Shown in pieces: positions 1 to 64,000 of a DNA stretch of 64,000 nt (position 1 is the stretch's first letter; every line of letters begins with the position of its first letter). The DNA comes from Roseicyclus mahoneyensis (lineage in GTDB: Bacteria; Pseudomonadota; Alphaproteobacteria; Rhodobacterales; Rhodobacteraceae): NCBI RefSeq assembly GCF_003148775.1, contig NZ_QGGW01000003.1, forward strand, positions 248,001 to 312,000, written 5' to 3'. The translations under genes were made by a program, and so were the position numbers. The notes under the pieces are model-generated. The model made no database searches, was not told the DNA's origin, and saw nothing but the letters and a program-made list of their open reading frames with translations.

Positions 1-1389
1 GCGCTGACGTCCAAGCCCTATGCCTTCACCGCGCGGCCATGGGAACTGACCAAGACCGAATCCATCGACGTGATGGATGGGCTGGGGTCCAACATCCGCA
101 TTGACACCAAGGGGCGCGAGGTCATGCGCATCTTGCCGCGCAACCATGACGGCGTGAACGAGGAATGGCTGTCAGACAAGTCGCGCTATGTCTGGGACGG
201 CTTGCGCCGCCAGCGACTTGACCGGCCCTATATCCGCGAAAACGGCAAGTTGCGCGCGGCCACCTGGCCCGAAGCGCTGGAGCTTGCGGGGCGCAAGATG
301 AAAGGGGCGGTGAAGCTTGCGGGGTTGATCGGCGATCTGGTCCCCACCGAGGCCGCATTTTCGCTCAAGCAGTTGGTCGAGGGGCAAGGCGGGGTCGTCG
401 AATGCCGCACCGATGGGGCGAAACTGCCTGTGGGCAACCGGTCTGCCTATGTCGGCACGGCCTCGATCGAGGATATCGACGCCGCGAAATACATCATGCT
501 GATCGGCACCAACCCGCGTGCCGAGGCCCCGGTGCTGAATGCACGAATCCGCAAGGCATGGCTGAAGGGCGCGCAAGTAGGCCTGATCGGTGCGGCGGTC
601 GATCTGACCTATGACGTCGCCCATATGGGCACCGACCGCAAGGCCCTTGCCGACCTCGCCGCCCGTGAGTTCGGTGCGGTCAGGGATGTGCCGTCTATCG
701 TGATCGTGGGGCAGGGCGCGCTCCGCGAGGCCGATGGCGCGGCGGTTCTGGCCCATGCCCAAGCCGTGGCGGAAAAGACCGGCTCGGGCCTATTGATCTT
801 GCACACCGCCGCTGGCCGCGTCGGCGCGATGGACGTTGGCGCGACCTGCGAGGGTGGTTTGACCGCCGCGGTCGAGGGCGCGGATGTGATCTACAACCTT
901 GGCGCCGACGAGGTCGACATCGCGCCGGGCGCATTCGTGATCTATCAGGGCAGCCATGGCGACCGGGGCGCGCATCGGGCCGACCTGATCCTGCCTTCCG
1001 CCGCATGGACCGAGGAACAGGGTCTTTTCGTCAATACCGAAGGCCGCCCGCAACTGGCGCTGCGTGCAGGCTTCCCGCCGGGCGAGGCCAAGGAAAACTG
1101 GGCCATTTTGCGCGCGCTCTCGCCCGAACTGGGCTTGACGCAGCCCTGGAGCACGCTGGCCGAGTTGCGGCGTGCCATGGTCAAGGCCGTGCCGCATCTG
1201 GCGATGGTGGACGAGGTGCCGGAAAACGCATGGCAGGCCATGCCGACGGGCGCCCTTGGCAACGCCGATTTCGTCCTTGCCGTTACCGATCATTACCTGA
1301 CCAACCCGATCACCCGGGCATCGGGGCTGATGGCCGACCTTTCCGCGCGGGCCAAGGCGCGCGCCGAGACCAGGATCGCGGCGGAGTAG
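1..1389 (+). CDS. nuoG: NADH-quinone oxidoreductase subunit G, 3' part (5' end outside window)
   Basis: The reading frame is open from base 1, so the window begins inside the gene; the N-terminal Fe-S cluster domains lie upstream. The visible 462 codons match the C-terminal molybdopterin-oxidoreductase-like half of NuoG, the peripheral-arm subunit that carries Fe-S clusters from NADH towards quinone. The segment [18 protein letters not shown] near the C-terminus is typical of NuoG. It is followed at once by other nuo genes on the same strand. No start can be assigned. The family identity is secure from context and sequence. Confidence 0.95.
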
Positions 1390-1394
1390 GGCCC

Positions 1395-1799
1395 GTGACG
1401 CGGGGCCGCAGTGGTCTGCTGGCCCTTGCGGGCCTCTGCGCCGTTGCTGCCTGCACGGCCCCAGAGGGGCCGCGCCCCGGCAGCATGCCGCCCGCCAGCT
1501 ATGACGGTGTCCAGACCCGGCTTCTGGACGATGATCTGGTCAATTTCCGGGTCCAGATGACGGGTGTGGCGACCCGCGACGACTTGGACGCTTACGCCCG
1601 CTGCGCGGCTGCGCAATACGCCCTCATCCGTGGCTTCGGCTTTGCGCGACATGTCCGCACGAATGTGCAGGAACAGGGTGGCGTTTGGGTCGCAGATGCG
1701 GTTTACACCATTTCGCCGGCGCTCCCTCGGGGGTTGCAGACGCTCGACGCCGAAGTCGTGGCGGCCGCATGTGCCGATCAGGGGATACCGACGGTTTAG
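1395..1799 (+). CDS. small lipoprotein inserted between nuoG and nuoH
   Basis: 134 aa from a GTG start, with GGAGTAGGG just upstream overlapping the nuoG stop. The N-terminus is a lipoprotein signal: a basic start (MTRGR), a hydrophobic stretch, and a lipobox-like AVAAC with the modified cysteine near residue 20. The mature part has no domain I recognise. It lies 5 bases after nuoG and 10 bases before nuoH, so it is cotranscribed with complex I. Rhodobacter nuo operons are known to contain extra small reading frames; this is probably one. A role in complex I assembly or membrane attachment is only inferred from position. Confidence 0.75.
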
Positions 1800-1809
1800 G
1801 GAACGACCC

Positions 1810-2847
1810 ATGGACGGTTTCTTTTCGACCACGCTGGGACTGATGACGATCATGGCGGCGCAGAGCCTTCTGGTGCTCGGCTTTGTCATGATCAGCTTGT
1901 TGTTCCTCGTTTACGGTGATCGCAAGATCTGGGCCGCCGTGATGATGCGGCGCGGCCCGAACGTCGTGGGCATTTTCGGCCTGCTGCAGACGGTGGCCGA
2001 TGCGCTGAAATACGTCGTCAAGGAAGTGGTGATCCCGGCCGGTGCGGACCGCCCCGTCTTCTTGCTCGCTCCCATGACCAGTTTCGTGCTGGCGGTGATC
2101 GCCTGGGCGGTCATCCCGTTCAACGAGACTTGGGTGCTGGCCGACATCAACGTGGCCATCCTCTATGTTTTCGCTATGTCCTCGCTCGAGGTCTACGGCG
2201 TGATCATGGGCGGCTGGGCGTCGAACTCCAAATATCCGTTTCTCGGCTCGCTCCGGTCTGCGGCGCAGATGATCTCGTATGAGGTCTCCATCGGCCTCAT
2301 CATCATCGGGGTGGTGATCTCCACCGGCTCGCTCAACTTCGGGGCCATCGTGGCGGCGCAGGATACCGGCTGGGGCCTGTTTGGCTGGTATTGGCTGCCG
2401 CACCTGCCGATGGTGTTCCTGTTCTTCATCTCGGCGCTTGCGGAAACAAACCGACCGCCCTTCGACCTGCCGGAGGCGGAATCGGAACTGGTGGCGGGCT
2501 ATCAGGTCGAATATTCCTCGACCCCGTTCCTGCTGTTCATGGCGGGCGAATACATCGCCATCTTCTTGATGTGCGCGCTGATCACGCTGCTGTTCTTTGG
2601 CGGTTGGCTCAGCCCCATCCCCTTCATCCCCGACAGCCCGCTGTGGATGGTGGCCAAGATGGCGTTCTTCTTCTTCCTCTTCGCGATGGTGAAGGCCATC
2701 GTGCCGCGCTACCGCTACGACCAGCTGATGCGGCTGGGCTGGAAGGTGTTCCTGCCGATGTCGCTGGGCTGGGTCGTGCTGGTGGCCTTTGCCGCGAAAT
2801 TCGAACTGTTCGGCGGGGCCTATGCCCGCTGGGCGATCGGGGGGTGA
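1810..2847 (+). CDS. nuoH: NADH-quinone oxidoreductase subunit H
   Basis: 345 aa, the normal NuoH length, with about eight hydrophobic segments. NuoH is the membrane-arm subunit at the junction with the peripheral arm and helps form the quinone site. Characteristic segments are [19 protein letters not shown] near the N-terminus and the loop [20 protein letters not shown] around the middle. The ATG at 1810 is chosen because translation then begins just before the first membrane helix. The stop overlaps the spacer to nuoI by one base. Confidence 0.98.
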
Positions 2848-2848
2848 C

Positions 2849-3343
2849 ATGAGCCAGATCGACTATACGCGCGCTGCGAAATATTTCCTGCTGGCCGATA
2901 TCTTCGCCGGCTTCAAACTGGGGATGAAATACTTCTTCGCCCCCAAGGTGACGATCAACTACCCGCACGAAAAGGGGCCGCTTTCCCCGCGGTTCCGGGG
3001 CGAGCACGCCCTGCGCCGCTACCCCAACGGCGAGGAACGCTGCATCGCGTGCAAGCTGTGCGAGGCGATCTGCCCCGCGCAGGCCATCACCATCGACGCC
3101 GAACCGCGCGAGGACGGCTCACGCCGCACCACGCGCTACGACATCGACATGACCAAGTGCATCTATTGCGGCTTTTGTCAGGAGGCCTGCCCCGTCGATG
3201 CCATCGTCGAGGGGCCGAATTTCGAATTCGCCACCGAAACGCGCGAGGAGCTATACTACGACAAGGCCAAACTGCTGGCGAACGGCGACCGATGGGAAGC
3301 GGCCATCGCACGCAACCTGGAACTGGATGCGCCCTACCGATGA
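2849..3343 (+). CDS. nuoI: NADH-quinone oxidoreductase subunit I (2×[4Fe-4S] ferredoxin)
   Basis: 164 aa, full length for NuoI, the peripheral-arm subunit carrying clusters N6a and N6b. Both four-cysteine motifs are intact: C65-IA-C68-KL-C71-EAI-C75-P and C104-IY-C107-GF-C110-QEA-C114-P. An amphipathic N-terminal segment ([20 protein letters not shown] region) anchors it to the membrane arm. It starts one base after the nuoH stop, and its own stop overlaps the next gene (ATGA). Confidence 0.98.
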
Positions 3344-3756
3344 CCGACACCCCCACAAACCCGTTCGAAGCGATGATGCGCCAGGCGCAGGAAATGTCCG
3401 AGGCCTGGGTCAAGGCAATCAACCCGGCATTGTCCGGCGTCAGCCCCGGCAGCATGGACAAGTTGTGGCCCACCGTGCCAGCCGAAATGCTGGAGGCCTT
3501 TCTCGGCCGCCAGTTCAACCCCGAGGGGCTGGAAGCCAAGACGCGGCTTTTGCTGACGCTTCTGGGTCTCACGATCCAAGGTGCAGTGGCAGAGGCGCAG
3601 ATCCGGCTGACCGTGCGCCATGCGGTGGCCGCGGGCGCCACCAAGCAGGAGGTGGCCGAGACCATCGGTCTGGCCGCGCTGTTCGGCGGCGTGCCCGCGA
3701 TGACCAAGGCGATGGAACTGGCGACCGAGGCGCTGGAAGCGGAAGGGAAGGCGTAA
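3340..3756 (+). CDS. carboxymuconolactone decarboxylase-family protein in the nuo operon
   Basis: 138 aa. The middle and C-terminal part ([13 protein letters not shown], then [18 protein letters not shown]) follows the all-helical CMD/AhpD-like fold. The CxxC redox motif of AhpD is absent and the protein has no cysteine, so a peroxidase-type thiol activity is unlikely. It overlaps the nuoI stop by four bases and ends one base before nuoJ, so translation is probably coupled. Insertion between nuoI and nuoJ fits the accessory reading frames of Rhodobacter nuo operons. Function is unknown. Confidence 0.85.
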
Positions 3757-3757
3757 G

Positions 3758-4372
3758 ATGACCGTCGCGGATGTCACCTTCTACATGTTCTCGACCGTCA
3801 TGGTGATCGGCGCGCTGATGACCGTGACCGCGCGCAACCCGGTCCATTCCGTGCTGTGGCTGATCTTGTCCTTCCTGTCGGGTGCGGGTCTGTTCGTGCT
3901 GATCGGCGCCGAATTCGTGGCGATGCTGCTCATCATCGTTTATGTCGGCGCGGTTGCGGTGCTGTTCTTGTTCGTGGTGATGATGCTCGACATCGATTTC
4001 GCCGCGCTCAAGGCCGAGATGGCGAAATACATGCCGCTGGCGGGCCTGATCGGGATCGTCTTGATGATGCAGCTGGCGCTGGCTTTTGGACCCTGGACCC
4101 CGTCCGAGGGAATCGAGACCCGGCTGGCCAGCCCCACGCCCCCGCTTGAGGAGGCGCATAACACGCAGGCTCTGGGTCTGATCTTGTATGACCAGTATTT
4201 TCTCGCCTTCCAGATCTCGGGCCTGATCTTGCTGGTCGCGATGATCGGGGCGATTGTGTTGACGCTGCGCCACCGGTCGGACGTCAAGCGGCAAGATGTG
4301 GTCGCGCAGATGATGCGTGACCCCAAGACCGCGATGGAGTTGAAGGACGTGAAACCGGGGCAGGGGCTGTGA
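3758..4372 (+). CDS. nuoJ: NADH-quinone oxidoreductase subunit J
   Basis: 204 aa, with five predicted membrane helices, the normal layout for NuoJ. The hallmark helix-3 region [20 protein letters not shown], with its pi-bulge segment, is present near residues 48–67. NuoJ sits between NuoH and NuoK in the proton-pumping membrane arm. AAGGAAGG-like purines precede the ATG. The stop overlaps the possible GTG start of the next small gene. Confidence 0.97.
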
Positions 4373-4803
4373 ACATGCGCGGTGCGGCGATTGCGACGGC
4401 CGTCTTGATGACCGTGCCACCGGAGATCGCCGGGGCCTGTGTTTTTGATCCGCCGCGCTGCGCGACGGTCGGGGGCGCGGCTTTTCTCCAGCATGTCGAG
4501 GGCAATGTCGTCTGGTTCAATGAATGGCGTGACGCCGACCAACTCACGCGGCGCGTGCTGGTCGAATGCACCAGCCGACAGGGCATCATGGTAACCGACC
4601 GCCCGGACGATGACGTCCGCCTGCGGCAGGTCGCCGAGGAGTACTTCTACGAGGTCATGACCGACGATGTCCCGCAGACACTGGACCAGATCGTGCGGAC
4701 CTTGCGGGGCAGGGGTGTCGCGGCGCAGCGGGTCGGCTTGTCGGCCGGGCATTGCGGCTGCGATCTGCCGTCGATCCCGCCGCCGCCGTCTTCTTGCGAT
4801 TGA
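4369..4803 (+). CDS. exported hypothetical protein between nuoJ and nuoK
   Basis: 144 aa from GTG 4369, or 142 aa from ATG 4375; the start is unresolved and either would overlap or abut the nuoJ stop. The N-terminus ([20 protein letters not shown]) looks like a Sec signal peptide. The mature domain has several cysteines (CVFDPPRC near the start, HCGC near the end), suggesting a periplasmic disulfide protein. I recognise no family. It is the third non-nuo insertion in this operon. Confidence 0.7.
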
Positions 4804-4890
4804 AGTCCGAGGCGACGGACAAGACGGGCGCGCAGATCGCGCGTGACAAGACAGACCACCCGGGCCAGACCCCGGTTCGAACGACAAGAT

Positions 4891-4904
4891 GGGGCGCAAG
4901 CCCC
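4891..4904 (+). other. small GNRA-type hairpin beside the nuoK ribosome binding site
   Basis: GGGGC-GCAA-GCCCC forms a perfect 5-bp stem with a GCAA tetraloop. It ends directly at the GGAGGG Shine-Dalgarno of nuoK (4905–4910). It lies in a 112-base spacer, unusually long for this operon, and could tune nuoK translation or stabilise the mRNA end. This is read from sequence only. Confidence 0.3.
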
Positions 4905-4915
4905 GGAGGGACGAG

Positions 4916-5224
4916 ATGACGATCGGACTAGAACACTACCTGACGGTGGCGGCCGCACTTTTCGTGATCGGCATCTTCGGGATCTTTCTCAACCGCAAGA
5001 ATGTCATCGTCATCTTGATGTCGATCGAGTTGATGCTCTTGGCGGTCAACATCAACCTCGTCGCCTTTTCGGCGTTCCTTGGTGATCTGACCGGGCAGAT
5101 CTTCACGCTCTTCGTGCTGACCGTCGCCTCGGCCGAAGCCGCCATCGGCCTTGCGATCCTTGTGTGCTTCTTCCGCAACCGCGGCACGATCGCGGTCGAA
5201 GACGTCTCGAACATGAAGGGCTGA
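4916..5224 (+). CDS. nuoK: NADH-quinone oxidoreductase subunit K
   Basis: 102 aa with three membrane helices. NuoK is an antiporter-like subunit of the membrane arm. The conserved acidic residues of helices 2 and 3 are visible in [11 protein letters not shown] and [13 protein letters not shown] 4916 is preferred over an in-frame ATG at 4889 because GGAGGG lies 5 bases upstream and the protein then has the standard length. Confidence 0.97.
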
Positions 5225-5229
5225 GGCAT

Positions 5230-7329
5230 ATGGAAACGATCCTGCTTTTCGCCCCCCTTGTCGGCGCGCTGATCGCGGGCTTCGGCTGGCGCATGATCGG
5301 CGAGACCGGCGCGCAGGCCGTGGCCACTGCCATGCTGTTCTTGTCGTGCCTGCTGTCGTGGGTGGTGTTCCTGGGCTTTGATGGCGAGACCTACACGCAG
5401 TCGCTGTTCACATGGGTCGAGTCGGGCACGCTGTTCACCGACTGGGCGATCCGCATCGACCGGCTGACGGCGATCATGCTGATCGTGATCACCAGCGTCT
5501 CGGCGCTCGTGCACCTGTATTCCTTCGGCTACATGGCGCATGACGACAATTTCAAGGACGGCGAAAGCTACCGGCCGCGGTTCTTTGCCTACCTGTCGTT
5601 CTTCACCTTCGCCATGCTCATGCTGGTCACCGCCGACAACCTGTTGCAGCTGTTTTTCGGCTGGGAAGGGGTGGGGGTCGCGTCCTACCTCCTGATCGGC
5701 TTCTATTTCCGCAAGCCGTCGGCGGGCGCTGCCGCGATGAAGGCCTTCATCGTGAACCGGGTCGGCGATTTTGGCTTCCTTCTGGGCATCTTCGCCCTGT
5801 TCTGGCTGACGGATTCGATCCAGTTCGACGTGATCTTGCCCATGGGGCCCGAACTGGCGGGAATGACCCTCTCCTTCCTCGGGATGGAGATGAACGCGGC
5901 TGAAACCATCGCCTTCTTGCTGTTCATCGGCGCGATGGGCAAATCTGCGCAGCTGTTCTTGCACACCTGGCTGCCCGACGCGATGGAGGGGCCGACGCCG
6001 GTGTCGGCGCTGATCCATGCCGCGACGATGGTGACGGCGGGTGTGTTTCTGGTCTGCCGCATGTCGCCGGTGATCGAATACGCGCCCACAGCGGGCAATT
6101 TCATCATCATCGTGGGCGCGCTGACGGCCTTTGTGGCCGCGACCATCGGTCTGGTGCAAAACGACATCAAGCGCGTGATCGCCTATTCGACCATGTCGCA
6201 GCTGGGCTACATGTTCGTCGCGGCCGGCGTGGGCGTCTATTCGGTGGCGATGTTCCACCTGTTCACCCACGCCTTCTTCAAGGCGATGCTCTTCCTTGGT
6301 GCAGGTTCGGTCATCCACGCGATGCATCACGAGCAGGACATGCGGAACTATGGGGGCTTGCGCAAAAAGATCCCCATGACCTTCGCCGCCATGATGATCG
6401 GCACGCTGGCCATCACCGGCGTCGGCATCCCGACCACCTATTTCGGCTTCGCGGGCTTTTTCTCCAAGGATGCGGTGGTGGAAAGCGCCTTCGCCTTCGG
6501 GGGCGATCTGGGTCAGTTCGCCTTCTGGGCGCTGATCGTGGCGGCGGTGTTCACCAGCTTCTATTCCTGGCGGCTGATGTTCCTCACCTTCTTTGGCAAG
6601 GCGCGCGGCAACAAGCACACGCATGAGCACGCGCACGAAAGCCCGTGGACGATGCTGGCGCCCTTGGGCCTGCTGGCTGTCGGGTCGGTCTTTGCGGGCG
6701 TGGTTTGGTACAATTCCTTCTTCGGGCACACCAATGACGTCGCGCGGTTCTTTGGCGTGCCCTACGCCGTCGAGGACCATTCGGACGAGGCGCAGGTCGA
6801 TGAGCCGGCCGAGGGCGACGCCGCCGCCGTTGCCGATGGCGATCAAGGCTACTCCCACTACGTCTTCACCGGAGCGCCGGGCGAGGGGGCGATCCACGCG
6901 GCCCCCGACAACAACATCCTGAACGAGGCCCACGAGGTGCCCTATTGGGTCAAGTGGAGCCCCTTCCTTGCCATGGCTCTGGGCTTTGCCGTGGCCTTCT
7001 GGTTCTACATCGTGAATCCGTCGCTGCCCAAGCGTCTGGCCGCGAACCAGCGTCCGCTCTACCTGTTCCTGCTGAACAAATGGTATTTCGACGAGATGTT
7101 CGATTTCCTCTTTGTCCGTCCGGCGCGCTGGCTGGGGCGCATGCTTTGGAAAGGCGGCGATGGCGCGATCATCGACGGCGGGATCAACGGGCTGGCGCTT
7201 GGCATCATCCCGTTCTTCACCCGCCTCGCGGGCCGGGCGCAGACCGGCTACATCTTCACCTATGCCTTTGCCATGGTTCTGGGGATCGTCGTCCTCGTCA
7301 CCTGGGTCACGCTGCGTGCGGGGGGCTGA
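5230..7329 (+). CDS. nuoL: NADH-quinone oxidoreductase subunit L
   Basis: 699 aa, the largest membrane-arm subunit and the distal proton pump. The antiporter core is intact: [19 protein letters not shown], the [20 protein letters not shown] segment, and a following lysine/histidine helix. Near residues 455–465 there is a histidine-rich cytoplasmic stretch (HTHEHAHE). An acidic loop then follows ([16 protein letters not shown]) before the last helices, as is common in alphaproteobacterial NuoL. It starts 5 bases after nuoK. Confidence 0.98.
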
Positions 7330-7338
7330 GAGACACCC

Positions 7339-8883
7339 ATGGACAACCTACTTTCCATCGTCACCTTCCTGCCGATCGTCGCGGCGCTGATCCTTGGCGT
7401 GTTCTTGCGCGGCGAGGATGCGGCGGCGCAACTCAACGCCAAGCGGCTCGCGCTGGCCGCGACGACGGCGACCTTCCTGATCTCGCTGGCGATCTTGGTC
7501 GAGTTTGATCCGGGCGACACCGGCTTTCAGCTGGTCGAGGAAAGCCCATGGCTGTTTGGCCTGACCTACAAGGTGGGCGTGGACGGCATTTCGGTCCTGT
7601 TCGTGCTGCTGACCACGTTCCTCATGCCGATCACGATTGCCTCGTGCTGGGGCGTCACGCATCGCGTGAAGGAATACATGATCGCCATGCTGGTGCTGGA
7701 AACGCTCATGCTGGGCGTATTCGTGGCGCTGGATCTGGTGCTGTTCTACCTGTTCTTCGAGGCGGGCCTGATCCCGATGTTCCTGATCATCGGCATCTGG
7801 GGCGGCAAGGACCGCATCTATGCCTCGTTCAAGTTCTTTCTCTACACCTTCCTCGGCTCCGTCCTCATGCTGGTCGCCATGATCGCCATGTATGTCGAGG
7901 CCGGCACGTCCGATATCGAGCTGTTGCTTGCCCACCAGTTCGATGCCGGTCCGATCAGCCTGCTGGGCTGGCAGATCGCGGGTGGGATGCAGACGCTGCT
8001 CTGGCTCGCCTTCTTCGCCAGTTTCGCGGTCAAGATGCCGATGTGGCCGGTGCACACTTGGCTGCCCGATGCCCACGTTCAGGCGCCCACGGCCGGGTCG
8101 GTCGTGCTGGCGGCGATCTTGCTCAAGATGGGCGGCTACGGCTTCTTGCGCTTTTCGCTGCCGATGTTCCCCGTCGCCTCGGACATCATGGCGCCGCTGG
8201 TGCTGTGGCTGAGTGTCATCGCCATCATCTACGCGAGCCTTGTCGCCATGGTGCAAGACGACATGAAAAAGCTCGTCGCCTATTCGTCCGTCGCGCATAT
8301 GGGCTTTGTCACCATGGGGATCTTTGCCGCCAACCAGCAGGGCGTGGATGGTGCGATCTTCCAGATGATCAGCCACGGCTTCATCTCGGGCGCGCTGTTT
8401 CTGTGCGTGGGCGTGATCTATGACCGGATGCACACCCGCGACATCGACGCCTATGGCGGGCTTGTCGTGCGGATGCCGGCCTATGCGGCGATTTTCATGC
8501 TCTTCACCATGGCCAATGTCGGCTTGCCCGGCACATCGGGCTTTGTCGGCGAATTCCTGACGCTGATCGGTGTGTTCCAGGTCAACACATGGGTCGGCGT
8601 TCTGGCCTGCACGGGCGTGATCTTGTCGGCGGGCTATGCGCTGTGGCTCTACCGTCGGGTCGTGTTCGGCGACCTGATCAAGGAAAGCCTGAAATCCATC
8701 ACCGACATGACCGGCCGCGAAAAGGCGATCTTTGCACCGCTCATCATCATGACCCTGCTTTTGGGCGTCTACCCAAGCCTTGTAACCGATATGATCGGTC
8801 CCTCGGTCGAGGCGCTCGTCTCCTCCTACGACATCGCTGTCGCGGCGCACGCCGCCGACACGATGGTCGCCGCAAACAACTGA
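7339..8883 (+). CDS. nuoM: NADH-quinone oxidoreductase subunit M
   Basis: 514 aa, an antiporter-like proton-pumping subunit with about 14 helices. The conserved [21 protein letters not shown] (helix-5 glutamate) and [17 protein letters not shown] motifs are present. It starts 9 bases after nuoL and is followed 9 bases later by nuoN. Confidence 0.98.
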
Positions 8884-8892
8884 GGTGATCCG

Positions 8893-10341
8893 ATGATCGG
8901 TCCCGACCTAGCCATCCTGATCCCCGAGATCGTGCTCACGCTGTTCTCGCTCGGCGCACTTCTGGCGGCGGTCTACACGTCCAAGGACGGGGTGGCTGCC
9001 ACGCTGACCTGGGGCACGGCGCTCGTCTTCGTCATCATGGCCTTCTACATCGGGGTCACGGGCGAAGGCGTGCGCGTTGGTTTCAACGGCGGCTTCGTCG
9101 ATGACGGGTTCGCGCGCTTCGCCAAGATCACCATCTTGCTCTCGGCCGCCGCCATTCTCGCGCTGAGTGTCGACTACATGCAAAAGGCCGATCTTCTGCG
9201 GTTCGAATACCCGATCCTCGTGACCCTTTCGGTGATCGGGATGATGGTCATGGTCTCGTCGGGCGACCTGATCGTGCTCTACCTCGGGCTCGAACTGCAA
9301 TCGCTGGCGCTTTACGTCATTGCCTCGCTGCGCCGTGACAGCGTGCGCTCGACGGAGGCCGGGCTGAAATACTTCATCCTCGGCGCGCTGTCCTCGGGCC
9401 TCCTGCTTTATGGCGCGTCGCTGGTCTATGGCTACTCGGGCACCACGATCTTCTCGGGCATCATCGTGACTGCGACCGAAGGCGAGATGTCCATTGGCTT
9501 GCTGATCGGCCTCGTGTTCCTGATCTCGGGCCTTGCCTTCAAGGTCTCTGCCGCGCCCTTCCACATGTGGACCCCCGATGTCTACGAAGGCGCACCGACG
9601 CCTGTAACTGCCTTCCTCGCCACGGCACCCAAGGTCGCGGCCATCGCGCTGTTCGCGCGCGTGGTCCATGATGCTTTTGGCGGCGCTGTCGGCGACTGGC
9701 AGCAGGTCGTGGCGGTGCTGGCCGTGCTGTCGATGTTCCTCGGCTCGATCGCCGCGATCGGGCAGACCGACATCAAGCGCCTGATGGCCTATTCGTCGAT
9801 CGGGCACATGGGTTTTGCGTTGATGGGGCTGGCGGCGGGCACCGAACAGGGTGTCGAGGCGATGCTGATCTACATCGCCATTTACGTCACCATGAACATC
9901 GGCACTTTCGCCTTCATCTTGTCGATGGAAAAGGATGGCCGCCATGTGACCGACATTAGCGCGCTGTCGTCTTACGCCAGCCGCGAGGGGGGCAAGGCGC
10001 TGGCGCTCTTGGTCTTGATGTTCAGCCTTGCGGGCGTGCCGCCTCTGGTGGGCTTTTTCGGCAAATACGCCGTCCTTTGGGCCGCGGTCGAGGCCGACAT
10101 GGCGTGGCTGGCCATCGCGGGCGTCATCGCCTCGGTGATCGGGGCCTATTACTACCTGCGCATCGTCTACCTGATGTATTTCGGCGAAGACCGGGAGGGG
10201 CTGGATGGGCGCATGGGCGTGGTGCAATACGCGGGCCTGATGGCGATGGCGGCCCTGATCGCGCTGGCCTGGCTGCCGGGGATCAACCTGATGGGGCTGG
10301 AAGGCATGGCCGCGGCCGCCGCCGAAACCCTTGTGCGCTGA
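8893..10341 (+). CDS. nuoN: NADH-quinone oxidoreductase subunit N
   Basis: 482 aa, the third antiporter-like subunit and the last nuo gene here. Characteristic segments are [19 protein letters not shown], with the helix-5 glutamate, and [20 protein letters not shown]. The 3' end overlaps the next gene by 11 bases. Confidence 0.98.
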
Positions 10342-11092
10342 CCCTGTCGCCTGGCCCGAGGGTGTGGGCCGGGTGATCCTTCAGACGACCGACAGCACGA
10401 TGGCCGAGGCCGCGCGCCGCGCGCCGGACCTGATGGGCCCTACATGGATCTGCGCGCTGGACCAGACCGCCGCGCGCGGGCGGCGGGGTCGGCCTTGGGT
10501 CAACCCGCAGGGCAATTTCGCGGCCTCGCTGGTGTTGCGCCCCGAGGGCCTGCCAGCGCAGGCCGCGCTCAGGTCCTTTGTCGCGGCGCTGGCCTTGCGC
10601 GACGCGCTGGCCGCTGTCACCGGTCGCCCCGAGGCGCTGGGGCTGAAATGGCCCAATGACGTGCTGCTGAAGGGAGGTAAGGTCGCGGGCATCTTGCTGG
10701 AAAGCACCGGGCTGGGCGGGCGGATCGACCACCTTGTCATCGGCATCGGCGTAAACCTTGTGGCTGCCCCTGCGGCGACCGAGGTGGAACCGGGCGCCGT
10801 TGCCCCCGTCAGCCTTGCCGCAGAAACCGGCACAACCATCGCGCCCGAGGATTTTCTGAACCAGCTTGCGCCGGCCTATGACCGCTGGGAACGGGCCTTT
10901 GCCGCCGATGGCTTTGCCCCGATCCGAACGGCCTGGTTACAAGGCGCGACGCGACTGGGCCAGACCCTGATCGCGCGCACCGCCCGCGACGAGATCACCG
11001 GAACCTTCACCGACGTGGACAGCGACGGGCAACTCGTGCTGGAAACGGCACAGGGCCCAAGGCGCATCGCCGCGGCCGACATCTTCTTCTGA
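10331..11092 (+). CDS. birA: biotin–[acetyl-CoA-carboxylase] ligase
   Basis: 253 aa if translation begins at TTG 10331, overlapping nuoN by 11 bases; GTG 10364 or 10373 are alternatives and none has a strong ribosome site. Biotin protein ligases activate biotin with ATP and attach it to carboxylase carrier lysines. The biotin/ATP loop ([16 protein letters not shown]) and [19 protein letters not shown] are intact, and the C-terminal cap domain is present. There is no N-terminal helix-turn-helix, so it is a group I ligase, not a repressor. The position after nuoN is typical of Rhodobacterales. Confidence 0.93.
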
Positions 11093-11109
11093 GCGGGGGG
11101 GCGGGGCCC

Positions 11110-11889
11110 ATGCTTTTGTGCATCGACTGCGGCAACACCAATACGGTCTTCAGCGTCTGGGATGGGACAAGGTTCCTGTGCACATTGCGCACATCGACGG
11201 AACACCAGCGCACAGCGGACCAGTATTTCGTCTGGTTCGCGGCGCTGATGGCGCATCACAAGATCCCGGTCGAGATCACGGAATGCATCTTGTCTTCGAC
11301 TGTGCCGCGCGTGGTCTTCAACCTGCGCGTCTTGTGTGACCGCTATTTCGACTGCCGCCCGCTGGTGGTGGGCAAGCCAGACTGCCTGCTGCCGCGCCCG
11401 CCCCGCGTCGATCAAGGCACGCAGGTCGGGCCAGACCGGTTGGTGAACACCGCAGGCGCGCATGACCGGCATGGCGGCGACCTGATCGTGGTCGATTTCG
11501 GCACCGCCACCACCTTTGACGTGGTGGCCCATGACGGGGCCTATGTCGGCGGCGTCATCGCGCCGGGCGTCAACCTGAGCCTCGAGGCGCTGCACCATGC
11601 CGCGGCCGCGCTGCCGCATGTCGATGTCTCCAAGCCGCAGCAGGTGATCGGCACCAACACGGTGGCCTGCATGCAATCGGGCGTGTTCTGGGGCTATATC
11701 GGACTGGTGCGCGGCATCTGCGACCGCATCCGGGGCGAATACGACCGGCCCATGCGGGTGATTGGCACCGGGGGGCTTGCATCGTTGTTCTCGCAGGGCG
11801 ATGTGCTATTTGACGGGGTCGAAGATGACCTCACCATGCATGGCCTGACGGTCATCCACCAATACAACAAGGACCAAGGCGTCATATGA
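11110..11889 (+). CDS. coaX: type III pantothenate kinase
   Basis: 259 aa, full length. It catalyses the first committed step of CoA synthesis, phosphorylating pantothenate. Family motifs: N-terminal phosphate loop CIDCGNTNTVFSVWDG, GPDRLVNTAGAH, and DLIVVDFGTATTFDVV (catalytic aspartate region). The stop overlaps the start of the next gene (ATGA). Confidence 0.96.
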   Translation: MLLCIDCGNTNTVFSVWDGTRFLCTLRTSTEHQRTADQYFVWFAALMAHHKIPVEITECILSSTVPRVVFNLRVLCDRYFDCRPLVVGKPDCLLPRPPRVDQGTQVGPDRLVNTAGAHDRHGGDLIVVDFGTATTFDVVAHDGAYVGGVIAPGVNLSLEALHHAAAALPHVDVSKPQQVIGTNTVACMQSGVFWGYIGLVRGICDRIRGEYDRPMRVIGTGGLASLFSQGDVLFDGVEDDLTMHGLTVIHQYNKDQGVI

Positions 11890-13562
11890 CTGACCGGAAC
11901 CGGCTGATCTACCTCCCCCTCGGTGGCGCGGGGGAGATCGGGATGAATTGCTACGTCTACGGCTACGGCCCCGCAGGCAAGGAACGCCTGATCGTCGTCG
12001 ACCTCGGCGTATCCTTTCCCGACATGGACGGCACCCCCGGTGTCGATGTCATCATCCCCGATGTCGCGTGGCTGGAAGCGCGGCGTGACCGCATCGACGG
12101 CATCTTCATCACCCATGCCCATGAGGATCATGTGGGCGCGGTGGGGCATTTGTGGGGGCGGCTTCAGGCCCCCGTGCATTGCCGCCGCTTCACCGCCATC
12201 CACGCCATGCGCAAGCTGGAAGAGGCAGGCCACGACATCGCGCAGGTACGCGTCGCGCCCGTGTGGCCCGAGGCCGTCACCGCCGGCCCCTTCACCGTGC
12301 AATTCACCCCCGTCAGCCACTCGATCCCCGAGGCCTCCGCTCTGGTGATCGACACGCCCGCGGGCCGCGTCGTGCATTCGGGCGATTTCAAGATCGACCG
12401 TGACCCGGTGGTGGGCGAGCCCTTTGACGAGGAGATGTGGCGCCAGATCGGGCAGGACGGTGTGGTGGCCTACATCTGCGATTCGACCAACGTCTTCAGC
12501 CGCCACCCCGGCCGGTCCGAAAGCCAGCTTCCCGAACCCATCGGAGAGCTGATCGCGGGGGCCAAGGGGTTGGTCGTGGCCACGACCTTTGCCTCCAACA
12601 TCGCGCGGCTCAAGACGCTGGCCGACGCGGGCATGGCCAACGGCCGCTCTATCTGCCTGATGGGACGCGCGATGAAACGGATGGTGGGCGCGGCGACCGA
12701 GGCGGGTGTCTTGACGAATTTCCCGCGCACGCTGTCGCCCGAGGAAGCGACCGACGTGCCGCGCGAGAACCTGATGCTGATCGTGACCGGATCGCAGGGC
12801 GAACGGCGCGCGGCTTCGGCCGCGCTCAGCCGGTCCAGCTATCTCGGCCATGAAATGAAGGAGGGGGACATGTTCTTGTTCTCCTCCAAGACCATTCCGG
12901 GCAACGAGGTGGGTGTCGCCCGCATCAAGAACGCGCTGGCCGAAAAGGGCGTCGATGTGATCGACGACAGCCACGGCTTCTACCATGTCTCGGGCCATGC
13001 CAACCGCCCCGACATCGAGGCGATGCACGACATCTTGCGCCCGCGCATCGTGATCCCCTGTCACGGCGAATACCGCCACCTGCGCGAACACGCGCAACTG
13101 GCGCTGGCCAAGGGGATGGCGGGCATCATTGCCGCCAATGGCTCCATGGTGGAGCTGTCGGGAAATGCGCCGGGCATCGTGGACTATATCGAGGTGTCCA
13201 AGACCTATCTCGACGGCACGGCCTTTGTCGGCGCGCTCGATGGCGTGATCCGCGACCGGATGAAGCTGGCGCTGAACGGGCTGGTGGCGGTGGCGCTGAT
13301 CGTTGACGAGGATGATCTGCTGCTTGAAGACAGTTGGGTCCAGTTGCGCGGCCTGCCCGAACTGACGAACGGCGGCGCCGATCTGGCCGAGATGATCGAG
13401 GATGAACTGGCCAGCGCCATGCCGCGGTTCAACGCCAAGACGGTCAATGACGACGACAAGCTGGAAGAGGCGGTACGCCGCGTCATCCGACAGGTCTGCA
13501 TGACCGAGATCGGCAAGAAGCCCGAGGTGGCGGTGCTGATCTCGCGGCTGATGGCCGCCTGA
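11886..13562 (+). CDS. rnj: ribonuclease J
   Basis: 558 aa, full length for RNase J, a metallo-beta-lactamase/beta-CASP enzyme with 5'-exo- and endoribonuclease activity in rRNA and mRNA processing. Zinc ligands are visible in TH77-A-H79-E-D81-H82-VGA and in VSHSIPE; the beta-CASP part contains GSQGE and CHGEYRHL. Translation is coupled to coaX through the ATGA overlap. Confidence 0.95.
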   Translation: MTDRNRLIYLPLGGAGEIGMNCYVYGYGPAGKERLIVVDLGVSFPDMDGTPGVDVIIPDVAWLEARRDRIDGIFITHAHEDHVGAVGHLWGRLQAPVHCRRFTAIHAMRKLEEAGHDIAQVRVAPVWPEAVTAGPFTVQFTPVSHSIPEASALVIDTPAGRVVHSGDFKIDRDPVVGEPFDEEMWRQIGQDGVVAYICDSTNVFSRHPGRSESQLPEPIGELIAGAKGLVVATTFASNIARLKTLADAGMANGRSICLMGRAMKRMVGAATEAGVLTNFPRTLSPEEATDVPRENLMLIVTGSQGERRAASAALSRSSYLGHEMKEGDMFLFSSKTIPGNEVGVARIKNALAEKGVDVIDDSHGFYHVSGHANRPDIEAMHDILRPRIVIPCHGEYRHLREHAQLALAKGMAGIIAANGSMVELSGNAPGIVDYIEVSKTYLDGTAFVGALDGVIRDRMKLALNGLVAVALIVDEDDLLLEDSWVQLRGLPELTNGGADLAEMIEDELASAMPRFNAKTVNDDDKLEEAVRRVIRQVCMTEIGKKPEVAVLISRLMAA

Positions 13563-13675
13563 CGGCATCGAAATAAAGGCGCACGGGCGCAGATCGGTCG
13601 TGCGGATTGAGTGTAAAGATTTTCGGCCTGCGGCCGTTGAGGGAGAACTGATGTGTTTTTCCTGAGTAGGGCCCC

Positions 13676-14743
13676 ATGCTGGATACCATACCGTCCACCG
13701 CTGAAGCCGCGGCTGGATACGAAGCGCTTGAACGTATTGCCGACAAGGCCGAAGACCTGAGCCGCGCCGCGGCCCGCAAGACCCGCCAGATTCAGGCGGT
13801 GACGCTGCAGATGAACATGCTCGCCCTCAACGCCAAGATCGAGGCGGCGCGCGCAGGCCAGCACGGGCGCGGCTTTGCAATCGTCGCAAATGCCGTCAAG
13901 GATCTGGCGCTGGACATCAACAGTGTCTCGACCGAGCTGGACGCCGAGGTGGCCCGCGGGCTGCAGGCGCTCAAGGACAGCGTCCATGACATGGCCATGC
14001 GCGCCGATGCCGAGCGACGCATCAATCAGGCAGGCGCCGTGATCGCCACGATGGATCGCAATCTTTACGAGCGCACCTGCGATGTGCGGTCCTGGGCCAG
14101 CGAGGCGCTGATCGCCGATTTCTGCGCCGACCCCGATCCGGCGCACGCGGCCAGTGTCGCCTCCCGGCTGGAAACGATCTGGCGGGTCTATCGCGTCTAT
14201 GTCGACATCTGGCTCTGCGACATGCAGGGCCGTGTGATCGCCTCAGCGCGTGGCCGACAGTTTCCCGTCACAGGTCATGACGCCGCACGCTCCGCGTGGT
14301 TCGGGCCGGCGATGCAGTTGCCCGATGGTGACGGCTATGTGGTCGATGATGTGCGACGCAGCCCCCAGATGGCGAACGACACCGTCCTCACCTATGCCGC
14401 AGCCGTGCGGCGTGGCGGCCGGTTCGACGGCACGCCGATCGGGGCTCTGGCCGTCCATTTCGATTGGGCGCGGCAGGCAGAGTCGGTGCTTGTGCCCGAT
14501 CAAGGCGATCCTGCCGCGCTCGACACCCGATTGATCATCGCGGACCGGACCGGGTTGGTTCTGGCGTCTTCGGACGGTCACGGCGTCCTGAGCGACGTCA
14601 TTCCACTGGCCGAGACCAAGGAGGACAAGGGCGTCATCGCGACTCGTACGGGTCTCGAATACGCCTACCACCGCACGCCGGGCTTTGAGACCTATGAAGG
14701 TCTTGGCTGGTTCGGGGTGATCGCCCGACGCGCTATGCCATAG
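13676..14743 (+). CDS. soluble methyl-accepting-chemotaxis-like protein with C-terminal Cache-like domain
   Basis: 355 aa with no transmembrane segment or signal peptide. Residues about 35–80 match the hairpin tip of chemoreceptor signalling domains (QMNMLALNAKIEAARAG, GRGFAIVANAVKDLA), the part that contacts CheA and CheW. The helical bundle on either side is very short. Residues about 140–350 resemble a Cache sensory fold, usually periplasmic (VDIWLCDMQGRVIASARG; a repeat-like LIIADRTGLVLASSDG). The order, signalling tip first and sensor second, is the reverse of a classical receptor. The start has only a weak TAGGG upstream. No che genes are nearby. It may signal to a cytoplasmic array or another kinase. 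Confidence 0.75.
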   Translation: MLDTIPSTAEAAAGYEALERIADKAEDLSRAAARKTRQIQAVTLQMNMLALNAKIEAARAGQHGRGFAIVANAVKDLALDINSVSTELDAEVARGLQALKDSVHDMAMRADAERRINQAGAVIATMDRNLYERTCDVRSWASEALIADFCADPDPAHAASVASRLETIWRVYRVYVDIWLCDMQGRVIASARGRQFPVTGHDAARSAWFGPAMQLPDGDGYVVDDVRRSPQMANDTVLTYAAAVRRGGRFDGTPIGALAVHFDWARQAESVLVPDQGDPAALDTRLIIADRTGLVLASSDGHGVLSDVIPLAETKEDKGVIATRTGLEYAYHRTPGFETYEGLGWFGVIARRAMP

Positions 14744-14767
14744 CCGGAGCGCACGCGCCGCCGCCTG

Positions 14768-16528
<1,761 letters not shown>

Positions 16529-16685
16529 ATGCGTCCAGTCTGGCCGGGACACTCCCGGCATGGGGGGATTGGAGCGCATCAAAGACCGTCGCGCCCCACG
16601 GATCAGGGCCCACGCGCGGATCGCGGGGTTGTGGTGGCACATAGGGGAAAAGCGGGGCGCCGTCAAACAAGGGCGCAAGGCCCTG

Positions 16686-17159
16686 TCACATTCCTGCCGC
16701 ATGGGTGGCCGCATCGTGGAACAGGGCGGCGGGCACGCTGATGTCGATGGTGCCCGAGGGGACGGTCAGCCGCGCGGCAAGACCCCTGCGCAGCGCCTGA
16801 TCGAAACCTGCGCCATCAAGCAGGATCATTCCCACCGACCCGTCGCGGCAATGGCCATGGGTGCAGCCCGCGCCTGTCTCGCGGTGGAAGGGCAGGGGCT
16901 GGCCGGCGGTCCAGGCTTCCGAGAACCGCAAGCGGTGGATCCCGTCGAGCCGGTGCCCGATTACCAGCGCGCGCGCCAACGCCCCGTCACGGCTGACGAT
17001 GATGACATGGCCCATGAGAACGTGGTGAGGGTGGTCGCTGATCCGCTGCTGGCCGGTGTAGACGCCTGCGACGCCGGTGGCCGCATTGGACAGCGCGCCG
17101 CCCGTCGCATGGGCTTGCAGAGCAAGGAGGGACAGGCACAGGGCAATCCAGCACAACAT
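16686..17159 (-). CDS. exported hypothetical protein (weak IalB-like C-terminus)
   Basis: 157 aa. MLCWIALCLSLLALQAHA at the N-terminus is a clear Sec signal peptide, so the protein is periplasmic or secreted. The mature region has a cysteine pair (CTHGHC) followed by a beta-rich stretch and a final ...PAALFHDA. This loosely resembles the C-terminal half of invasion-associated locus B (IalB) proteins common in alphaproteobacteria. The resemblance is too weak to assign the family. It lies on the same strand as the helicase, 157 bases upstream of its start. Confidence 0.65.
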   Translation of the reverse strand: MLCWIALCLSLLALQAHATGGALSNAATGVAGVYTGQQRISDHPHHVLMGHVIIVSRDGALARALVIGHRLDGIHRLRFSEAWTAGQPLPFHRETGAGCTHGHCRDGSVGMILLDGAGFDQALRRGLAARLTVPSGTIDISVPAALFHDAATHAAGM

Positions 17160-17195
17160 GATCGCGGGTATGGCACCGGCTGGGTTAAGGCGGGG

Positions 17196-17846
17196 TTAAA
17201 CTCCGTCATCTGCGGCCGAGGGGTGGATATCCGCCTTGTATCCTGCCGCCAGCACCGCCACGGTCGGGCGCGGCGTCAGGATCGTGACCGGCCCTGGCGG
17301 TCGCGGTTGTGCTGGACCGTAGCCATTTACGTCGAAGGGCAAGGCTTGCGCCCCGACCAGCAGGTGCGGACGGTCGCGCCACAGCACGAACACGCCATCT
17401 GGCAGGGCCTGCGCCTCGGCCTGATGCCGGAACTGCGCGCGGTTGCGGGTCACACGCGCGCCGTGAAGGCGGCGGTCCATGATCATCCGGTCTGTCGGTC
17501 CGTGCGCCTGCGCCCAAGCCGCGAGCCATGCATCGTAGGCCGCGCGACGGCAATAGCCGCAGGGCCGGTGCCCGGCGGCCAACGCCACTGCCTCGTCTAG
17601 GAAGAACAGCGCTGTCCAGCCGCGATCGGGCATCGCCCCGTGATGGTGCCCACGCGGATGGGTGAGCGTGCAGGTCACCCAATGCGGATGGGTCCAGCGC
17701 GACGCGCCCAGCGTGGCGTCGGCCCGGTGCAGAATGCCGCGATTTCCGGTGAACATGCCGCGATAGGTCGCCTCCGCCACGATCTCGCCCGTAGGCAGGA
17801 CGCGGTTCTGTAGCGATCCCGCCGGTCTGCCTTTGGGCCGCGTCAC
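17196..17846 (-). CDS. conserved hypothetical protein with CGYC motif
   Basis: 216 aa from a GTG start at 17846 that overlaps the stop of the upstream VOC gene (GTGA on the minus strand), implying coupled translation. No signal peptide or membrane segment. A central HRPCGYCRRAAYDAW motif, with two cysteines and nearby histidines (HPRGHHHG), suggests a metal or nucleic-acid site. I do not recognise a named family. A DNA/RNA-repair-like role is possible but unsupported. Confidence 0.7.
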   Translation of the reverse strand: MTRPKGRPAGSLQNRVLPTGEIVAEATYRGMFTGNRGILHRADATLGASRWTHPHWVTCTLTHPRGHHHGAMPDRGWTALFFLDEAVALAAGHRPCGYCRRAAYDAWLAAWAQAHGPTDRMIMDRRLHGARVTRNRAQFRHQAEAQALPDGVFVLWRDRPHLLVGAQALPFDVNGYGPAQPRPPGPVTILTPRPTVAVLAAGYKADIHPSAADDGV

Positions 17847-18175
17847 GTCGTCCAGACGGCCATGGCGATGCCTCCCGGCGCGAGAAACTCGAAGCGGCGA
17901 CCACCCGGAAAAGCAAAGATGTCCTTGGTGATCTCGGCCCCTGCGGCCCACACCTGCGCCAGCGCGCCCTCGAGGTCATCGGCCTTGAGCACGATCAGCG
18001 GGGCCCGCGCCGGCCCCCGTTCCAGCCCGCCGCCGGTGCCCGCGCCCTGAATGTCGCGGTAATCGGGGCCGTAATCGACAAAATCCCAGCCCAAGGCGGC
18101 GGCAAAGAAGGCCTGCGTTTCCTCAAGCACGGGGGCGGTAAACTCGACATAGTCGATGGGCAGGCGCGTCGTCAT
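17843..18175 (-). CDS. VOC family protein (glyoxalase/bleomycin-resistance fold)
   Basis: 110 aa, the length of a single vicinal-oxygen-chelate domain made of two beta-alpha-beta-beta-beta units. The start DYVEFTAPVLEETQAFFAAA and the end GGRRFEFLAPGGIAMAVW are typical; the glutamate before the C-terminal strand is a usual metal ligand. The substrate cannot be told. It forms a two-gene unit with the downstream CGYC-motif protein. Confidence 0.88.
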   Translation of the reverse strand: MTTRLPIDYVEFTAPVLEETQAFFAAALGWDFVDYGPDYRDIQGAGTGGGLERGPARAPLIVLKADDLEGALAQVWAAGAEITKDIFAFPGGRRFEFLAPGGIAMAVWTT

Positions 18176-18245
18176 GCTGGCCTCGTATGTTCATGCTATG
18201 TTCACAGCCTGCGCCCGGACTGGGCCGCTGTCAACGCGCCTGACC

Positions 18246-19853
18246 TCAGACCATCAACTCCTTGGTCGCCGACAGCCGCACCTGCGGGTAGTCGCGCGCC
18301 ACGCGGTCGATGTCCCATTGCAGGCGGGTCAGATAGACCGGGTCGCCGTCATTGTCGGTGGCCATGTGCTGCTTGTTGGCCTGCCCGAAGGCCTCCACCG
18401 CATCCTTGGGGCCATGCACCCAGCGGGCGGAGGTGAACTGCGACGGCTCGAACCGGACGGGCAGGCCGTATTCCCCCTCGATCCGGCTGGCCAGAACCTC
18501 GAACTGCAAGGCACCCACGACGCCCACGACAAAGCCCGATCCGATCATCGGCTTGAAGACCTTGGCCGCACCTTCTTCGGCGAATTGCATCAGCGCCTTG
18601 TCGAGATGCTTGGCTTTCATCGGGTCGCCCGCGCGGCAGGTCTGCAGGAGTTCCGGCGCGAAACTGGGGATGCCGGTGAAACGCAGCGCCTCGCCCTCGG
18701 TCAGCGCGTCGCCGATGCGGAGCTGCCCGTGGTTGGGGATACCGATGATATCGCCCGCCCAAGCCTCTTCCGCCAGTTCGCGGTCGCTTGCCAGAAACAT
18801 CACCGGGTTGCTGATCGCCATGGGTTTTTTCGACCGCACATGGGTCAGCTTCATCCCGCGCAGGAAATGGCCTGAGGCGAGGCGGACAAAAGCCACCCGG
18901 TCGCGGTGCTTGGGGTCCATGTTGGCCTGCACCTTGAACACGAAGCCCGCCACCTTGTCTTCCTCGGGGGCTACCTGACGCGGTTCTGCGGGTTGCAGTT
19001 GCGGGGCGGGGCCGTGTTCTGCCATGCCTTCCATCAATTCCTTGACGCCGAAGGAATTGATCGCCGAGCCAAACCAGATCGGCGTCAGCGAGCCCTCCAG
19101 AAAGGCCTTGGCGTCAAACGGCGGCAGCAATTCGCGCGCCATCTCAAGTTCTTCGCGGAGCTGCGCCAGCAGGTCTGCGGGGACGTGTTCGGCCAGTTTC
19201 GGATCATCGAGGCCATCGATCCGGATGCTTTCGGCGACCCGGTTCCGGTCGGCGCGGTCCATCAATTCCAGCCGGTCGTGCAAGATGTCGTAGCAGCCGA
19301 TGAACTCGCGCCCCATGCCGATGGGCCAAGAGGCCGGCGTCACGTCGATGGCAAGGTTTTCCTGAATCTCGTCGATGATGGTGAAGGTGTCGCGCGCCTC
19401 GCGGTCCATCTTGTTGCAGAAGGTCAAGATGGGCAGGTCGCGCATCCGGCAGACCTCGAACAGCTTGCGGGTCTGGGATTCCACGCCCTTGGCGCCGTCG
19501 ATCACCATGATCGCGGCGTCGACGGCGGTGAGCGTGCGGTAGGTATCCTCGGAAAAATCGCTGTGGCCGGGGGTGTCGACGAGATTGAAGCGGTATTTCC
19601 CGAAATCGAAGGACATGGCGGAGGCCGAGACGGAGATGCCGCGGTCCTTTTCCATCTGCATGAAATCCGACCGCGTGCGCCGCGCCTCGCCCTTGGCGCG
19701 GACTTGGCCCGCCATCTGGATGGCGCCGCCGAACAGGAGGAATTTCTCGGTCAGGGTCGTCTTGCCCGCATCGGGGTGCGAGATGATGGCGAAGGTCCGG
19801 CGCCGCGCGATCTCGGGCGGCAGGGCGGGGCGGTTGGTGGGGGCGTCGAGCAT
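18246..19853 (-). CDS. prfC: peptide chain release factor 3
   Basis: 535 aa, full length for RF3, the GTPase that removes RF1/RF2 from the ribosome after peptide release. Switch and P-loop motifs are intact: H26-PDAGKTT, DTPGHSDFSEDTYRTL, and NKMD. The ATG at 19853 gives the normal N-terminus (ALPPEIARRRTFAIISH). The frame continues upstream but that part does not look coding. Confidence 0.97.
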   Translation of the reverse strand: MLDAPTNRPALPPEIARRRTFAIISHPDAGKTTLTEKFLLFGGAIQMAGQVRAKGEARRTRSDFMQMEKDRGISVSASAMSFDFGKYRFNLVDTPGHSDFSEDTYRTLTAVDAAIMVIDGAKGVESQTRKLFEVCRMRDLPILTFCNKMDREARDTFTIIDEIQENLAIDVTPASWPIGMGREFIGCYDILHDRLELMDRADRNRVAESIRIDGLDDPKLAEHVPADLLAQLREELEMARELLPPFDAKAFLEGSLTPIWFGSAINSFGVKELMEGMAEHGPAPQLQPAEPRQVAPEEDKVAGFVFKVQANMDPKHRDRVAFVRLASGHFLRGMKLTHVRSKKPMAISNPVMFLASDRELAEEAWAGDIIGIPNHGQLRIGDALTEGEALRFTGIPSFAPELLQTCRAGDPMKAKHLDKALMQFAEEGAAKVFKPMIGSGFVVGVVGALQFEVLASRIEGEYGLPVRFEPSQFTSARWVHGPKDAVEAFGQANKQHMATDNDGDPVYLTRLQWDIDRVARDYPQVRLSATKELMV

Positions 19854-20051
19854 GGGCGCGATATAGCGGCGGGCGGGTGTGGGGGCAATGCTGGCCGGAA
19901 GCCGGGCGGCCGCGCTGGGGCAGGTCGGCCTTGGGCGAGGGGCTGGCGCAGGTTTTTGTTGCCCTGCAAGGCGCGGATGGTATCGTTCGGGTGGCGATGC
20001 CGTCTGGTTGGCATATCGCCATTGCTTAAAGACTATCAAGGGTAGCTTACC

Positions 20052-21200
20052 ATGCCAGCCGCATTGTCCGGTATTGTTTTCAATGAGTTGCAAGTTGTTG
20101 TGCCGGGTGTCGGCGCAATCGACGCCAACAATGACGGCTTTTTGCGCCGTGACGACGACGCGATCGAGCTGCACAATCTGAGTTCTGGCACCGTAGATAT
20201 ATCGGGATGGGAACTCTGGGACACACAGAACAACACGAGCATCGCCAGTAAGCTCGCAACGATCAATCCGGGCGTCACGATGGCGCCCGGCGGGTACTTC
20301 ACGATCGTGGAAGCGTCAGGAGATTTCAACAATCTCGACAATGTCGGTCCGGGGATGCAGGCCGACCGCAGCTTGCTTCCATCGAACGACGCAACCTTCG
20401 CGCTCTTCAACCCCACGAGCGGCGACTTCATCTTGCTCAGGGGAGAGACCGCAGCCGCCTCCGAAACGACCATGGTCGCCGCGCTCGAGGCGATTCACCC
20501 ATCGGCAACACAAGTCGGCACGACGGAAGTATTTCCCCTGTTCAGTTCCGGTGGCTTCGCCAGCGTCCTGCGCGAGACAGATGGCAGCGACACTTGGGTG
20601 AATGGTGCGGCCAGCCTGGGGGCCGCGAACTGCTTTGCCGAGGATACTCTGATCGCGACACCTGACGGCGAGCGGCGGGTGCAGGATCTGGCGGCGGGTG
20701 ACCTTGTGTGCCGGGCCGGTGGCGGTGTGGCACCGGTGCTCTGGCTTGGGCGGCAGACCATCGTGACGCGGTTCGCGGGCGATGCCGCGCGTCTGGTGCG
20801 CATCGCGGCGGGCGTGCTGGACACGCACCGGGAGCTGCGCGTCACCCAAGAGCACGGGATGCTGATCGACGGGGTCCTGGTGAATGCGGGCGCTTTTGTC
20901 GGCCTTCCCGGCATCGACCTTGTGCCGCTGTACCAGACGCCCAAACGCTTCGCCGTCTACCATGTCGAGACCGAGGCGCATGACGTGATCGTCGCCAATG
21001 GCGCAGCGTCCGAGACGTTCATCGACTACACAGGGCGGCGGGCCTTTGACAATTTCGCGGAATATCTCAGCCTTTACGGGGCCGAGCGTATCTACCCCGA
21101 AATGAAGCCTGCCCGGATCACCAGTGCCCGCCTTCTGCCCGAGGCCTTGCGCACCCGACTGGGCGGCGCTGCGCAACAAGATATGAGACAGTCCGCTTAG
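20052..21200 (+). CDS. Hint-domain protein with N-terminal lamin-tail-like domain (Hint copy 1)
   Basis: 382 aa. Residues about 5–185 look like a lamin-tail domain (FNELQVV at the start, IELHNLSSGTVDISGWEL), often found in secreted or surface proteins. Residues about 194–330 are a Hint (hedgehog/intein) module: it begins at C194 (ANCFAEDTLIATPDGERRV) and contains the histidine motif TQEH268-G, the expected residues for an N–S acyl shift. About 50 residues follow (FIDYTGRRAFDNFAEY onward), the same tail as Hint copy 3. No signal peptide is visible; export by a type I system is possible. It converges on copy 2, sharing a TTAG stop overlap. Confidence 0.88.
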   Translation: MPAALSGIVFNELQVVVPGVGAIDANNDGFLRRDDDAIELHNLSSGTVDISGWELWDTQNNTSIASKLATINPGVTMAPGGYFTIVEASGDFNNLDNVGPGMQADRSLLPSNDATFALFNPTSGDFILLRGETAAASETTMVAALEAIHPSATQVGTTEVFPLFSSGGFASVLRETDGSDTWVNGAASLGAANCFAEDTLIATPDGERRVQDLAAGDLVCRAGGGVAPVLWLGRQTIVTRFAGDAARLVRIAAGVLDTHRELRVTQEHGMLIDGVLVNAGAFVGLPGIDLVPLYQTPKRFAVYHVETEAHDVIVANGAASETFIDYTGRRAFDNFAEYLSLYGAERIYPEMKPARITSARLLPEALRTRLGGAAQQDMRQSA

Positions 21201-22210
21201 TCCTCGTCGCTCCCCGTTCCCCGGCTGGCATGCGTCAGGCGGGCGGCGGCACCCGCCGCGTCGCCCAGCACGGTCTCGTCCACCTCCAGCCGCGTGGCCT
21301 CGCGCTGGCCCTCGGTGATGGCGTCCAGCGTCAGCCCCTGCGGCAGGCGGGCGCGGATTTCGGCGGTGACCAGCAGGCTTTCGACCGCGATGCCTTCGGC
21401 GAATATGATCTCGTGGCTGTCGAACAGGATCTGGTAGCTGTCGACATGGCCGCCTTCCTCGCGCGTGACGGTCGTACCGTTGACCAGCAGGTCGGCGCGC
21501 ACCAACACCTCTGCCCGTCCCGTGCCCAGCCGGTCGCGCCGCTGCCAGATGAACAGCCGGTGTTGCGGCGACAGCCGCACGTCGCGCGCGGCGTTCAGCG
21601 TGCCTTGGGCGATGCGTATGGGGGCGGAGGCGCCCGTCGCGCGGCGGGTCTGCGGGCCGATCCATCGGACCGGGCGGGGGCCATGGTCGCGCGTCAGGAC
21701 CAGATCGCCCACGCGCAGATCCTCGACCTTGCGCTGTCCCCCCCCCGCCAATGTCAGGTGCGTTCCGGCAAAGAAACTGACCGAGGCAATGTCGGCGAAG
21801 CGCTCCGGCGCGCTGGCCCGTGACGATCCGATCAGGTCGTATTCGGTGCCGGGCTGCAGGGGCGACAGCGGCAAGAGGTGCAGCACCGTCCCCTCGGTCT
21901 CGCTTTGGCGCTTCAGGACCAGAACTTCGATCATGTCGCCCTTGGCACCCATGAAGCGATGGCAATCCGCGATGGTCAGCGCCTCGCCGGGCAGACCGAC
22001 CTCGGACCCTTCGGCCACGGCCTGCCCGCCTCCGGGGCGGTCGCAGATGGCAAGCCGTGCGGGCACGGCTTCGCGGTGCAGGCGGTAGGTGTCACCCGGC
22101 AGCGCCGCATCGCCAAGGCCGATCGGGTCGCCCTCGTTCGCGCCGGTCAGGGCGCGGATGGCATCGGCCGGATAGGTGGAAAAGCGGCACAGCGGTGCAA
22201 GATCGGACAT
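21197..22210 (-). CDS. Hint-domain protein with serine nucleophile (Hint copy 2)
   Basis: 337 aa from ATG 22210 (a TTG at 22231 is possible). The first ~135 residues are a beta-rich domain without a name I can give. The Hint module begins at S145 (VS-FFAGTHLTLAGGG) where most relatives have cysteine; the histidine motif SPQH217-RLF is kept, so an N–O shift is still chemically possible. The end is acidic (RGTGSDED). It overlaps the stop of Hint copy 1 on the opposite strand by four bases. Confidence 0.85.
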   Translation of the reverse strand: MSDLAPLCRFSTYPADAIRALTGANEGDPIGLGDAALPGDTYRLHREAVPARLAICDRPGGGQAVAEGSEVGLPGEALTIADCHRFMGAKGDMIEVLVLKRQSETEGTVLHLLPLSPLQPGTEYDLIGSSRASAPERFADIASVSFFAGTHLTLAGGGQRKVEDLRVGDLVLTRDHGPRPVRWIGPQTRRATGASAPIRIAQGTLNAARDVRLSPQHRLFIWQRRDRLGTGRAEVLVRADLLVNGTTVTREEGGHVDSYQILFDSHEIIFAEGIAVESLLVTAEIRARLPQGLTLDAITEGQREATRLEVDETVLGDAAGAAARLTHASRGTGSDED

Positions 22211-22335
22211 GGATTTATGCTTTGGATGCAAGGTGGTGATTTTGGGTAGGGCCAGCGGTCGGCCGGGTCAAGGCTGGCGGGCCGCTGGCGGGGCTGATAG
22301 GACGGGTCGAACGCCAAGACAGGGGAGATTTGGGC

Positions 22336-23115
22336 ATGGATCTGGGAATTTCGGGTAAACGCGCGCTGGTCTGCGCATCCTCCAAGGGTTTGGGCCGCGG
22401 CTGCGCCGAAGCGCTGGCCGAGGCGGGTGTCGATCTGGTTCTGAACGCCCGCGGCGCCGAGGCGCTTGAGGCAACCGCACAGGCCATCCGCGACCAATAT
22501 GGCGTGAGCGTGACCGCCATCGCCGCCGACATCACCGAAGAGGCCGGGCGCGCGCGCGTGCTGGAGGCCGCGGGCGCGGTCGACATCCTTGTGACCAATG
22601 CCGGTGGTCCGCCGCCGGGGCTGTGGTCGGACTGGACGCGCGATGATTTCATCAAGGCACTCGACGCCAACATGCTGACGCCCATCGCGCTGATGACTGC
22701 GCTGGTACCGGGCATGATCGACCGCGGCTGGGGCCGTGTGGTCAACATCACTTCGCAATCGGTCAAGGCGCCGATCCCCGCGCTGGGCCTGTCGAACGCG
22801 GCGCGCACCGGGTTGACCGGCTATGTCGCGGGCACCGCACGGCAGGTGGCGGCCAAGGGGGTATGCATCAATAACCTGTTGCCGGGCTCGCATGACACCG
22901 ACCGCGCGGTGGCGCTGGAAAAGGGCGTCGCCAAGGCGCAGGATGTGTCGCTGGAAGAGGCGCGCGCGATCCGCTGCAAGGCCATCCCCTCAGGGCGCTA
23001 TGGCACGATCGAGGAATTCGGCGCGACCTGCGCTTTCTTGTGCTCGCAACATGCCGGCTTTATCGTTGGGCAAAACATCTTGCTCGATGGCGGACAGACC
23101 AGCGCGACCATCTGA
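22336..23115 (+). CDS. SDR family protein without the catalytic Tyr-x3-Lys
   Basis: 259 aa, a Rossmann-fold short-chain dehydrogenase/reductase. The cofactor motif (ASSKGLGRG, residues 14–22), the VTNAGG motif and the C-terminal GQNILLDGGQ are present. At the usual YxxxK site the sequence reads LSNAARTGLTGYVAG, so the tyrosine and lysine are not in place. A subgroup of FabG-like SDRs shows the same LSNAxR pattern. Substrate unknown; activity may be altered. ATG 22336 follows GGGGAG. Confidence 0.9.
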   Translation: MDLGISGKRALVCASSKGLGRGCAEALAEAGVDLVLNARGAEALEATAQAIRDQYGVSVTAIAADITEEAGRARVLEAAGAVDILVTNAGGPPPGLWSDWTRDDFIKALDANMLTPIALMTALVPGMIDRGWGRVVNITSQSVKAPIPALGLSNAARTGLTGYVAGTARQVAAKGVCINNLLPGSHDTDRAVALEKGVAKAQDVSLEEARAIRCKAIPSGRYGTIEEFGATCAFLCSQHAGFIVGQNILLDGGQTSATI

Positions 23116-23197
23116 CCGGAGCTGCGGGCCCGCCTTGCCCCGGCGGGGTGGGCCTGTTACCTGCTTTTCCGATTGAATTGATCGGGTATTTCCCGCC

Positions 23198-24280
23198 ATG
23201 GCTGACACCCCCCGTCTCGAGGTCGATCACATCACCTGCCGTTTCGACGGGCGCGAGGTCGTGCGCGATGTCAGTTTCGCGGTGCGTCCGGGTGAGATCC
23301 TGTGCCTTCTGGGTCCGTCAGGTTGCGGGAAATCGACCAGCCTGCGCGTGATCGCGGGGATCGAGCGGCAATCATCGGGCCTCGTGCGCGCCGATGGCGC
23401 GCCGCTGTCGGACGCACGCATGCATCTGCCGCCGGAGGCGCGCGGCGTGGGCCTCATCTTTCAGGATTTCGCGCTGTTTCCCCATCTGACGGTCGGGCAG
23501 AACGTCGCGTTCGGCCTGCGTGGCCCGCGTGCCGCGATGGCGGCGCGGGTGGCGGAACTGCTCGAAAGGGTCGATCTGGGCGGCTATGCCGACAAATCGC
23601 CGCACATGCTGTCGGGGGGCGAACAACAGCGTGTCGCGCTGGCCCGTGCGCTCGCGCCAAGGCCGCGGATCATGCTGATGGACGAGCCGTTTTCAGGCCT
23701 AGACAACCGGCTGCGCGACGGCATTCGCGACGAGACGCTTCAGCTACTGAAGGACGAGGGGACGGCCGTGGTTCTGGTCACCCACGAGCCCGAGGAGGCA
23801 ATGCGCATGGCCGACCAGATCGCGCTGATGCGTGATGGCAAGATCGTGCAAAAGGGCGCGCCGTACAACATCTACAATGCGCCGTGCGACAAGGCAGCGG
23901 CGGCGTTCTTCAGTGATATCAACGTGATCTTGGGCACGGTTCAGGGCGCGCTCGTCGACACGCCCTTTGGCCAGTTCCTCGCGCCTGGCCATGCAGATGG
24001 CACGGATGTGGAAATCGTCTTCCGCCCGCAGCACGTCAAGATCGACTTCGACCGGGGCGGGCGCGGCCCCAACCCCACCCCCCAAGATGGCACGCCTGCC
24101 CGCGGCGTGGTCGAGCGGGCGCGGTTCATGGGCCATGAAAGCCTTGTGGAGTTTCGCATGGATTTCGATGGCGGCATCCTCAAGGCGACGGTTCCGGCGG
24201 TGTTCTTGCCCAAGCCCGGCACGCCGCTGTGGCTAACCGTGCGGCGCGACCGGTGCTTTGTCTTTGCGAAAAAGCGCTGA
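23198..24280 (+). CDS. ABC transporter ATP-binding protein (FbpC/PotA-like)
   Basis: 360 aa. The ATPase domain has Walker A G39-PSGCGKST-47, Q-loop (FQDF), signature LSGGEQQR and Walker B IMLMDEP, followed by a C-terminal TOBE-like domain with the FRPQHVK segment. Pattern and length match ATPases for ferric iron, spermidine/putrescine or similar imports. No permease or binding-protein gene is adjacent, so the partner and substrate are unknown. Confidence 0.9.
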   Translation: MADTPRLEVDHITCRFDGREVVRDVSFAVRPGEILCLLGPSGCGKSTSLRVIAGIERQSSGLVRADGAPLSDARMHLPPEARGVGLIFQDFALFPHLTVGQNVAFGLRGPRAAMAARVAELLERVDLGGYADKSPHMLSGGEQQRVALARALAPRPRIMLMDEPFSGLDNRLRDGIRDETLQLLKDEGTAVVLVTHEPEEAMRMADQIALMRDGKIVQKGAPYNIYNAPCDKAAAAFFSDINVILGTVQGALVDTPFGQFLAPGHADGTDVEIVFRPQHVKIDFDRGGRGPNPTPQDGTPARGVVERARFMGHESLVEFRMDFDGGILKATVPAVFLPKPGTPLWLTVRRDRCFVFAKKR

Positions 24281-24405
24281 CCGGGGCGGGGCGGCTTGCG
24301 TTTTGGGGCTTTGAACTGGCGCGCGGAACGCCTACCTATGTTGCCTGACGACCATCTGTGGACCGCGCGCCCCCTTGGGGCGGCCGCGGTGTTAGGGAGA
24401 GAGCC

Positions 24406-24636
24406 ATGCTAAACAATATCGGACCGGCGGGCCTTTTGCTCATTGCCATCGTGGTCCTTGTCCTGTTCGGCCGCGGCAAGATCGCGGGCCTGATGGGTGA
24501 GGTCGGCAAGGGCATCACCGCCTTCAAGCGCGGCGTGAAGGATTCGACTCAGGAGATCGAGAACGCCTCGAACACCGCAGACGACACCACGGCTGCCCGC
24601 GATGTCACCCCGCGCGCCGAGCGCGACAACGCCTGA
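24406..24636 (+). CDS. tatA: Sec-independent translocase subunit TatA
   Basis: 76 aa: short N-terminal membrane helix, the FGRGK hinge, an amphipathic helix (IAGLMGEVGKGITAFKRGVKD) and a charged tail. TatA forms the pore-like assembly for twin-arginine export of folded proteins. ATG 24406 is preceded by GGGAGAGAG. First gene of tatA–tatB–tatC. Confidence 0.95.
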   Translation: MLNNIGPAGLLLIAIVVLVLFGRGKIAGLMGEVGKGITAFKRGVKDSTQEIENASNTADDTTAARDVTPRAERDNA

Positions 24637-24695
24637 TCGCGACCCGTGCCCCCGCGTGCAACCGGGGGCGGTCCGCCTAGTGCATAGGGACGCAG

Positions 24696-25223
24696 ATGCC
24701 TGATATCGGGTGGATGGAGCTGCTGGTGATCGGCATCGTTGCGCTGATCGTCGTGGGGCCCAAGGAACTTCCGATGATGTTTCGGAAGGTAGGCCAGTTC
24801 ACGGGCCGCGTGCGGGCCATGGCCAAGGATTTCCAGCGCGCCATGGACGAAGCCGCCGACGAGAGCGGCATGACCGAGCTGAACCGCGACCTGCGCAAGG
24901 CAACGAATTTCGCCGCCAACCCGAAGAAAGCCGGGATGAGCGCGCTGAAGGATACCTTTGGCGACGATTTCGACCTTGATCCCGAGAAATTCCCCGAAGG
25001 CAGCCACAGCCGCAAGATGGCCGAGGAAAAGGCCGCCGCGACCAAGCAGATGCGCGATGAGGTCGAGGCACGGCGCAAGGCCAAGATCGATCAGACCATC
25101 GCTGACAAGGAGGCGGCCGCCAACGCCGCGGCCCAAGCCCCCCTCGAGGCGCCTGCAGCGGATGTGACCGCCGAGCCCACGCCGGTGGTCGAGGCTGCGC
25201 GCAGCGGGTCCACATCATCATGA
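24696..25223 (+). CDS. tatB: Sec-independent translocase subunit TatB
   Basis: 175 aa with the TatB N-terminus (MPDIGWMELLVIGIVALIVV) followed by GPKELP and a long amphipathic helix. It forms the receptor with TatC for twin-arginine signal peptides. The tail is rich in A, E and K. Its stop overlaps the tatC start by four bases. Confidence 0.95.
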   Translation: MPDIGWMELLVIGIVALIVVGPKELPMMFRKVGQFTGRVRAMAKDFQRAMDEAADESGMTELNRDLRKATNFAANPKKAGMSALKDTFGDDFDLDPEKFPEGSHSRKMAEEKAAATKQMRDEVEARRKAKIDQTIADKEAAANAAAQAPLEAPAADVTAEPTPVVEAARSGSTSS

Positions 25224-26086
25224 GCGCCGAAGACCAGATCGAAGACAGCTCCGCGCCTCTGATCGAGCATCTGGCAGAGTTGCGCACGCGCCTGATCCGG
25301 TCCGTGCTGGCCTTTGTCGTCGGCATGGTCGCGATGTTCACCATCGCCGAGCCGACGCTGGAATTCATCTCGCAACCCTTGGCCGAGGTGCTGCGCTCGC
25401 GCGGCGAGGATGCGCGACTGATCTTTACCGCGCCGCAGGAAAAATTCTTCGTCCTGATCCGGATCTCGATCATCATGGGCTTTGCGGTCAGTTTCCCGGT
25501 CATCGCGCACCAGCTGTGGCGTTTCGTGGCACCGGGCCTCTACAAATCGGAAAAGGGCGCGATCCTGCCCTTCCTGATCGCCTCGCCGGTGCTGTTCTTG
25601 ATGGGTGCGTCTTTCGCCCATTATGTCGTGACGCCGCTGGCGATGAATTTCTTCATCGGGTTTTCCGACGCGATCCCGGCTCTGGCAAATCTGATCGCGG
25701 GCGAGGGCACCTTCGAGAACCCCGAGGCACCATCCGACGGCATTCAGACGATCTTCCTCGGCTCCGTCCGCGAAAGCCTCGATCTGGCGCTCAAGTTCAT
25801 CTTTGCCTTCGGCCTGTGTTTCCAGTTGCCGGTCTTGCTGACCTTGATGGGCAAGGCGGGGCTTGTGACGGCGGCGGGGCTTGGCAATGTGCGCAAATGG
25901 GCGGTCGTGGGTATCTTGACGCTGGCCGCACTGGTGACACCGCCCGATGTCGTCACCCAGCTGATCCTTTTCGTCGTGGTCTACGGCCTGTACGAAGTGT
26001 CGATCGTGCTGGTGCGGCTGGTGGAGCGGTCCAAGATCCGCCGCCTGCGCGCCGAAGGCATCCTTGGCGAAAACGAAGAGCTTTGA
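25220..26086 (+). CDS. tatC: Sec-independent translocase subunit TatC
   Basis: 288 aa with six membrane helices. The conserved N-terminus IEHLAELRTRL and FSFPVIAHQLW-like segment (here AVSFPVIAHQLWRFVAPGLY) identify TatC, the signal-peptide-binding core. An insertion in the loop after residue 160 (EGTFENPEAPSDG) is common in Rhodobacterales. Confidence 0.96.
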   Translation: MSAEDQIEDSSAPLIEHLAELRTRLIRSVLAFVVGMVAMFTIAEPTLEFISQPLAEVLRSRGEDARLIFTAPQEKFFVLIRISIIMGFAVSFPVIAHQLWRFVAPGLYKSEKGAILPFLIASPVLFLMGASFAHYVVTPLAMNFFIGFSDAIPALANLIAGEGTFENPEAPSDGIQTIFLGSVRESLDLALKFIFAFGLCFQLPVLLTLMGKAGLVTAAGLGNVRKWAVVGILTLAALVTPPDVVTQLILFVVVYGLYEVSIVLVRLVERSKIRRLRAEGILGENEEL

Positions 26087-26091
26087 TCCCC

Positions 26092-26931
26092 ATGACCGAT
26101 GATGTCCTGACCCGCATCGCCGCGGCGCTTGAGCGTATGGCGCCCGCCCCCGCAGCCGCCCCCGACTGGCACGCAGCCAGCGCCTATGTCTGGCACGCCG
26201 ACCCGGACCGGCTGGCCCCGGTGGACCGTGTGAACCGCGTAGACCTGTCGCTGTTGCATGGCGTCGACCGCTCACGCGACACGCTGCTGGCCAATACCGC
26301 GCAATTCGCCCGTGGGTTGCCCGCGAACAACGCGCTGTTGTGGGGCGCGCGGGGGATGGGGAAATCCTCACTGGTCAAGGCGGTGCATGCCGTCTGCCTG
26401 ACGGACGCCCCCGACCTCAAGCTGGTCGAAGTGCAGCGCGAGGATCTGGGCAGCATCGCGCGGCTCTTGACGCTGCTGCGCGCGGCCCCGGTGCGCGTGA
26501 TCCTGTTTTGCGATGACCTGTCGTTTTCGCATGATGACCAGCATTACAAATCGCTCAAGGCGGTGCTGGATGGGGGCGTCGAGGGCCGGCCGGACAATGT
26601 CGTGTTCTACGCCACCTCGAACCGTCGCCATCTGATGCCGCGCGACATGATCGAGAACGAGCGCTCCTCGGCGATCAACCCCTCAGAGGCGGTCGAGGAA
26701 AAGGTATCGCTGTCCGATCGCTTCGGCCTCTGGTTGGGTTTCCATCCCTGTTCGCAGGACGAATACCTGACGATGATCCGCGGCTATTGCGCCGCCCATG
26801 GCGTGCAGGTCGAGGACAGCCAACTGGTCGCCGAGGCGATCGAATGGCAGGCCACGCGCGGGTCGCGGTCGGGACGGGTGGCTTGGCAGTTCTTTTCGGA
26901 TCTTGCGGGGCGGCAGGGCGTCGCCCTCTGA
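26092..26931 (+). CDS. DUF815-family AAA-type ATPase
   Basis: 279 aa, P-loop ATPase of the DUF815 family. Walker A is WGARGMGKSS and Walker B is RVILFCDDLSF; the following YATSNRRHLMPRD is a sensor-type motif. These proteins are widespread beside tat or other core genes but have no established role. It starts 5 bases after tatC and probably shares its transcript. Confidence 0.9.
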   Translation: MTDDVLTRIAAALERMAPAPAAAPDWHAASAYVWHADPDRLAPVDRVNRVDLSLLHGVDRSRDTLLANTAQFARGLPANNALLWGARGMGKSSLVKAVHAVCLTDAPDLKLVEVQREDLGSIARLLTLLRAAPVRVILFCDDLSFSHDDQHYKSLKAVLDGGVEGRPDNVVFYATSNRRHLMPRDMIENERSSAINPSEAVEEKVSLSDRFGLWLGFHPCSQDEYLTMIRGYCAAHGVQVEDSQLVAEAIEWQATRGSRSGRVAWQFFSDLAGRQGVAL

Positions 26932-26940
26932 GCGCCTTGG

Positions 26941-28104
26941 TCAGTCGACCATGCGCGCAATGCGTGCCATCAGGGCAGCATCATCCTCATCGACCCCGCC
27001 CCCTTCTGTGACGGGCTGGGACATGTCGCGGCGTGGGTGACGCGGCCGCACCGGTGGTGTCGCGGTCAGACGGGCCTGTGCCGCCTCCATGACCCTCAAC
27101 GCGCGGCGGTCCATCACACGGTGCCAGACCGAGGGGACCATCGCCAGCGTAGCCATGACCGGCAGCGACCATGGAAGCGTTGGCACATCGGCCTGCGGGT
27201 CGAGCCGGTCATAGGGCCGGTCGGGGTGCATGTGATGTTCCGAATGGGCGGGGGCATTCATCATCAGGTAGGATGAAAACCCGCGCGGCGCGTTCCAGCT
27301 GTGATGCGGCGCGACCGGTTCGACCCTGCCATTGGGCAATTCCAGCCGCTGCAGCCCGTAATGCTGGATGTAGTCGGACATCAGCACCTGCCCGCCGAAA
27401 AGTGCCGCCAGCACAATCAGCGCCAGCGCCCCGCCGACGCCGGCCAGCACAAGGGCAATGACAAGGGACAGCGCCGCGCCGCCAACCCAGACCACGTAAG
27501 GGTTGTGCGCGCTCAGGCCGGACAGGCCGCGGCGTTCGAGCCTGTCGACCTCGCAGGCGAGCCCCGCCTCGAAGGACCCGCGCCAGGCGCGCGGCAGGTA
27601 GGCCCAGAAGCTTTCGCCGGGCAGTGGGGTGCTGGGGTCGTCGGGGGTGCCGACATGGCGGTGATGCACCAGCCTGTGCGCCGAGACATGGTGTCCGAAC
27701 CCGACCGAGGTATAGACAGCCGCCCCGATCCCGCGCGAAAGCGCAGTTTTGCGGTGGATCAGCTCATGGGCGTTGGGATGGCTGACCTGACCCATGAAGC
27801 TGGCCGTGGCGAACAGGAGCGCAAGCGTCTCGCCAAAGGACAGACGTGGATCGCCCAGGGCGAGCAAGACCAGCGGCACAAGCGCGAAATGGATCACGCC
27901 AAGCCCCAGCGCCAGCCGGTCGGACCACGGTGCGTGGTCGTGATCGTCCAGCACCGGCGGATCGAGCAGCCGGTCCATCCCCGCCGCCACCAGTGTCAGC
28001 CAGATCAGTGCAAGCACGCCGCCGAACCCCCAGACCGTCGCGCCAAGCGCGATCAAAAGGGCGGGGATCAGCGTCACGATGGCGTAGCGGGCGATCACGG
28101 GCAT
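26941..28104 (-). CDS. AlkB-like membrane hydroxylase (alkane 1-monooxygenase / desaturase superfamily)
   Basis: 387 aa from ATG 28104; an in-frame ATG at 28170 is possible. About six hydrophobic segments carry the di-iron histidine clusters: H113-ELIH117-R, H143-RLVHHRH150, and SEHHMHPDRPY, with DYIQHYGLQR between them. This is the AlkB layout (NYxEHYGLxR), except that the glutamate of that motif is glutamine here. The likely reaction is terminal hydroxylation of alkanes or similar lipids using rubredoxin electrons; no rubredoxin gene is nearby. It is divergent from ftsY. Confidence 0.85.
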   Translation of the reverse strand: MPVIARYAIVTLIPALLIALGATVWGFGGVLALIWLTLVAAGMDRLLDPPVLDDHDHAPWSDRLALGLGVIHFALVPLVLLALGDPRLSFGETLALLFATASFMGQVSHPNAHELIHRKTALSRGIGAAVYTSVGFGHHVSAHRLVHHRHVGTPDDPSTPLPGESFWAYLPRAWRGSFEAGLACEVDRLERRGLSGLSAHNPYVVWVGGAALSLVIALVLAGVGGALALIVLAALFGGQVLMSDYIQHYGLQRLELPNGRVEPVAPHHSWNAPRGFSSYLMMNAPAHSEHHMHPDRPYDRLDPQADVPTLPWSLPVMATLAMVPSVWHRVMDRRALRVMEAAQARLTATPPVRPRHPRRDMSQPVTEGGGVDEDDAALMARIARMVD

Positions 28105-28235
28105 GGGGCGGGGCCTTGCAGCTTCGGGGGGTATCGCTGGGAATGTGGCACGAATTCTTGGCAAAACCATGGCCTTCCTTTCGCGCGCGCCCCGTATTAG
28201 GTGACATGCAGGTCAAGATAGTCGAAAGGCCGCGC

Positions 28236-29393
28236 ATGTCCTTTTTCAAGAAGCTGAAGGACCGGATGCTCCGATCTTCGTCGAAGATCGACGAGGGCTT
28301 GGACGCGATCATCGAAAAGCGTGCAGTCGATGTGGCCCTCGAACCGGACCCGCAGCCAGAAGCGATGCCGGACCCGCAGCCAGAAGCGATGCCGGAGCCG
28401 GAGCCTGATGCTGCCCCGCGACCGCTGGCACCGCAGTCCCACGACTTGGCCCCCGCGCCAAAACCCGTGCCTGTTCCGAGTGTTTCCCCCCCTGTGGCCG
28501 AGCCTGCGCCCGCCGCCAAGCCCGGATTTTTGGGGCGTCTGGTTAGCCGCACGGTCGAGCCGCGCCGCGCGCTCGACGATGAGATGCTCGAAAGCCTCGA
28601 GGACTTGTTGATCGCCGCCGACATGGGCGTCGACACGGCCCTGCGCGTCACCGCCAACATGGCCGAGGGCCGCCATGGTCGCATGATGTCGGCAACCGAT
28701 ATCAAGGGGCTGCTCGCCGCCGAGATCGCGCGCGTGATGGAGCCGGTGGCGCGACCGTTGCCGATCTATCCCAAGAAGCCGCAGGTCGTGCTGGTTGTGG
28801 GCGTGAACGGATCGGGCAAGACCACGACAATCGGCAAGCTCGCCAGCCAGTTCAAGGCAGCGGGCAAGACGGTAGTGATCGCGGCCGGCGACACGTTCCG
28901 TGCGGCGGCCGTCGAACAGTTGCAGGTCTGGGGACAGCGTGCCGGGGTGCCGGTGCTGACCGCGCCCGAAGGGTCCGACCCGGCTGCACTGGCCTTTGAC
29001 GCGATGACACGCGCCGAGGCCGATGGTGCCGACCTGTTGATGATCGACACCGCCGGGCGGTTGCAAAACCGCGCCGACCTGATGGAGGAACTGGCCAAGA
29101 TCGTCCGCGTCATCCGCAAAAAGGATCCCGACGCGCCGCACAACACGATCCTCGTGCTTGATGCGACGACGGGGCAGAACGCGCTGAGCCAGGTCAAGAC
29201 CTTCCAGGAGATGGCCAATGTCTCGGGGCTGGTGATGACCAAACTGGACGGAACCGCCAAAGGCGGCGTGCTGGTGGCGCTGGCCGACAAGTTCGGCTTG
29301 CCGATCCATGCCATCGGTGTCGGAGAGCAGATTGACGATTTGCAACCTTTTGACCCCGAAGACTTCGCCAGAGCCGTGGTTGGTCTTGACTAA
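28236..29393 (+). CDS. ftsY: signal recognition particle receptor FtsY
   Basis: 385 aa from ATG 28236 (ATG 28206 also possible). The basic N-terminal helix (SFFKKLKDRML) binds membrane; an acidic, proline-rich linker of about 80 residues follows, then the NG GTPase domain with GVNGSGKTTT, DTAGRLQN, and TKLDGTAKGG. It docks SRP-bound ribosomes to the membrane. The linker contains an exact tandem repeat (PDPQPEAM twice). Confidence 0.97.
   Translation: MSFFKKLKDRMLRSSSKIDEGLDAIIEKRAVDVALEPDPQPEAMPDPQPEAMPEPEPDAAPRPLAPQSHDLAPAPKPVPVPSVSPPVAEPAPAAKPGFLGRLVSRTVEPRRALDDEMLESLEDLLIAADMGVDTALRVTANMAEGRHGRMMSATDIKGLLAAEIARVMEPVARPLPIYPKKPQVVLVVGVNGSGKTTTIGKLASQFKAAGKTVVIAAGDTFRAAAVEQLQVWGQRAGVPVLTAPEGSDPAALAFDAMTRAEADGADLLMIDTAGRLQNRADLMEELAKIVRVIRKKDPDAPHNTILVLDATTGQNALSQVKTFQEMANVSGLVMTKLDGTAKGGVLVALADKFGLPIHAIGVGEQIDDLQPFDPEDFARAVVGLD
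28344..28391. repeat. 24-bp tandem repeat in the ftsY linker
   Basis: Two identical adjacent 24-base copies (28344–28367 and 28368–28391) encode PDPQPEAM twice; a degenerate third unit (PEPEPDA) follows. In-frame slippage in a disordered linker. Confidence 0.85.
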
Positions 29394-29431
29394 ATCCGAT
29401 ATTCATCCACAGACCCTGTGAGTAAAACCCC

Positions 29432-30334
29432 ATGAGCGCCTGGATTACCTCGGTCGAGGGCACGGCTCAGGCCGCGTCTTGGGCGACCGTTCTGGCGCTG
29501 ATGGCGGCGGTGCTGCACGCAATCTTTGGTGCCTTGCAAAAAGGCCGTCACGACCCGCTTCTCGCGCGCGGCGCCATTGACGCAAGCTATGCGCTGATGG
29601 CCGCGCCCTTCGCCTTTTTCGTGGTGCCCTGGCCCGAGCCGCACATGTGGCCGATCTTTGCCGGAGCCTTCGTCATCCATGTTCTTTACAAATGGGCCAC
29701 GCTCGCCAGCTACCGGCGCGGGGCCTACACGGTCGTCTACCCGGTGATGCGTGGCACCGGACCGCTGTTCGCCATCATCGGCGCGTTTCTGGTTTTCGGC
29801 GAGACCTTCAACCCGGTGCAATGGTTGGGCGTCGCGGTCTTGCTGGCGGGGCTTTACGGTCTTGCGGCCTACAACCTGATCCATGTCACGCTGGACCGTG
29901 ACACGCTGGTGCCGGCACTGGGCTTTGCGGTTCTGACGGGGCTCTTTGTCGCGCTCTACACCACCTATGACGCCTATGCGATCCGCGCCACCGCGGACCC
30001 GTTCACCTTTCTGGCCTGGTTCTTCTTTCTTGACGGCCTGCTCTTCCCGCTGCTCGCGCTGCGTTTTTTCAACGGCCTTTCCGACAAGCCGCCCCTTGGT
30101 CCCTTGGCCGTTCGCGGTATCTTCGGCGGCCTCGTGGCCTTTGCCAGCTTTGGCTCGATCATGCTGGCCACGCGGCTCGACCAGGTGGGGCAAGCGGCGG
30201 TGTTGCGCGAAACCTCGACCGTTTTTGCCGCGCTGATCGGCTGGCTGGTGCTGGGCGAACGCGTCGGCCCGCGCCGTCTGGCGCTGATGGGGTTGATCGC
30301 GGCGGGGGCGGTGATAGTTCAGGTAGGCCGATGA
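29432..30334 (+). CDS. DMT-superfamily (EamA-like) transporter
   Basis: 300 aa with about ten hydrophobic segments in two similar halves, as in drug/metabolite exporters of the EamA type. YPVMRGTGPLFAIIGAFLVFGE in the first half and LRETSTVFAALIGWLVLGERVG in the second are the repeated EamA ends. Substrate unknown. It overlaps the ispZ start by four bases, and the ftsY–EamA–ispZ order suggests one operon. Confidence 0.88.
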   Translation: MSAWITSVEGTAQAASWATVLALMAAVLHAIFGALQKGRHDPLLARGAIDASYALMAAPFAFFVVPWPEPHMWPIFAGAFVIHVLYKWATLASYRRGAYTVVYPVMRGTGPLFAIIGAFLVFGETFNPVQWLGVAVLLAGLYGLAAYNLIHVTLDRDTLVPALGFAVLTGLFVALYTTYDAYAIRATADPFTFLAWFFFLDGLLFPLLALRFFNGLSDKPPLGPLAVRGIFGGLVAFASFGSIMLATRLDQVGQAAVLRETSTVFAALIGWLVLGERVGPRRLALMGLIAAGAVIVQVGR

Positions 30335-30978
30335 AAGGGCCAAGCATGCACGTTGAAAAACCGATCAACCCCTGGCTCCGGCAGGCGCTGGAGCTTGGGC
30401 CGCCGATCTTGTTCTTCCTTGCCTACATGCGGTTTCAGGATGTGACCTGGACCATCGGCGGGCGCGATTACGACGGCTTCATCCTCGTTACCGCAGGGTT
30501 CGTGCCGCTCTTGCTGCTGTCCATGGCCGTCTTGTGGAAGCTGACCGGCAAGGTCAGCCGATTGCAGGTCTTTACCGCCGTTATGGTGATCGTGTTCGGC
30601 GGGTTGACAGTCTGGCTGAACGACGAGCGGTTCTTCAAGATGAAGACGACGCTGGTGTACGGCTTTTTTGCCGTGACGCTGGGCATCGGCCTTTTGCGCG
30701 GACAAGGTTGGCTCAAGGTTTTGATGGGCGAGATGCTGCCCATGTCCGATCGTGGCTGGTTGATCCTGTCGCGGCGGCTGGCCATGGCCTTTGCGGCGAT
30801 GGCAGTGGCCAACGAAGCGGTCTGGCGTACGCAATCGACCGAATTCTGGGTGACCTTCGAGACCTTCGGCCTGCCAGCCTTCCTGTTCGTGGCCTTCATG
30901 TCGCAGGCCAAGCTGATCGAGCGTGAAAGCCTCAGCGCTGGGGGCGACGACCCGGACGATCAAGGGGGCGCGGCGTAG
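30331..30978 (+). CDS. ispZ: septation protein IspZ/YciB family
   Basis: 215 aa with five or six membrane helices and the family start LELGPPILFFLAYM. YciB/IspZ proteins affect septation and envelope integrity; the exact role is unsettled. GKVSRLQVFTAVMV and the FKMKTTLVYGFFA segment are typical. The last 47 bases overlap the convergent rluB gene. Confidence 0.9.
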   Translation: MKGPSMHVEKPINPWLRQALELGPPILFFLAYMRFQDVTWTIGGRDYDGFILVTAGFVPLLLLSMAVLWKLTGKVSRLQVFTAVMVIVFGGLTVWLNDERFFKMKTTLVYGFFAVTLGIGLLRGQGWLKVLMGEMLPMSDRGWLILSRRLAMAFAAMAVANEAVWRTQSTEFWVTFETFGLPAFLFVAFMSQAKLIERESLSAGGDDPDDQGGAA

Positions 30979-31759
30979 GTTTCTTGCGCATCGGCGGGCG
31001 CTTGGGCTTTTCCTTGGCGACCGCGTGGCCTTCGACGGCGGCCTCTAACCCCAATTGGTCGCGCAAGACGCGCGGCTTGATTTCCTCGACCTCACCAGCC
31101 TTCAGCGTGCCCAGCCGGAACGGGCCATAGGACACGCGGATCAGGCGGTTCACGTCCAGCCCGATCTCGGTCATGGCGCGGCGGATCTCGCGGTTCTTGC
31201 CTTCGCGCAGGCCTACGGTCAGCCACGCATTCGCACCTTGCTGGCGGTCAAGCGTCGCTTCCATCGCCTGAAACCGTTCGCCGTCGATCACCAAGCCCTT
31301 GCGCAACGGCTCCAGCGTCGCCTCGGTCGGCGCACCCTTGACCCGCACGCGGTATTTGCGCAGCCAACCGGTCGAGGGGAGCTCGAGCTTGCGCTTGAGG
31401 CCGCCATCATTGGTCAGCAGCAACAGCCCCTCGGAATTGATGTCGAGCCGGCCCACGCTCATCACCCGCGGCAAGTCCGCAGGCAGGCTGTCGAACACGG
31501 TCTGGCGGCCCTTTTCGTCACTGGCCGAGGTCACAAGCCCGGTCGGCTTGTGGTAAAGCCACAGGCGCGGGCGGTCGGCCTCGCCCACTGCCTTGCCATC
31601 CACGGTGATCTTGTCGGCCTCGGTCACGTTCAGCGCGGGGCTGTCGATCACCTTGCCGTTCACGGTGACGCGGCCCGCCTCGATCAGGCGCTCCGCCTCG
31701 CGGCGGGAGGCGATCCCGGCGCGGCTGAGGCGTTTTGCGATGCGTTCAGGCTCACTCAT
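30932..31759 (-). CDS. rluB: 23S rRNA pseudouridine synthase (RluB/RsuA family)
   Basis: 275 aa. N-terminal S4 RNA-binding domain (RIAKRLSRAGIASRREAERL), then the synthase domain with the catalytic aspartate in VGRLDINSEGLLLLTNDG and GKNREIRRA. It isomerises one uridine in 23S rRNA. The C-terminus is a lysine/arginine/proline tail (KEKPKRPPMRKKPTPR). The start region is divergent from tadA. Confidence 0.92.
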   Translation of the reverse strand: MSEPERIAKRLSRAGIASRREAERLIEAGRVTVNGKVIDSPALNVTEADKITVDGKAVGEADRPRLWLYHKPTGLVTSASDEKGRQTVFDSLPADLPRVMSVGRLDINSEGLLLLTNDGGLKRKLELPSTGWLRKYRVRVKGAPTEATLEPLRKGLVIDGERFQAMEATLDRQQGANAWLTVGLREGKNREIRRAMTEIGLDVNRLIRVSYGPFRLGTLKAGEVEEIKPRVLRDQLGLEAAVEGHAVAKEKPKRPPMRKKPTPRPLDRPGRRPQR

Positions 31760-31812
31760 ATGTGCCGCATAGCGGTTTGACAGGCGAAGCGAAAGGCACG
31801 ATCACGGCGGCC

Positions 31813-32262
31813 ATGAGCGGTTTCATCACCTTCATGGATGCGGCGATGATTGAGGCGCGCGCGGCCGCCGCGGCGGGCGAGGTCCCGGTGGGCGCTGTCA
31901 TCGTGAAGAACGGGCAGGTCATCGCGCGCGCGCGCAACCGCATGCGCGAGCTGACCGACCCCACGGCCCATGCCGAGATGCTGGCGATCCGCGCGGCCTG
32001 TCTGGCGTTGGGGTCCGAGCGGCTGATCGGGTGCGACTTGTGGGTGACGCTGGAACCTTGCCCCGCCTGCGCGGGCGCGATCGCGGCGGCGCGGCTCTCG
32101 CGGCTTTATTACGGGGCGAGCGATCCCAAATCCGGCGGCGTGGCGCAGGGGCCGCGTATCTTTGACCACAGCCAGGCGCATTGGGCGCCCGAGGTCTATG
32201 GCGGCATAGCCGAGGCCGAGGCGGCGGCGTTGATGCGCGACTTCTTCGCCGCCCGGCGCTGA
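31813..32262 (+). CDS. tadA: tRNA-specific adenosine deaminase
   Basis: 149 aa. Zinc and catalytic residues are in H53-A-E55 and P82-C83-PA-C86-AGA, the cytidine/adenosine deaminase pattern. TadA converts A34 to inosine in tRNA-Arg(ACG). ATG 31813 is chosen because the family starts directly before the first helix; upstream in-frame codons do not look coding. Confidence 0.93.
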   Translation: MSGFITFMDAAMIEARAAAAAGEVPVGAVIVKNGQVIARARNRMRELTDPTAHAEMLAIRAACLALGSERLIGCDLWVTLEPCPACAGAIAAARLSRLYYGASDPKSGGVAQGPRIFDHSQAHWAPEVYGGIAEAEAAALMRDFFAARR

Positions 32263-32291
32263 GGGCAGGCAGCACTTGATCCCCCAAGAAA

Positions 32292-32318
32292 AAACCGCCC
32301 CGGCATCCGGGGCGGTTT
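32292..32318 (-). terminator. strong intrinsic terminator between tadA and the solute-binding protein gene
   Basis: AAACCGCCCCGG-CAT-CCGGGGCGGTTT: a perfect 12-bp stem with a 3-base loop. On the minus strand it is followed by six T, the classic terminator for the minus-strand gene at 32345; on the plus strand only TTT follows, so it may also serve tadA. Confidence 0.9.
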
Positions 32319-32344
32319 CGATGTGACCAAAAGTGTCAGTGTGC

Positions 32345-33934
32345 TCAGTTCGCGTCGAAATACTTGAACATCACGCTATCATCGGCATCCACCACGGTCA
32401 GCCAGTCATCCGAAATGCCCCAGTTGAGCACCTGGTTGTGGATCGGGATGTAGATCAGCTCCTCCGAGGCCATGGCCCAAAGATCGGCGATGGTCTGATT
32501 GCGCGCCTCCAGATCCGTGTTCGAGGTCAGCGACTGGATCATCGCGTCCATCTCGGGGTTGGAATAGCGCGTGCCATTCCATGAGCCGCGCCCGTCGCCC
32601 AGCGTGTGGTAGAGGAAGTTGAAGACGTATTCCGAATCGTAGGTCGGAACGCCCCAGCCGAGCAGGTAGAAATCGGTCTGCAGGTTGGCGATCAGCGGGA
32701 AGTGCTGGGCGCGCGGCGTCGCCGACAGGTTCACGGTGATCCCGATCTGCGCCAGCATGCCGACGGCGGCCTGACAGATCCCTTCGTCATTGACGTAGCG
32801 GTCGTTGGGGCAATCGAGTTGGATCGAGAAGCCATCGGCATAGCCCGCCTCGGCCATCAGGGCGCGGGCGGCCTCCACGTCATAGGCGGGGTAAGCGTCC
32901 AGTGCCTCGGTCCAGCCGTTGACGGGCGGGGGCAGCATGGCGCCCGAAGGGTCCGACTGGCCGCGCATCACGACCTGCTGGATCGCCTCGCGGTTGACGG
33001 CGATGTTGATCGCCTGCCGCACCCGCACATCGGCCAGCGGATTGGCGCCCTCGACATTGTCGAGCGTCAGGTCGGCGTCGCCCACGTTCATGCCGAAAAA
33101 GATGTTGCGGTTCTGCGCCGCGGTGGCAAGGCCTATGCCGTCGGCCTCATCGACGCGAGCCAGATCCTGCACCGGCACGTCCTGGATGAAATCGACCTCG
33201 CCGGTCAAAAGCGCCGCCACGCGGGTGGCGGGGTTCTGGATCGGGGTGAAGATCAGTTCGGTGACCGCCATCGGAAAGGTGCCGATGCCCCAGTAATCGG
33301 GGTTTTGGGTCATCACCGTGCGCACATCGGCCTCGCGGCTTTGCAAGATGAAGGGGCCGGTGCCATTGGCATTGCGTGCGGCGAATGTGTCTTCGCCCGC
33401 GGCATAATCCTGCACCGCCTCGGCCCCGTTTGCGGCAGCCCAACCCGCATCCATCATCATGATGTTGGTCAGGTTGTTGGGCAAAAGCGGGTTCGGCCCG
33501 TCGGTCACGATCTCGACCGTGTAGGGGCCTGCCGCGCGCACCTCGACCACGCCGGTCAGCAATTCCTTGAAATTCGAGGTCTCGGACCGCGCGCGGTCGA
33601 GCGAGAACACCACGTCCTCGCTGTCGAAGGTTTCACCACCATGATAGGTCACGCCTTCGCGCAGCTGGAAAACCCAGACGTTGGGGTCATCCGCCGAGGG
33701 TTCCCAGCTGAGGGCCAGCGCGGGTTCCATCACGCCTTCCATGTTGCGCACGATCAGCGGCTCGTAGATCTGGTGCATCAAGGTGGTGGTCGGCCCCTCG
33801 TTCTGGGAATGCGGGTCGAGCGTCAGCGCCTCGGAGGCACGCGCCCAGCGGAGGGTTTCGGCCGAGGCGGCAGCGGCGGTCAACGCCGAGGTCGCCAGCA
33901 GGGCCGCGCCAAAGGCGGCGAAACGGGTGGTCAT
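32345..33934 (-). CDS. ABC transporter substrate-binding protein, family 5 (peptide/nickel/glutathione type)
   Basis: 529 aa. Signal peptide TTRFAAFGAALLATSALTAA-type with cleavage near ASA|ETLRW. The mature part has the family 5 layout: LTLDPHSQNEGPTTTLMHQI, then LREGVTYHGGETFDSEDVVF, and DVRVRQAINIAVNREAI. It captures peptides or similar solutes in the periplasm for an ABC importer. No permease or ATPase genes are adjacent, so it is an orphan or its operon is elsewhere. The terminator at 32292–32318 closes the transcript. Confidence 0.93.
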   Translation of the reverse strand: MTTRFAAFGAALLATSALTAAAASAETLRWARASEALTLDPHSQNEGPTTTLMHQIYEPLIVRNMEGVMEPALALSWEPSADDPNVWVFQLREGVTYHGGETFDSEDVVFSLDRARSETSNFKELLTGVVEVRAAGPYTVEIVTDGPNPLLPNNLTNIMMMDAGWAAANGAEAVQDYAAGEDTFAARNANGTGPFILQSREADVRTVMTQNPDYWGIGTFPMAVTELIFTPIQNPATRVAALLTGEVDFIQDVPVQDLARVDEADGIGLATAAQNRNIFFGMNVGDADLTLDNVEGANPLADVRVRQAINIAVNREAIQQVVMRGQSDPSGAMLPPPVNGWTEALDAYPAYDVEAARALMAEAGYADGFSIQLDCPNDRYVNDEGICQAAVGMLAQIGITVNLSATPRAQHFPLIANLQTDFYLLGWGVPTYDSEYVFNFLYHTLGDGRGSWNGTRYSNPEMDAMIQSLTSNTDLEARNQTIADLWAMASEELIYIPIHNQVLNWGISDDWLTVVDADDSVMFKYFDAN

Positions 33935-34047
33935 GGGGCAGCTCCCTGTTCGTTTTTTGTGGACTGCCGCCAGTATGGATAGGTTTGCAGGCTTGTCCAG
34001 CCATGCGGGGCAACGCCTGATGCAGGCCTCGCCCCGCATGCGGATCG

Positions 34048-34800
34048 TCAGGCGGCGCTGGTCAGGCCAAGGTGACGGCGCAGCGCCGCGGGCAGGTGGC
34101 GCGCGGCAGAGATGCGGGCGCGCGCCATTTCCGCCAACGGACGGTCAGCCCCGAAAAGCTCGACATATTCGGCGTAATTGTCAAAGCGCTGTCGCCCGGC
34201 ATAGTCGATGAAGGTTTCCGCTGGGGTACCATTGGCCAGGATCACCTCATGGGAGGTCGTCTCGACATGGTAATAGGTGATGCGGTCGGGCAGGTCTGCG
34301 GCCGACATGACAGTGATGGTCGTGCCGTTCACCAGCGCGCCCGCGTTGATCATAAGGTCATCGAGGATCAGACCGTGATCGGCGCTGACGTAGAGATCCG
34401 TCTCGGGCAGGCCATGACCCAGCCCGCCGGCCTTGATGCGCACCGGCAGCATAGTGCTGCCGCCAAACCGCGGTGAGACGGACTGGCGGACGATCCATTC
34501 TACCGTCGTAGCAGCACCCGCGGCGGTCAGGAGCTTGTCGCCGATGGCCAGCTTTTCGACCGCGACATCGCCCGCAGATGTGCGGATCAGGGTGCCTTGC
34601 AGGAAGCAGAGGACAAAGTTGGCGGTGGAATACTCCGGGTCGGTCGTCGAGAAACTGGTGGGAAAGAAGTCGATCAAGCTGACGGGATCTATGGAGTCGA
34701 GAAAACTCTCACCGAAAGGGCTCCTGAAATGCAGAAAGGTGATCGACCCAAAGGTCACCGTCCCGAGAAAGGTCATCTGGAGATTGTCGGGCTCAAGCAA
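34048..34800 (-). CDS. Hint-domain protein, 5' end unresolved (Hint copy 3)
   Basis: 250 aa if counted from TTG 34800, the first usual start codon in frame. The Hint module begins at C65 (VLCFLQGTLIRTSAGD) and keeps VSADHGLILDD; its tail (ETFIDYAGRQRFDNYAEYVELFGADR) closely matches the tail of Hint copy 1. The frame stays open upstream to a stop at 34978–34980, and those 59 codons read like protein (TYTEIGGSTEFALEPGEV). They contain no ATG, GTG or TTG, so the real start is lost, non-standard or frameshifted. Confidence 0.75.
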   Translation of the reverse strand: MLEPDNLQMTFLGTVTFGSITFLHFRSPFGESFLDSIDPVSLIDFFPTSFSTTDPEYSTANFVLCFLQGTLIRTSAGDVAVEKLAIGDKLLTAAGAATTVEWIVRQSVSPRFGGSTMLPVRIKAGGLGHGLPETDLYVSADHGLILDDLMINAGALVNGTTITVMSAADLPDRITYYHVETTSHEVILANGTPAETFIDYAGRQRFDNYAEYVELFGADRPLAEMARARISAARHLPAALRRHLGLTSAA

Positions 34801-35142
34801 GAGAACCTCGCCCGGTTCCAGCGCGAATTCGGTGCTGCCCCCGATTTCGGTGTATGTGCCGGGCGCGCTGGGACTGAAGGTGCCAGTCCGCGTGTAGGTG
34901 ATCCCGCCATCGCTGGAAGAATAATTTGCGAAGCTGCTTGTTGATATGGAGCCAAATTCAGGTGTCCTTTCGGTACTTTACAATACAAAACATCATCGCA
35001 TGCACGCGACAGCCGGATGTTGGCATATCAAACAAGGCCGTCAATGGGATTGACGGCGCCGCGCGCGCGACAGGCGTGCAATCGACCGTCACCCCTGCTA
35101 GAGCATGGGCGCCCCCTGTCACGGCCCGAGGACCTGAGCCCG
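34801..35142. other. intergenic stretch with the orphan 5' extension of Hint copy 3
   Basis: 342 bases between the first usual start of Hint copy 3 and the Crp-family gene. The minus-strand part 34801–34977 is an open, protein-like extension of the Hint frame without a start codon. The AT-richer part around 34925–35000 probably holds the divergent promoters. I see no RNA gene or repeat. Confidence 0.5.
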
Positions 35143-35814
35143 ATGCCCGCCCCCGCCCAGCAAAATGCCTGGATCGACCGCTTCGACGGTCTGAGCAGCC
35201 TTGAGCCGCGCATCCGTGACCTGCTGACGGCGCGCAGCAAGGTCGTCACCTTGTCCAAGGGCACGACGATCTTTGCGCCCGGCAAATCGCCCGATCAGCT
35301 CTTGTTGTTGCTCAGCGGCACGGTGCGCGTGCAGCAACTGGCCGAAAACGGGCGCGAGGTGGTGCTTTACCGCGCCACGGCGGGCGAAAGCTGCGTGCTG
35401 ACCACGGCTTGCATGCTGGCCTATGAGGATCACGCCGCCGAAGGCATCGCCGAGACCGAGGTGACGGCCGCCGCCATCCCGCGCGGGGTGTTCGACGATC
35501 TGGTCGCCTCGTCGCCCGAGTTCCGCACCTTTGTCTTTCGCGCCTATTCGCGGCGGATCACCGACCTGTTTCGCGTGATCGAGGATATCGCGTTCCGGCG
35601 GATGGACATTCGCCTCGCGCAGAAGATCATCGAACGTGCCGATACCGGGGTGCTCAAGGCGACCCATGCGCAGCTGGCCGCCGAGCTGGGCACCGCGCGC
35701 GAGGTCATCTCGCGGCAATTGGCGGAATTCCAGCGGCGCGGCTGGATCGCGCAATCCCGCGGCACGGTCGAGATCCTCGATTGCGACGGGCTGCGCGCAT
35801 TGGCCGAGGCCTGA
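35143..35814 (+). CDS. Crp/Fnr-family transcriptional regulator next to sulfur genes
   Basis: 223 aa from ATG 35143. Residues about 20–125 form a cyclic-nucleotide-binding-like sensor domain (LSKGTTIFAPGKSPDQLLLL); the C-terminal winged helix contains the recognition segment LGTAREVISRQLAEFQRRG. There are no Fnr-type N-terminal cysteines, but C84 and C90 (ESCVLTTACML) lie in the sensor domain and could act as a thiol or persulfide switch. It precedes the sulfur transport and oxidation genes on the same strand, with a palindrome just downstream, so it probably controls them. Confidence 0.88.
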   Translation: MPAPAQQNAWIDRFDGLSSLEPRIRDLLTARSKVVTLSKGTTIFAPGKSPDQLLLLLSGTVRVQQLAENGREVVLYRATAGESCVLTTACMLAYEDHAAEGIAETEVTAAAIPRGVFDDLVASSPEFRTFVFRAYSRRITDLFRVIEDIAFRRMDIRLAQKIIERADTGVLKATHAQLAAELGTAREVISRQLAEFQRRGWIAQSRGTVEILDCDGLRALAEA

Positions 35815-35886
35815 GGGGCGCGCCGGGCATGCTGACGGGGCTGGCGTATCCGGATCCTGAGCATACCTGTTTCGATTTGGCAGTTG

Positions 35887-35901
35887 TGTGACCAAGTCAC
35901 A
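35887..35901. promoter_or_regulatory. palindromic operator upstream of the sulfur operon
   Basis: TGTGA-CCAAG-TCACA: perfect inverted arms with a 5-base centre, resembling a Crp-family site but with one base less than the E. coli Crp spacing. It lies between the Crp-family gene and the YeeE/YedE operon, about 75 bases before the leader peptide, so it is the natural target for that regulator. Confidence 0.55.
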
Positions 35902-35960
35902 GATCGACTGCGACAGAATCGCTAGTCATCATGGCGCGAACAGGAAGGAGACCCGTCCAG

Positions 35961-36014
35961 ATGACATCAATCGTTGAGCCATGCGTGCGCCCCCGTGCGG
36001 GAGGTGCCGCGTGA
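35961..36014 (+). CDS. 17-aa leader peptide coupled to the first YeeE/YedE gene
   Basis: An ATG with a strong ribosome site (GGAAGGAG at 35943–35950, 10 bases upstream) opens a 17-codon frame, MTSIVEPCVRPRAGGAA. Its stop overlaps the start of the YeeE/YedE gene (TGATG). The next gene has only a weak site of its own, so its translation probably depends on this leader. The single cysteine and the run of arginine and proline codons could allow stalling. Too short for family assignment; inference from layout only. Confidence 0.5.
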   Translation: MTSIVEPCVRPRAGGAA

Positions 36015-36445
36015 TGGAAACCGCATTCACGCCTTGGCAGTCGCTGGGCGGCGGCGTGCTGATCGGCACGGCCTCGGTCCTTTTGATGCTGGCCGTGGGC
36101 CGCATCATGGGCGCGACCGGCATTCTGGCAGGCATCTTCGCGCCCGCCTCGGTCGCCGACATGAGCTGGCGCTTGGCGCTGCTGCTCGGCATGCTTACCG
36201 GTCCCGCCGTCTACTGGCTGGCAACGGGCGGCATGCCCGAGATCGCAGTGCCCGTGTCGATGCCGATGCTGCTGATCGGCGGCTTCATCGTGGGCGTGGG
36301 CGTCACCTATGGCTCGGGCTGCACCTCGGGTCACGGCGTCTGTGGCATGGCGCGGCTCAGCCCGCGCTCGATCGCGGCCACCATCACCTTCATGATCGCG
36401 ACCGGCCTCACGGTCTTTGTCGTGCGCCATGTGATCGGAGGGTAA
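36014..36445 (+). CDS. YeeE/YedE-family transporter, first half-subunit
   Basis: 143 aa (GTG 36011 also possible) with four hydrophobic segments. The signature GSGCTSGHGVCGMARLSPRS, with its two cysteines, is the thiosulfate/sulfur-transport motif of YeeE/YedE proteins. The following gene supplies the other half, as in the split PmpA/PmpB type. It probably imports a reduced sulfur compound for the dioxygenase encoded downstream. Confidence 0.88.
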   Translation: METAFTPWQSLGGGVLIGTASVLLMLAVGRIMGATGILAGIFAPASVADMSWRLALLLGMLTGPAVYWLATGGMPEIAVPVSMPMLLIGGFIVGVGVTYGSGCTSGHGVCGMARLSPRSIAATITFMIATGLTVFVVRHVIGG

Positions 36446-36449
36446 ATCC

Positions 36450-36887
36450 ATGCACCTGATCGTTCTCTTTCTCATTGGCGTGATCTTCGGGACCGGCATC
36501 GTCGTGTCGGGCATGGCCAATCCCGCCAAGGTCATCAACTTCTTCGACGTGGCGGGGACGTGGGACCCGAGCCTCATCTTCGTGATGGGCGGCGCGTTGA
36601 TCGTCACCGCCGTGGGCTACCGGATCGTCTTCGGACGCGGCCGCCCGATCTTCGAAGGCAAGTTCAGCCTGCCCACCGCGCGCAATCTCGACGCGCGGCT
36701 GATCGGCGGCTCGGCGGTCTTCGGCATCGGCTGGGGCATCTCGGGCTTTTGCCCCGGCGGCGCGCTGCCGGCGCTGGGCACGGGGCGGATCGACGTGATC
36801 GCCTTTGTCGCGGCCATGCTTGCGGGCATCTTTGCCGCAAAATACCTGCAATCGCTGTCGCGCGCCCGCGCGCAGGCAGCCCAGTGA
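36450..36887 (+). CDS. YeeE/YedE-family transporter, second half-subunit
   Basis: 145 aa with four hydrophobic segments. The second family signature GWGISGFCPGGALPALG, with a single cysteine, is present near residue 100. With the preceding gene it makes a complete YeeE/YedE-like transporter. It starts 4 bases after its partner and is followed 17 bases later by the persulfide dioxygenase-like gene. Confidence 0.87.
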   Translation: MHLIVLFLIGVIFGTGIVVSGMANPAKVINFFDVAGTWDPSLIFVMGGALIVTAVGYRIVFGRGRPIFEGKFSLPTARNLDARLIGGSAVFGIGWGISGFCPGGALPALGTGRIDVIAFVAAMLAGIFAAKYLQSLSRARAQAAQ

Positions 36888-36904
36888 TCCCGGAGGATCC
36901 CGAC

Positions 36905-37789
36905 ATGACCGACTATCCCGTCAACATGACCATCCAGCCGCAGGTGCAAGCCTTTTTCGACGAGGCCACCAACACGATCAGCTATATCGTGAAGGACCCG
37001 AATTCGCCCAGCTGCGCCATCGTCGACAGCGTGATGGACATCGATTACGCCTCGGGCCGCATCACCTATGGCCATGCCGATGCCCTGATCGCCGCGATCG
37101 AGACCCAAGGTCTCAAGCTCGAATGGATCATCGAGACCCATGTCCACGCCGATCACCTGTCGGCCGCGCCTTACATCCAGCAGAAATTGGGTGGCAAGAT
37201 CGGCATCGGTTCCAAGATCATGGTGGTGCAAGACACATTCGGGAAGATCTTCAACGAAGGCACCGAGTTCCAGCGCGACGGCTCGCAGTTCGATGCCCTG
37301 TTCGAGGATGGCGACACTTACATGATAGGCACCATGCCCGCCTTGGCCATGTACACGCCCGGCCACACGCCCGCGTGCATGGTGCATGTGATGGGCGACG
37401 CGGCCTTTGTCGGCGACACGCTGTTCATGCCCGATGGCGGATCGGCGCGCGCCGATTTCCCCGGCGGGGATGCGGGCACGCTGTATGACAGCATCCACAA
37501 GGTGCTGGCGCTGCCCGACGAGATGCGGCTGTTCATGTGCCACGACTACGGCCCCAACGGGCGCGACATCGCATGGGAAACCACCGTGGGCGAGGAAAAG
37601 GCGCACAACATCCATGTCGGCGGGGGCAAGACGAAAGAGGATTTCGTCAAGTTCCGCACCGAACGCGACGCGCAACTGGGCATGCCCAAGCTGATCATCC
37701 CGTCGTTGCAGGTGAACATGCGCGCAGGCACCATCCCGACGGACAAGGACGGGCGCCCGATGCTCAAGGTGCCGGTCAACGGTCTGTGA
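36905..37789 (+). CDS. MBL-fold hydrolase, ETHE1/Blh-like persulfide dioxygenase
   Basis: 294 aa, metallo-beta-lactamase fold. Metal ligands are visible in ETH79-V-H81-A-D83-H84, YTPGHTPACMVH, and GDTLFMPDGGSARADFPGGD; the last is characteristic of ETHE1/Blh persulfide dioxygenases and close glyoxalase II relatives. The enzyme would oxidise glutathione persulfide to sulfite. Neighbouring YeeE/YedE and DUF442 genes match the sulfide-detoxification operons controlled by BigR in other proteobacteria, although the regulator here is Crp-type. Confidence 0.88.
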   Translation: MTDYPVNMTIQPQVQAFFDEATNTISYIVKDPNSPSCAIVDSVMDIDYASGRITYGHADALIAAIETQGLKLEWIIETHVHADHLSAAPYIQQKLGGKIGIGSKIMVVQDTFGKIFNEGTEFQRDGSQFDALFEDGDTYMIGTMPALAMYTPGHTPACMVHVMGDAAFVGDTLFMPDGGSARADFPGGDAGTLYDSIHKVLALPDEMRLFMCHDYGPNGRDIAWETTVGEEKAHNIHVGGGKTKEDFVKFRTERDAQLGMPKLIIPSLQVNMRAGTIPTDKDGRPMLKVPVNGL

Positions 37790-37889
37790 CCGCGACGCCG
37801 ATCCGCCCCTGACCAGCCCCCCGGCGGCCAATCCGGTTGCCGGTGAAACCCTCTTGATTGTAACGATTTTCCCCGAAGGAGGCTCCGAC

Positions 37890-38237
37890 ATGGACGCCCG
37901 CAAAATCACTGATCGCCTGTCCGTCACAGGCCAGATCACCGCCGCCGATCTTCCCGCGCTTGCCGCGCAGGGCTATCGTACGATCATCTGCAACCGCCCC
38001 GATGGCGAAGAACCCGGCCAGCCGCCTGTTGCGGGAATCGAAGCTGCGGCCCGCAAGCTGGGCCTGCAGTTTCGCAATCTCCCGGTCATCCCCGGCCTTA
38101 TCAAGGATCCCGACGCGCGCAGCTTTGGCCAGATGGTGCAGGACCTGCCCGGCCCGGTGCTGGCCTATTGCCGGTCTGGCGCGCGCTGTGGCGCGCTTTG
38201 GGCGATGGCGGCCGCCAAGATGACAGGCGCGAACTGA
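37890..38237 (+). CDS. TIGR01244/DUF442-family phosphatase or sulfurtransferase-like protein
   Basis: 115 aa from ATG 37890, which has a strong GAAGGAGG 7 bases upstream. Dual-specificity-phosphatase-like fold with the active-site loop C94-RSGAR99. In Blh-type persulfide dioxygenases the same domain is fused to the MBL enzyme; here it is a separate gene. A rhodanese-like sulfur transfer to or from the dioxygenase is more likely than phosphatase action, but this is inferred from context. Confidence 0.88.
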   Translation: MDARKITDRLSVTGQITAADLPALAAQGYRTIICNRPDGEEPGQPPVAGIEAAARKLGLQFRNLPVIPGLIKDPDARSFGQMVQDLPGPVLAYCRSGARCGALWAMAAAKMTGAN

Positions 38238-38294
38238 CCCAACATCGAAGGCCGCCCGATCCGGGCTGCCCCAAACCCTGAAAAGACCGGCCCC

Positions 38295-40034
38295 ATGTTC
38301 GAGACCTTGCGCAGATATGTTCCCGTCCTCGACTGGGGCCGCCGCTATAACCGCGAGGCGCTGCAAAGCGACATGATGGCGGCGGTGATCGTCACCATCA
38401 TGCTGATCCCGCAATCGCTGGCCTATGCGATGCTGGCGGGATTGCCGCCCGAGGCGGGGCTTTACGCCTCGATCCTGCCGATCATCCTCTATGCGATCTT
38501 CGGCACGAGCCGCGCGCTGGCGGTGGGGCCGGTGGCGGTCGTGTCCTTGATGACGGCGGCGGCGGTGGGACAGGTCGCCGAACAGGGCACGGCCGGGTAT
38601 GCCGTGGCCGCCCTCACGCTTGCGGCCATGTCGGGGGCTATCTTGCTGGGCATGGGATTGCTCAGGCTGGGATTTCTGGCGAATTTCCTGAGCCATCCGG
38701 TCATCGCGGGGTTCATCACGGCGAGTGGACTCCTGATCGCGGCCAGCCAGATCAAGCACGTCTTGGGCATTTCCGCTTCGGGGCATACCTTGCCCGAAAT
38801 GCTGGGCTCGATCTGGACAAATTTGGGCGAGGTCAATCCGATCACGCTGGTCATCGGCGTAACGGCGACAGGGTTCTTGTTTTGGGTCCGCAAGGGGCTG
38901 AAGCCGCTCTTGTTGCGGCGCGGCATGCGTCCGCGGTTGGCCGATGTGGTGCAAAAGGCCGGCCCGGTTCTGGCGGTGGTGGTCACGACGCTGGCGGTCT
39001 GGGGTCTTGGCCTGTCGGACCGGGGCGTGTCCATCGTGGGGGCCGTACCGCAATCGCTGCCGCCCCTCACGCTGCCGAGTTTGGATTTCGGTCTGCTCAC
39101 GGCTCTATTCGTGCCCGCGCTGCTGATTTCGGTGATCGGCTTCGTGGAATCCATTTCGGTCGCGCAGACCTTGGCGGCCAAGAAGCGGCAGCGCATCGAC
39201 CCCAATCAGGAGTTGATCGGTCTGGGTGCGGCCAATCTTGGCGCAGGCTTCACCGGGGGCTATCCGGTCACGGGCGGGTTTGCCCGGTCGGTGGTGAACT
39301 TCGACGCCGGCGCCGAGACGCCGGCCGCCGGCGCCTATACGGCGGTGGGGCTGGCGATTGCCGCCATGGCGCTGACGCCGCTGATCTATTTCCTGCCCAC
39401 GGCAACGCTGGCGGCGACGATCATCGTAGCGGTGCTGAGCCTTGTCGATTTCTCGATCCTGAAAACCGCATGGACCTATTCCAAGGCCGATTTCGCCGCT
39501 GTCACTGCCACGATCTTGCTGACGCTGGTTTTCGGCGTGGAAACGGGCGTGTCGGCAGGCGTGATCTTGTCGATCCTCTTGCATCTCTACAAGACATCAA
39601 AGCCGCATGTGGCCGAGGTCGGGCTGGTGCCCGGCACTCAGCATTTCCGCAACATCCACCGCCACAAGGTCGAAACCGACCCCGCCGTGCTGACCATCCG
39701 CATCGACGAGAGCCTGTATTTCCCAAACGCGCGCTTTCTCGAGGATTACGTTCTCGACCGTGTGGGCACCGGCGGGCCGATCCGGCATGTGGTGCTGATG
39801 TGCTCGGCCGTGAACGTGATCGACTTTTCCGCGCTCGAGGCGCTCGAGGCGCTGAACCACCGGCTCAGGGACATGGGCATCACGCTGCACCTGTCCGAGG
39901 TGAAGGGGCCGGTGACCGACCGGTTGAAGAAGACCCATTTCCTCGACGATCTGTCGGGACAGGTTTTCTTGTCGCAATATGACGCTTGGGTGGCCCTTAC
40001 CGCCGGGCCGCCGCCTATGAAGTCGGCGGAGTAG
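38295..40034 (+). CDS. SulP-family anion transporter with STAS domain
   Basis: 579 aa. About 11–12 membrane helices with the SulP segment MLIPQSLAYAMLAGLPPEAG near the N-terminus and GFTGGYPVTGGFARSVVNF in the middle; residues about 450–560 form a cytoplasmic STAS domain (CSAVNVIDFSALEALEAL). It would carry sulfate or sulfite, fitting removal or uptake of the sulfur product made by the preceding genes. Confidence 0.92.
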   Translation: MFETLRRYVPVLDWGRRYNREALQSDMMAAVIVTIMLIPQSLAYAMLAGLPPEAGLYASILPIILYAIFGTSRALAVGPVAVVSLMTAAAVGQVAEQGTAGYAVAALTLAAMSGAILLGMGLLRLGFLANFLSHPVIAGFITASGLLIAASQIKHVLGISASGHTLPEMLGSIWTNLGEVNPITLVIGVTATGFLFWVRKGLKPLLLRRGMRPRLADVVQKAGPVLAVVVTTLAVWGLGLSDRGVSIVGAVPQSLPPLTLPSLDFGLLTALFVPALLISVIGFVESISVAQTLAAKKRQRIDPNQELIGLGAANLGAGFTGGYPVTGGFARSVVNFDAGAETPAAGAYTAVGLAIAAMALTPLIYFLPTATLAATIIVAVLSLVDFSILKTAWTYSKADFAAVTATILLTLVFGVETGVSAGVILSILLHLYKTSKPHVAEVGLVPGTQHFRNIHRHKVETDPAVLTIRIDESLYFPNARFLEDYVLDRVGTGGPIRHVVLMCSAVNVIDFSALEALEALNHRLRDMGITLHLSEVKGPVTDRLKKTHFLDDLSGQVFLSQYDAWVALTAGPPPMKSAE

Positions 40035-40037
40035 AAG

Positions 40038-40082
40038 ACGAGAAACTGCGGTTTCTCGTGCGGGAAAACTGCAGTTTTCCCG
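40038..40082. terminator. double hairpin between convergent SulP and ugpC genes
   Basis: Two adjacent stem-loops: ACGAGAAAC-TGCG-GTTTCTCGT (40038–40059, 9-bp stem) and an uninterrupted 22-base palindrome (40061–40082, GGGAAAACTG and its complement). They fill the gap between two convergent operons and probably stop transcription from both sides, though long T-runs are absent. The two units look alike (AAACTGC core). Confidence 0.7.
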
Positions 40083-40088
40083 TTCCCC

Positions 40089-41150
<1,062 letters not shown>

Positions 41151-41152
41151 GG

Positions 41153-42001
41153 TTATTTCTCGCTGTCCACGAGGCCCTTCACGAAGAGCCTTTGCATGAA
41201 GATGACGACGGCGACGGGCGGCAGCATAGCCAGCACGGTCACCGCCATGATGGAATTCCACAAGGGTTCGCTGTCGACCACGTCGGACATGCGTTTGATG
41301 CCCGCGACGATGGTCTGGTAGCTGTCGTCGGTCGTGACAAGGATCGGCCAGAGATACTGGTTCCAGCCGTAGATGAAGAGGATGACGAAGAGGGCCGCGA
41401 TATTGGTCTGCGACATCGGCAGAAGGATGTCGCGGAAGAATTTCATCGGGCCCGCGCCGTCGATGCGGGCGGCCTCCATCATCTCGTCGGGGATGGTCAG
41501 GAAGACCTGCCGGAACAGGAAGGTGGCGGTGGCCGATGCCATCAGCGGCACGGTCAGGCCGTAGTAGCTGTTGAGCATGTTGAGGTTCGCGATCACCTGG
41601 AAGGTGGGCACGATCCGCACCTCGACGGGCAGCATCAGGGTGATGAAGATCATCCAGAAGGCCAGCACCCGAAAGGGAAAGCGGAAATAGACGATGGCGA
41701 AGGCCGAGAGGATCGAGATGACGATCTTTCCGACCGCAATGGCCAAGGCCATGATCATGGAGTTGGTCAGCATGACCCCGATCGGGACGGACATCTGCGC
41801 GGCGATCCCGCCCTGAAACACGCCCGTGTAGCTTTCGACCGCGTTCGTGCCGGGCAGGAGCGGGATGGTGCCGGAGGTGAAGGCCGTCGGCCCATGCGTC
41901 GAGGCGATGACGGCCACATAGACCGGAAAGGCCACGATGATGACGCCGCAGATCAGGACGGCATGGGCGAGGTAGTCGAGCCAGCGTTGATTTTCGACCA
42001 T
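41153..42001 (-). CDS. ugpE: sn-glycerol-3-phosphate-type ABC transporter permease
   Basis: 282 aa, six membrane helices, with the permease EAA loop ([20 protein letters not shown]) that docks the ATPase. It forms the translocation channel with UgpA. The ATG at 42001 is chosen because it directly precedes the first helix and lies 14 bases from the ugpA stop. Confidence 0.93.
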
Positions 42002-42015
42002 TGGACCGGCCCCCC

Positions 42016-42903
42016 TCAGTAGGTCACGCGCCGTTCCACGAAGCGGAACTGGATGACGGTCAGGACGATGACGAGGCCCATCAGGATTACCGATTGGGCG
42101 GCCGACGAGCCGAAGTTGAGACCCACGAAGCCGTCGCGGAACACCTTGTAGACGAGGATGTTGGTGGCTTGTGCGGGCCCGCCTTCGGTGGTGGCGTCGA
42201 TCACTGCGAAGGTTTCGAACAACGTGTAGACGATGTTGACCACGAGCAGGAAGAAGGTCGTGGGCGACAGCAGCGGCAAGGTGATGGTCCAGAACCGCTT
42301 GAACGGGCCCGCGCCGTCGATGGCGGCGGCCTCGCGCAGGGAATTGGGGATGGACTGGAGGCCTGCGAGGAAGAAGAGGAAATTGTAGCTGATCTGCTTC
42401 CACGCGGCGGCGATCACGACGAGGATCATGGCGTCCGACGGCGTCAGCAGGTGGTTCCAGTCGTAGCCGAACCAGTTCTCGAGGATGTAGGGCATGATGC
42501 CGATGGTCGGGTTGAAGATGAACCACCACAAGATGCCCGCAACAGCCGGGGCAACGGCATAGGGCCAGACGAGAAGGGTGGTGTAGGCGCGCCCCGAGCG
42601 GATCATGCGGTCGACGGCCAAGGCAAGGATGAGGGAGACGCCAAGCGCGAGGATCACGGTCGAGACCGAGAAGATCACCGTGACCTTGAGCGCGTTGAGG
42701 TATTCGGGGCTGTCGAGCAGGCGGGTGTAGTTGCGCCAGCCCACGAAGGTGAAGTTCAGGCCAAAGGCATCTTCGCGCAGGAAGGAGGTGCGCACGGCCT
42801 GCGCCGCGGGCCAGAGGAAGAAGATGCAGGTGATGATGATCTGTGGTGCCAGCAGCAGGTAGGGCAGGCCCTTGTTGCCGAAGATCGTGCGTTTGGTCTG
42901 CAT
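42016..42903 (-). CDS. ugpA: sn-glycerol-3-phosphate-type ABC transporter permease
   Basis: 295 aa, six membrane helices. The EAA loop is [21 protein letters not shown], slightly varied, near residue 200. The N-terminus ([20 protein letters not shown]) is typical of UgpA/MalF-like permeases. Translated after a GC-rich hairpin that separates it from ugpB. Confidence 0.93.
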
Positions 42904-42951
42904 CCTGCCCCCAAGCTGGACATGCCCGCGCCGCGAGGCACGCGATGGAAA

Positions 42952-42982
42952 GGCCCGCGCCGCAACAGGTGCGGCGCGGGCC
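42952..42982 (-). terminator. intercistronic hairpin after ugpB
   Basis: GGCCCGCGCCGC-N7-GCGGCGCGGGCC: a perfect 12-bp GC stem with a 7-base loop, in the 98-base gap between ugpB and ugpA. On the minus strand TTT follows. Such hairpins commonly protect or limit the transcript so that the binding protein is made in excess over the membrane subunits. Confidence 0.75.
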
Positions 42983-43001
42983 GGTGATCAGGTCAACGGG
43001 A

Positions 43002-44327
43002 TCAGCCGTTGGCGTCTTCGAAATCGCGGATCAGCGCGTTGCCGCGTTCCACGACCGCGTCGAGCGCGCCCTGCGCATCGACGGCACCCGAGAGCAGACG
43101 CTCGAATTCCTCGTCGATGACGGTGCGGATTTGGACGTAGTTGCCAAAGCGCAGGCCGCGGGAATTGTCGGTCGGCGGGTTCATGTTCATCTGGTTGATG
43201 GACACATCGGCGCCGGGGTTGGCGGCATAGTAGCCCTGCGCTTCGCTCAGTTCATAGGCGGCCTGGGTGATCGGCAGGTAGCCGGTATCCTGGTGCCACT
43301 GGGCCTGCACATCGGGTGAGGAGAGGAAGTTGAAGAAGGCGGCCACGCCGGCCTCTTCCTCGGGGGTGCCACCGGCCAGAACCCAGAGCGTCGCCCCGCC
43401 GATGATCGAGTTCTGCGGTGCGCCCTCGACGTCGTCGTAATAGGGCAGCATGCCGAAGCCGACTTCGAATTCGGTGGCGTTGTTCAGAACGCCCGCGCGC
43501 GAGGCCGAGGAGTTCATGTAGATTGCGCACTGCTGAGCGTAGAAGGCCGGGGGTGCATCATTGCCGCCGCCGGGGCCACCGTAGCGGAACACGCCTTCGG
43601 CCTGCCAGCGGGCGAGGTTTTCCCAGTGACGGACCTGAACCGGGCCGTTCACGGTCAGTTCGGTCTCAAGCCCACCGAAGCCGTTGGACAGGGTCCCGAT
43701 CGGCTGGTTGTGCCAGGCCGAGAAGTTTTCCAGCTGTGCCCAGCTGACCCAACCGGTCGTGAAGCCGCAAGGGGCAGCGCCCGAGGACATGATCTGACGC
43801 GAGAATTCCTCGACTTCCGCCCAGGTGCGCGGCGGCTGTTCGGGGTCAAGACCTGCGGCCTCGAACACGTCCTTGTTGTAATAGAGGATTGGGGTGGAAG
43901 AGTTGAAGGGCATCGACAGCATGTTGCCGTTGGGGTCGGTGTAATAGCCGACGACGGCGGGAAGGAAGGCCGTGGGGTCGAAATCGGCGCCGGTGCTGGC
44001 CATCAGTTCGTACACGGGGACGATGGCGCCCTGCGCGGCCATCATGGTGCCGGTGCCGACCTCGAAGACCTGCACGATGTTGGGCTGTTCGCCCGCGCGG
44101 AAGGCCGCGATCGCGCCGGTCATCGTCTCGGTGTAGGAACCGCGATAGCTGGGGACGACGACGTAATCGGACTGCGAGGCGTTGAAGGCGGTGGCCAGCG
44201 CTTCGGTCTTTTCGCCCAGTTCGCCGCCCATGGCGTGCCACCAGTCAATCTGGGTCTGGGCTGTGGCCGCGCTGCTCAGGGCAAGGACGCTGACGGCGCT
44301 TGCCGCAGCGAAGTGACGGAATTTCAT
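43002..44327 (-). CDS. ugpB: sn-glycerol-3-phosphate-type ABC transporter substrate-binding protein
   Basis: 441 aa with a signal peptide (MKFRHFAAASAVSVLALSSA, cleavage near ATA|QTQ). The mature protein matches UgpB: IDWWHAMGGELGEK at the start, NIVQVFEVGTGTMMAA, and a long C-terminal helix region. It would bind glycerol-3-phosphate or glycerophosphodiesters. Starts with a strong GGAGGAG 6 bases before ATG 44327. Confidence 0.94.
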   Translation of the reverse strand: MKFRHFAAASAVSVLALSSAATAQTQIDWWHAMGGELGEKTEALATAFNASQSDYVVVPSYRGSYTETMTGAIAAFRAGEQPNIVQVFEVGTGTMMAAQGAIVPVYELMASTGADFDPTAFLPAVVGYYTDPNGNMLSMPFNSSTPILYYNKDVFEAAGLDPEQPPRTWAEVEEFSRQIMSSGAAPCGFTTGWVSWAQLENFSAWHNQPIGTLSNGFGGLETELTVNGPVQVRHWENLARWQAEGVFRYGGPGGGNDAPPAFYAQQCAIYMNSSASRAGVLNNATEFEVGFGMLPYYDDVEGAPQNSIIGGATLWVLAGGTPEEEAGVAAFFNFLSSPDVQAQWHQDTGYLPITQAAYELSEAQGYYAANPGADVSINQMNMNPPTDNSRGLRFGNYVQIRTVIDEEFERLLSGAVDAQGALDAVVERGNALIRDFEDANG

Positions 44328-44425
44328 ATGTTTCTCCTCCGGCCGGTCGCCCGGCGCTTCATGTCGGTCAGGAAACGAAAGTGGGCCGTCGTGGCCCTCC
44401 CTCCGCATGGCGCTTAGCGCTCTTT

Positions 44426-44443
44426 TGTGACAGGTATGTTACA
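44426..44443. promoter_or_regulatory. inverted repeat upstream of ugpB
   Basis: TGTGAC-N6-GTTACA, an 18-base inverted repeat with one mismatch, about 100 bases before the ugpB start. It could be an operator of a GntR-, LacI- or DeoR-type repressor. No regulator gene is adjacent, so the assignment is tentative. Confidence 0.35.
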
Positions 44444-44537
44444 CCTTGCGGCGGATTGAGACATCACGTCGGGACGGAAATCAACTAAAAGACAAATCGG
44501 CAGCGCAAGTTTTTGCGTTTGCAACGATCGGCCCCGT

Positions 44538-45320
44538 TCAGGCCGCAAGATCGATCCAGACCGGCACGTGATCGGATGGCTTGTCGCGCCCGCGCACGGG
44601 TTTGTCGATGCCTGCATCTGCCAGCAGGTCCGCGGCCTGCGGGCTGAGCAGCAGGTGGTCGATGCGGATGCCGTTGTTCCGCTCCCACGCGCCGGCCTGA
44701 TAGTCCCAGAAACTGTAGAGGCCATGAGCCTGAGTGCGGGCGCGGATGGCTTCGGTGAAGCCGAGGTTCAGGATGCGGCGATAGGCGGCCCGGCTTTGCG
44801 GCAGGGCGAGCGCGTCTGCGCGCCAGACCTCGGGCTTGGCGGCATCTTCGTCTTGCGGGATGACGTTATAGTCGCCTGCCACGACCAGCGGCATTTCTTG
44901 CGCCAGAAGGGTCCGGGCGTGCGCCTCCATCCGGGCCATCCACGCCAGTTTGTAGTCGTATTTCGGCCCCGGCGCCGGGTTGCCGTTGGGCAGGTAGAGG
45001 CCCGCCACGCGCACGGCGGTGGTCTCGCCCATCACGGTCGCCTCGATCCAGCGGGCCTGTTCGTCGGCCTCGTCGCCGGGCAGGCCGCGCGTCACATCTT
45101 CCAGCGGCAGGCGCGACAGTATGGCGACGCCGTTGAAGCCCTTTTGGCCGTGGGTTTCAACCCGGTAGCCCATGTCCTCGAACTGCGCGCGCGGGAACCC
45201 CTCGTCGACGGATTTGATCTCCTGCAACAAGGCCACATCGGGCTGAAACTCGCCCAGCCAGTCGCTCAGCGCCTCGACCCTCGCCTTGATGCCGTTGATG
45301 TTGAACGTCGCGATCTTCAT
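44538..45320 (-). CDS. xth: exodeoxyribonuclease III
   Basis: 260 aa, full length for the ExoIII/APE fold. Conserved residues lie in FNINGIKAR, LLQEIK (catalytic glutamate), GDYNVIPQDED and the final KPSDHVPV. It cuts DNA at abasic sites and degrades 3' ends in base-excision repair. ATG 45320 gives the family N-terminus MKIATFNING; upstream in-frame starts do not look coding. Confidence 0.94.
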   Translation of the reverse strand: MKIATFNINGIKARVEALSDWLGEFQPDVALLQEIKSVDEGFPRAQFEDMGYRVETHGQKGFNGVAILSRLPLEDVTRGLPGDEADEQARWIEATVMGETTAVRVAGLYLPNGNPAPGPKYDYKLAWMARMEAHARTLLAQEMPLVVAGDYNVIPQDEDAAKPEVWRADALALPQSRAAYRRILNLGFTEAIRARTQAHGLYSFWDYQAGAWERNNGIRIDHLLLSPQAADLLADAGIDKPVRGRDKPSDHVPVWIDLAA

Positions 45321-45492
45321 GCCCGCCTCCGCCGATGTGCCAGACCGCGCCCGTTTCCGCATCAGATTGCGGCGGACGCGCTTTGGCGCGGCCCTGCGAT
45401 GACCGCAAAATGGCCCCATTGGTTCCACAGTGGAAACAGAGGCGCAGTCTATTCATCCCATGCTGGCCTTCGGACAGCAAGATGGAGACACA

Positions 45493-46428
45493 ATGCCGAT
45501 CTATACGGATCAGACCATTGCGGGGAATTTCGACCCCGGTGTGCCGCCGCCCTTGCCGGTGACGATCACGGTCGTGACGATGACGATCGACGATGCCGAT
45601 GGTGACGGGCTGATCCGCCCCAACAGTGGCGACACGATCAATGGCAGTATCGTGAACGCGGTCTGGGTTGGCGATACGGTGACGATCAATGGCGTCACCA
45701 TCACCGGCGTGACCTTCTACACTAACGACGGCGGCCGCTATTTCACGCCTTCGGACGGGTCCGTCCTGATCGACGGGGCGACGGCGACGGCTGTCACCTT
45801 CGTCACCGCAAGCACGCAATTTCCCGTGGGCAACCTTGGTCCGCCCTGTTTCGTGGCCGGGACTCGCATCGCCGTGCCCGGGGGCGAGGTCCGGGTCGAA
45901 GAGCTGCGGATCGGCGATCTGGTCGAAACGCTAGACCATGGCCCGCTGCCGCTGCGCTGGGTCGGGCGGCGGACCGTGCCGGCCTTCGGCGCCCATGCGC
46001 CAATCCGGTTCGAAGCTGGTGCCTTGGGCGATCACCGCACGCTGTTCGTGTCACCGCTGCATTGCGTGTTGATCGACGATTGGCGCGCCGAGGTGCTGTT
46101 TGGCGAGACCGAGGTGCTGTGTCCGGCGCATCTGCTGGTCAATGGCGACAAGATCCGGCGCGCCCCCCGCGCCGAGGTCACCTATGTGCATCTGATGTTC
46201 GACACGCATGAAATCGTTCACGCCGAAGGGATGGCGAGCGAGAGCTTCTTGTTCGGGGACTACCTGTGCCACCCGAAAAGCCCGCTGCGGGCCGAGATCC
46301 TTGCCGCCGTCGCCGACACGCCTGCTGGTCCGGGCCCCCAGATGACGGCCGCCCGCCGGGTGTTGCGGCGTCACGAGGCGGCCTTGCTGGTTGACATGCA
46401 GGCCGGGGCGCTGTGCGACGCGGCCTGA
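45493..46428 (+). CDS. Hint-domain protein (Hint copy 4)
   Basis: 311 aa from ATG 45493 (GGAG 5–8 bases upstream). The first ~115 residues are beta-rich, with threonine/valine repeats (VTITVVTMTIDDADGDGL), like secreted repeat proteins. The Hint module starts at C119 (PPCFVAGTRIAVPGGE) and keeps SPLH190-CVLIDD, so both catalytic residues are present. No signal peptide is visible. It is divergent from xth. Confidence 0.86.
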   Translation: MPIYTDQTIAGNFDPGVPPPLPVTITVVTMTIDDADGDGLIRPNSGDTINGSIVNAVWVGDTVTINGVTITGVTFYTNDGGRYFTPSDGSVLIDGATATAVTFVTASTQFPVGNLGPPCFVAGTRIAVPGGEVRVEELRIGDLVETLDHGPLPLRWVGRRTVPAFGAHAPIRFEAGALGDHRTLFVSPLHCVLIDDWRAEVLFGETEVLCPAHLLVNGDKIRRAPRAEVTYVHLMFDTHEIVHAEGMASESFLFGDYLCHPKSPLRAEILAAVADTPAGPGPQMTAARRVLRRHEAALLVDMQAGALCDAA

Positions 46429-46449
46429 CGGCCCGCGCCGGGCATCGGG

Positions 46450-46788
46450 TCACATCGAGAAGGACGTGCCGCAGCCGCAAGACGAGGAGGCGTTGGGGTT
46501 CTGGATCGTGAAGCGCGCGCCGATCAGTTCCTCGGTGAAGTCGATGACGGCATCGGCGAGAAAGGGAAGGGACACGGCATCGACCACCACCTTCTGCCCG
46601 CCGCCTTCCAGCACCAGATCGTCGGCGGCCGGATCATCGAGCTTGATCTCATATTGAAAGCCCGAACAGCCGCCGCCTTCGACAGCGATGCGCAATGCCT
46701 TGGCCTCGCCCGCGGCCTCGTTGATCTCGGCCAGCCGTGCATAGGCGCGGTCGGTGACCTTGGGCGGAACGGTCAGGGTGAGGGTCAT
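46450..46788 (-). CDS. erpA: iron–sulfur cluster insertion protein, A-type (ErpA/IscA)
   Basis: 112 aa. The three conserved cysteines of A-type carriers are C41 (GGGCSGFQY) and C104/C106 (SSSCGCGTSF). It delivers Fe-S clusters to target proteins, which would include the complex I and TatABC-exported enzymes typical of this organism. No isc or suf genes are adjacent. The symbol is by resemblance to ErpA; IscA is possible. Confidence 0.88.
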   Translation of the reverse strand: MTLTLTVPPKVTDRAYARLAEINEAAGEAKALRIAVEGGGCSGFQYEIKLDDPAADDLVLEGGGQKVVVDAVSLPFLADAVIDFTEELIGARFTIQNPNASSSCGCGTSFSM

Positions 46789-46875
46789 GGGCGGCAATCC
46801 TTCCGGCGCTGTCGCATTCTGTGCCCTGAGCATATATGAACCCGGTCAACTCCGACAAGAAGCGGAACCGATACG

Positions 46876-48051
46876 ATGCGCGCGCCTTTTGCCTGCGACC
46901 CGACCCAGACCCGCGGCCGCCGCGTGGCCGAGGACGAAAGCACCTTTCGCTCGCCCTTTCAGCGCGACCGCGACCGGATCATCCACGCCTCGGCCTTTCG
47001 CCGCCTGAAGCACAAGACGCAGGTCTTCGTGGAACACGAAGGCGATTATTTCCGCACCCGGCTCACCCATTCGATCGAGGTGGCGCAGGTGGCGCGCACC
47101 ATTGCCCGCGCGCTGGGGCTGGACGAGGACCTGACAGAAGCCGTGGCGCTGGCCCATGATCTGGGTCACCCGCCCTTTGGCCATACTGGCGAGGATGCGC
47201 TTCAGGCGCTGATGGCGCCCCATGGCGGGTTCGATCACAATGCGCAGGCGATCCGGATCGTGACCCATCTTGAACGCCATTACGCTGAGTTCGACGGGTT
47301 GAACCTGACATGGGAAACCCTTGAGGGGATTGCGAAACACAATGGTCCGGTTGCCCCCCCGACGCCCTGGGCGCTGGCGGAATATTGCGACGCCCATGAT
47401 CTGGAGCTGTCGACCCATGCCAGCGCCGAGGCACAGGTCGCCGCCATCGCCGATGACGTGGCCTACAATCACCACGACCTGCATGACGGGTTGCGGGCGG
47501 AGCTGTTTTCGACCGACGATCTGGCCGAACTGCCTATCCTGCGCGACTGTTTCGCCGAGGTCGACCGCCGCTACCCGGGCCTCAACTACTACCGCCGCCG
47601 CCACGAGGCGCTGCGCCGGTTTTTCGGCGTGCTGGTCGAGGATGTGATCGCATATGCGGGCACGGAATTGGCCACGCTGAACCCCGCCAGCCCGACTGAC
47701 ATCCGTGCCGCTGGGCGGCCGATCATCCGGTTTTCCAAAGGCCTGTTCGACGATCTAAAGGTGATCCGCGATTTCTTGTTCCACCGCATGTACCGGGCAC
47801 CTTCGGTGATCGTGATGCGGCGCGAGGTGACGGCGGTGGTCCATGACCTGTTTCCGCATTTCATGGCCAACCCGCAGGAATTGCCCAAACAATGGCGCAA
47901 GGACGTGGAGGAGGTGACGGGCGAGACCGCACTGGCGCGGCTGGTGTCGGATTACATCTCGGGGATGACGGACCGTTTCGCGCTGCAGACCCATGCGCGG
48001 ATTTTCGGCGAAGCAAACAGGTCTGCGGCGAAACCATTGGAAAACCTGTAG
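46876..48051 (+). CDS. dgt: deoxyguanosinetriphosphate triphosphohydrolase-like protein
   Basis: 391 aa, HD-domain metal hydrolase. Metal-binding residues lie in RLTH65-S and ALAH94-D95-LGHPPFGHTGE; the N-terminus RDRDRIIHASAFRRLKHKTQV is typical. It cleaves dNTPs to nucleoside and tripolyphosphate, controlling dNTP pools. Divergent from erpA. Confidence 0.93.
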   Translation: MRAPFACDPTQTRGRRVAEDESTFRSPFQRDRDRIIHASAFRRLKHKTQVFVEHEGDYFRTRLTHSIEVAQVARTIARALGLDEDLTEAVALAHDLGHPPFGHTGEDALQALMAPHGGFDHNAQAIRIVTHLERHYAEFDGLNLTWETLEGIAKHNGPVAPPTPWALAEYCDAHDLELSTHASAEAQVAAIADDVAYNHHDLHDGLRAELFSTDDLAELPILRDCFAEVDRRYPGLNYYRRRHEALRRFFGVLVEDVIAYAGTELATLNPASPTDIRAAGRPIIRFSKGLFDDLKVIRDFLFHRMYRAPSVIVMRREVTAVVHDLFPHFMANPQELPKQWRKDVEEVTGETALARLVSDYISGMTDRFALQTHARIFGEANRSAAKPLENL

Positions 48052-48110
48052 TGACAACTACGATGGGTCACGGCAGGCTTTCCGCCTTCAACCAAAAGGA
48101 ATTCATCGCC

Positions 48111-48452
48111 ATGACCACGACCCGCATCATTCCTGCAACTGCATTCGTCATTGTGCTGCCAGCAATTTGCATGGCTCAAGGCTTTGATGGCGTTTACGAA
48201 TACGCCTTTTGCGACACGCCGCCCTATGTCGCCCTTGTCATCGACGGGGCCAACATGAGTTTCTACGAGACGCCTTGCACGCTGTCCGACGATACCCCGG
48301 TCGACGAACCGTCGGGCGGTATCCAATACACGATGTCATGCGATTACGGCGGCGGTCCGCAGGTGCAGACAGCCCTGTTCTACCGCAATGCCGATGGCGA
48401 TCTTGTGCTCAGGGTCGACGGAAACGAAGATCGGTTCGTCACCTGCAATTGA
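48111..48452 (+). CDS. small secreted cysteine-containing protein, paralogue A
   Basis: 113 aa from ATG 48111 (AAAAGGA upstream). Signal peptide TTTRIIPATAFVIVLPAICM, cleavage near CMA|QGFDG. The mature ~90 residues share a pattern with the next gene: [FY]DG[VI]Y, a cysteine, then [ST]FYE(T/S)xC, a third cysteine after a tyrosine, and a final cysteine near the C-terminus. Four conserved cysteines suggest two disulfides. No known family is recognised. Confidence 0.7.
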   Translation: MTTTRIIPATAFVIVLPAICMAQGFDGVYEYAFCDTPPYVALVIDGANMSFYETPCTLSDDTPVDEPSGGIQYTMSCDYGGGPQVQTALFYRNADGDLVLRVDGNEDRFVTCN

Positions 48453-48568
48453 CCGCGCGTCAGGGCTGGGAACGGCAAGGCAAGGCCCCGGGCACGTCGA
48501 AACGCTGGATTGGGGCTGGGCATGGGGCTAGGGTCTCTGCATCACCCATAAGATGAGGGACATCCCAC

Positions 48569-48928
48569 ATGCCTGTCCGACCTTTCCGATCGCTTGCCAC
48601 AGCTGCCGTCCTGAGTGCCGCCCTTGCCGTTCCGGGCGTATCCCAGACGTACGACGGCATCTATAACGGGGATCAATGCGGGCTGGGCTACCGCAACGAA
48701 CTGGCGCTCGACATCTACTGGCCCGGGCTGACCTTCTACGAAAGCCATTGCGACGTTACGGCCCGGACGCCGGTTGCCGGTCTGTATGATACCTTTGTCT
48801 ATACCGCGACCTGCCGGAGCGAGGGCCAGACCTGGACGCGGTCCTTCATGCTCGTGTCCGACAATTCCGGCGGTGTCGTGCTGGTGGAGGACGGTTACGC
48901 GGAAGTCTTCCACTATTGCGGGCACTGA
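48569..48928 (+). CDS. small secreted cysteine-containing protein, paralogue B
   Basis: 119 aa with a signal peptide (RSLATAAVLSAALAVPGVSQ). The mature part (TYDGIYNGDQC, LTFYESHC, TFVYTATC, FHYCGH) aligns along its length with paralogue A, so the pair arose by tandem duplication. A role in the periplasm or outside the cell is inferred. A weak hairpin follows. Confidence 0.7.
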   Translation: MPVRPFRSLATAAVLSAALAVPGVSQTYDGIYNGDQCGLGYRNELALDIYWPGLTFYESHCDVTARTPVAGLYDTFVYTATCRSEGQTWTRSFMLVSDNSGGVVLVEDGYAEVFHYCGH

Positions 48929-48933
48929 CAGAA

Positions 48934-48971
48934 GGGCAGGCAGAGAGGGGGGCGGTAGGCCCGCCTGCCTT
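48934..48971 (+). terminator. possible hairpin after the secreted paralogue pair
   Basis: GGCAGGC and GCCTGCC are inverted, with a long (about 21-base) loop that can pair internally; TT follows. A weak terminator candidate before argS. Confidence 0.3.
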
Positions 48972-49063
48972 GCGGGGTCATGGTTTGTGCCAGTTTGGGC
49001 TCTGTCGATTGACCTCCGGCCCAACCGTGGTAGGACGCAGGCACCAGATCCGTTAGGTGCAAG

Positions 49064-50794
49064 ATGACCCTGTTTGCCGATATCCACGTTGCAACTCTTG
49101 CCGCGCTTTCCGCGTTGGAAGCCGAGGGCACGCTGCCCGCAGGCCTCGACCGGTCGGCTGTCGCGGTTGAGCCGCCGCGCGATGCGGCGCATGGCGACAT
49201 GGCGACGAATGCGGCGATGGTTCTGGCAAAACCCGCCGGCATGAAGCCGCGCGACATCGCCGAGGCGCTGGCGGTCAAGCTCGTCGCTGATCCGCGGATC
49301 GCCAGCGCCGAGGCGGCGGGGCCGGGGTTCTTGAACCTCCGGCTGACGGCCGAGGCTTGGCGCGGCGTCATCGCGGCCATTCTGGATCAGGGGGCGGCCT
49401 ATGGCCGGTCCGACATGGGGCAGGGGCGGCGGGTGAACGTCGAATACGTCTCGGCCAACCCCACGGGGCCGCTGCATGTGGGCCATACGCGCGGCGCGGT
49501 CTTCGGCGACGCGCTGGCCAGCGTTCTAGCCTTCACCGGGCATGAGGTGACGCGGGAATACTACATCAACGACGGCGGCGCGCAGGTCGATGTTCTGGCA
49601 CGGTCGGTCTACCTGCGCTACCTAGAAGCGCATGGGCAGGAGGTGGCTTTTGCCGATGGCACCTACCCCGGCGACTACCTGATCGAGGTCGGGCAGGCGC
49701 TCAAGGACAAGGTCGGCGACAGGTTCGTGGGCACCGAAGAACAGGTCTGGCTGGAAGAGATCCGCGATTTCGCCACCGACAAGATGATGGAGCTGATCCG
49801 CGAGGATCTGGCCGCCTTGGGCGTGGCGATGGACGTGTTCTACTCCGAGAAATCGCTCTACGGCACCGGCCGGATCGAGGCGGCGCTGGCCGATCTGCGC
49901 GGCAAGGGCCTGATCTACGAGGGCGTGCTGGAACCGCCCAAGGGCAAGACGCCTGAGGATTGGGAGCCGCGGACACAGACCCTGTTCCGCTCGACCGATT
50001 TCGGCGACGACGTCGACCGCCCGGTGATGAAGTCGGACGGCAGCTGGACCTATTTCGCCCCCGACATCGCCTATCATTTCGACAAGATCTCAAGGGGTTT
50101 CGACGAGCTGATCGACATTTTCGGCGCCGATCACGGTGGCTATGTCAAACGGATGAAGGCGGCGGTCGCGGCGCTGTCGGACAGTCGCGTGCCGCTCGAC
50201 ATCAAGCTGACGCAGCTGGTCAAGCTCAGGCGCGGGGACGAAGAACTGAAGATGTCAAAGCGGGCGGGCACCTTCGTGACGCTGCGCGACGTGGTCGAGA
50301 TGGTGGGCTCGGACGTCACCCGGTTCGTCATGCTGACGCGCAAGAACGACGCGCCGCTGGATTTCGACGTGGAAAAGGTTCGTGAACAATCCAAGGACAA
50401 CCCGGTCTTTTATGTGCAATACGCTCATGCCCGGATCAGCTCCGTCCTGCGGCGCGCGGCGGAACAGGGTGTGTTCCCCGGCGGGGCCGATGATCTGGCC
50501 TGCATCGCCGATCCGGTCGAATTGGCGCTGACAGCAAAGCTGGCGGAATGGCCCCGGATCGTGGAAAGCGCCGCCCAGACCCATGAGCCGCACAAGATCG
50601 CCTTTTACCTCTATGACCTGTCGTCGGAGTTTCACGGGCTGTGGAACAAGGGCAATTCCGACACCACGTTGCGCTTCTGGCAAGAGGACGATCATGCCAC
50701 AAGCCGGGGAAAACTGGCGTTGATTCGGTCCGTGGCGATTGTCATTTCCAACGGTCTTGGTATTCTTGGAGTTAAACCGGCCGACAAGATGTAA
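49064..50794 (+). CDS. argS: arginyl-tRNA synthetase
   Basis: 576 aa, class I synthetase. The HIGH motif is H138-VGH141 ([12 protein letters not shown]) and the KMSK loop is LKMSKRAG near residue 396; the C-terminal helical anticodon-binding domain ends in LGVKPADKM. First gene of argS–SPOR–nagZ–scpA–scpB, an order common in Rhodobacterales. Confidence 0.97.
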
Positions 50795-50891
50795 GGCGAT
50801 CAAGACCTTCCGCCGGCCAGATCGAGACAGGCAAGGCCCCGGCGCCCCCGCGCGCCGACAAAAAGGGGCGCATGGGCAGGCATGGCAGGAT

Positions 50892-51890
50892 ATGGCGGAT
50901 TTCGACTATTTCGAGACGGATGAGGCACATGCCACGCCGCGCAACGGTGCGGCACAGCTTGACGCGACCGCAGGCGGGCCCCGGATCGGCACCTTGGTCA
51001 ATTGGGCAGGTGCGGTGATTTCGCTCGGTCTGGTTATCGGAATGGTGGTCTGGGCCTATCAACTGACGGTCCGCGACATGTCCGGCGTGCCGGTGATCCG
51101 CGCCCTCGAAGGCCCGATGCGCGTCGCCCCGGCCGATCCGGGCGGCACGCAGGCCGAACATCAGGGTTTGGCCGTCAACCGCTTGGCCGAAGGCGCTGAG
51201 GCAGCACCTGTGCCCGACCGGCTGATCCTTGCGCCCCCGCCCGTCGATCTGGATGTGAGCGCGCTGGCCTCTGCCTCGGCGGCAAATCTTGTTCCCGTGA
51301 CCGAGACCGCCGCGGTGGCCACCGAGTCCGAGGCTCCCACACCCGCCGAGGTCGCTGCAAGCACACAGGCCCTGATCGAGCGGCTGATGGACCGGGCCGA
51401 ACCGCTTGGGCCGGTGTCATCCGATACGCCGGCGTCCGTGGTGTCCGCCAGCCCAGTGCCAGCAGTGGCCAATGCGGGCGAATCCCTCCAGATCATTCCT
51501 GCGTCGGTTCCGGGTCCGTCGCGGTCGCTGCGCCCGCCGTCGCGGCCCGCAACGCTGGCGGCCTTGGCATTTTCCGGCCCAGCCACGAGCGCGCTGGCAG
51601 TCGAGACGGTGCCAGAACTGGAAGCCGCCGACCTGCCGGAAGGCACACGGCTGGTCCAGCTTGGTGCCTTCGACACGCCCGAGATCGCGCGGGCCGAATG
51701 GGACAGGCTGACGGCGCGCTTCCCGGATTACTTCGCAGGTCGCCCCCGCGTGATCCAGCAGGCAACCTCGGGCGGATCGGCCTTTTACCGGCTGCGCGCG
51801 CATGGCTTCGACGATCTGGCCGCCTCGCGCCGGTTCTGCGCCGTGCTGATGGCACAAAACGCGCCCTGCATTCCCGTGACGGTCAGGTAG
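50892..51890 (+). CDS. SPOR-domain membrane protein
   Basis: 332 aa. One membrane helix at about residues 32–54 (VNWAGAVISLGLVIGMVVWA), a long disordered alanine/proline/valine-rich periplasmic linker, and a C-terminal SPOR domain (TRLVQLGAFDTPEIARAEWD...FYRLRAHGF). SPOR domains bind denuded septal peptidoglycan. The start at ATG 50892 is uncertain, since the purine-rich AGGA lies too close; upstream residues (GQAWQD) could be translated. Confidence 0.88.
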   Translation: MADFDYFETDEAHATPRNGAAQLDATAGGPRIGTLVNWAGAVISLGLVIGMVVWAYQLTVRDMSGVPVIRALEGPMRVAPADPGGTQAEHQGLAVNRLAEGAEAAPVPDRLILAPPPVDLDVSALASASAANLVPVTETAAVATESEAPTPAEVAASTQALIERLMDRAEPLGPVSSDTPASVVSASPVPAVANAGESLQIIPASVPGPSRSLRPPSRPATLAALAFSGPATSALAVETVPELEAADLPEGTRLVQLGAFDTPEIARAEWDRLTARFPDYFAGRPRVIQQATSGGSAFYRLRAHGFDDLAASRRFCAVLMAQNAPCIPVTVR

Positions 51891-51900
51891 GGCGGCGCGC

Positions 51901-52914
51901 ATGGCCGGGCTTTCCGCCACGATCCTCGGCTGCGAAGGTCCGCGCCTGTCGCCCGACGAGGCGCGTTTTTTCTCCGAGGCGCAGCCTTGGGGGTTCATCC
52001 TCTTTGCCCGCAACATCGAGGATCCGACGCAACTTCTGGCGCTGACCTCGGACCTGCGCGCGGCGGTGGGGCGCGACGCGCCGATCCTGATCGATCAGGA
52101 AGGCGGCCGGGTTCAGCGGATGCGTCCGCCATATTGGCGGCAGTGGCGACCGGCGCTTGACCAGATGGCGCAGGCAGGCCCCTTGCGCGCCGCGCGCGCC
52201 ATGCGTCTGCGCGCGCGCATGATCGCGCATGAATTGCGCAGCGTCGGCATAGACGTGAACTGCATGCCACTGGCCGACGTGGCGCGCGACACGACGCATC
52301 CGGTCCTGAAGAACCGGCTCTATGGCACCGAACCCGACACGGTGATCGGTGCGGGGCGTGCGGTCGCCGAGGGGCTTTTGGCGGGCGGGGTGTTGCCGGT
52401 GCTCAAGCACCTGCCGGGTTACGGTCTGGGCGAGGTGGACAGCCACAAGACCCTGCCGCGCGTCACCGCCCCTCTGGAAGAACTCAAGCGCGTCGATTTC
52501 GCGGCCTTCCGCCCGCTCGTGCATCTGCCCTTGGGGATGACCGCCCATATCGTCTACGAGGCGTTGGGCGACGAGTTGCCCGCCACGCTGTCGCCCGCAA
52601 TGATCGCCATGATCCGCGACGAGATCGGGTTTCAGGGCGCCTTGATGACCGACGATCTGTCGATGGGCGCGCTGCCCGGCCCACTCGGGGACCGTGCGGC
52701 CCGTGCGCGCGCGGCGGGCTGCGACCTGATCTTGCATTGCAACGGCGAGCGCCCCGAGATGGAGGCCGTCGTGGCCCATTCCGGCGCGCTCGACGGCGCA
52801 TCGCTGACAAGGGCGGAGGCCGCCTTGGCCGCCCGCACCACGCCTGCACCGCTTGACATCGAGGCCGCCGAGGCTGACCTTGCCGACCTTCTGGACGGAG
52901 AGGTCTATGGCTGA
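51901..52914 (+). CDS. nagZ: beta-N-acetylhexosaminidase NagZ (GH3)
   Basis: 337 aa, full length. Motifs: DQEGGRVQRM and KHLPGYGLGEVDSHKTLP; the latter carries the catalytic Asp-x-His (VDSH), although the usual PGHG reads PGYG. The nucleophile aspartate is in LMTDDLSMGAL. It removes GlcNAc from peptidoglycan fragments during recycling. The stop overlaps scpA by 8 bases. Confidence 0.93.
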   Translation: MAGLSATILGCEGPRLSPDEARFFSEAQPWGFILFARNIEDPTQLLALTSDLRAAVGRDAPILIDQEGGRVQRMRPPYWRQWRPALDQMAQAGPLRAARAMRLRARMIAHELRSVGIDVNCMPLADVARDTTHPVLKNRLYGTEPDTVIGAGRAVAEGLLAGGVLPVLKHLPGYGLGEVDSHKTLPRVTAPLEELKRVDFAAFRPLVHLPLGMTAHIVYEALGDELPATLSPAMIAMIRDEIGFQGALMTDDLSMGALPGPLGDRAARARAAGCDLILHCNGERPEMEAVVAHSGALDGASLTRAEAALAARTTPAPLDIEAAEADLADLLDGEVYG

Positions 52915-53710
52915 TCGGCCCATCGCCGCCAATGACGCCGAGCCCGAATGGGATGCCGTCGCCTCGCGCCGCGCGGCCGAGGCGCTGATCGTCGATGTGG
53001 ACGGGTTCGAAGGGCCGCTCGACCTGCTGCTGACGCTGTCACGCACGCAAAAGGTCGATCTGCGGCGCGTCTCGATCTTGCAACTGACCGAACAGTATCT
53101 GGTCTTCATCGAACAGGCGCGCACGCTCCGGATCGAACTTGCGGCCGACTACCTTGTCATGGCGGCTTGGCTCGCCTTTCTCAAATCGCGTCTGCTGCTG
53201 CCGCCCGACCCGACCGAGGAGGGGCCATCGGGCGAGGAAATGGCCGCCTATCTGGCCTTTCAGCTCGAACGACTGGCCGCGATGCGCGATTGCGCCGCGA
53301 AACTGATGGCGCGCGATCGGCTGTTTCAGGACCGCTTCCCGCGCGGCGCGTCCGACGAAATCACGACCGCGCGCAAGATCACCTATAGCGCCGGGCTGCT
53401 CGACCTGATGCAGGCCTATGCCCGCATCCGCACCCGCGACGATTTCCGCCCCTTCGTCATGGACCGCGATCATGTGCTGACGATGGAACAGGCGCTGGAC
53501 CGGATGCGCGGGTTGATCGGCTATGCGGGCGACTGGACCGATTTGATGAGCTATCTGCCGGACGGCTGGCAGCTTGACCCCCAACGCCGCAGGTCGGCCA
53601 CGGCGGCGAATTTCGCCGCTGCGCTGGAACTGGCCAAGGCGGGCCGGGTGCAGATCCGCCAGACCGAGAGTTTTGCCCCCATCGAGTTGCGCCGCAGGGA
53701 CGACCGATGA
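52907..53710 (+). CDS. scpA: segregation and condensation protein A
   Basis: 267 aa, kleisin of the Smc–ScpA–ScpB complex that compacts and separates the chromosome. Family motifs GFEGPLDLLLTLSRTQKVDL near the N-terminus and ADYLVMAAWLAFLKSRLLLP are present. Starts inside nagZ, ends overlapping scpB by four bases, so translation is coupled. Confidence 0.94.
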   Translation: MADRPIAANDAEPEWDAVASRRAAEALIVDVDGFEGPLDLLLTLSRTQKVDLRRVSILQLTEQYLVFIEQARTLRIELAADYLVMAAWLAFLKSRLLLPPDPTEEGPSGEEMAAYLAFQLERLAAMRDCAAKLMARDRLFQDRFPRGASDEITTARKITYSAGLLDLMQAYARIRTRDDFRPFVMDRDHVLTMEQALDRMRGLIGYAGDWTDLMSYLPDGWQLDPQRRRSATAANFAAALELAKAGRVQIRQTESFAPIELRRRDDR

Positions 53711-54381
53711 GCGATGCGCATGACGCCCGCGGCGAAAGCTTGTTCCGCGCGCCGCCCTTGGCCGAACAGGAACGCATGGTCGAGGCGATGTTGTTTGCCA
53801 GCCCCGCGCCGATGACGCTGGCCGAGATGGAGGCGCGGATGCCCCATGGCTCGGACCCCGCCGAGGCGGTGCAACTCTTGCGCCGTCGCTATGAGGGGCG
53901 CGGCGTGCAGGTCACGCGCGTCGGCGATGCCTGGGCGATGCGTACGGCGGCGGATCTGGGCTTCCTCATGGCGCGCGAGACGGTGGAGACGCGGAAACTC
54001 AGCCGCGCGGCCATCGAGACGCTGGCGATCATCGCCTATCACCAGCCTGTGACGCGCGCTGAGATCGAGGAGATCCGCGGCGTGAGCGTGTCGCGTGGCA
54101 CAGTGGACCAATTGATCGAACTGGAATGGGTGCGCTTTGGCCGCCGCAAGATGACGCCGGGCCGGCCAGTGACCTATGTGGTCACGCAAGGGTTTCTGGA
54201 CCATTTCGGGCTGGAAAGCGCGCGTGACCTGCCCGGCCTCAAGGAATTGCGCGAAGCGGGTCTGCTGGAAAGCCGCCCGCCCGAGGGGGCAGAGGCCGAG
54301 TTGCCCCGCGATGACGGGACGGGCGACATGTTCGAGGATGATGCCGAAGCGCAATTGCCGCCCGAGGACGAGGATTTCTGA
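53707..54381 (+). CDS. scpB: segregation and condensation protein B
   Basis: 224 aa with two winged-helix domains. The conserved KLSRAAIETLAIIAYHQPVTR and GRRKMTPGRPVTYVVTQGFLDHF identify ScpB. The acidic C-terminal tail (EDDAEAQLPPEDEDF) is typical. Last core gene of the cluster. Confidence 0.94.
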   Translation: MSDAHDARGESLFRAPPLAEQERMVEAMLFASPAPMTLAEMEARMPHGSDPAEAVQLLRRRYEGRGVQVTRVGDAWAMRTAADLGFLMARETVETRKLSRAAIETLAIIAYHQPVTRAEIEEIRGVSVSRGTVDQLIELEWVRFGRRKMTPGRPVTYVVTQGFLDHFGLESARDLPGLKELREAGLLESRPPEGAEAELPRDDGTGDMFEDDAEAQLPPEDEDF

Positions 54382-54479
54382 GACCCCTCCGAATTCCGCC
54401 GCAATCATGCTATACCCGACTGCGATGGCACCCCCCAAAGCGGCCCGCGTCAAGACGGGCACAGGCGAAAGGCAGACAG

Positions 54480-54674
54480 ATGGACCGTATCCTGAACATG
54501 ATTTTCCGACGCGTGATCGGGCGGCTGATGAACCGTGGCATCGACGCCGGGATCAGCCGCATGTCACGCGGCAACGCAGGCGAGGCGACGCCCGCCCAGC
54601 AGGCGCAGACCCGCCAGACCGCGCAGCGCACGAAACAGGCGATGCGGATGGCGCGGCGGATAGGCCGGTTCTGA
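54480..54674 (+). CDS. small basic conserved protein
   Basis: 64 aa, strongly basic (MFRRVIGRLMNRGIDAG-like helix, then a Q/T/R-rich end RTKQAMRMARRIGRF). An AAAGG lies about 9 bases before ATG. Similar short arginine-rich proteins are common after scpB in Rhodobacterales in my recollection. It could bind nucleic acid or membrane; function unknown. Confidence 0.55.
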   Translation: MDRILNMIFRRVIGRLMNRGIDAGISRMSRGNAGEATPAQQAQTRQTAQRTKQAMRMARRIGRF

Positions 54675-54738
54675 CAGCCCCGGCGAGCTGTGTCACGCGC
54701 GACATCAAGATCGCATCGCAAACATCTGACAAAAAAGA

Positions 54739-54764
54739 AAACGGGCGCCCAAAGGCGCCCGTTT
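54739..54764 (-). terminator. intrinsic terminator of the glnBA operon
   Basis: AAACGGGCGCC-CAAA-GGCGCCCGTTT: an 11-bp perfect stem. On the minus strand it is followed by a T-rich stretch (TTCTTTTTT), placing termination 20 bases after the glnA stop. It may also stop the convergent small gene. Confidence 0.9.
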
Positions 54765-54783
54765 CCTGTATCAAGACCAGCTG

Positions 54784-56190
54784 TCAGCAGCTGTAGTACA
54801 TCTTGTACTCGATCGGGTGGGGGGTGTGCTCGAAGGCGTAGACCTCGTCCCACTTGAGCGCCATGTAAGCCTCGATCTGGTCCTTGCTGAACACGTCGCC
54901 CTTGAGCAGGAAGTCGTGATCCTTCTCCAGCGTCTCCAGCGCCTCGCGCAAGCTGGCGCAGACGGTGGGGATGCCGGCCAGTTCCTCGGGCGGCAGATCG
55001 TAGAGATCCTTGTCCGACGGATCGCCGGGGTGGATCTTGTTCTGGATGCCGTCGAGGCCGGCCATCAGCAGCGCGGCAAAGGCGAGGTAGGGGTTCGCCG
55101 ACGGGTCGGGGAAACGGGCCTCGACGCGCTTGGCCTTGGGGCTTTCCGTCCACGGAATGCGCACGCAGCCCGAGCGGTTGCGGGCCGAATACGCGCGCAG
55201 AACCGGGGCCTCGAAGCCGGGGATCAGGCGCTTGTAGCTGTTGGTCGACGGGTTGGTGAAGGCGTTCAGCGACTTGGCATGCTTGAGGATGCCGCCGATG
55301 AAATACAGCGCCTCGTCCGACAGGTCGGCGTATTTGTCGCCGGCAAAGAGCGGCTTGCCGTCTTTCCAGATCGACATGTTGACATGCATGCCGGTGCCGT
55401 TGTCGCCCGCCATGGGCTTGGGCATGAAGGTCACCGACTTGCCGTAGGCATGGGCCACGTTGTGGATGACATACTTGTATTTCTGCAGCTCGTCCGCCTG
55501 CTTGGTCAGCGTCGAGAAGATGAGGCCCAGTTCGTGCTGGTTCGACGCGACCTCGTGGTGGTGCTTGTCGACCTTCATGCCCATCCGCTTCATCGTGGAC
55601 AGCATTTCGGACCGCAGGTCCTGGCCGGGGTCGATCGGGTTGACCGGGAAATAGCCGCCCTTGATGCCGGGGCGGTGGCCGGTGTTGCCCATCTCGTATT
55701 CGGTGTCGGTGTTCCACGCGCCGTCAACGGCGTCGACCTCGAAGGAGACCTTGTTCATCGTCACGGCATAGCGCACGTCGTCGAACACGAAGAATTCCGC
55801 CTCGGGGCCGCAGTAGAACGCGTCACCGATACCGGTCGACTTCAGATAGGCCTCGGCCAGCAGGGCGGTGCCGCGCGGGTCGCGGTTGTAGGGCTCGCCG
55901 GTGTCGGGCTCGACCACGTTGCAATGCACGCAGATCGTCTTTTCGGCGTAGAAGGGATCGACATAGGCGCTGTCGGTGTCGAGCATCAGCTTCATGTCGG
56001 AGGCTTCGATGCCTTTCCATCCGGCGATCGAGGAGCCGTCGAACATGAAGCCTTCCTCGATGAAATCCTCATCGACGAGATCGGCGATCACGGTGACGTG
56101 CTGCAGCTTGCCGCGCGGATCGGTGAAGCGGATGTCGACGTATTCCGCGCCTTCGTCCTTCATAAGTTTCAGGAATGATTCTTTGCTCAT
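54784..56190 (-). CDS. glnA: glutamine synthetase type I
   Basis: 468 aa, full length. The active-site segments MFDGSSIAGWKGIE, the metal-ligand FFVFDD region and NRSGCVRIP are present. Tyr397 (KDLYDLPPEE) is the adenylylation site, so activity is expected to be controlled by GlnE and PII. It condenses glutamate and ammonia to glutamine. Cotranscribed with glnB. Confidence 0.97.
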   Translation of the reverse strand: MSKESFLKLMKDEGAEYVDIRFTDPRGKLQHVTVIADLVDEDFIEEGFMFDGSSIAGWKGIEASDMKLMLDTDSAYVDPFYAEKTICVHCNVVEPDTGEPYNRDPRGTALLAEAYLKSTGIGDAFYCGPEAEFFVFDDVRYAVTMNKVSFEVDAVDGAWNTDTEYEMGNTGHRPGIKGGYFPVNPIDPGQDLRSEMLSTMKRMGMKVDKHHHEVASNQHELGLIFSTLTKQADELQKYKYVIHNVAHAYGKSVTFMPKPMAGDNGTGMHVNMSIWKDGKPLFAGDKYADLSDEALYFIGGILKHAKSLNAFTNPSTNSYKRLIPGFEAPVLRAYSARNRSGCVRIPWTESPKAKRVEARFPDPSANPYLAFAALLMAGLDGIQNKIHPGDPSDKDLYDLPPEELAGIPTVCASLREALETLEKDHDFLLKGDVFSKDQIEAYMALKWDEVYAFEHTPHPIEYKMYYSC

Positions 56191-56271
56191 CGTGACCTTC
56201 CCTTGACGTAGTGGTCCAGTGTCGGGCCCGTGCCGGATGTGGCCGGGCCGATGTGTGTATGCGCCGTCGCG

Positions 56272-56679
<408 letters not shown>

Positions 56680-56753
56680 CTAGCGTCGGGGGATCGGGGA
56701 AGTGGACCTGGATTCCCCCTTAGTGGTCAAAAAACAGGCGTGGCGCACATAAA

Positions 56754-58352
56754 GTGAGCGAATTGAAAACAATAGACTCCGGCAACCTTCTGACCGCGGC
56801 GCAGATGCGCGCGGTCGAGCAGGCCGATATCGCCACCGGGCGGGTCACGGGGCTGCAGCTGATGGAAGCTGCGGGGCGCGGCGTCGTCGAGGCGGTGTTC
56901 GGGGAGTGGCCGGAGTTGGCGGCCGCCCCACGTCACGCTGTGGTGCTGTGCGGGCCCGGCAACAATGGCGGCGACGGGTTCGTTGTGGCGCGGCTGTTGA
57001 AGGCGTGGGGCTGGGAGGTGGAGGTCTACCTTTACGGCAATGCCGAAAAAATGCCGCCGGACGCGCAGGTGAATTACAAGCGGTGGCGAGAGATGGGGGA
57101 GGTTGGGGAACTTGACCAGCACGCGATCACGACAACGATCCATTCACGAAGTATGGACCTGCTCGTCGATGCGATCTTCGGAACAGGCCTGAAGCGCGGC
57201 GTCGACCTGCCGCTTTCCAGCTTTGGCCCTAGCCAGACGCGCGACAGCGAGGGGATGGCCTGCCAGCGGTTTCGATGCGTTGCAATAGACGTGCCCTCCG
57301 GAATTTGCAGCGATTCCGGGCGGGAACTGGGTGGCGTTGCCGGTCAGTTCTGCGCCCAACTTACGGTCACGTTTCATCGAGAAAAGCTGGGCCATCGGCT
57401 TGGACGAGGGCCGAGGGCATGCGGAAAGATCGTCACGGTCGATATCGGCCTCGACTCCAGATCTTGCAGCGAACTCGAGAGTTCGGGCGCGGTCCGGAAA
57501 GTCGGCGCGCCGGATGTCGCGGTAAAGCGTATTGGTGCCCACAAATTCTCGCACGGTCACGCCCTGATCTTGTCCGGTCCCATGGGCCGGTCCGGTGCCG
57601 CGCGCCTTGCCGCAAGGGGCGCGTTGCGGGTGGGCGCGGGGCTGGTCACGGTGGGTGCCCCGGGTTCCGCGATGCCGGAATGCGCGGCGCAACTGACGGC
57701 GATCATGCTGCAGCCCGCGGAGGATGCCGGGGCGCTGGCGACGCTGCTGGAGGACGGGCGAATCAATGCGCTGTGTCTCGGCCCGGGGTTGGGGGTGGCG
57801 CGGGCACGGGCACTGGTGCCGGTGGCCCTGACGCCGGTGACGGACAGGGCGGTCGTGCTGGATGCGGACGCGTTGACGGCCTTTGCCGGCGAGCCTGCGG
57901 CCCTTTTCGCCATGCTGCATCCGCGATGCGTGCTGACGCCGCATGGAGGTGAGTTTGCGCGACTTTTCCCTGACATCGCCGAGAAACTGGATGCTCCGGC
58001 GCAGGCAGGCCCGGCCTTTTCAAAGGTTGATGCCACACGGGAAGCCGCCGCGCGCGCAGGCTGCGTGGTGCTGTTCAAGGGACCGGACACGGTCATGGCG
58101 GATGCCTCGGGCGCCTGTTCGGTCCATTCCGCCGCCTATGAGCGGGCGACGCCATGGCTGGCCACGGCGGGGTCGGGGGACGTTCTTGCGGGCATGATCG
58201 CGGGGCTGATGGCGCAGGGGCGGCCCGCCATGAAGGCGGCCGAGGCCGCCGCATGGCTGCATGTGGAGGCCGCGCGCGCCTTCGGTCCGGGGCTGATCGC
58301 AGAGGATCTGCCCGAGATGCTGCCGCGGGTGTTCCTTGACCTCGGGCTTTAG
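56754..58352 (+). CDS. nnr: bifunctional NAD(P)HX epimerase/dehydratase
   Basis: 532 aa from GTG 56754. N-terminal YjeF_N epimerase domain (LMEAAGRGVVEAVF; VVLCGPGNNGGDGFVVARLL) and C-terminal ribokinase-like dehydratase (GPMGRSGAARLAARGALRVG; LTPHGGEFARLFP; ATAGSGDVLAGMIAG). It repairs hydrated NADH and NADPH using ATP or ADP. The stop overlaps Hint copy 5 on the other strand by three bases. Confidence 0.95.
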   Translation: MSELKTIDSGNLLTAAQMRAVEQADIATGRVTGLQLMEAAGRGVVEAVFGEWPELAAAPRHAVVLCGPGNNGGDGFVVARLLKAWGWEVEVYLYGNAEKMPPDAQVNYKRWREMGEVGELDQHAITTTIHSRSMDLLVDAIFGTGLKRGVDLPLSSFGPSQTRDSEGMACQRFRCVAIDVPSGICSDSGRELGGVAGQFCAQLTVTFHREKLGHRLGRGPRACGKIVTVDIGLDSRSCSELESSGAVRKVGAPDVAVKRIGAHKFSHGHALILSGPMGRSGAARLAARGALRVGAGLVTVGAPGSAMPECAAQLTAIMLQPAEDAGALATLLEDGRINALCLGPGLGVARARALVPVALTPVTDRAVVLDADALTAFAGEPAALFAMLHPRCVLTPHGGEFARLFPDIAEKLDAPAQAGPAFSKVDATREAAARAGCVVLFKGPDTVMADASGACSVHSAAYERATPWLATAGSGDVLAGMIAGLMAQGRPAMKAAEAAAWLHVEAARAFGPGLIAEDLPEMLPRVFLDLGL

Positions 58353-58840
58353 GCCGGGATGGTCAACCGGTCAGCCGAGGCCAGTTCGAGCCCGTCGGCA
58401 TAGAACACCTCGGGCCGGCCAAAGCGGAGCGCATAAGCCATCACCTCCGCGGGCAGTTCCGACAAGCGGATATATTCGCCATCGACCAGCTGGCCCACCG
58501 CGATACAGACCTGCGCCTGTCCGTAAAGCGCCTTGGCGCGCCAGTCGCGGATCACGATGCGCTGTCCCGCAGGCAGCCACAGATCGCGTTCTGGCCGCCC
58601 GCCCAAAGCGTTTTGCGCGATGCTGACGATGGCTGTTCCTGCCGCCAGCGTGACGCGATCGATCGCCTCGATCCGTCGTGCGCCGTGACGCGTCACCAGC
58701 CGGTCGCCGGGGTAAAGGTGGTCGACGGGCAAGGCGCCGTCGAGCGTCAGCACGCAAGTGCCGGGCGCGATTGCCATGGGTGTGCCTGCGCCCATGTCAT
58801 CCGCCCGCAGCTGTGCTGCGATGGAGATCATCTCTATCAT
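58349..58840 (-). CDS. degenerate Hint-domain protein (Hint copy 5)
   Basis: 163 aa from ATG 58840. Almost all of it is a Hint module, but the nucleophile position is alanine (A23-IAPGTCVLTLDGA) and the catalytic histidine is glutamine (LPAGQ93-RIVI). Both changes argue that it cannot self-cleave. The fold-defining motifs (LYPGDRLVTRHG, VIRDWRAKALYGQAQV, YADGLELASADRL) remain. It may be a fixed binding module or a decaying copy. Intact frame, convergent with the NAD(P)HX repair gene. Confidence 0.78.
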   Translation of the reverse strand: MIEMISIAAQLRADDMGAGTPMAIAPGTCVLTLDGALPVDHLYPGDRLVTRHGARRIEAIDRVTLAAGTAIVSIAQNALGGRPERDLWLPAGQRIVIRDWRAKALYGQAQVCIAVGQLVDGEYIRLSELPAEVMAYALRFGRPEVFYADGLELASADRLTIPA

Positions 58841-59082
58841 GTCGAAACCTGCTCGGTCGCGGACGCTTTGTGCGCCCTTTTGTTTGTGAAACGACCGTAA
58901 CGCGGCTGATTCGACCTGCACAGGAAAAATGTTATTTCGCGAATAAAGCACCCCTGAAGTGTTGCGACAAAACTTTCGGATCATGCCGGCAGCATCGTAG
59001 GCCAAGATTGACATCTGGTTAACGCCGGGTCGGTTTTCCGTCTCGCGCTTGGGGCGACCCTCTGCTAAAGCCCCGCGGTAAT

Positions 59083-59167
59083 GCGGGTGTGGCGGAACTG
59101 GTAGACGCACCAGATTTAGGTTCTGGCGCCGCAAGGCGTGGGGGTTCGAGTCCCTTCACCCGCACCA
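59083..59167 (+). tRNA. tRNA-Leu (anticodon UAG)
   Basis: Class II tRNA with encoded CCA. Acceptor GCGGGTG pairs with CACCCGC, followed by ACCA. The anticodon stem CCAGA/TCTGG encloses TTTAGGT, giving anticodon TAG; the variable arm CGCCGCAAGGCG is a stem with a loop, as in leucine tRNAs. The T-loop TTCGAGT is intact. Confidence 0.97.
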
Positions 59168-59264
59168 CATTTTCCTCAGCGTGTTTGCCATGAAATCAGG
59201 GGCACTTCGCCACCTGAATAGGCAAAAGTGTTCTCACGCCGTTTGGCACTTTCGTGTTCCGGTC

Positions 59265-59300
59265 TGGTGCCGTTGTACGCATGTCGGACCAACGGCGCCA
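59265..59300 (+). other. hairpin in the gap between tRNA-Leu and the acyltransferase genes
   Basis: GGTGCCGTTG and CAACGGCGCC are inverted (one G·U), loop 14 bases, with a flanking T–A pair. It lies 78 bases before the first acyltransferase start. No T-run; possible transcript structure or cluster boundary. The rest of 59168–59376 holds no recognisable gene. Confidence 0.25.
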
Positions 59301-59376
59301 AAGCTTCTTGTACTTTGACCTTCACAGCCCGCCTTGGACGCACTAGCCGTTGTGACCATGGGGGGATGTTCTGGTT

Positions 59377-60345
59377 TTGTCAGTGATAGCCCTCAAGAAA
59401 CGCGAGCCGAACCACGTGAAAATCGACCACGACATCCTGAATTCGGCGGCGGCGTGGTGGGCAGGGGAGCGAATTAGCGAGCACCTGCAGGAAGAAGACC
59501 TTGCGCGGATCTGGTCCACTCCATGGCCGGAGCTGGTGCAGGAAGTGAAGAGAGCTGCATCCGACCCGGAGCTTGCGAAACCGAACGCGATGATCCCGAC
59601 CTCGCATCTCGGTGCGATGCCGCCGGAGCGGGTGCTGGCCAAGAACCTTTTCATCCTGCCACTGGCACTGCATCTTTTCAGCACCGAGACGACTGAAGTC
59701 AGACTCAAGGTCAATGTTGTCGGTCTTGAAAGGCTGGATGAGGCTTTGACGTCGTGCGGGCGTGTCTGTCTGCTTGGCGGCCATGTCGGACCGGGGCTTG
59801 CAACATCGTATGTCCTCAACCTGTTGGGTTATGCGATTTCCCACCAATCGCGGCGAAACTTCTTCGAGGGGCTCAAGCTTCCTCGATATGAGACCATCGC
59901 GCATATTCCGACAGGAGGATTTCGTTTGGCATCGCTGGCGCGCGCGATGGCCGATCTTGAATCTGGCCGCGTTCTCTTCACCGCTGCAGATGGCGTGGCA
60001 GGCACATCAGGCAGGGCTTTCAACTTCCTCGGCAAGTCCCGGCAGTTCCAGTCCGGGTTCGGTTACACCATCACGCGCTGCAAGGCCGAGGCGATTCCCG
60101 TTTACGCGCGCCTCGATAGTGACGCAAACCTCACCATCGAGTTCGGGGATCCGCTGTGCCCAATCGCGGATGAGTGGCCAGATCAAGACCGTCAGGAAGG
60201 GATTGCCCACGGGTATGTCACCGCGCTCGAGAAATACTGGCTCTTGCATGAGAGAAACGTTCCGGATCGCCAACTCAGGCTCCAAGCTTCGCGCGCCGAG
60301 TGCGAACCGGGCGCTGCGGCACACTCATTTTGCGTGCGCGGATGA
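59377..60345 (+). CDS. LpxL/HtrB-like acyltransferase-fold protein, paralogue 1
   Basis: 322 aa from TTG 59377 (GTG 59383 also possible; GGGGG lies about 11 bases upstream of TTG). No membrane helix or signal. The central region resembles the lysophospholipid acyltransferase fold: VCLLGGH136-VGPG, LESGRVLFTAADG and FLGKSRQFQSGFGYTITRCKAE-like elements shared with the next gene. The usual HX4(D/E) partner of the histidine is L141, so catalysis is doubtful or different. It opens the lower-GC cluster; it may transfer an acyl or aminoacyl group from a carrier protein. Confidence 0.75.
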   Translation: MSVIALKKREPNHVKIDHDILNSAAAWWAGERISEHLQEEDLARIWSTPWPELVQEVKRAASDPELAKPNAMIPTSHLGAMPPERVLAKNLFILPLALHLFSTETTEVRLKVNVVGLERLDEALTSCGRVCLLGGHVGPGLATSYVLNLLGYAISHQSRRNFFEGLKLPRYETIAHIPTGGFRLASLARAMADLESGRVLFTAADGVAGTSGRAFNFLGKSRQFQSGFGYTITRCKAEAIPVYARLDSDANLTIEFGDPLCPIADEWPDQDRQEGIAHGYVTALEKYWLLHERNVPDRQLRLQASRAECEPGAAAHSFCVRG

Positions 60346-61277
60346 CTCACGACGTGCCAGAAATCGAACGAATGAGCGCGCACCTTGCGCAGGTCCACGG
60401 TCTTGCGCCGGCGTGGGTCAGGGAGTTCTGGTCTTGGCCCTATCGTGATGTGATCGACTTCGTTCACAGGCTTGCGTCCTCAGCAGAGGAGCGGCAATCC
60501 CATGGATTTCCAAAGGAATACCTCACATCTTTGCCAGGCGTCGAGTTGAGCGACCGCACGAGCCCGAACGACCTCATCGTACAAAAGATCATGCGGGAAA
60601 GGCTGCTTGTTCTGCGTATGCTTTTCGAGTTTTGCTCTTCTCACCCAGAACGCATTTCGGAGGCGATCGAAATCAAGGGACTTGAGCATCTGGAGGCCGC
60701 GGCGGTATCCGGAAATCCGGTCATCCTCGCAACGACACATGTGGGCATTGGTCAAATTGGCCCGCACATCCTTGCGCAGTTCGGCTTTCCCATCACAGTG
60801 CTGGGCGGAGGGCTTCCCACGCGCCTTCTTGGCTTGCCGGGGCACGAAAAGCTGCAATTGCTCCGGCCGAAAGACCAAGGCCCGCTCGTGGTTGCCAAGG
60901 GAATGGAAGCGCTCAAGGCCGGTCGGTTCCTTGTGATGGCCGCCGATGGACGGCAGGGCCGGGCAGGGGATGCGCGGCGTTTCCTCGGGAAAATACGGAT
61001 CTTCAAGAGTGGCTTGAATTACTGTGCGACAAGGGCCCAGGCACGGGTGATCCCTTGGCAAGCAACCGTGAACTCCGTCGGGAGCCCCACCTTGGAGGTC
61101 TTTCCCGAGATCGCCCCGATGGATGCCGGGTGTTCAGATGATGAGAGAGCCGAGGCAATCACGATGAAGTACAGGGATCTACTGGAGTGGACTTGGATCA
61201 ATCACTTCGGCAACGTCAGCGACGGGGACGTGCAAGAGTATCTGGCGCTGCCTGACGCGCCGCCACAGGTCCGGTGA
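60342..61277 (+). CDS. LpxL/HtrB-like acyltransferase-fold protein, paralogue 2
   Basis: 311 aa, starting inside the last codons of paralogue 1 (ATGA). The core aligns with it: TTH133-VGIG, LKAGRFLVMAADGRQG, FLGKIRIFKSGLNYCATRA. The acid of HX4(D/E) is Q138, again missing. The C-terminal half has the VIPWQATV–LEVFPEI beta-strand pair of this fold. A tandem duplication kept together suggests that the two work as a pair. Followed by the dehydrogenase-like gene with a TGATG overlap. Confidence 0.75.
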   Translation: MTHDVPEIERMSAHLAQVHGLAPAWVREFWSWPYRDVIDFVHRLASSAEERQSHGFPKEYLTSLPGVELSDRTSPNDLIVQKIMRERLLVLRMLFEFCSSHPERISEAIEIKGLEHLEAAAVSGNPVILATTHVGIGQIGPHILAQFGFPITVLGGGLPTRLLGLPGHEKLQLLRPKDQGPLVVAKGMEALKAGRFLVMAADGRQGRAGDARRFLGKIRIFKSGLNYCATRAQARVIPWQATVNSVGSPTLEVFPEIAPMDAGCSDDERAEAITMKYRDLLEWTWINHFGNVSDGDVQEYLALPDAPPQVR

Positions 61278-62416
61278 TGGACTTCGCGTATTCCCCAACA
61301 CAGCTCGAGCTGCGTATGAAGGCCGCCCGGGATGCTGGCTGCTTTCGCGTCGAAGCCGGAGCTTTCGCCAAATCGGCAGGCTGGCAGGCCGCCGCCAAGG
61401 AAGGGTGGATGGGGCTGTGCCTCTCTCGGCCTGCCGGGGCCGGGCTGAGTGCGCTGGATACCGTAACGGCCTTCGAGGCGCTGGGTGAAGCGGGCGCGTC
61501 CCGCGGCGCAGTTTTCGCCACCGGCGCGCATCTTTTCGGAGCCGCTACCGCGATGTCTCGGTTCGGGAGTGCCGACGAGGTTCAAGACCTGCTGGACAAG
61601 CTTGCAGCCGGGCAAGCGGTCGGGGCGCTCGCGTTGACCGAGCCGTCCGGCGGATCGACGCTGAGCGCTATGGAAACGGTGATCCGCGACCTTGGGCGCG
61701 GCGAACTGTCTCTCGCTGGTGCGAAAACCTACGTCACCAATGCCACACAGGCGGACGTGTTGCTGGTGCTTGCGCGTGAGGACGGGGCCCCGCCCCCCAT
61801 GAACCTCACGGTGCTCTTGGTTCCGGCCGACACGTCCGGCGTTACCATCGAGCCGCTGGCAGGCGGCCGGGGTCTTGCCGGGGCCGATATGGGCCGCGTG
61901 CGGTTTGATGGATGCGTCCTTCCGGAGTGTGCGGTTCTAGGTCGGCGGCGGGCAGGGTTGGCGGTCTTCATGGCGATGATGCAGTGGGAGAGAAGCTGTA
62001 TCCTTGCGGGGAACCTTGGCGCTCTTGAAAGGGATTTCCGCGCTGTCTGCGCGCATCTCGAGGCGCGCCGCGATGCCAATGGGTCCCTCACCGCGCATCA
62101 GGCCGTGTGTCATCCGCTCGCTGATGTTCAGGCGCGCATCGAAGCCGCTAGGCTTATTCTTTATCGCGGAGCGTGGTCACTTGATCAGGGAAAAGACGCG
62201 GCGCATTGGCCCTCGATTTCGAAACTGACGCTGGCCGAAACTCTCGTGGAATGCCATGTGATCCTTCGGCAGCTGATGGCGGGCGCGGGGTGGTCCAACC
62301 AAGCGGGGATTGCTGATGCTTTGGACGATGCGCTGGCCGTGGCTGCGGCGTCAGGGACATCTGAAATCCAGAGAACCCTGATCGCCACGCGTCTTCATCA
62401 AAGCGGGCAGCGATGA
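61277..62416 (+). CDS. acyl-CoA dehydrogenase-like flavoprotein, candidate aminoacyl (prolyl)-carrier-protein dehydrogenase
   Basis: 379 aa from ATG 61277. FAD-binding acyl-CoA-dehydrogenase fold: LTEPSGGS near 121–127, then FDGCVLPECAVLG, and the C-terminal SGTSEIQRTLIATRL. In classical enzymes a glutamate stands before GT as catalytic base; here it is serine. Segments such as LILYRGAWSLDQGKDA and SKLTLAE recall prolyl-carrier-protein dehydrogenases (PigA, RedW, PltE) as I remember them. With the adjacent adenylation and carrier genes it could oxidise a prolyl thioester to pyrrole. Confidence 0.75.
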   Translation: MDFAYSPTQLELRMKAARDAGCFRVEAGAFAKSAGWQAAAKEGWMGLCLSRPAGAGLSALDTVTAFEALGEAGASRGAVFATGAHLFGAATAMSRFGSADEVQDLLDKLAAGQAVGALALTEPSGGSTLSAMETVIRDLGRGELSLAGAKTYVTNATQADVLLVLAREDGAPPPMNLTVLLVPADTSGVTIEPLAGGRGLAGADMGRVRFDGCVLPECAVLGRRRAGLAVFMAMMQWERSCILAGNLGALERDFRAVCAHLEARRDANGSLTAHQAVCHPLADVQARIEAARLILYRGAWSLDQGKDAAHWPSISKLTLAETLVECHVILRQLMAGAGWSNQAGIADALDDALAVAAASGTSEIQRTLIATRLHQSGQR

Positions 62417-63861
62417 TCGTCTCGTTTCTTGCCCAGTCCACCAATCCACACCGGCTTGCGCTCAGCGATGAAACAGAACGGCTTACATGGGCCGACATGC
62501 ACGCCCGCATTGCAGCCTTTGCGGACCATTTCCGTGCATCAGGTGTCAAGGCAGGCGACCCGGTCCTCATCACTTTGCCGAAGGGCTGCGACGCGGTCTG
62601 TGCTCTTCTCGCGGCCTTGGCCATAGGCGCGATCGCTGTACCGCTGGACTACCGAACCCCCGACCGGCGCAAGGCCAGCGTGATCGAACGGATGGCGCCT
62701 CGCCTTGAAGTCACGCAGGCAATCGCAGACGCTGTGCGCGCGGGCGCACCTGACGCTGCATCCTTCCAGCCCACTGCGATAGAGCCTGGGCATCCGGCGC
62801 TCGTGCTCATGTCCTCTGGCACGACAGGGACGCCCAAGGCCATCACGATCAGCCACGGCAACCTGTCAGCCTTTGTGACTTGGGCCACCGAGGCCTTCTC
62901 GCTTGGCAGCAGTGATCACATACTCTCCGTCGCACCGCTTCATTTCGATCTCGCAACCTTCGATATCTTCGCGGGGCTCGGCGCGGGGGCCCATGTGCAC
63001 CTGCTTTCCGAGATCGAGGCGAGCTTTCCCGCGAAGGTGGCTACAGTATCCCGCCGCGAGGGGGCGACACTGATTTACGCGGTTCCGACCGTCTATGCGA
63101 TGATTGCGCGTCTGCACGAGACGGCAATGCCGGCGTTTCGCTGGGTTCTCTTCGCAGGTGAGGTGATGAGCGCGCCAACGTTGCAGGCGCTGCGACGCTT
63201 TGCACCAAACGCGCGTCTGGCCAATCTCTACGGCCCCTCAGAGACGAATGTGGTGACTTGGCATGAGGTCACCGAAGCGGACACTTCGCTGGTGCCCATA
63301 GGTCGGCCCTGTAGCGGTGCGCGTGTCTGGATTGCCGATGCCGAAGGGCACTCGGTTCCCGTTGGTGAAGAAGGCGAGATCTGCGTCGAAGGACCGTCGG
63401 TCTTCCTGGGCTACTGGGGTGATCAGGACCGGACGCTCGGGACCCGACTGGACGGCCGGGCGACGACCTACCGAACTGGGGACTACGGTTGGCAAGACGC
63501 CAGCGATATCCTCCACCTGTCGGGGAGGCGTGACCGACAGATCAAGGTCCGCGGTATCCTCGTCAGCCTCGACGAAATAGAGGCCGTCGCCTCGCAGTCA
63601 CATCTGGTACAAGCCTGTGCAGTCGTTCAATACAGCTCCGGTCTGATTGACACGAATCTGCACTTGTTCATTGTGGTGGATGACCGAACCGTGGATGCCC
63701 GCAAGGAGGTAAGGGACTGGCTTTGCGGTCGCTTGCCACGGGTGTGTGTGCCGGGTCGCATTACTGTGGTTGAGGCGCTTCCCAGAACCTTGAACGGCAA
63801 AATTGACCGGCAAGCCCTCGACTCGAAATCGAAGGAGATACAGCGTGGACACTGGCTTTGA
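62413..63861 (+). CDS. stand-alone adenylation enzyme, candidate L-prolyl-AMP ligase
   Basis: 482 aa, the size of free-standing A-domains. Core motifs: A3 MSSGTTGTPK (133–142), A5 NLYGPSETN, A7 YRTGDYG, A8 SGRRDRQIKVRG, A10 NGKIDR. Aligned to GrsA, the specificity residues are D179, L180, F183, Y222, L246, A248, L272, V280, V281 plus the A10 lysine: D-L-F-Y-L-A-L-V-V-K. The proline code of PltF/RedM-type enzymes, as I recall it, is DLLYLALVCK, a match at eight of ten. It would load L-proline onto the next-encoded carrier. Overlaps both neighbours. Confidence 0.88.
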   Translation: MIVSFLAQSTNPHRLALSDETERLTWADMHARIAAFADHFRASGVKAGDPVLITLPKGCDAVCALLAALAIGAIAVPLDYRTPDRRKASVIERMAPRLEVTQAIADAVRAGAPDAASFQPTAIEPGHPALVLMSSGTTGTPKAITISHGNLSAFVTWATEAFSLGSSDHILSVAPLHFDLATFDIFAGLGAGAHVHLLSEIEASFPAKVATVSRREGATLIYAVPTVYAMIARLHETAMPAFRWVLFAGEVMSAPTLQALRRFAPNARLANLYGPSETNVVTWHEVTEADTSLVPIGRPCSGARVWIADAEGHSVPVGEEGEICVEGPSVFLGYWGDQDRTLGTRLDGRATTYRTGDYGWQDASDILHLSGRRDRQIKVRGILVSLDEIEAVASQSHLVQACAVVQYSSGLIDTNLHLFIVVDDRTVDARKEVRDWLCGRLPRVCVPGRITVVEALPRTLNGKIDRQALDSKSKEIQRGHWL

Positions 63862-64000
63862 CCAACCGGATCGCGTGCTCCATGGAATTTTGGGCTGGAT
63901 CATGGACAAGACCGGAAGTTCGCCAGAGGATATCCAACCCGATACCGCGCTTTTGGACATTCAGCTTCTGGATTCGCTGCAACTCATGGACCTCGTCTTC
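63845..64000 (+). CDS. acyl/peptidyl carrier protein, 5' part (cut by window end)
   Basis: 52 codons from GTG 63845 to the window edge, overlapping the adenylation gene by 17 bases. The phosphopantetheine serine is S44 in LLDSLQLMDLVF; the preceding TALLDIQ matches the conserved carrier-protein pattern (TPLLE-like in prolyl carrier proteins). It would hold the prolyl or pyrrolyl thioester made by the two preceding enzymes. The C-terminal half and downstream genes are outside the window. Confidence 0.85.
   Translation, partial: MDTGFDQPDRVLHGILGWIMDKTGSSPEDIQPDTALLDIQLLDSLQLMDLVF

Follow-up and report, generated by a model that had tools for sequence, protein, structure and literature searches.

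A horizontally acquired operon in Roseicyclus mahoneyensis combines a putative bmp-type halopyrrole cassette with LpxL-like acyltransferases

Introduction

A predicted proline-to-pyrrole carrier-protein cassette at the end of a 64,000-nucleotide stretch of the Roseicyclus mahoneyensis genome (contig NZ_QGGW01000003.1, positions 248,001 to 312,000; hereafter the window) raises the question of what this cassette makes, and to which acceptor the product is passed. Priming of a ketosynthase or an NRPS is a common fate of pyrrolyl-carriers. An initial annotation had proposed that the locus starts a pyrrole natural product from L-proline, in a gene neighbourhood of its own.

Results

A nine-gene operon on a tRNA-Leu island

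The window end cuts through an operon, and extension of the sequence shows genes both upstream and downstream of the trio originally noted. The complete operon (59377-69812 in extended coordinates) comprises nine genes in the order of Table 1, all on the plus strand and all nine with intact open frames, which overlap at seven of the eight junctions, the remaining one being a 14-base gap. The dehydrogenase, adenylation enzyme and carrier genes follow one another as first described, with overlaps of 4 and 17 bases, and the extended operon bears out that their neighbours are unlike those of prodigiosin or pyoluteorin clusters. Beyond position 64000, where ketosynthase, thioesterase or halogenase genes had been sought, a halogenase gene comes directly after the carrier; no thioesterase, alpha/beta hydrolase, ketosynthase or condensation family was detected in the nine operon proteins (Pfam, E 0.001), nor were polyketide or prodiginine assembly genes found among them (Pfam). 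Neither sigma-70-type promoters (2 found versus 2.4 in shuffles) nor terminators (8 versus 10.3) were enriched.

The operon is horizontally acquired, as a tRNA-site genomic island of 10.8 kb bounded by a tRNA-Leu gene and a 12-bp copy of the tRNA 3' end. This end, TCACCCGCACCA at 59156-59167, recurs as a direct repeat 10,794 bases downstream. Congeners have an empty site; in both of those examined, the same tRNA precedes a BHMT-like gene. The GC3 of the island differs from that of the backbone. No integrase gene was found among the nine operon proteins, and one outside them is implausible because the island ends, at 209 and 149 bases, are too short. If the island moved as one piece, the genes for the acceptor chemistry probably travelled with it.

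Table 1 Features of the island, in window coordinates continued past the window end where marked as extended.
Feature	Position	Strand	Remarks
tRNA-Leu gene, attL-like left island edge	59083..59167	+	ARAGORN
AT1, diverged LpxL-like acyltransferase	59377..60345	+	30% identity to AT2
AT2, LpxL-like acyltransferase	60342..61277	+	PF03279 above cut-off
Prolyl-carrier dehydrogenase (predicted)	61274..62416	+	tree clade with Bmp3 and PDB prolyl-carrier dehydrogenases
Stand-alone L-proline adenylation enzyme (predicted)	62413..63861	+	pocket code DLFYLALVVK
Carrier protein, 87 aa	63845..64108 (window part 63845..64000; rest in L013)	+	Ser44, PF00550
Halogenase	64099-65376 (extended)	+	Bmp2 clade
Methyltransferase	65363-65965 (extended)	+	
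Sulfotransferase-like	65980-67083 (extended)	+	P-loop-like motif
Sulfotransferase-glycosyltransferase (GT4) fusion	about 67080-69812 (extended)	+	
Right-edge 12-bp repeat	69950-69961 (extended; L013:11950-11961)		

Proline activation and pyrrole formation

The nine pocket residues of the adenylation enzyme, found by motif and checked by alignment, read D-L-F-Y-L-A-L-V-V as reported, followed by K517. The proline code given in the initial annotation, DLLYLALVCK, was likewise correct, PltF from the PDB (6o6e) reading DLLYLALVC(K), with which the enzyme agrees at eight of ten positions. Eleven of the 17 further AMP-binding matches in the same genome were aligned and used in the ligase tree, and a comparable code is absent from all eleven. 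The tree places the enzyme beside PltF among the stand-alone proline ligases, in a six-row clade (support 87/80, unstarred), and support rises to 100/100 with LgrA A1 included. NCBIfam matches considered were 25 of 106 for the ligase and 25 of 80 for the halogenase.

The dehydrogenase, starting at GTG 61274 or ATG 61277, carries a catalytic-type Glu239 within MQWER, aligned with the position at which 6af6 has Ala in place of Glu. It scores below the NCBIfam cut-offs for both PigA (242.8 versus 500 bits) and RedW (211.8 versus 650 bits), and we did not file it as either. On the PigA model, higher scores go to isovaleryl-type enzymes of the ordinary kind, up to 300.6 bits among the matches listed and 265.6 bits for one from its own genome, so that family score alone was dropped as a criterion. 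Identities do not separate the groups any better (30% to 5zw0, 31% to the ordinary 4kto, 33% to 6cxt), and a tree was needed because neither measure sets ordinary enzymes apart.

In this phylogeny, which had been set beforehand as the test of the assignment, rows included the 24 loci listed (matches in 198 of 398 genomes) and seven other dehydrogenases of the same genome, the window protein itself (own_L077) being removed before counts. The dehydrogenase falls into a seven-row clade with 6cxt, which we take to be Bmp3, and with 5zw0 and 4irn, prolyl-carrier dehydrogenases by PDB name (support 100/100); its grouping with 24 ordinary isovaleryl-type rows is rejected (AU p 0.0031). Within the clade, a tree uniting the other six rows is not rejected (AU p 0.206). 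The branch is very long (3.08) and the composition odd, which may reflect a changed substrate or decay. Judged by these sequence relationships, the proposed route from proline to a pyrrolyl-carrier is supported.

Carrier protein and flavin halogenase

The carrier gene begins with a GTG codon preceded by AAGGAG, and the attachment residue Ser44, in LLDSLQLM, lies inside the window. The protein scores above the PF00550 cut-off (28.8 versus 20.8 bits), shows weak similarity to CcbZ, PigG and the carrier of 6cxt, and ends after the carrier domain, without a fused thioesterase.

The best PDB match of the halogenase is 5bva (Bmp2; 7.5e-83, 41% identical), and in a tree built without PltA, from which the Bmp2 triple mutant was removed before counts, it belongs to a five-row Bmp2 clade (support 100/100) apart from Mpy16. 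Bmp2 is a tetrabrominase and Mpy16 a dihalogenase, with Y/F/A and S/V/W pockets, respectively. The corresponding residues here are F316/L320/V360, against Y302/F306/A345 of Bmp2; it thus shows neither the S/V/W pocket nor the clade with Mpy16 expected of a PltA/Mpy16-type dihalogenase. The protein also carries WSWHIP and FLDPIFSFG, motifs whose meaning is treated in the consulted part of PMC8407142. All catalytic residues examined in these four proteins (ligase, dehydrogenase, carrier, halogenase) are intact. A contig scan with the halogenase alignment gave three loci among 132 pattern matches, namely the G008 contig and two weak ones. Separately, 88 plasmid records had a halogenase match, all under 60% identity.

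Two LpxL-like acyltransferases and the remaining genes

AT1 has three candidate starts (TTG 59377, GTG 59383, GTG 59416), and the ATG of AT2 at 60342 overlaps the AT1 stop, with GTG 60300, used in the AT2 searches, as a possible alternative. Against PF03279 (Lip_A_acyltrans, cut-off 22.3), AT2 scores above (44.9 bits) and AT1 below (15.1 bits), and NCBIfam lipid A models (LpxM equivalog) give 19-20 bits versus cut-offs of 336-337. A predicted AT2 fold, of low confidence (mean pLDDT 54.7), had PatA and LpxM as its only matches with E up to 0.001 (14 matches). The motifs read HVGPGL in AT1 and HVGIGQ in AT2, so that the acidic residue of H-x4-D/E is Leu and Gln, respectively. We rejected this as proof of new acyltransferase chemistry because one of the other LpxL-like proteins of the same genome (L088, HFGNYQ; L089, HFGQWD) also has Gln there. 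The two enzymes could instead use ordinary fatty acyl-ACP.

Searches of the genus, order, class and phylum samples and of contigs turned up no further example of such acyltransferases next to a pyrrole cassette. AT2 matched 1 of 13 genus genomes and 1 of 390 order genomes (E 1e-8), and profile A1 matched 1 of 385 class genomes (E 1e-10), its own genome each time. In the phylum sample 4 of 398 genomes matched at E 1e-6, its own and three weak ones, and the stretches around the weak matches (L097-L100, 10-18 kb each) held no dehydrogenase, carrier or halogenase match. In L099, an AMP-ligase directly precedes the LpxL-like gene. The plasmid collection gave no match, and a contig scan with A1 found no relative among 65 pattern matches, which says little since its peptide patterns were poor. 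The literature searched, as titles and openings of the matches listed and mostly outside subscription journals, yielded neither an LpxL-like enzyme joined with a pyrrole cassette nor bmp genes in Rhodobacteraceae.

For the protein at 65980, a putative sulfotransferase role comes from its P-loop-like motif only, Pfam giving nothing up to E 10. The last operon protein matches the TIGR04047, XrtA-type and NoeE models, each time below the NCBIfam cut-off. The only PADLOC match was of the methyltransferase to mads_2 (E 1.4e-17); we read it as generic methyltransferase similarity and set anti-phage defence aside.

Discussion

Most likely, the operon is a bmp-type halopyrrole cassette in which thioesterase release has been replaced by acyl transfer from the carrier onto a glycan or glycolipid, at one of its hydroxyls or amines. 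Formation of a halopyrrolyl-carrier, predicted from sequence, is very probable. By family membership and catalytic residues, the ligase would adenylate L-proline and load the stand-alone carrier, the dehydrogenase would convert the bound prolyl to pyrrolyl, and the Bmp2-clade flavin halogenase would act on the carrier-bound ring, probably repeatedly, given a pocket nearer to that of Bmp2 than to that of Mpy16.

That the acquired operon forms a halogenated pyrrole-2-carboxyl thioester to serve as acyl donor is close to an even call, and both the nature of the acceptor and the part given to the acyltransferases are tentative. Since the operon encodes no thioesterase, one or both LpxL-like enzymes may provide the release step, shifting the halopyrrolyl group from carrier to an acceptor hydroxyl (or amine). 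Gene content and order further suggest that the methyltransferase, sulfotransferase-like proteins and glycosyltransferase would build or trim this acceptor, for which a glycolipid or a surface molecule containing sugar is the likeliest candidate. A precedent is CloN7 of clorobiocin, which moves pyrrole-2-carboxyl from carrier to sugar hydroxyl (PMC11218499, in the part consulted). The most specific version, in which LpxL-like enzymes encoded by a mobile operon attach halopyrrolyl directly from its carrier to a sulfated, methylated surface glycan or glycolipid, is rather speculative.

The operon might instead yield a free halopyrrole comparable to tetrabromopyrrole, released either through decarboxylative halogenation or by a thioesterase, housekeeping or unlinked, with the acyltransferases serving a separate lipid or sugar step. 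The halogenase in the Bmp2 clade and the dehydrogenase nearest to the Bmp3 pair fit this account. Pathways of this kind do exist in the family, another genome of which (L022) has a Bmp1-4-like set whose carrier is joined to an alpha/beta hydrolase. We nevertheless consider it unlikely, as bmp release is hydrolytic, thioesterase-mediated offloading (PMC5577590 and PMC8407142, in the parts consulted), whereas the nine proteins include no such hydrolase (Pfam), the carrier stops after its domain and the pocket is F/L/V, not Y/F/A.

Improbable, too, is that the cassette primes a ketosynthase or NRPS from another part of the genome, in the manner of prodiginines, pyoluteorin and marinopyrrole. Further AMP-binding open frames of 1175 and 955 aa in the genome would suit it, as would two genomes from another family of the phylum (L084, L087), in which a cassette with a Bmp2-clade halogenase adjoins ketosynthase genes; against it, the island has no ketosynthase or condensation domain (Pfam), and its transfer as a unit would point to acceptor chemistry encoded on board. 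Equally doubtful is an acquired but decaying or substrate-shifted fragment from which no halopyrrole is produced, to which the long dehydrogenase branch, the foreign GC3, the presence of AT2 in one of 13 genus genomes and the lack of an integrase could be ascribed, but which sits poorly with nine tightly coupled open frames and with the catalytic residues examined, which are intact in ligase, dehydrogenase, carrier and halogenase.

A thioesterase-less cassette with a halogenase pocket unlike known tetra- and dihalogenases makes it possible to examine directly how the number of halogens and release are coupled. If LpxL-like enzymes do accept a halopyrrolyl donor, the lipid A fatty-acyl family would gain a natural-product role, and halopyrrole esters on surface molecules would be searchable by mass spectrometry. 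Tetrabromopyrrole, the bmp product, triggers coral metamorphosis (PMC10509201, in the part consulted), and the title of PMC7730127 describes it as antimicrobial; a review of marine pyrroles has a section on glycosylated pyrroles, and names no halopyrrole glycolipid in the part examined (PMC8471394).

Comparison with known systems

The likeness to the Red, Plt and Pig sets drawn at first stands for the three activities (RedM/RedW/RedO, PigI/PigA/PigG, PltF/PltE/PltL), with a proline code differing from that of PltF at two of ten positions, but the nearest solved-structure relatives are Bmp3 and Bmp2 instead. The ligase is 35% identical to PltF, the dehydrogenase 30% to 5zw0 and below the PigA and RedW cut-offs, and the operon is without polyketide or prodiginine genes. 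Like bmp1-4 for tetrabromopyrrole in Pseudoalteromonas, it brings together proline ligase, flavin dehydrogenase, carrier and Bmp2-clade halogenase, with 6cxt (33%) and 5bva (41%) as nearest PDB relatives. Unlike in bmp1-4, where the Bmp1 carrier is fused to a thioesterase, the carrier is unfused, the halogenase pocket is F/L/V rather than Y/F/A, and two LpxL-like acyltransferases, a methyltransferase, sulfotransferase-like proteins and a glycosyltransferase are added; with an unfused carrier, no thioesterase in nine genes and a pocket that is not Y302/F306/A345, we do not label it a tetrabromopyrrole system.

In coumermycin, CouN mediates the same carrier-to-sugar pyrrole transfer by an acyltransferase. 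The resemblance to CloN/CouN lies in the proposed logic, a proline-derived pyrrole-2-carboxyl passing from carrier to sugar hydroxyl (for clorobiocin, PMC11218499, in the part consulted); in contrast, the acyltransferases here are LpxL-like and a halogenase is located in the same operon. The likeness to LpxL/LpxM and mycobacterial PatA is that AT2, though not AT1, scores above the Lip_A_acyltrans cut-off and has, in the low-confidence model, a fold matching PatA and LpxM only (E up to 0.001). Unlike LpxL/LpxM, AT1 and AT2 have the acidic catalytic residue replaced, lie far below the NCBIfam lipid A models (20 versus 337 bits) and are located in an operon with a pyrrole cassette.

Organisation of the operon

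The window covers C3:248001–312000 of the 4.03-Mb genome G000 (32 contigs), and the sequence to its right, numbered on from the window (58000 added to each L013 position), was taken from the stretches L013 (C3:306001–326000) and L014. Nine genes on the plus strand run across this boundary, and since they overlap at seven of eight junctions and leave a gap of 14 bases at the other, they probably form one transcript.

Genes of the operon, with coordinates continuing past the right end of the window.
Product	Position	Strand	Pfam match or motif
AT1, LpxL-like acyltransferase	59377–60345	+	
AT2, LpxL-like acyltransferase	60342–61277	+	Lip_A_acyltrans
Prolyl-carrier dehydrogenase	61274–62416	+	Acyl-CoA_dh domains
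Adenylation enzyme (proline ligase)	62413–63861	+	AMP-binding
Carrier protein	63845–64108	+	PP-binding
Halogenase	64099–65376	+	Trp_halogenase
Methyltransferase	65363–65965	+	Methyltransf_25
Sulfotransferase-like protein	65980–67083	+	P-loop-like motif GASKTATTS
Sulfotransferase-GT4 fusion	to 69812	+	Sulfotransfer_3 and glycosyltransferase group 1

The initial annotation had proposed reading past 64,000 for a halogenase, a ketosynthase or a thioesterase; the halogenase is there, but Pfam (E 0.001) places none of the nine proteins in a thioesterase, ketosynthase or condensation family. AT1 and the protein at 65980 match no family at this threshold. When it is relaxed to E 10, AT1 hits Lip_A_acyltrans at 15.1 bits, under the cut-off of 22.3, and the 65980 protein still matches nothing, its P-loop-like motif marking it as a putative sulfotransferase.

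Predicted proline activation and oxidation

A proline-to-pyrrole carrier-protein cassette had been noted at 61277–64000, and this assignment is upheld by the ligase pocket, the ligase tree and the dehydrogenase's place in the prolyl-carrier clade. The ten pocket positions of the ligase read DLFYLALVVK, compared with DLLYLALVCK in PltF (PDB chain 6o6e), DLFYLALVCK in loci L084 and L087, DLLYNALVCK in locus L083 and DLLYCAFVCK in the Bmp4-like ligase of locus L022. An 18-row tree of six putative proline ligases, LgrA A1 and 11 other AMP-binding proteins of the genome has a branch (87/80) that splits off the six ligases; joined by LgrA A1, these form a set (100/100) separate from the other 11. 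The ligase is 36% identical to that of L022 and 35% to PltF. The carrier has 87 residues and scores above the PF00550 cut-off; in the PDB its top hits are to CcbZ, the 6cxt_A carrier, a putative peptidyl carrier and PigG, all of them weak, at ~30 bits or less.

The top PDB matches of the dehydrogenase are 6cxt_B (181 bits), 5zw0 (152), 6af6 (150) and 4irn (143), followed by the isovaleryl-CoA dehydrogenase 4kto (123). The 6cxt chains are named butyryl-CoA dehydrogenase and alpha/beta hydrolase fold protein in the PDB, and we take this entry to be Bmp3 in complex with the Bmp1 carrier. Both NCBIfam models score the dehydrogenase under their cut-offs (PigA 243 bits against 500, RedW 212 against 650), and PigA ranks ordinary isovaleryl-type enzymes above it, with up to 300.6 bits in the ordinary group of the tree and 265.6 in the same genome. 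Plain identity was rejected as a classifier, with prolyl-type values (35% to L022, 33% to 6cxt, 30% to 5zw0) and that of the ordinary 4kto (31%) alike.

Because PigA score and identity were indecisive, a 37-row tree was built, the check that the initial annotation had itself proposed. It places the dehydrogenase in a seven-row prolyl-carrier set (100/100) with 6cxt, 5zw0, 4irn, L022, L049 and L070, and within this in a four-row subset (95/85) that includes the Bmp3-like pair. Grouping it with the 24 ordinary, isovaleryl-type rows costs 25 log units and is rejected (AU p 0.0031). Given its very long terminal branch (3.08) and unusual composition, the dehydrogenase can be placed in the clade but not firmly within it: a tree keeping the other six members together has an AU p of 0.206. 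Glu239 aligns with the Glu replaced by Ala in 6af6.

A Bmp2-type halogenase

The best PDB matches of the halogenase are 5bva (Bmp2, 282 bits, 41% identity) and 5bul (Bmp2 triple mutant, 279), then 8zop (159). It carries both the WSWHIP and FLDPIFSFG motifs and falls in a five-row Bmp2 clade (100/100) in a 13-row tree, with Mpy16 outside. At the sites of the Bmp2 triple mutant, published as Y302S/F306V/A345W (PMC5577590, PMC8407142), its pocket has F316/L320/V360; the same sites are Y/F/A in Bmp2 and L022, S/V/W in Mpy16 and F/F/I in L084 and L087. In their passages on the mutant, these reviews disagree on whether it monohalogenates or goes no further than dihalogenation (PMC5577590, PMC8407142). 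We infer that the halogenase adds more than one halogen, the sequence itself giving neither the count nor the kind.

Halogenase matches (1e-20) occur in 5 of 295 family genomes, own included. That in G008 is near full length (41%, 3.0e-85), and the remaining three are partial or weaker (32–43% over 167–338 residues) and lie outside the Bmp2 clade.

Related cassettes in other genomes

L022 (G008:C300, 4363–9416, JAHQVS010000311.1), from a Rhodobacteraceae metagenome-assembled genome, is a Bmp1–4-like set of a carrier-alpha/beta-hydrolase fusion, a Y/F/A-pocket halogenase, a dehydrogenase and a ligase. L084 (G655:C15:52001–68000) and L087 (G815:C75:1–20000), in two genomes from another family of the phylum, combine a proline ligase, a prolyl dehydrogenase and a Bmp2-clade halogenase (33–35% identical to that of the window) with, by Pfam, two ketosynthase-type proteins, a short-chain reductase and a second flavin halogenase-like protein, as well as an unassigned 430–440 aa protein 5' of the ligase; they are perhaps halopyrrole-capped polyene clusters. 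Four additional genomes of that same family (G631, G704, G730 and G798) gave one match each in the PigA-model search. The alphaproteobacterial L083 (G806:C1, 5806–9190) has a carrier-like frame, recognised by a tblastn match to the window carrier and lacking a Pfam match, a proline ligase and a PigA-like dehydrogenase (450 bits, cut-off 500), with no halogenase match within the 18 kb read.

Two LpxL-like acyltransferases

AT1 and AT2 share 30% identity and align with L088, an LpxL-like protein of the same genome, across the H-x4 and FLGK regions; the residue following H-x4 is Gln in AT2 and L088, Leu in AT1 and Asp in L089, another such protein. AlphaFold, given two sequences, models AT2 poorly (mean pLDDT 54.7, pTM 0.58), and the Foldseek PDB matches of this model at E up to 0.001 (14 in all: 12 PatA, 2 LpxM; TM 0.34–0.45) support superfamily membership of the predicted fold and nothing finer. 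PatA and LpxM acylate sugars of envelope lipids.

Searches with AT2 or an AT profile found no match outside the own genome in any of three sets (13 genomes of the genus, 390 of the order and 385 of the class). The phylum sample of 398 genomes gave four with a match, own included, and the other three loci have no dehydrogenase, carrier or halogenase matches nearby. At L099 (G706:C16, 6648–9102), an AMP-ligase 29% identical to that of the window lies directly 5' of an LpxL-like gene (PF03279, 107 bits), and the stretch has no dehydrogenase match.

Insertion at a tRNA-Leu gene

A tRNA-Leu gene has its 3' end at 59167, and its last 12 bases, TCACCCGCACCA, are repeated at 69950–69961 (L013:11950), right before a BHMT-like gene. 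This sequence occurs twice in L013 (0.01 expected) and once in the window, at the tRNA. Among five two-copy repeat families detected, its position at the tRNA end is what sets it apart. The nnrD and BHMT-like genes lie 11.7 kb apart here, but only 0.9–1.6 kb apart on one contig in 5 of 12 other genus genomes (G296, G297, G298, G299 and G302); in the other seven, either gene is missing or they are on separate contigs. The two congeners examined, G297 and G298, have the same tRNA-Leu and a Hint gene in this interval. From the repeat and the short, tRNA-bearing spacing in congeners, we conclude that ~10.8 kb (59168–69961) is inserted at the tRNA-Leu 3' end.

Island genes have 54–65% GC and 66–72% GC3; the backbone has 64.8% GC (window 1–54000) and 77–87% GC3 (three neighbour genes). 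No integrase is found among the nine island proteins, and the island ends outside the nine genes measure 209 and 149 bases. The Hint_2-domain protein beside the tRNA-Leu (58349–59134, minus strand) stands in the same place in both congeners, and a large protein at L014:9595–11727 (minus strand) contains a CFTPGTRI...PAGERPIE region that by eye resembles its own.

Proposed mechanism and comparison with known systems

Following bmp logic as outlined in one review (PMC5577590), proline would be loaded, oxidised and halogenated on the carrier. Release of the bmp product is described as hydrolysis by a thioesterase, with decarboxylation (PMC5577590, PMC8407142), whereas this operon encodes no thioesterase and is opened by two acyltransferases; the simplest reading is that these would move the halopyrrolyl group directly from carrier to acceptor. 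Alternatively, the acyltransferases may use a fatty acyl donor, or a thioesterase may act in trans. For direct transfer, the glycosyltransferase, sulfotransferases and methyltransferase of the operon suggest an acceptor bearing a sugar. The same transfer logic is described for CloN7 of clorobiocin, which passes the acyl group from a carrier to a deoxysugar (PMC11218499).

The neighbours had been said to differ from those of prodigiosin and pyoluteorin clusters, and they do. Sitting on a tRNA-Leu island, the locus is a predicted halopyrrole operon of the Bmp2 type that lacks a thioesterase and includes LpxL-like acyltransferases; this combination is new, and the underlying halopyrrole cassette is of a type already known.
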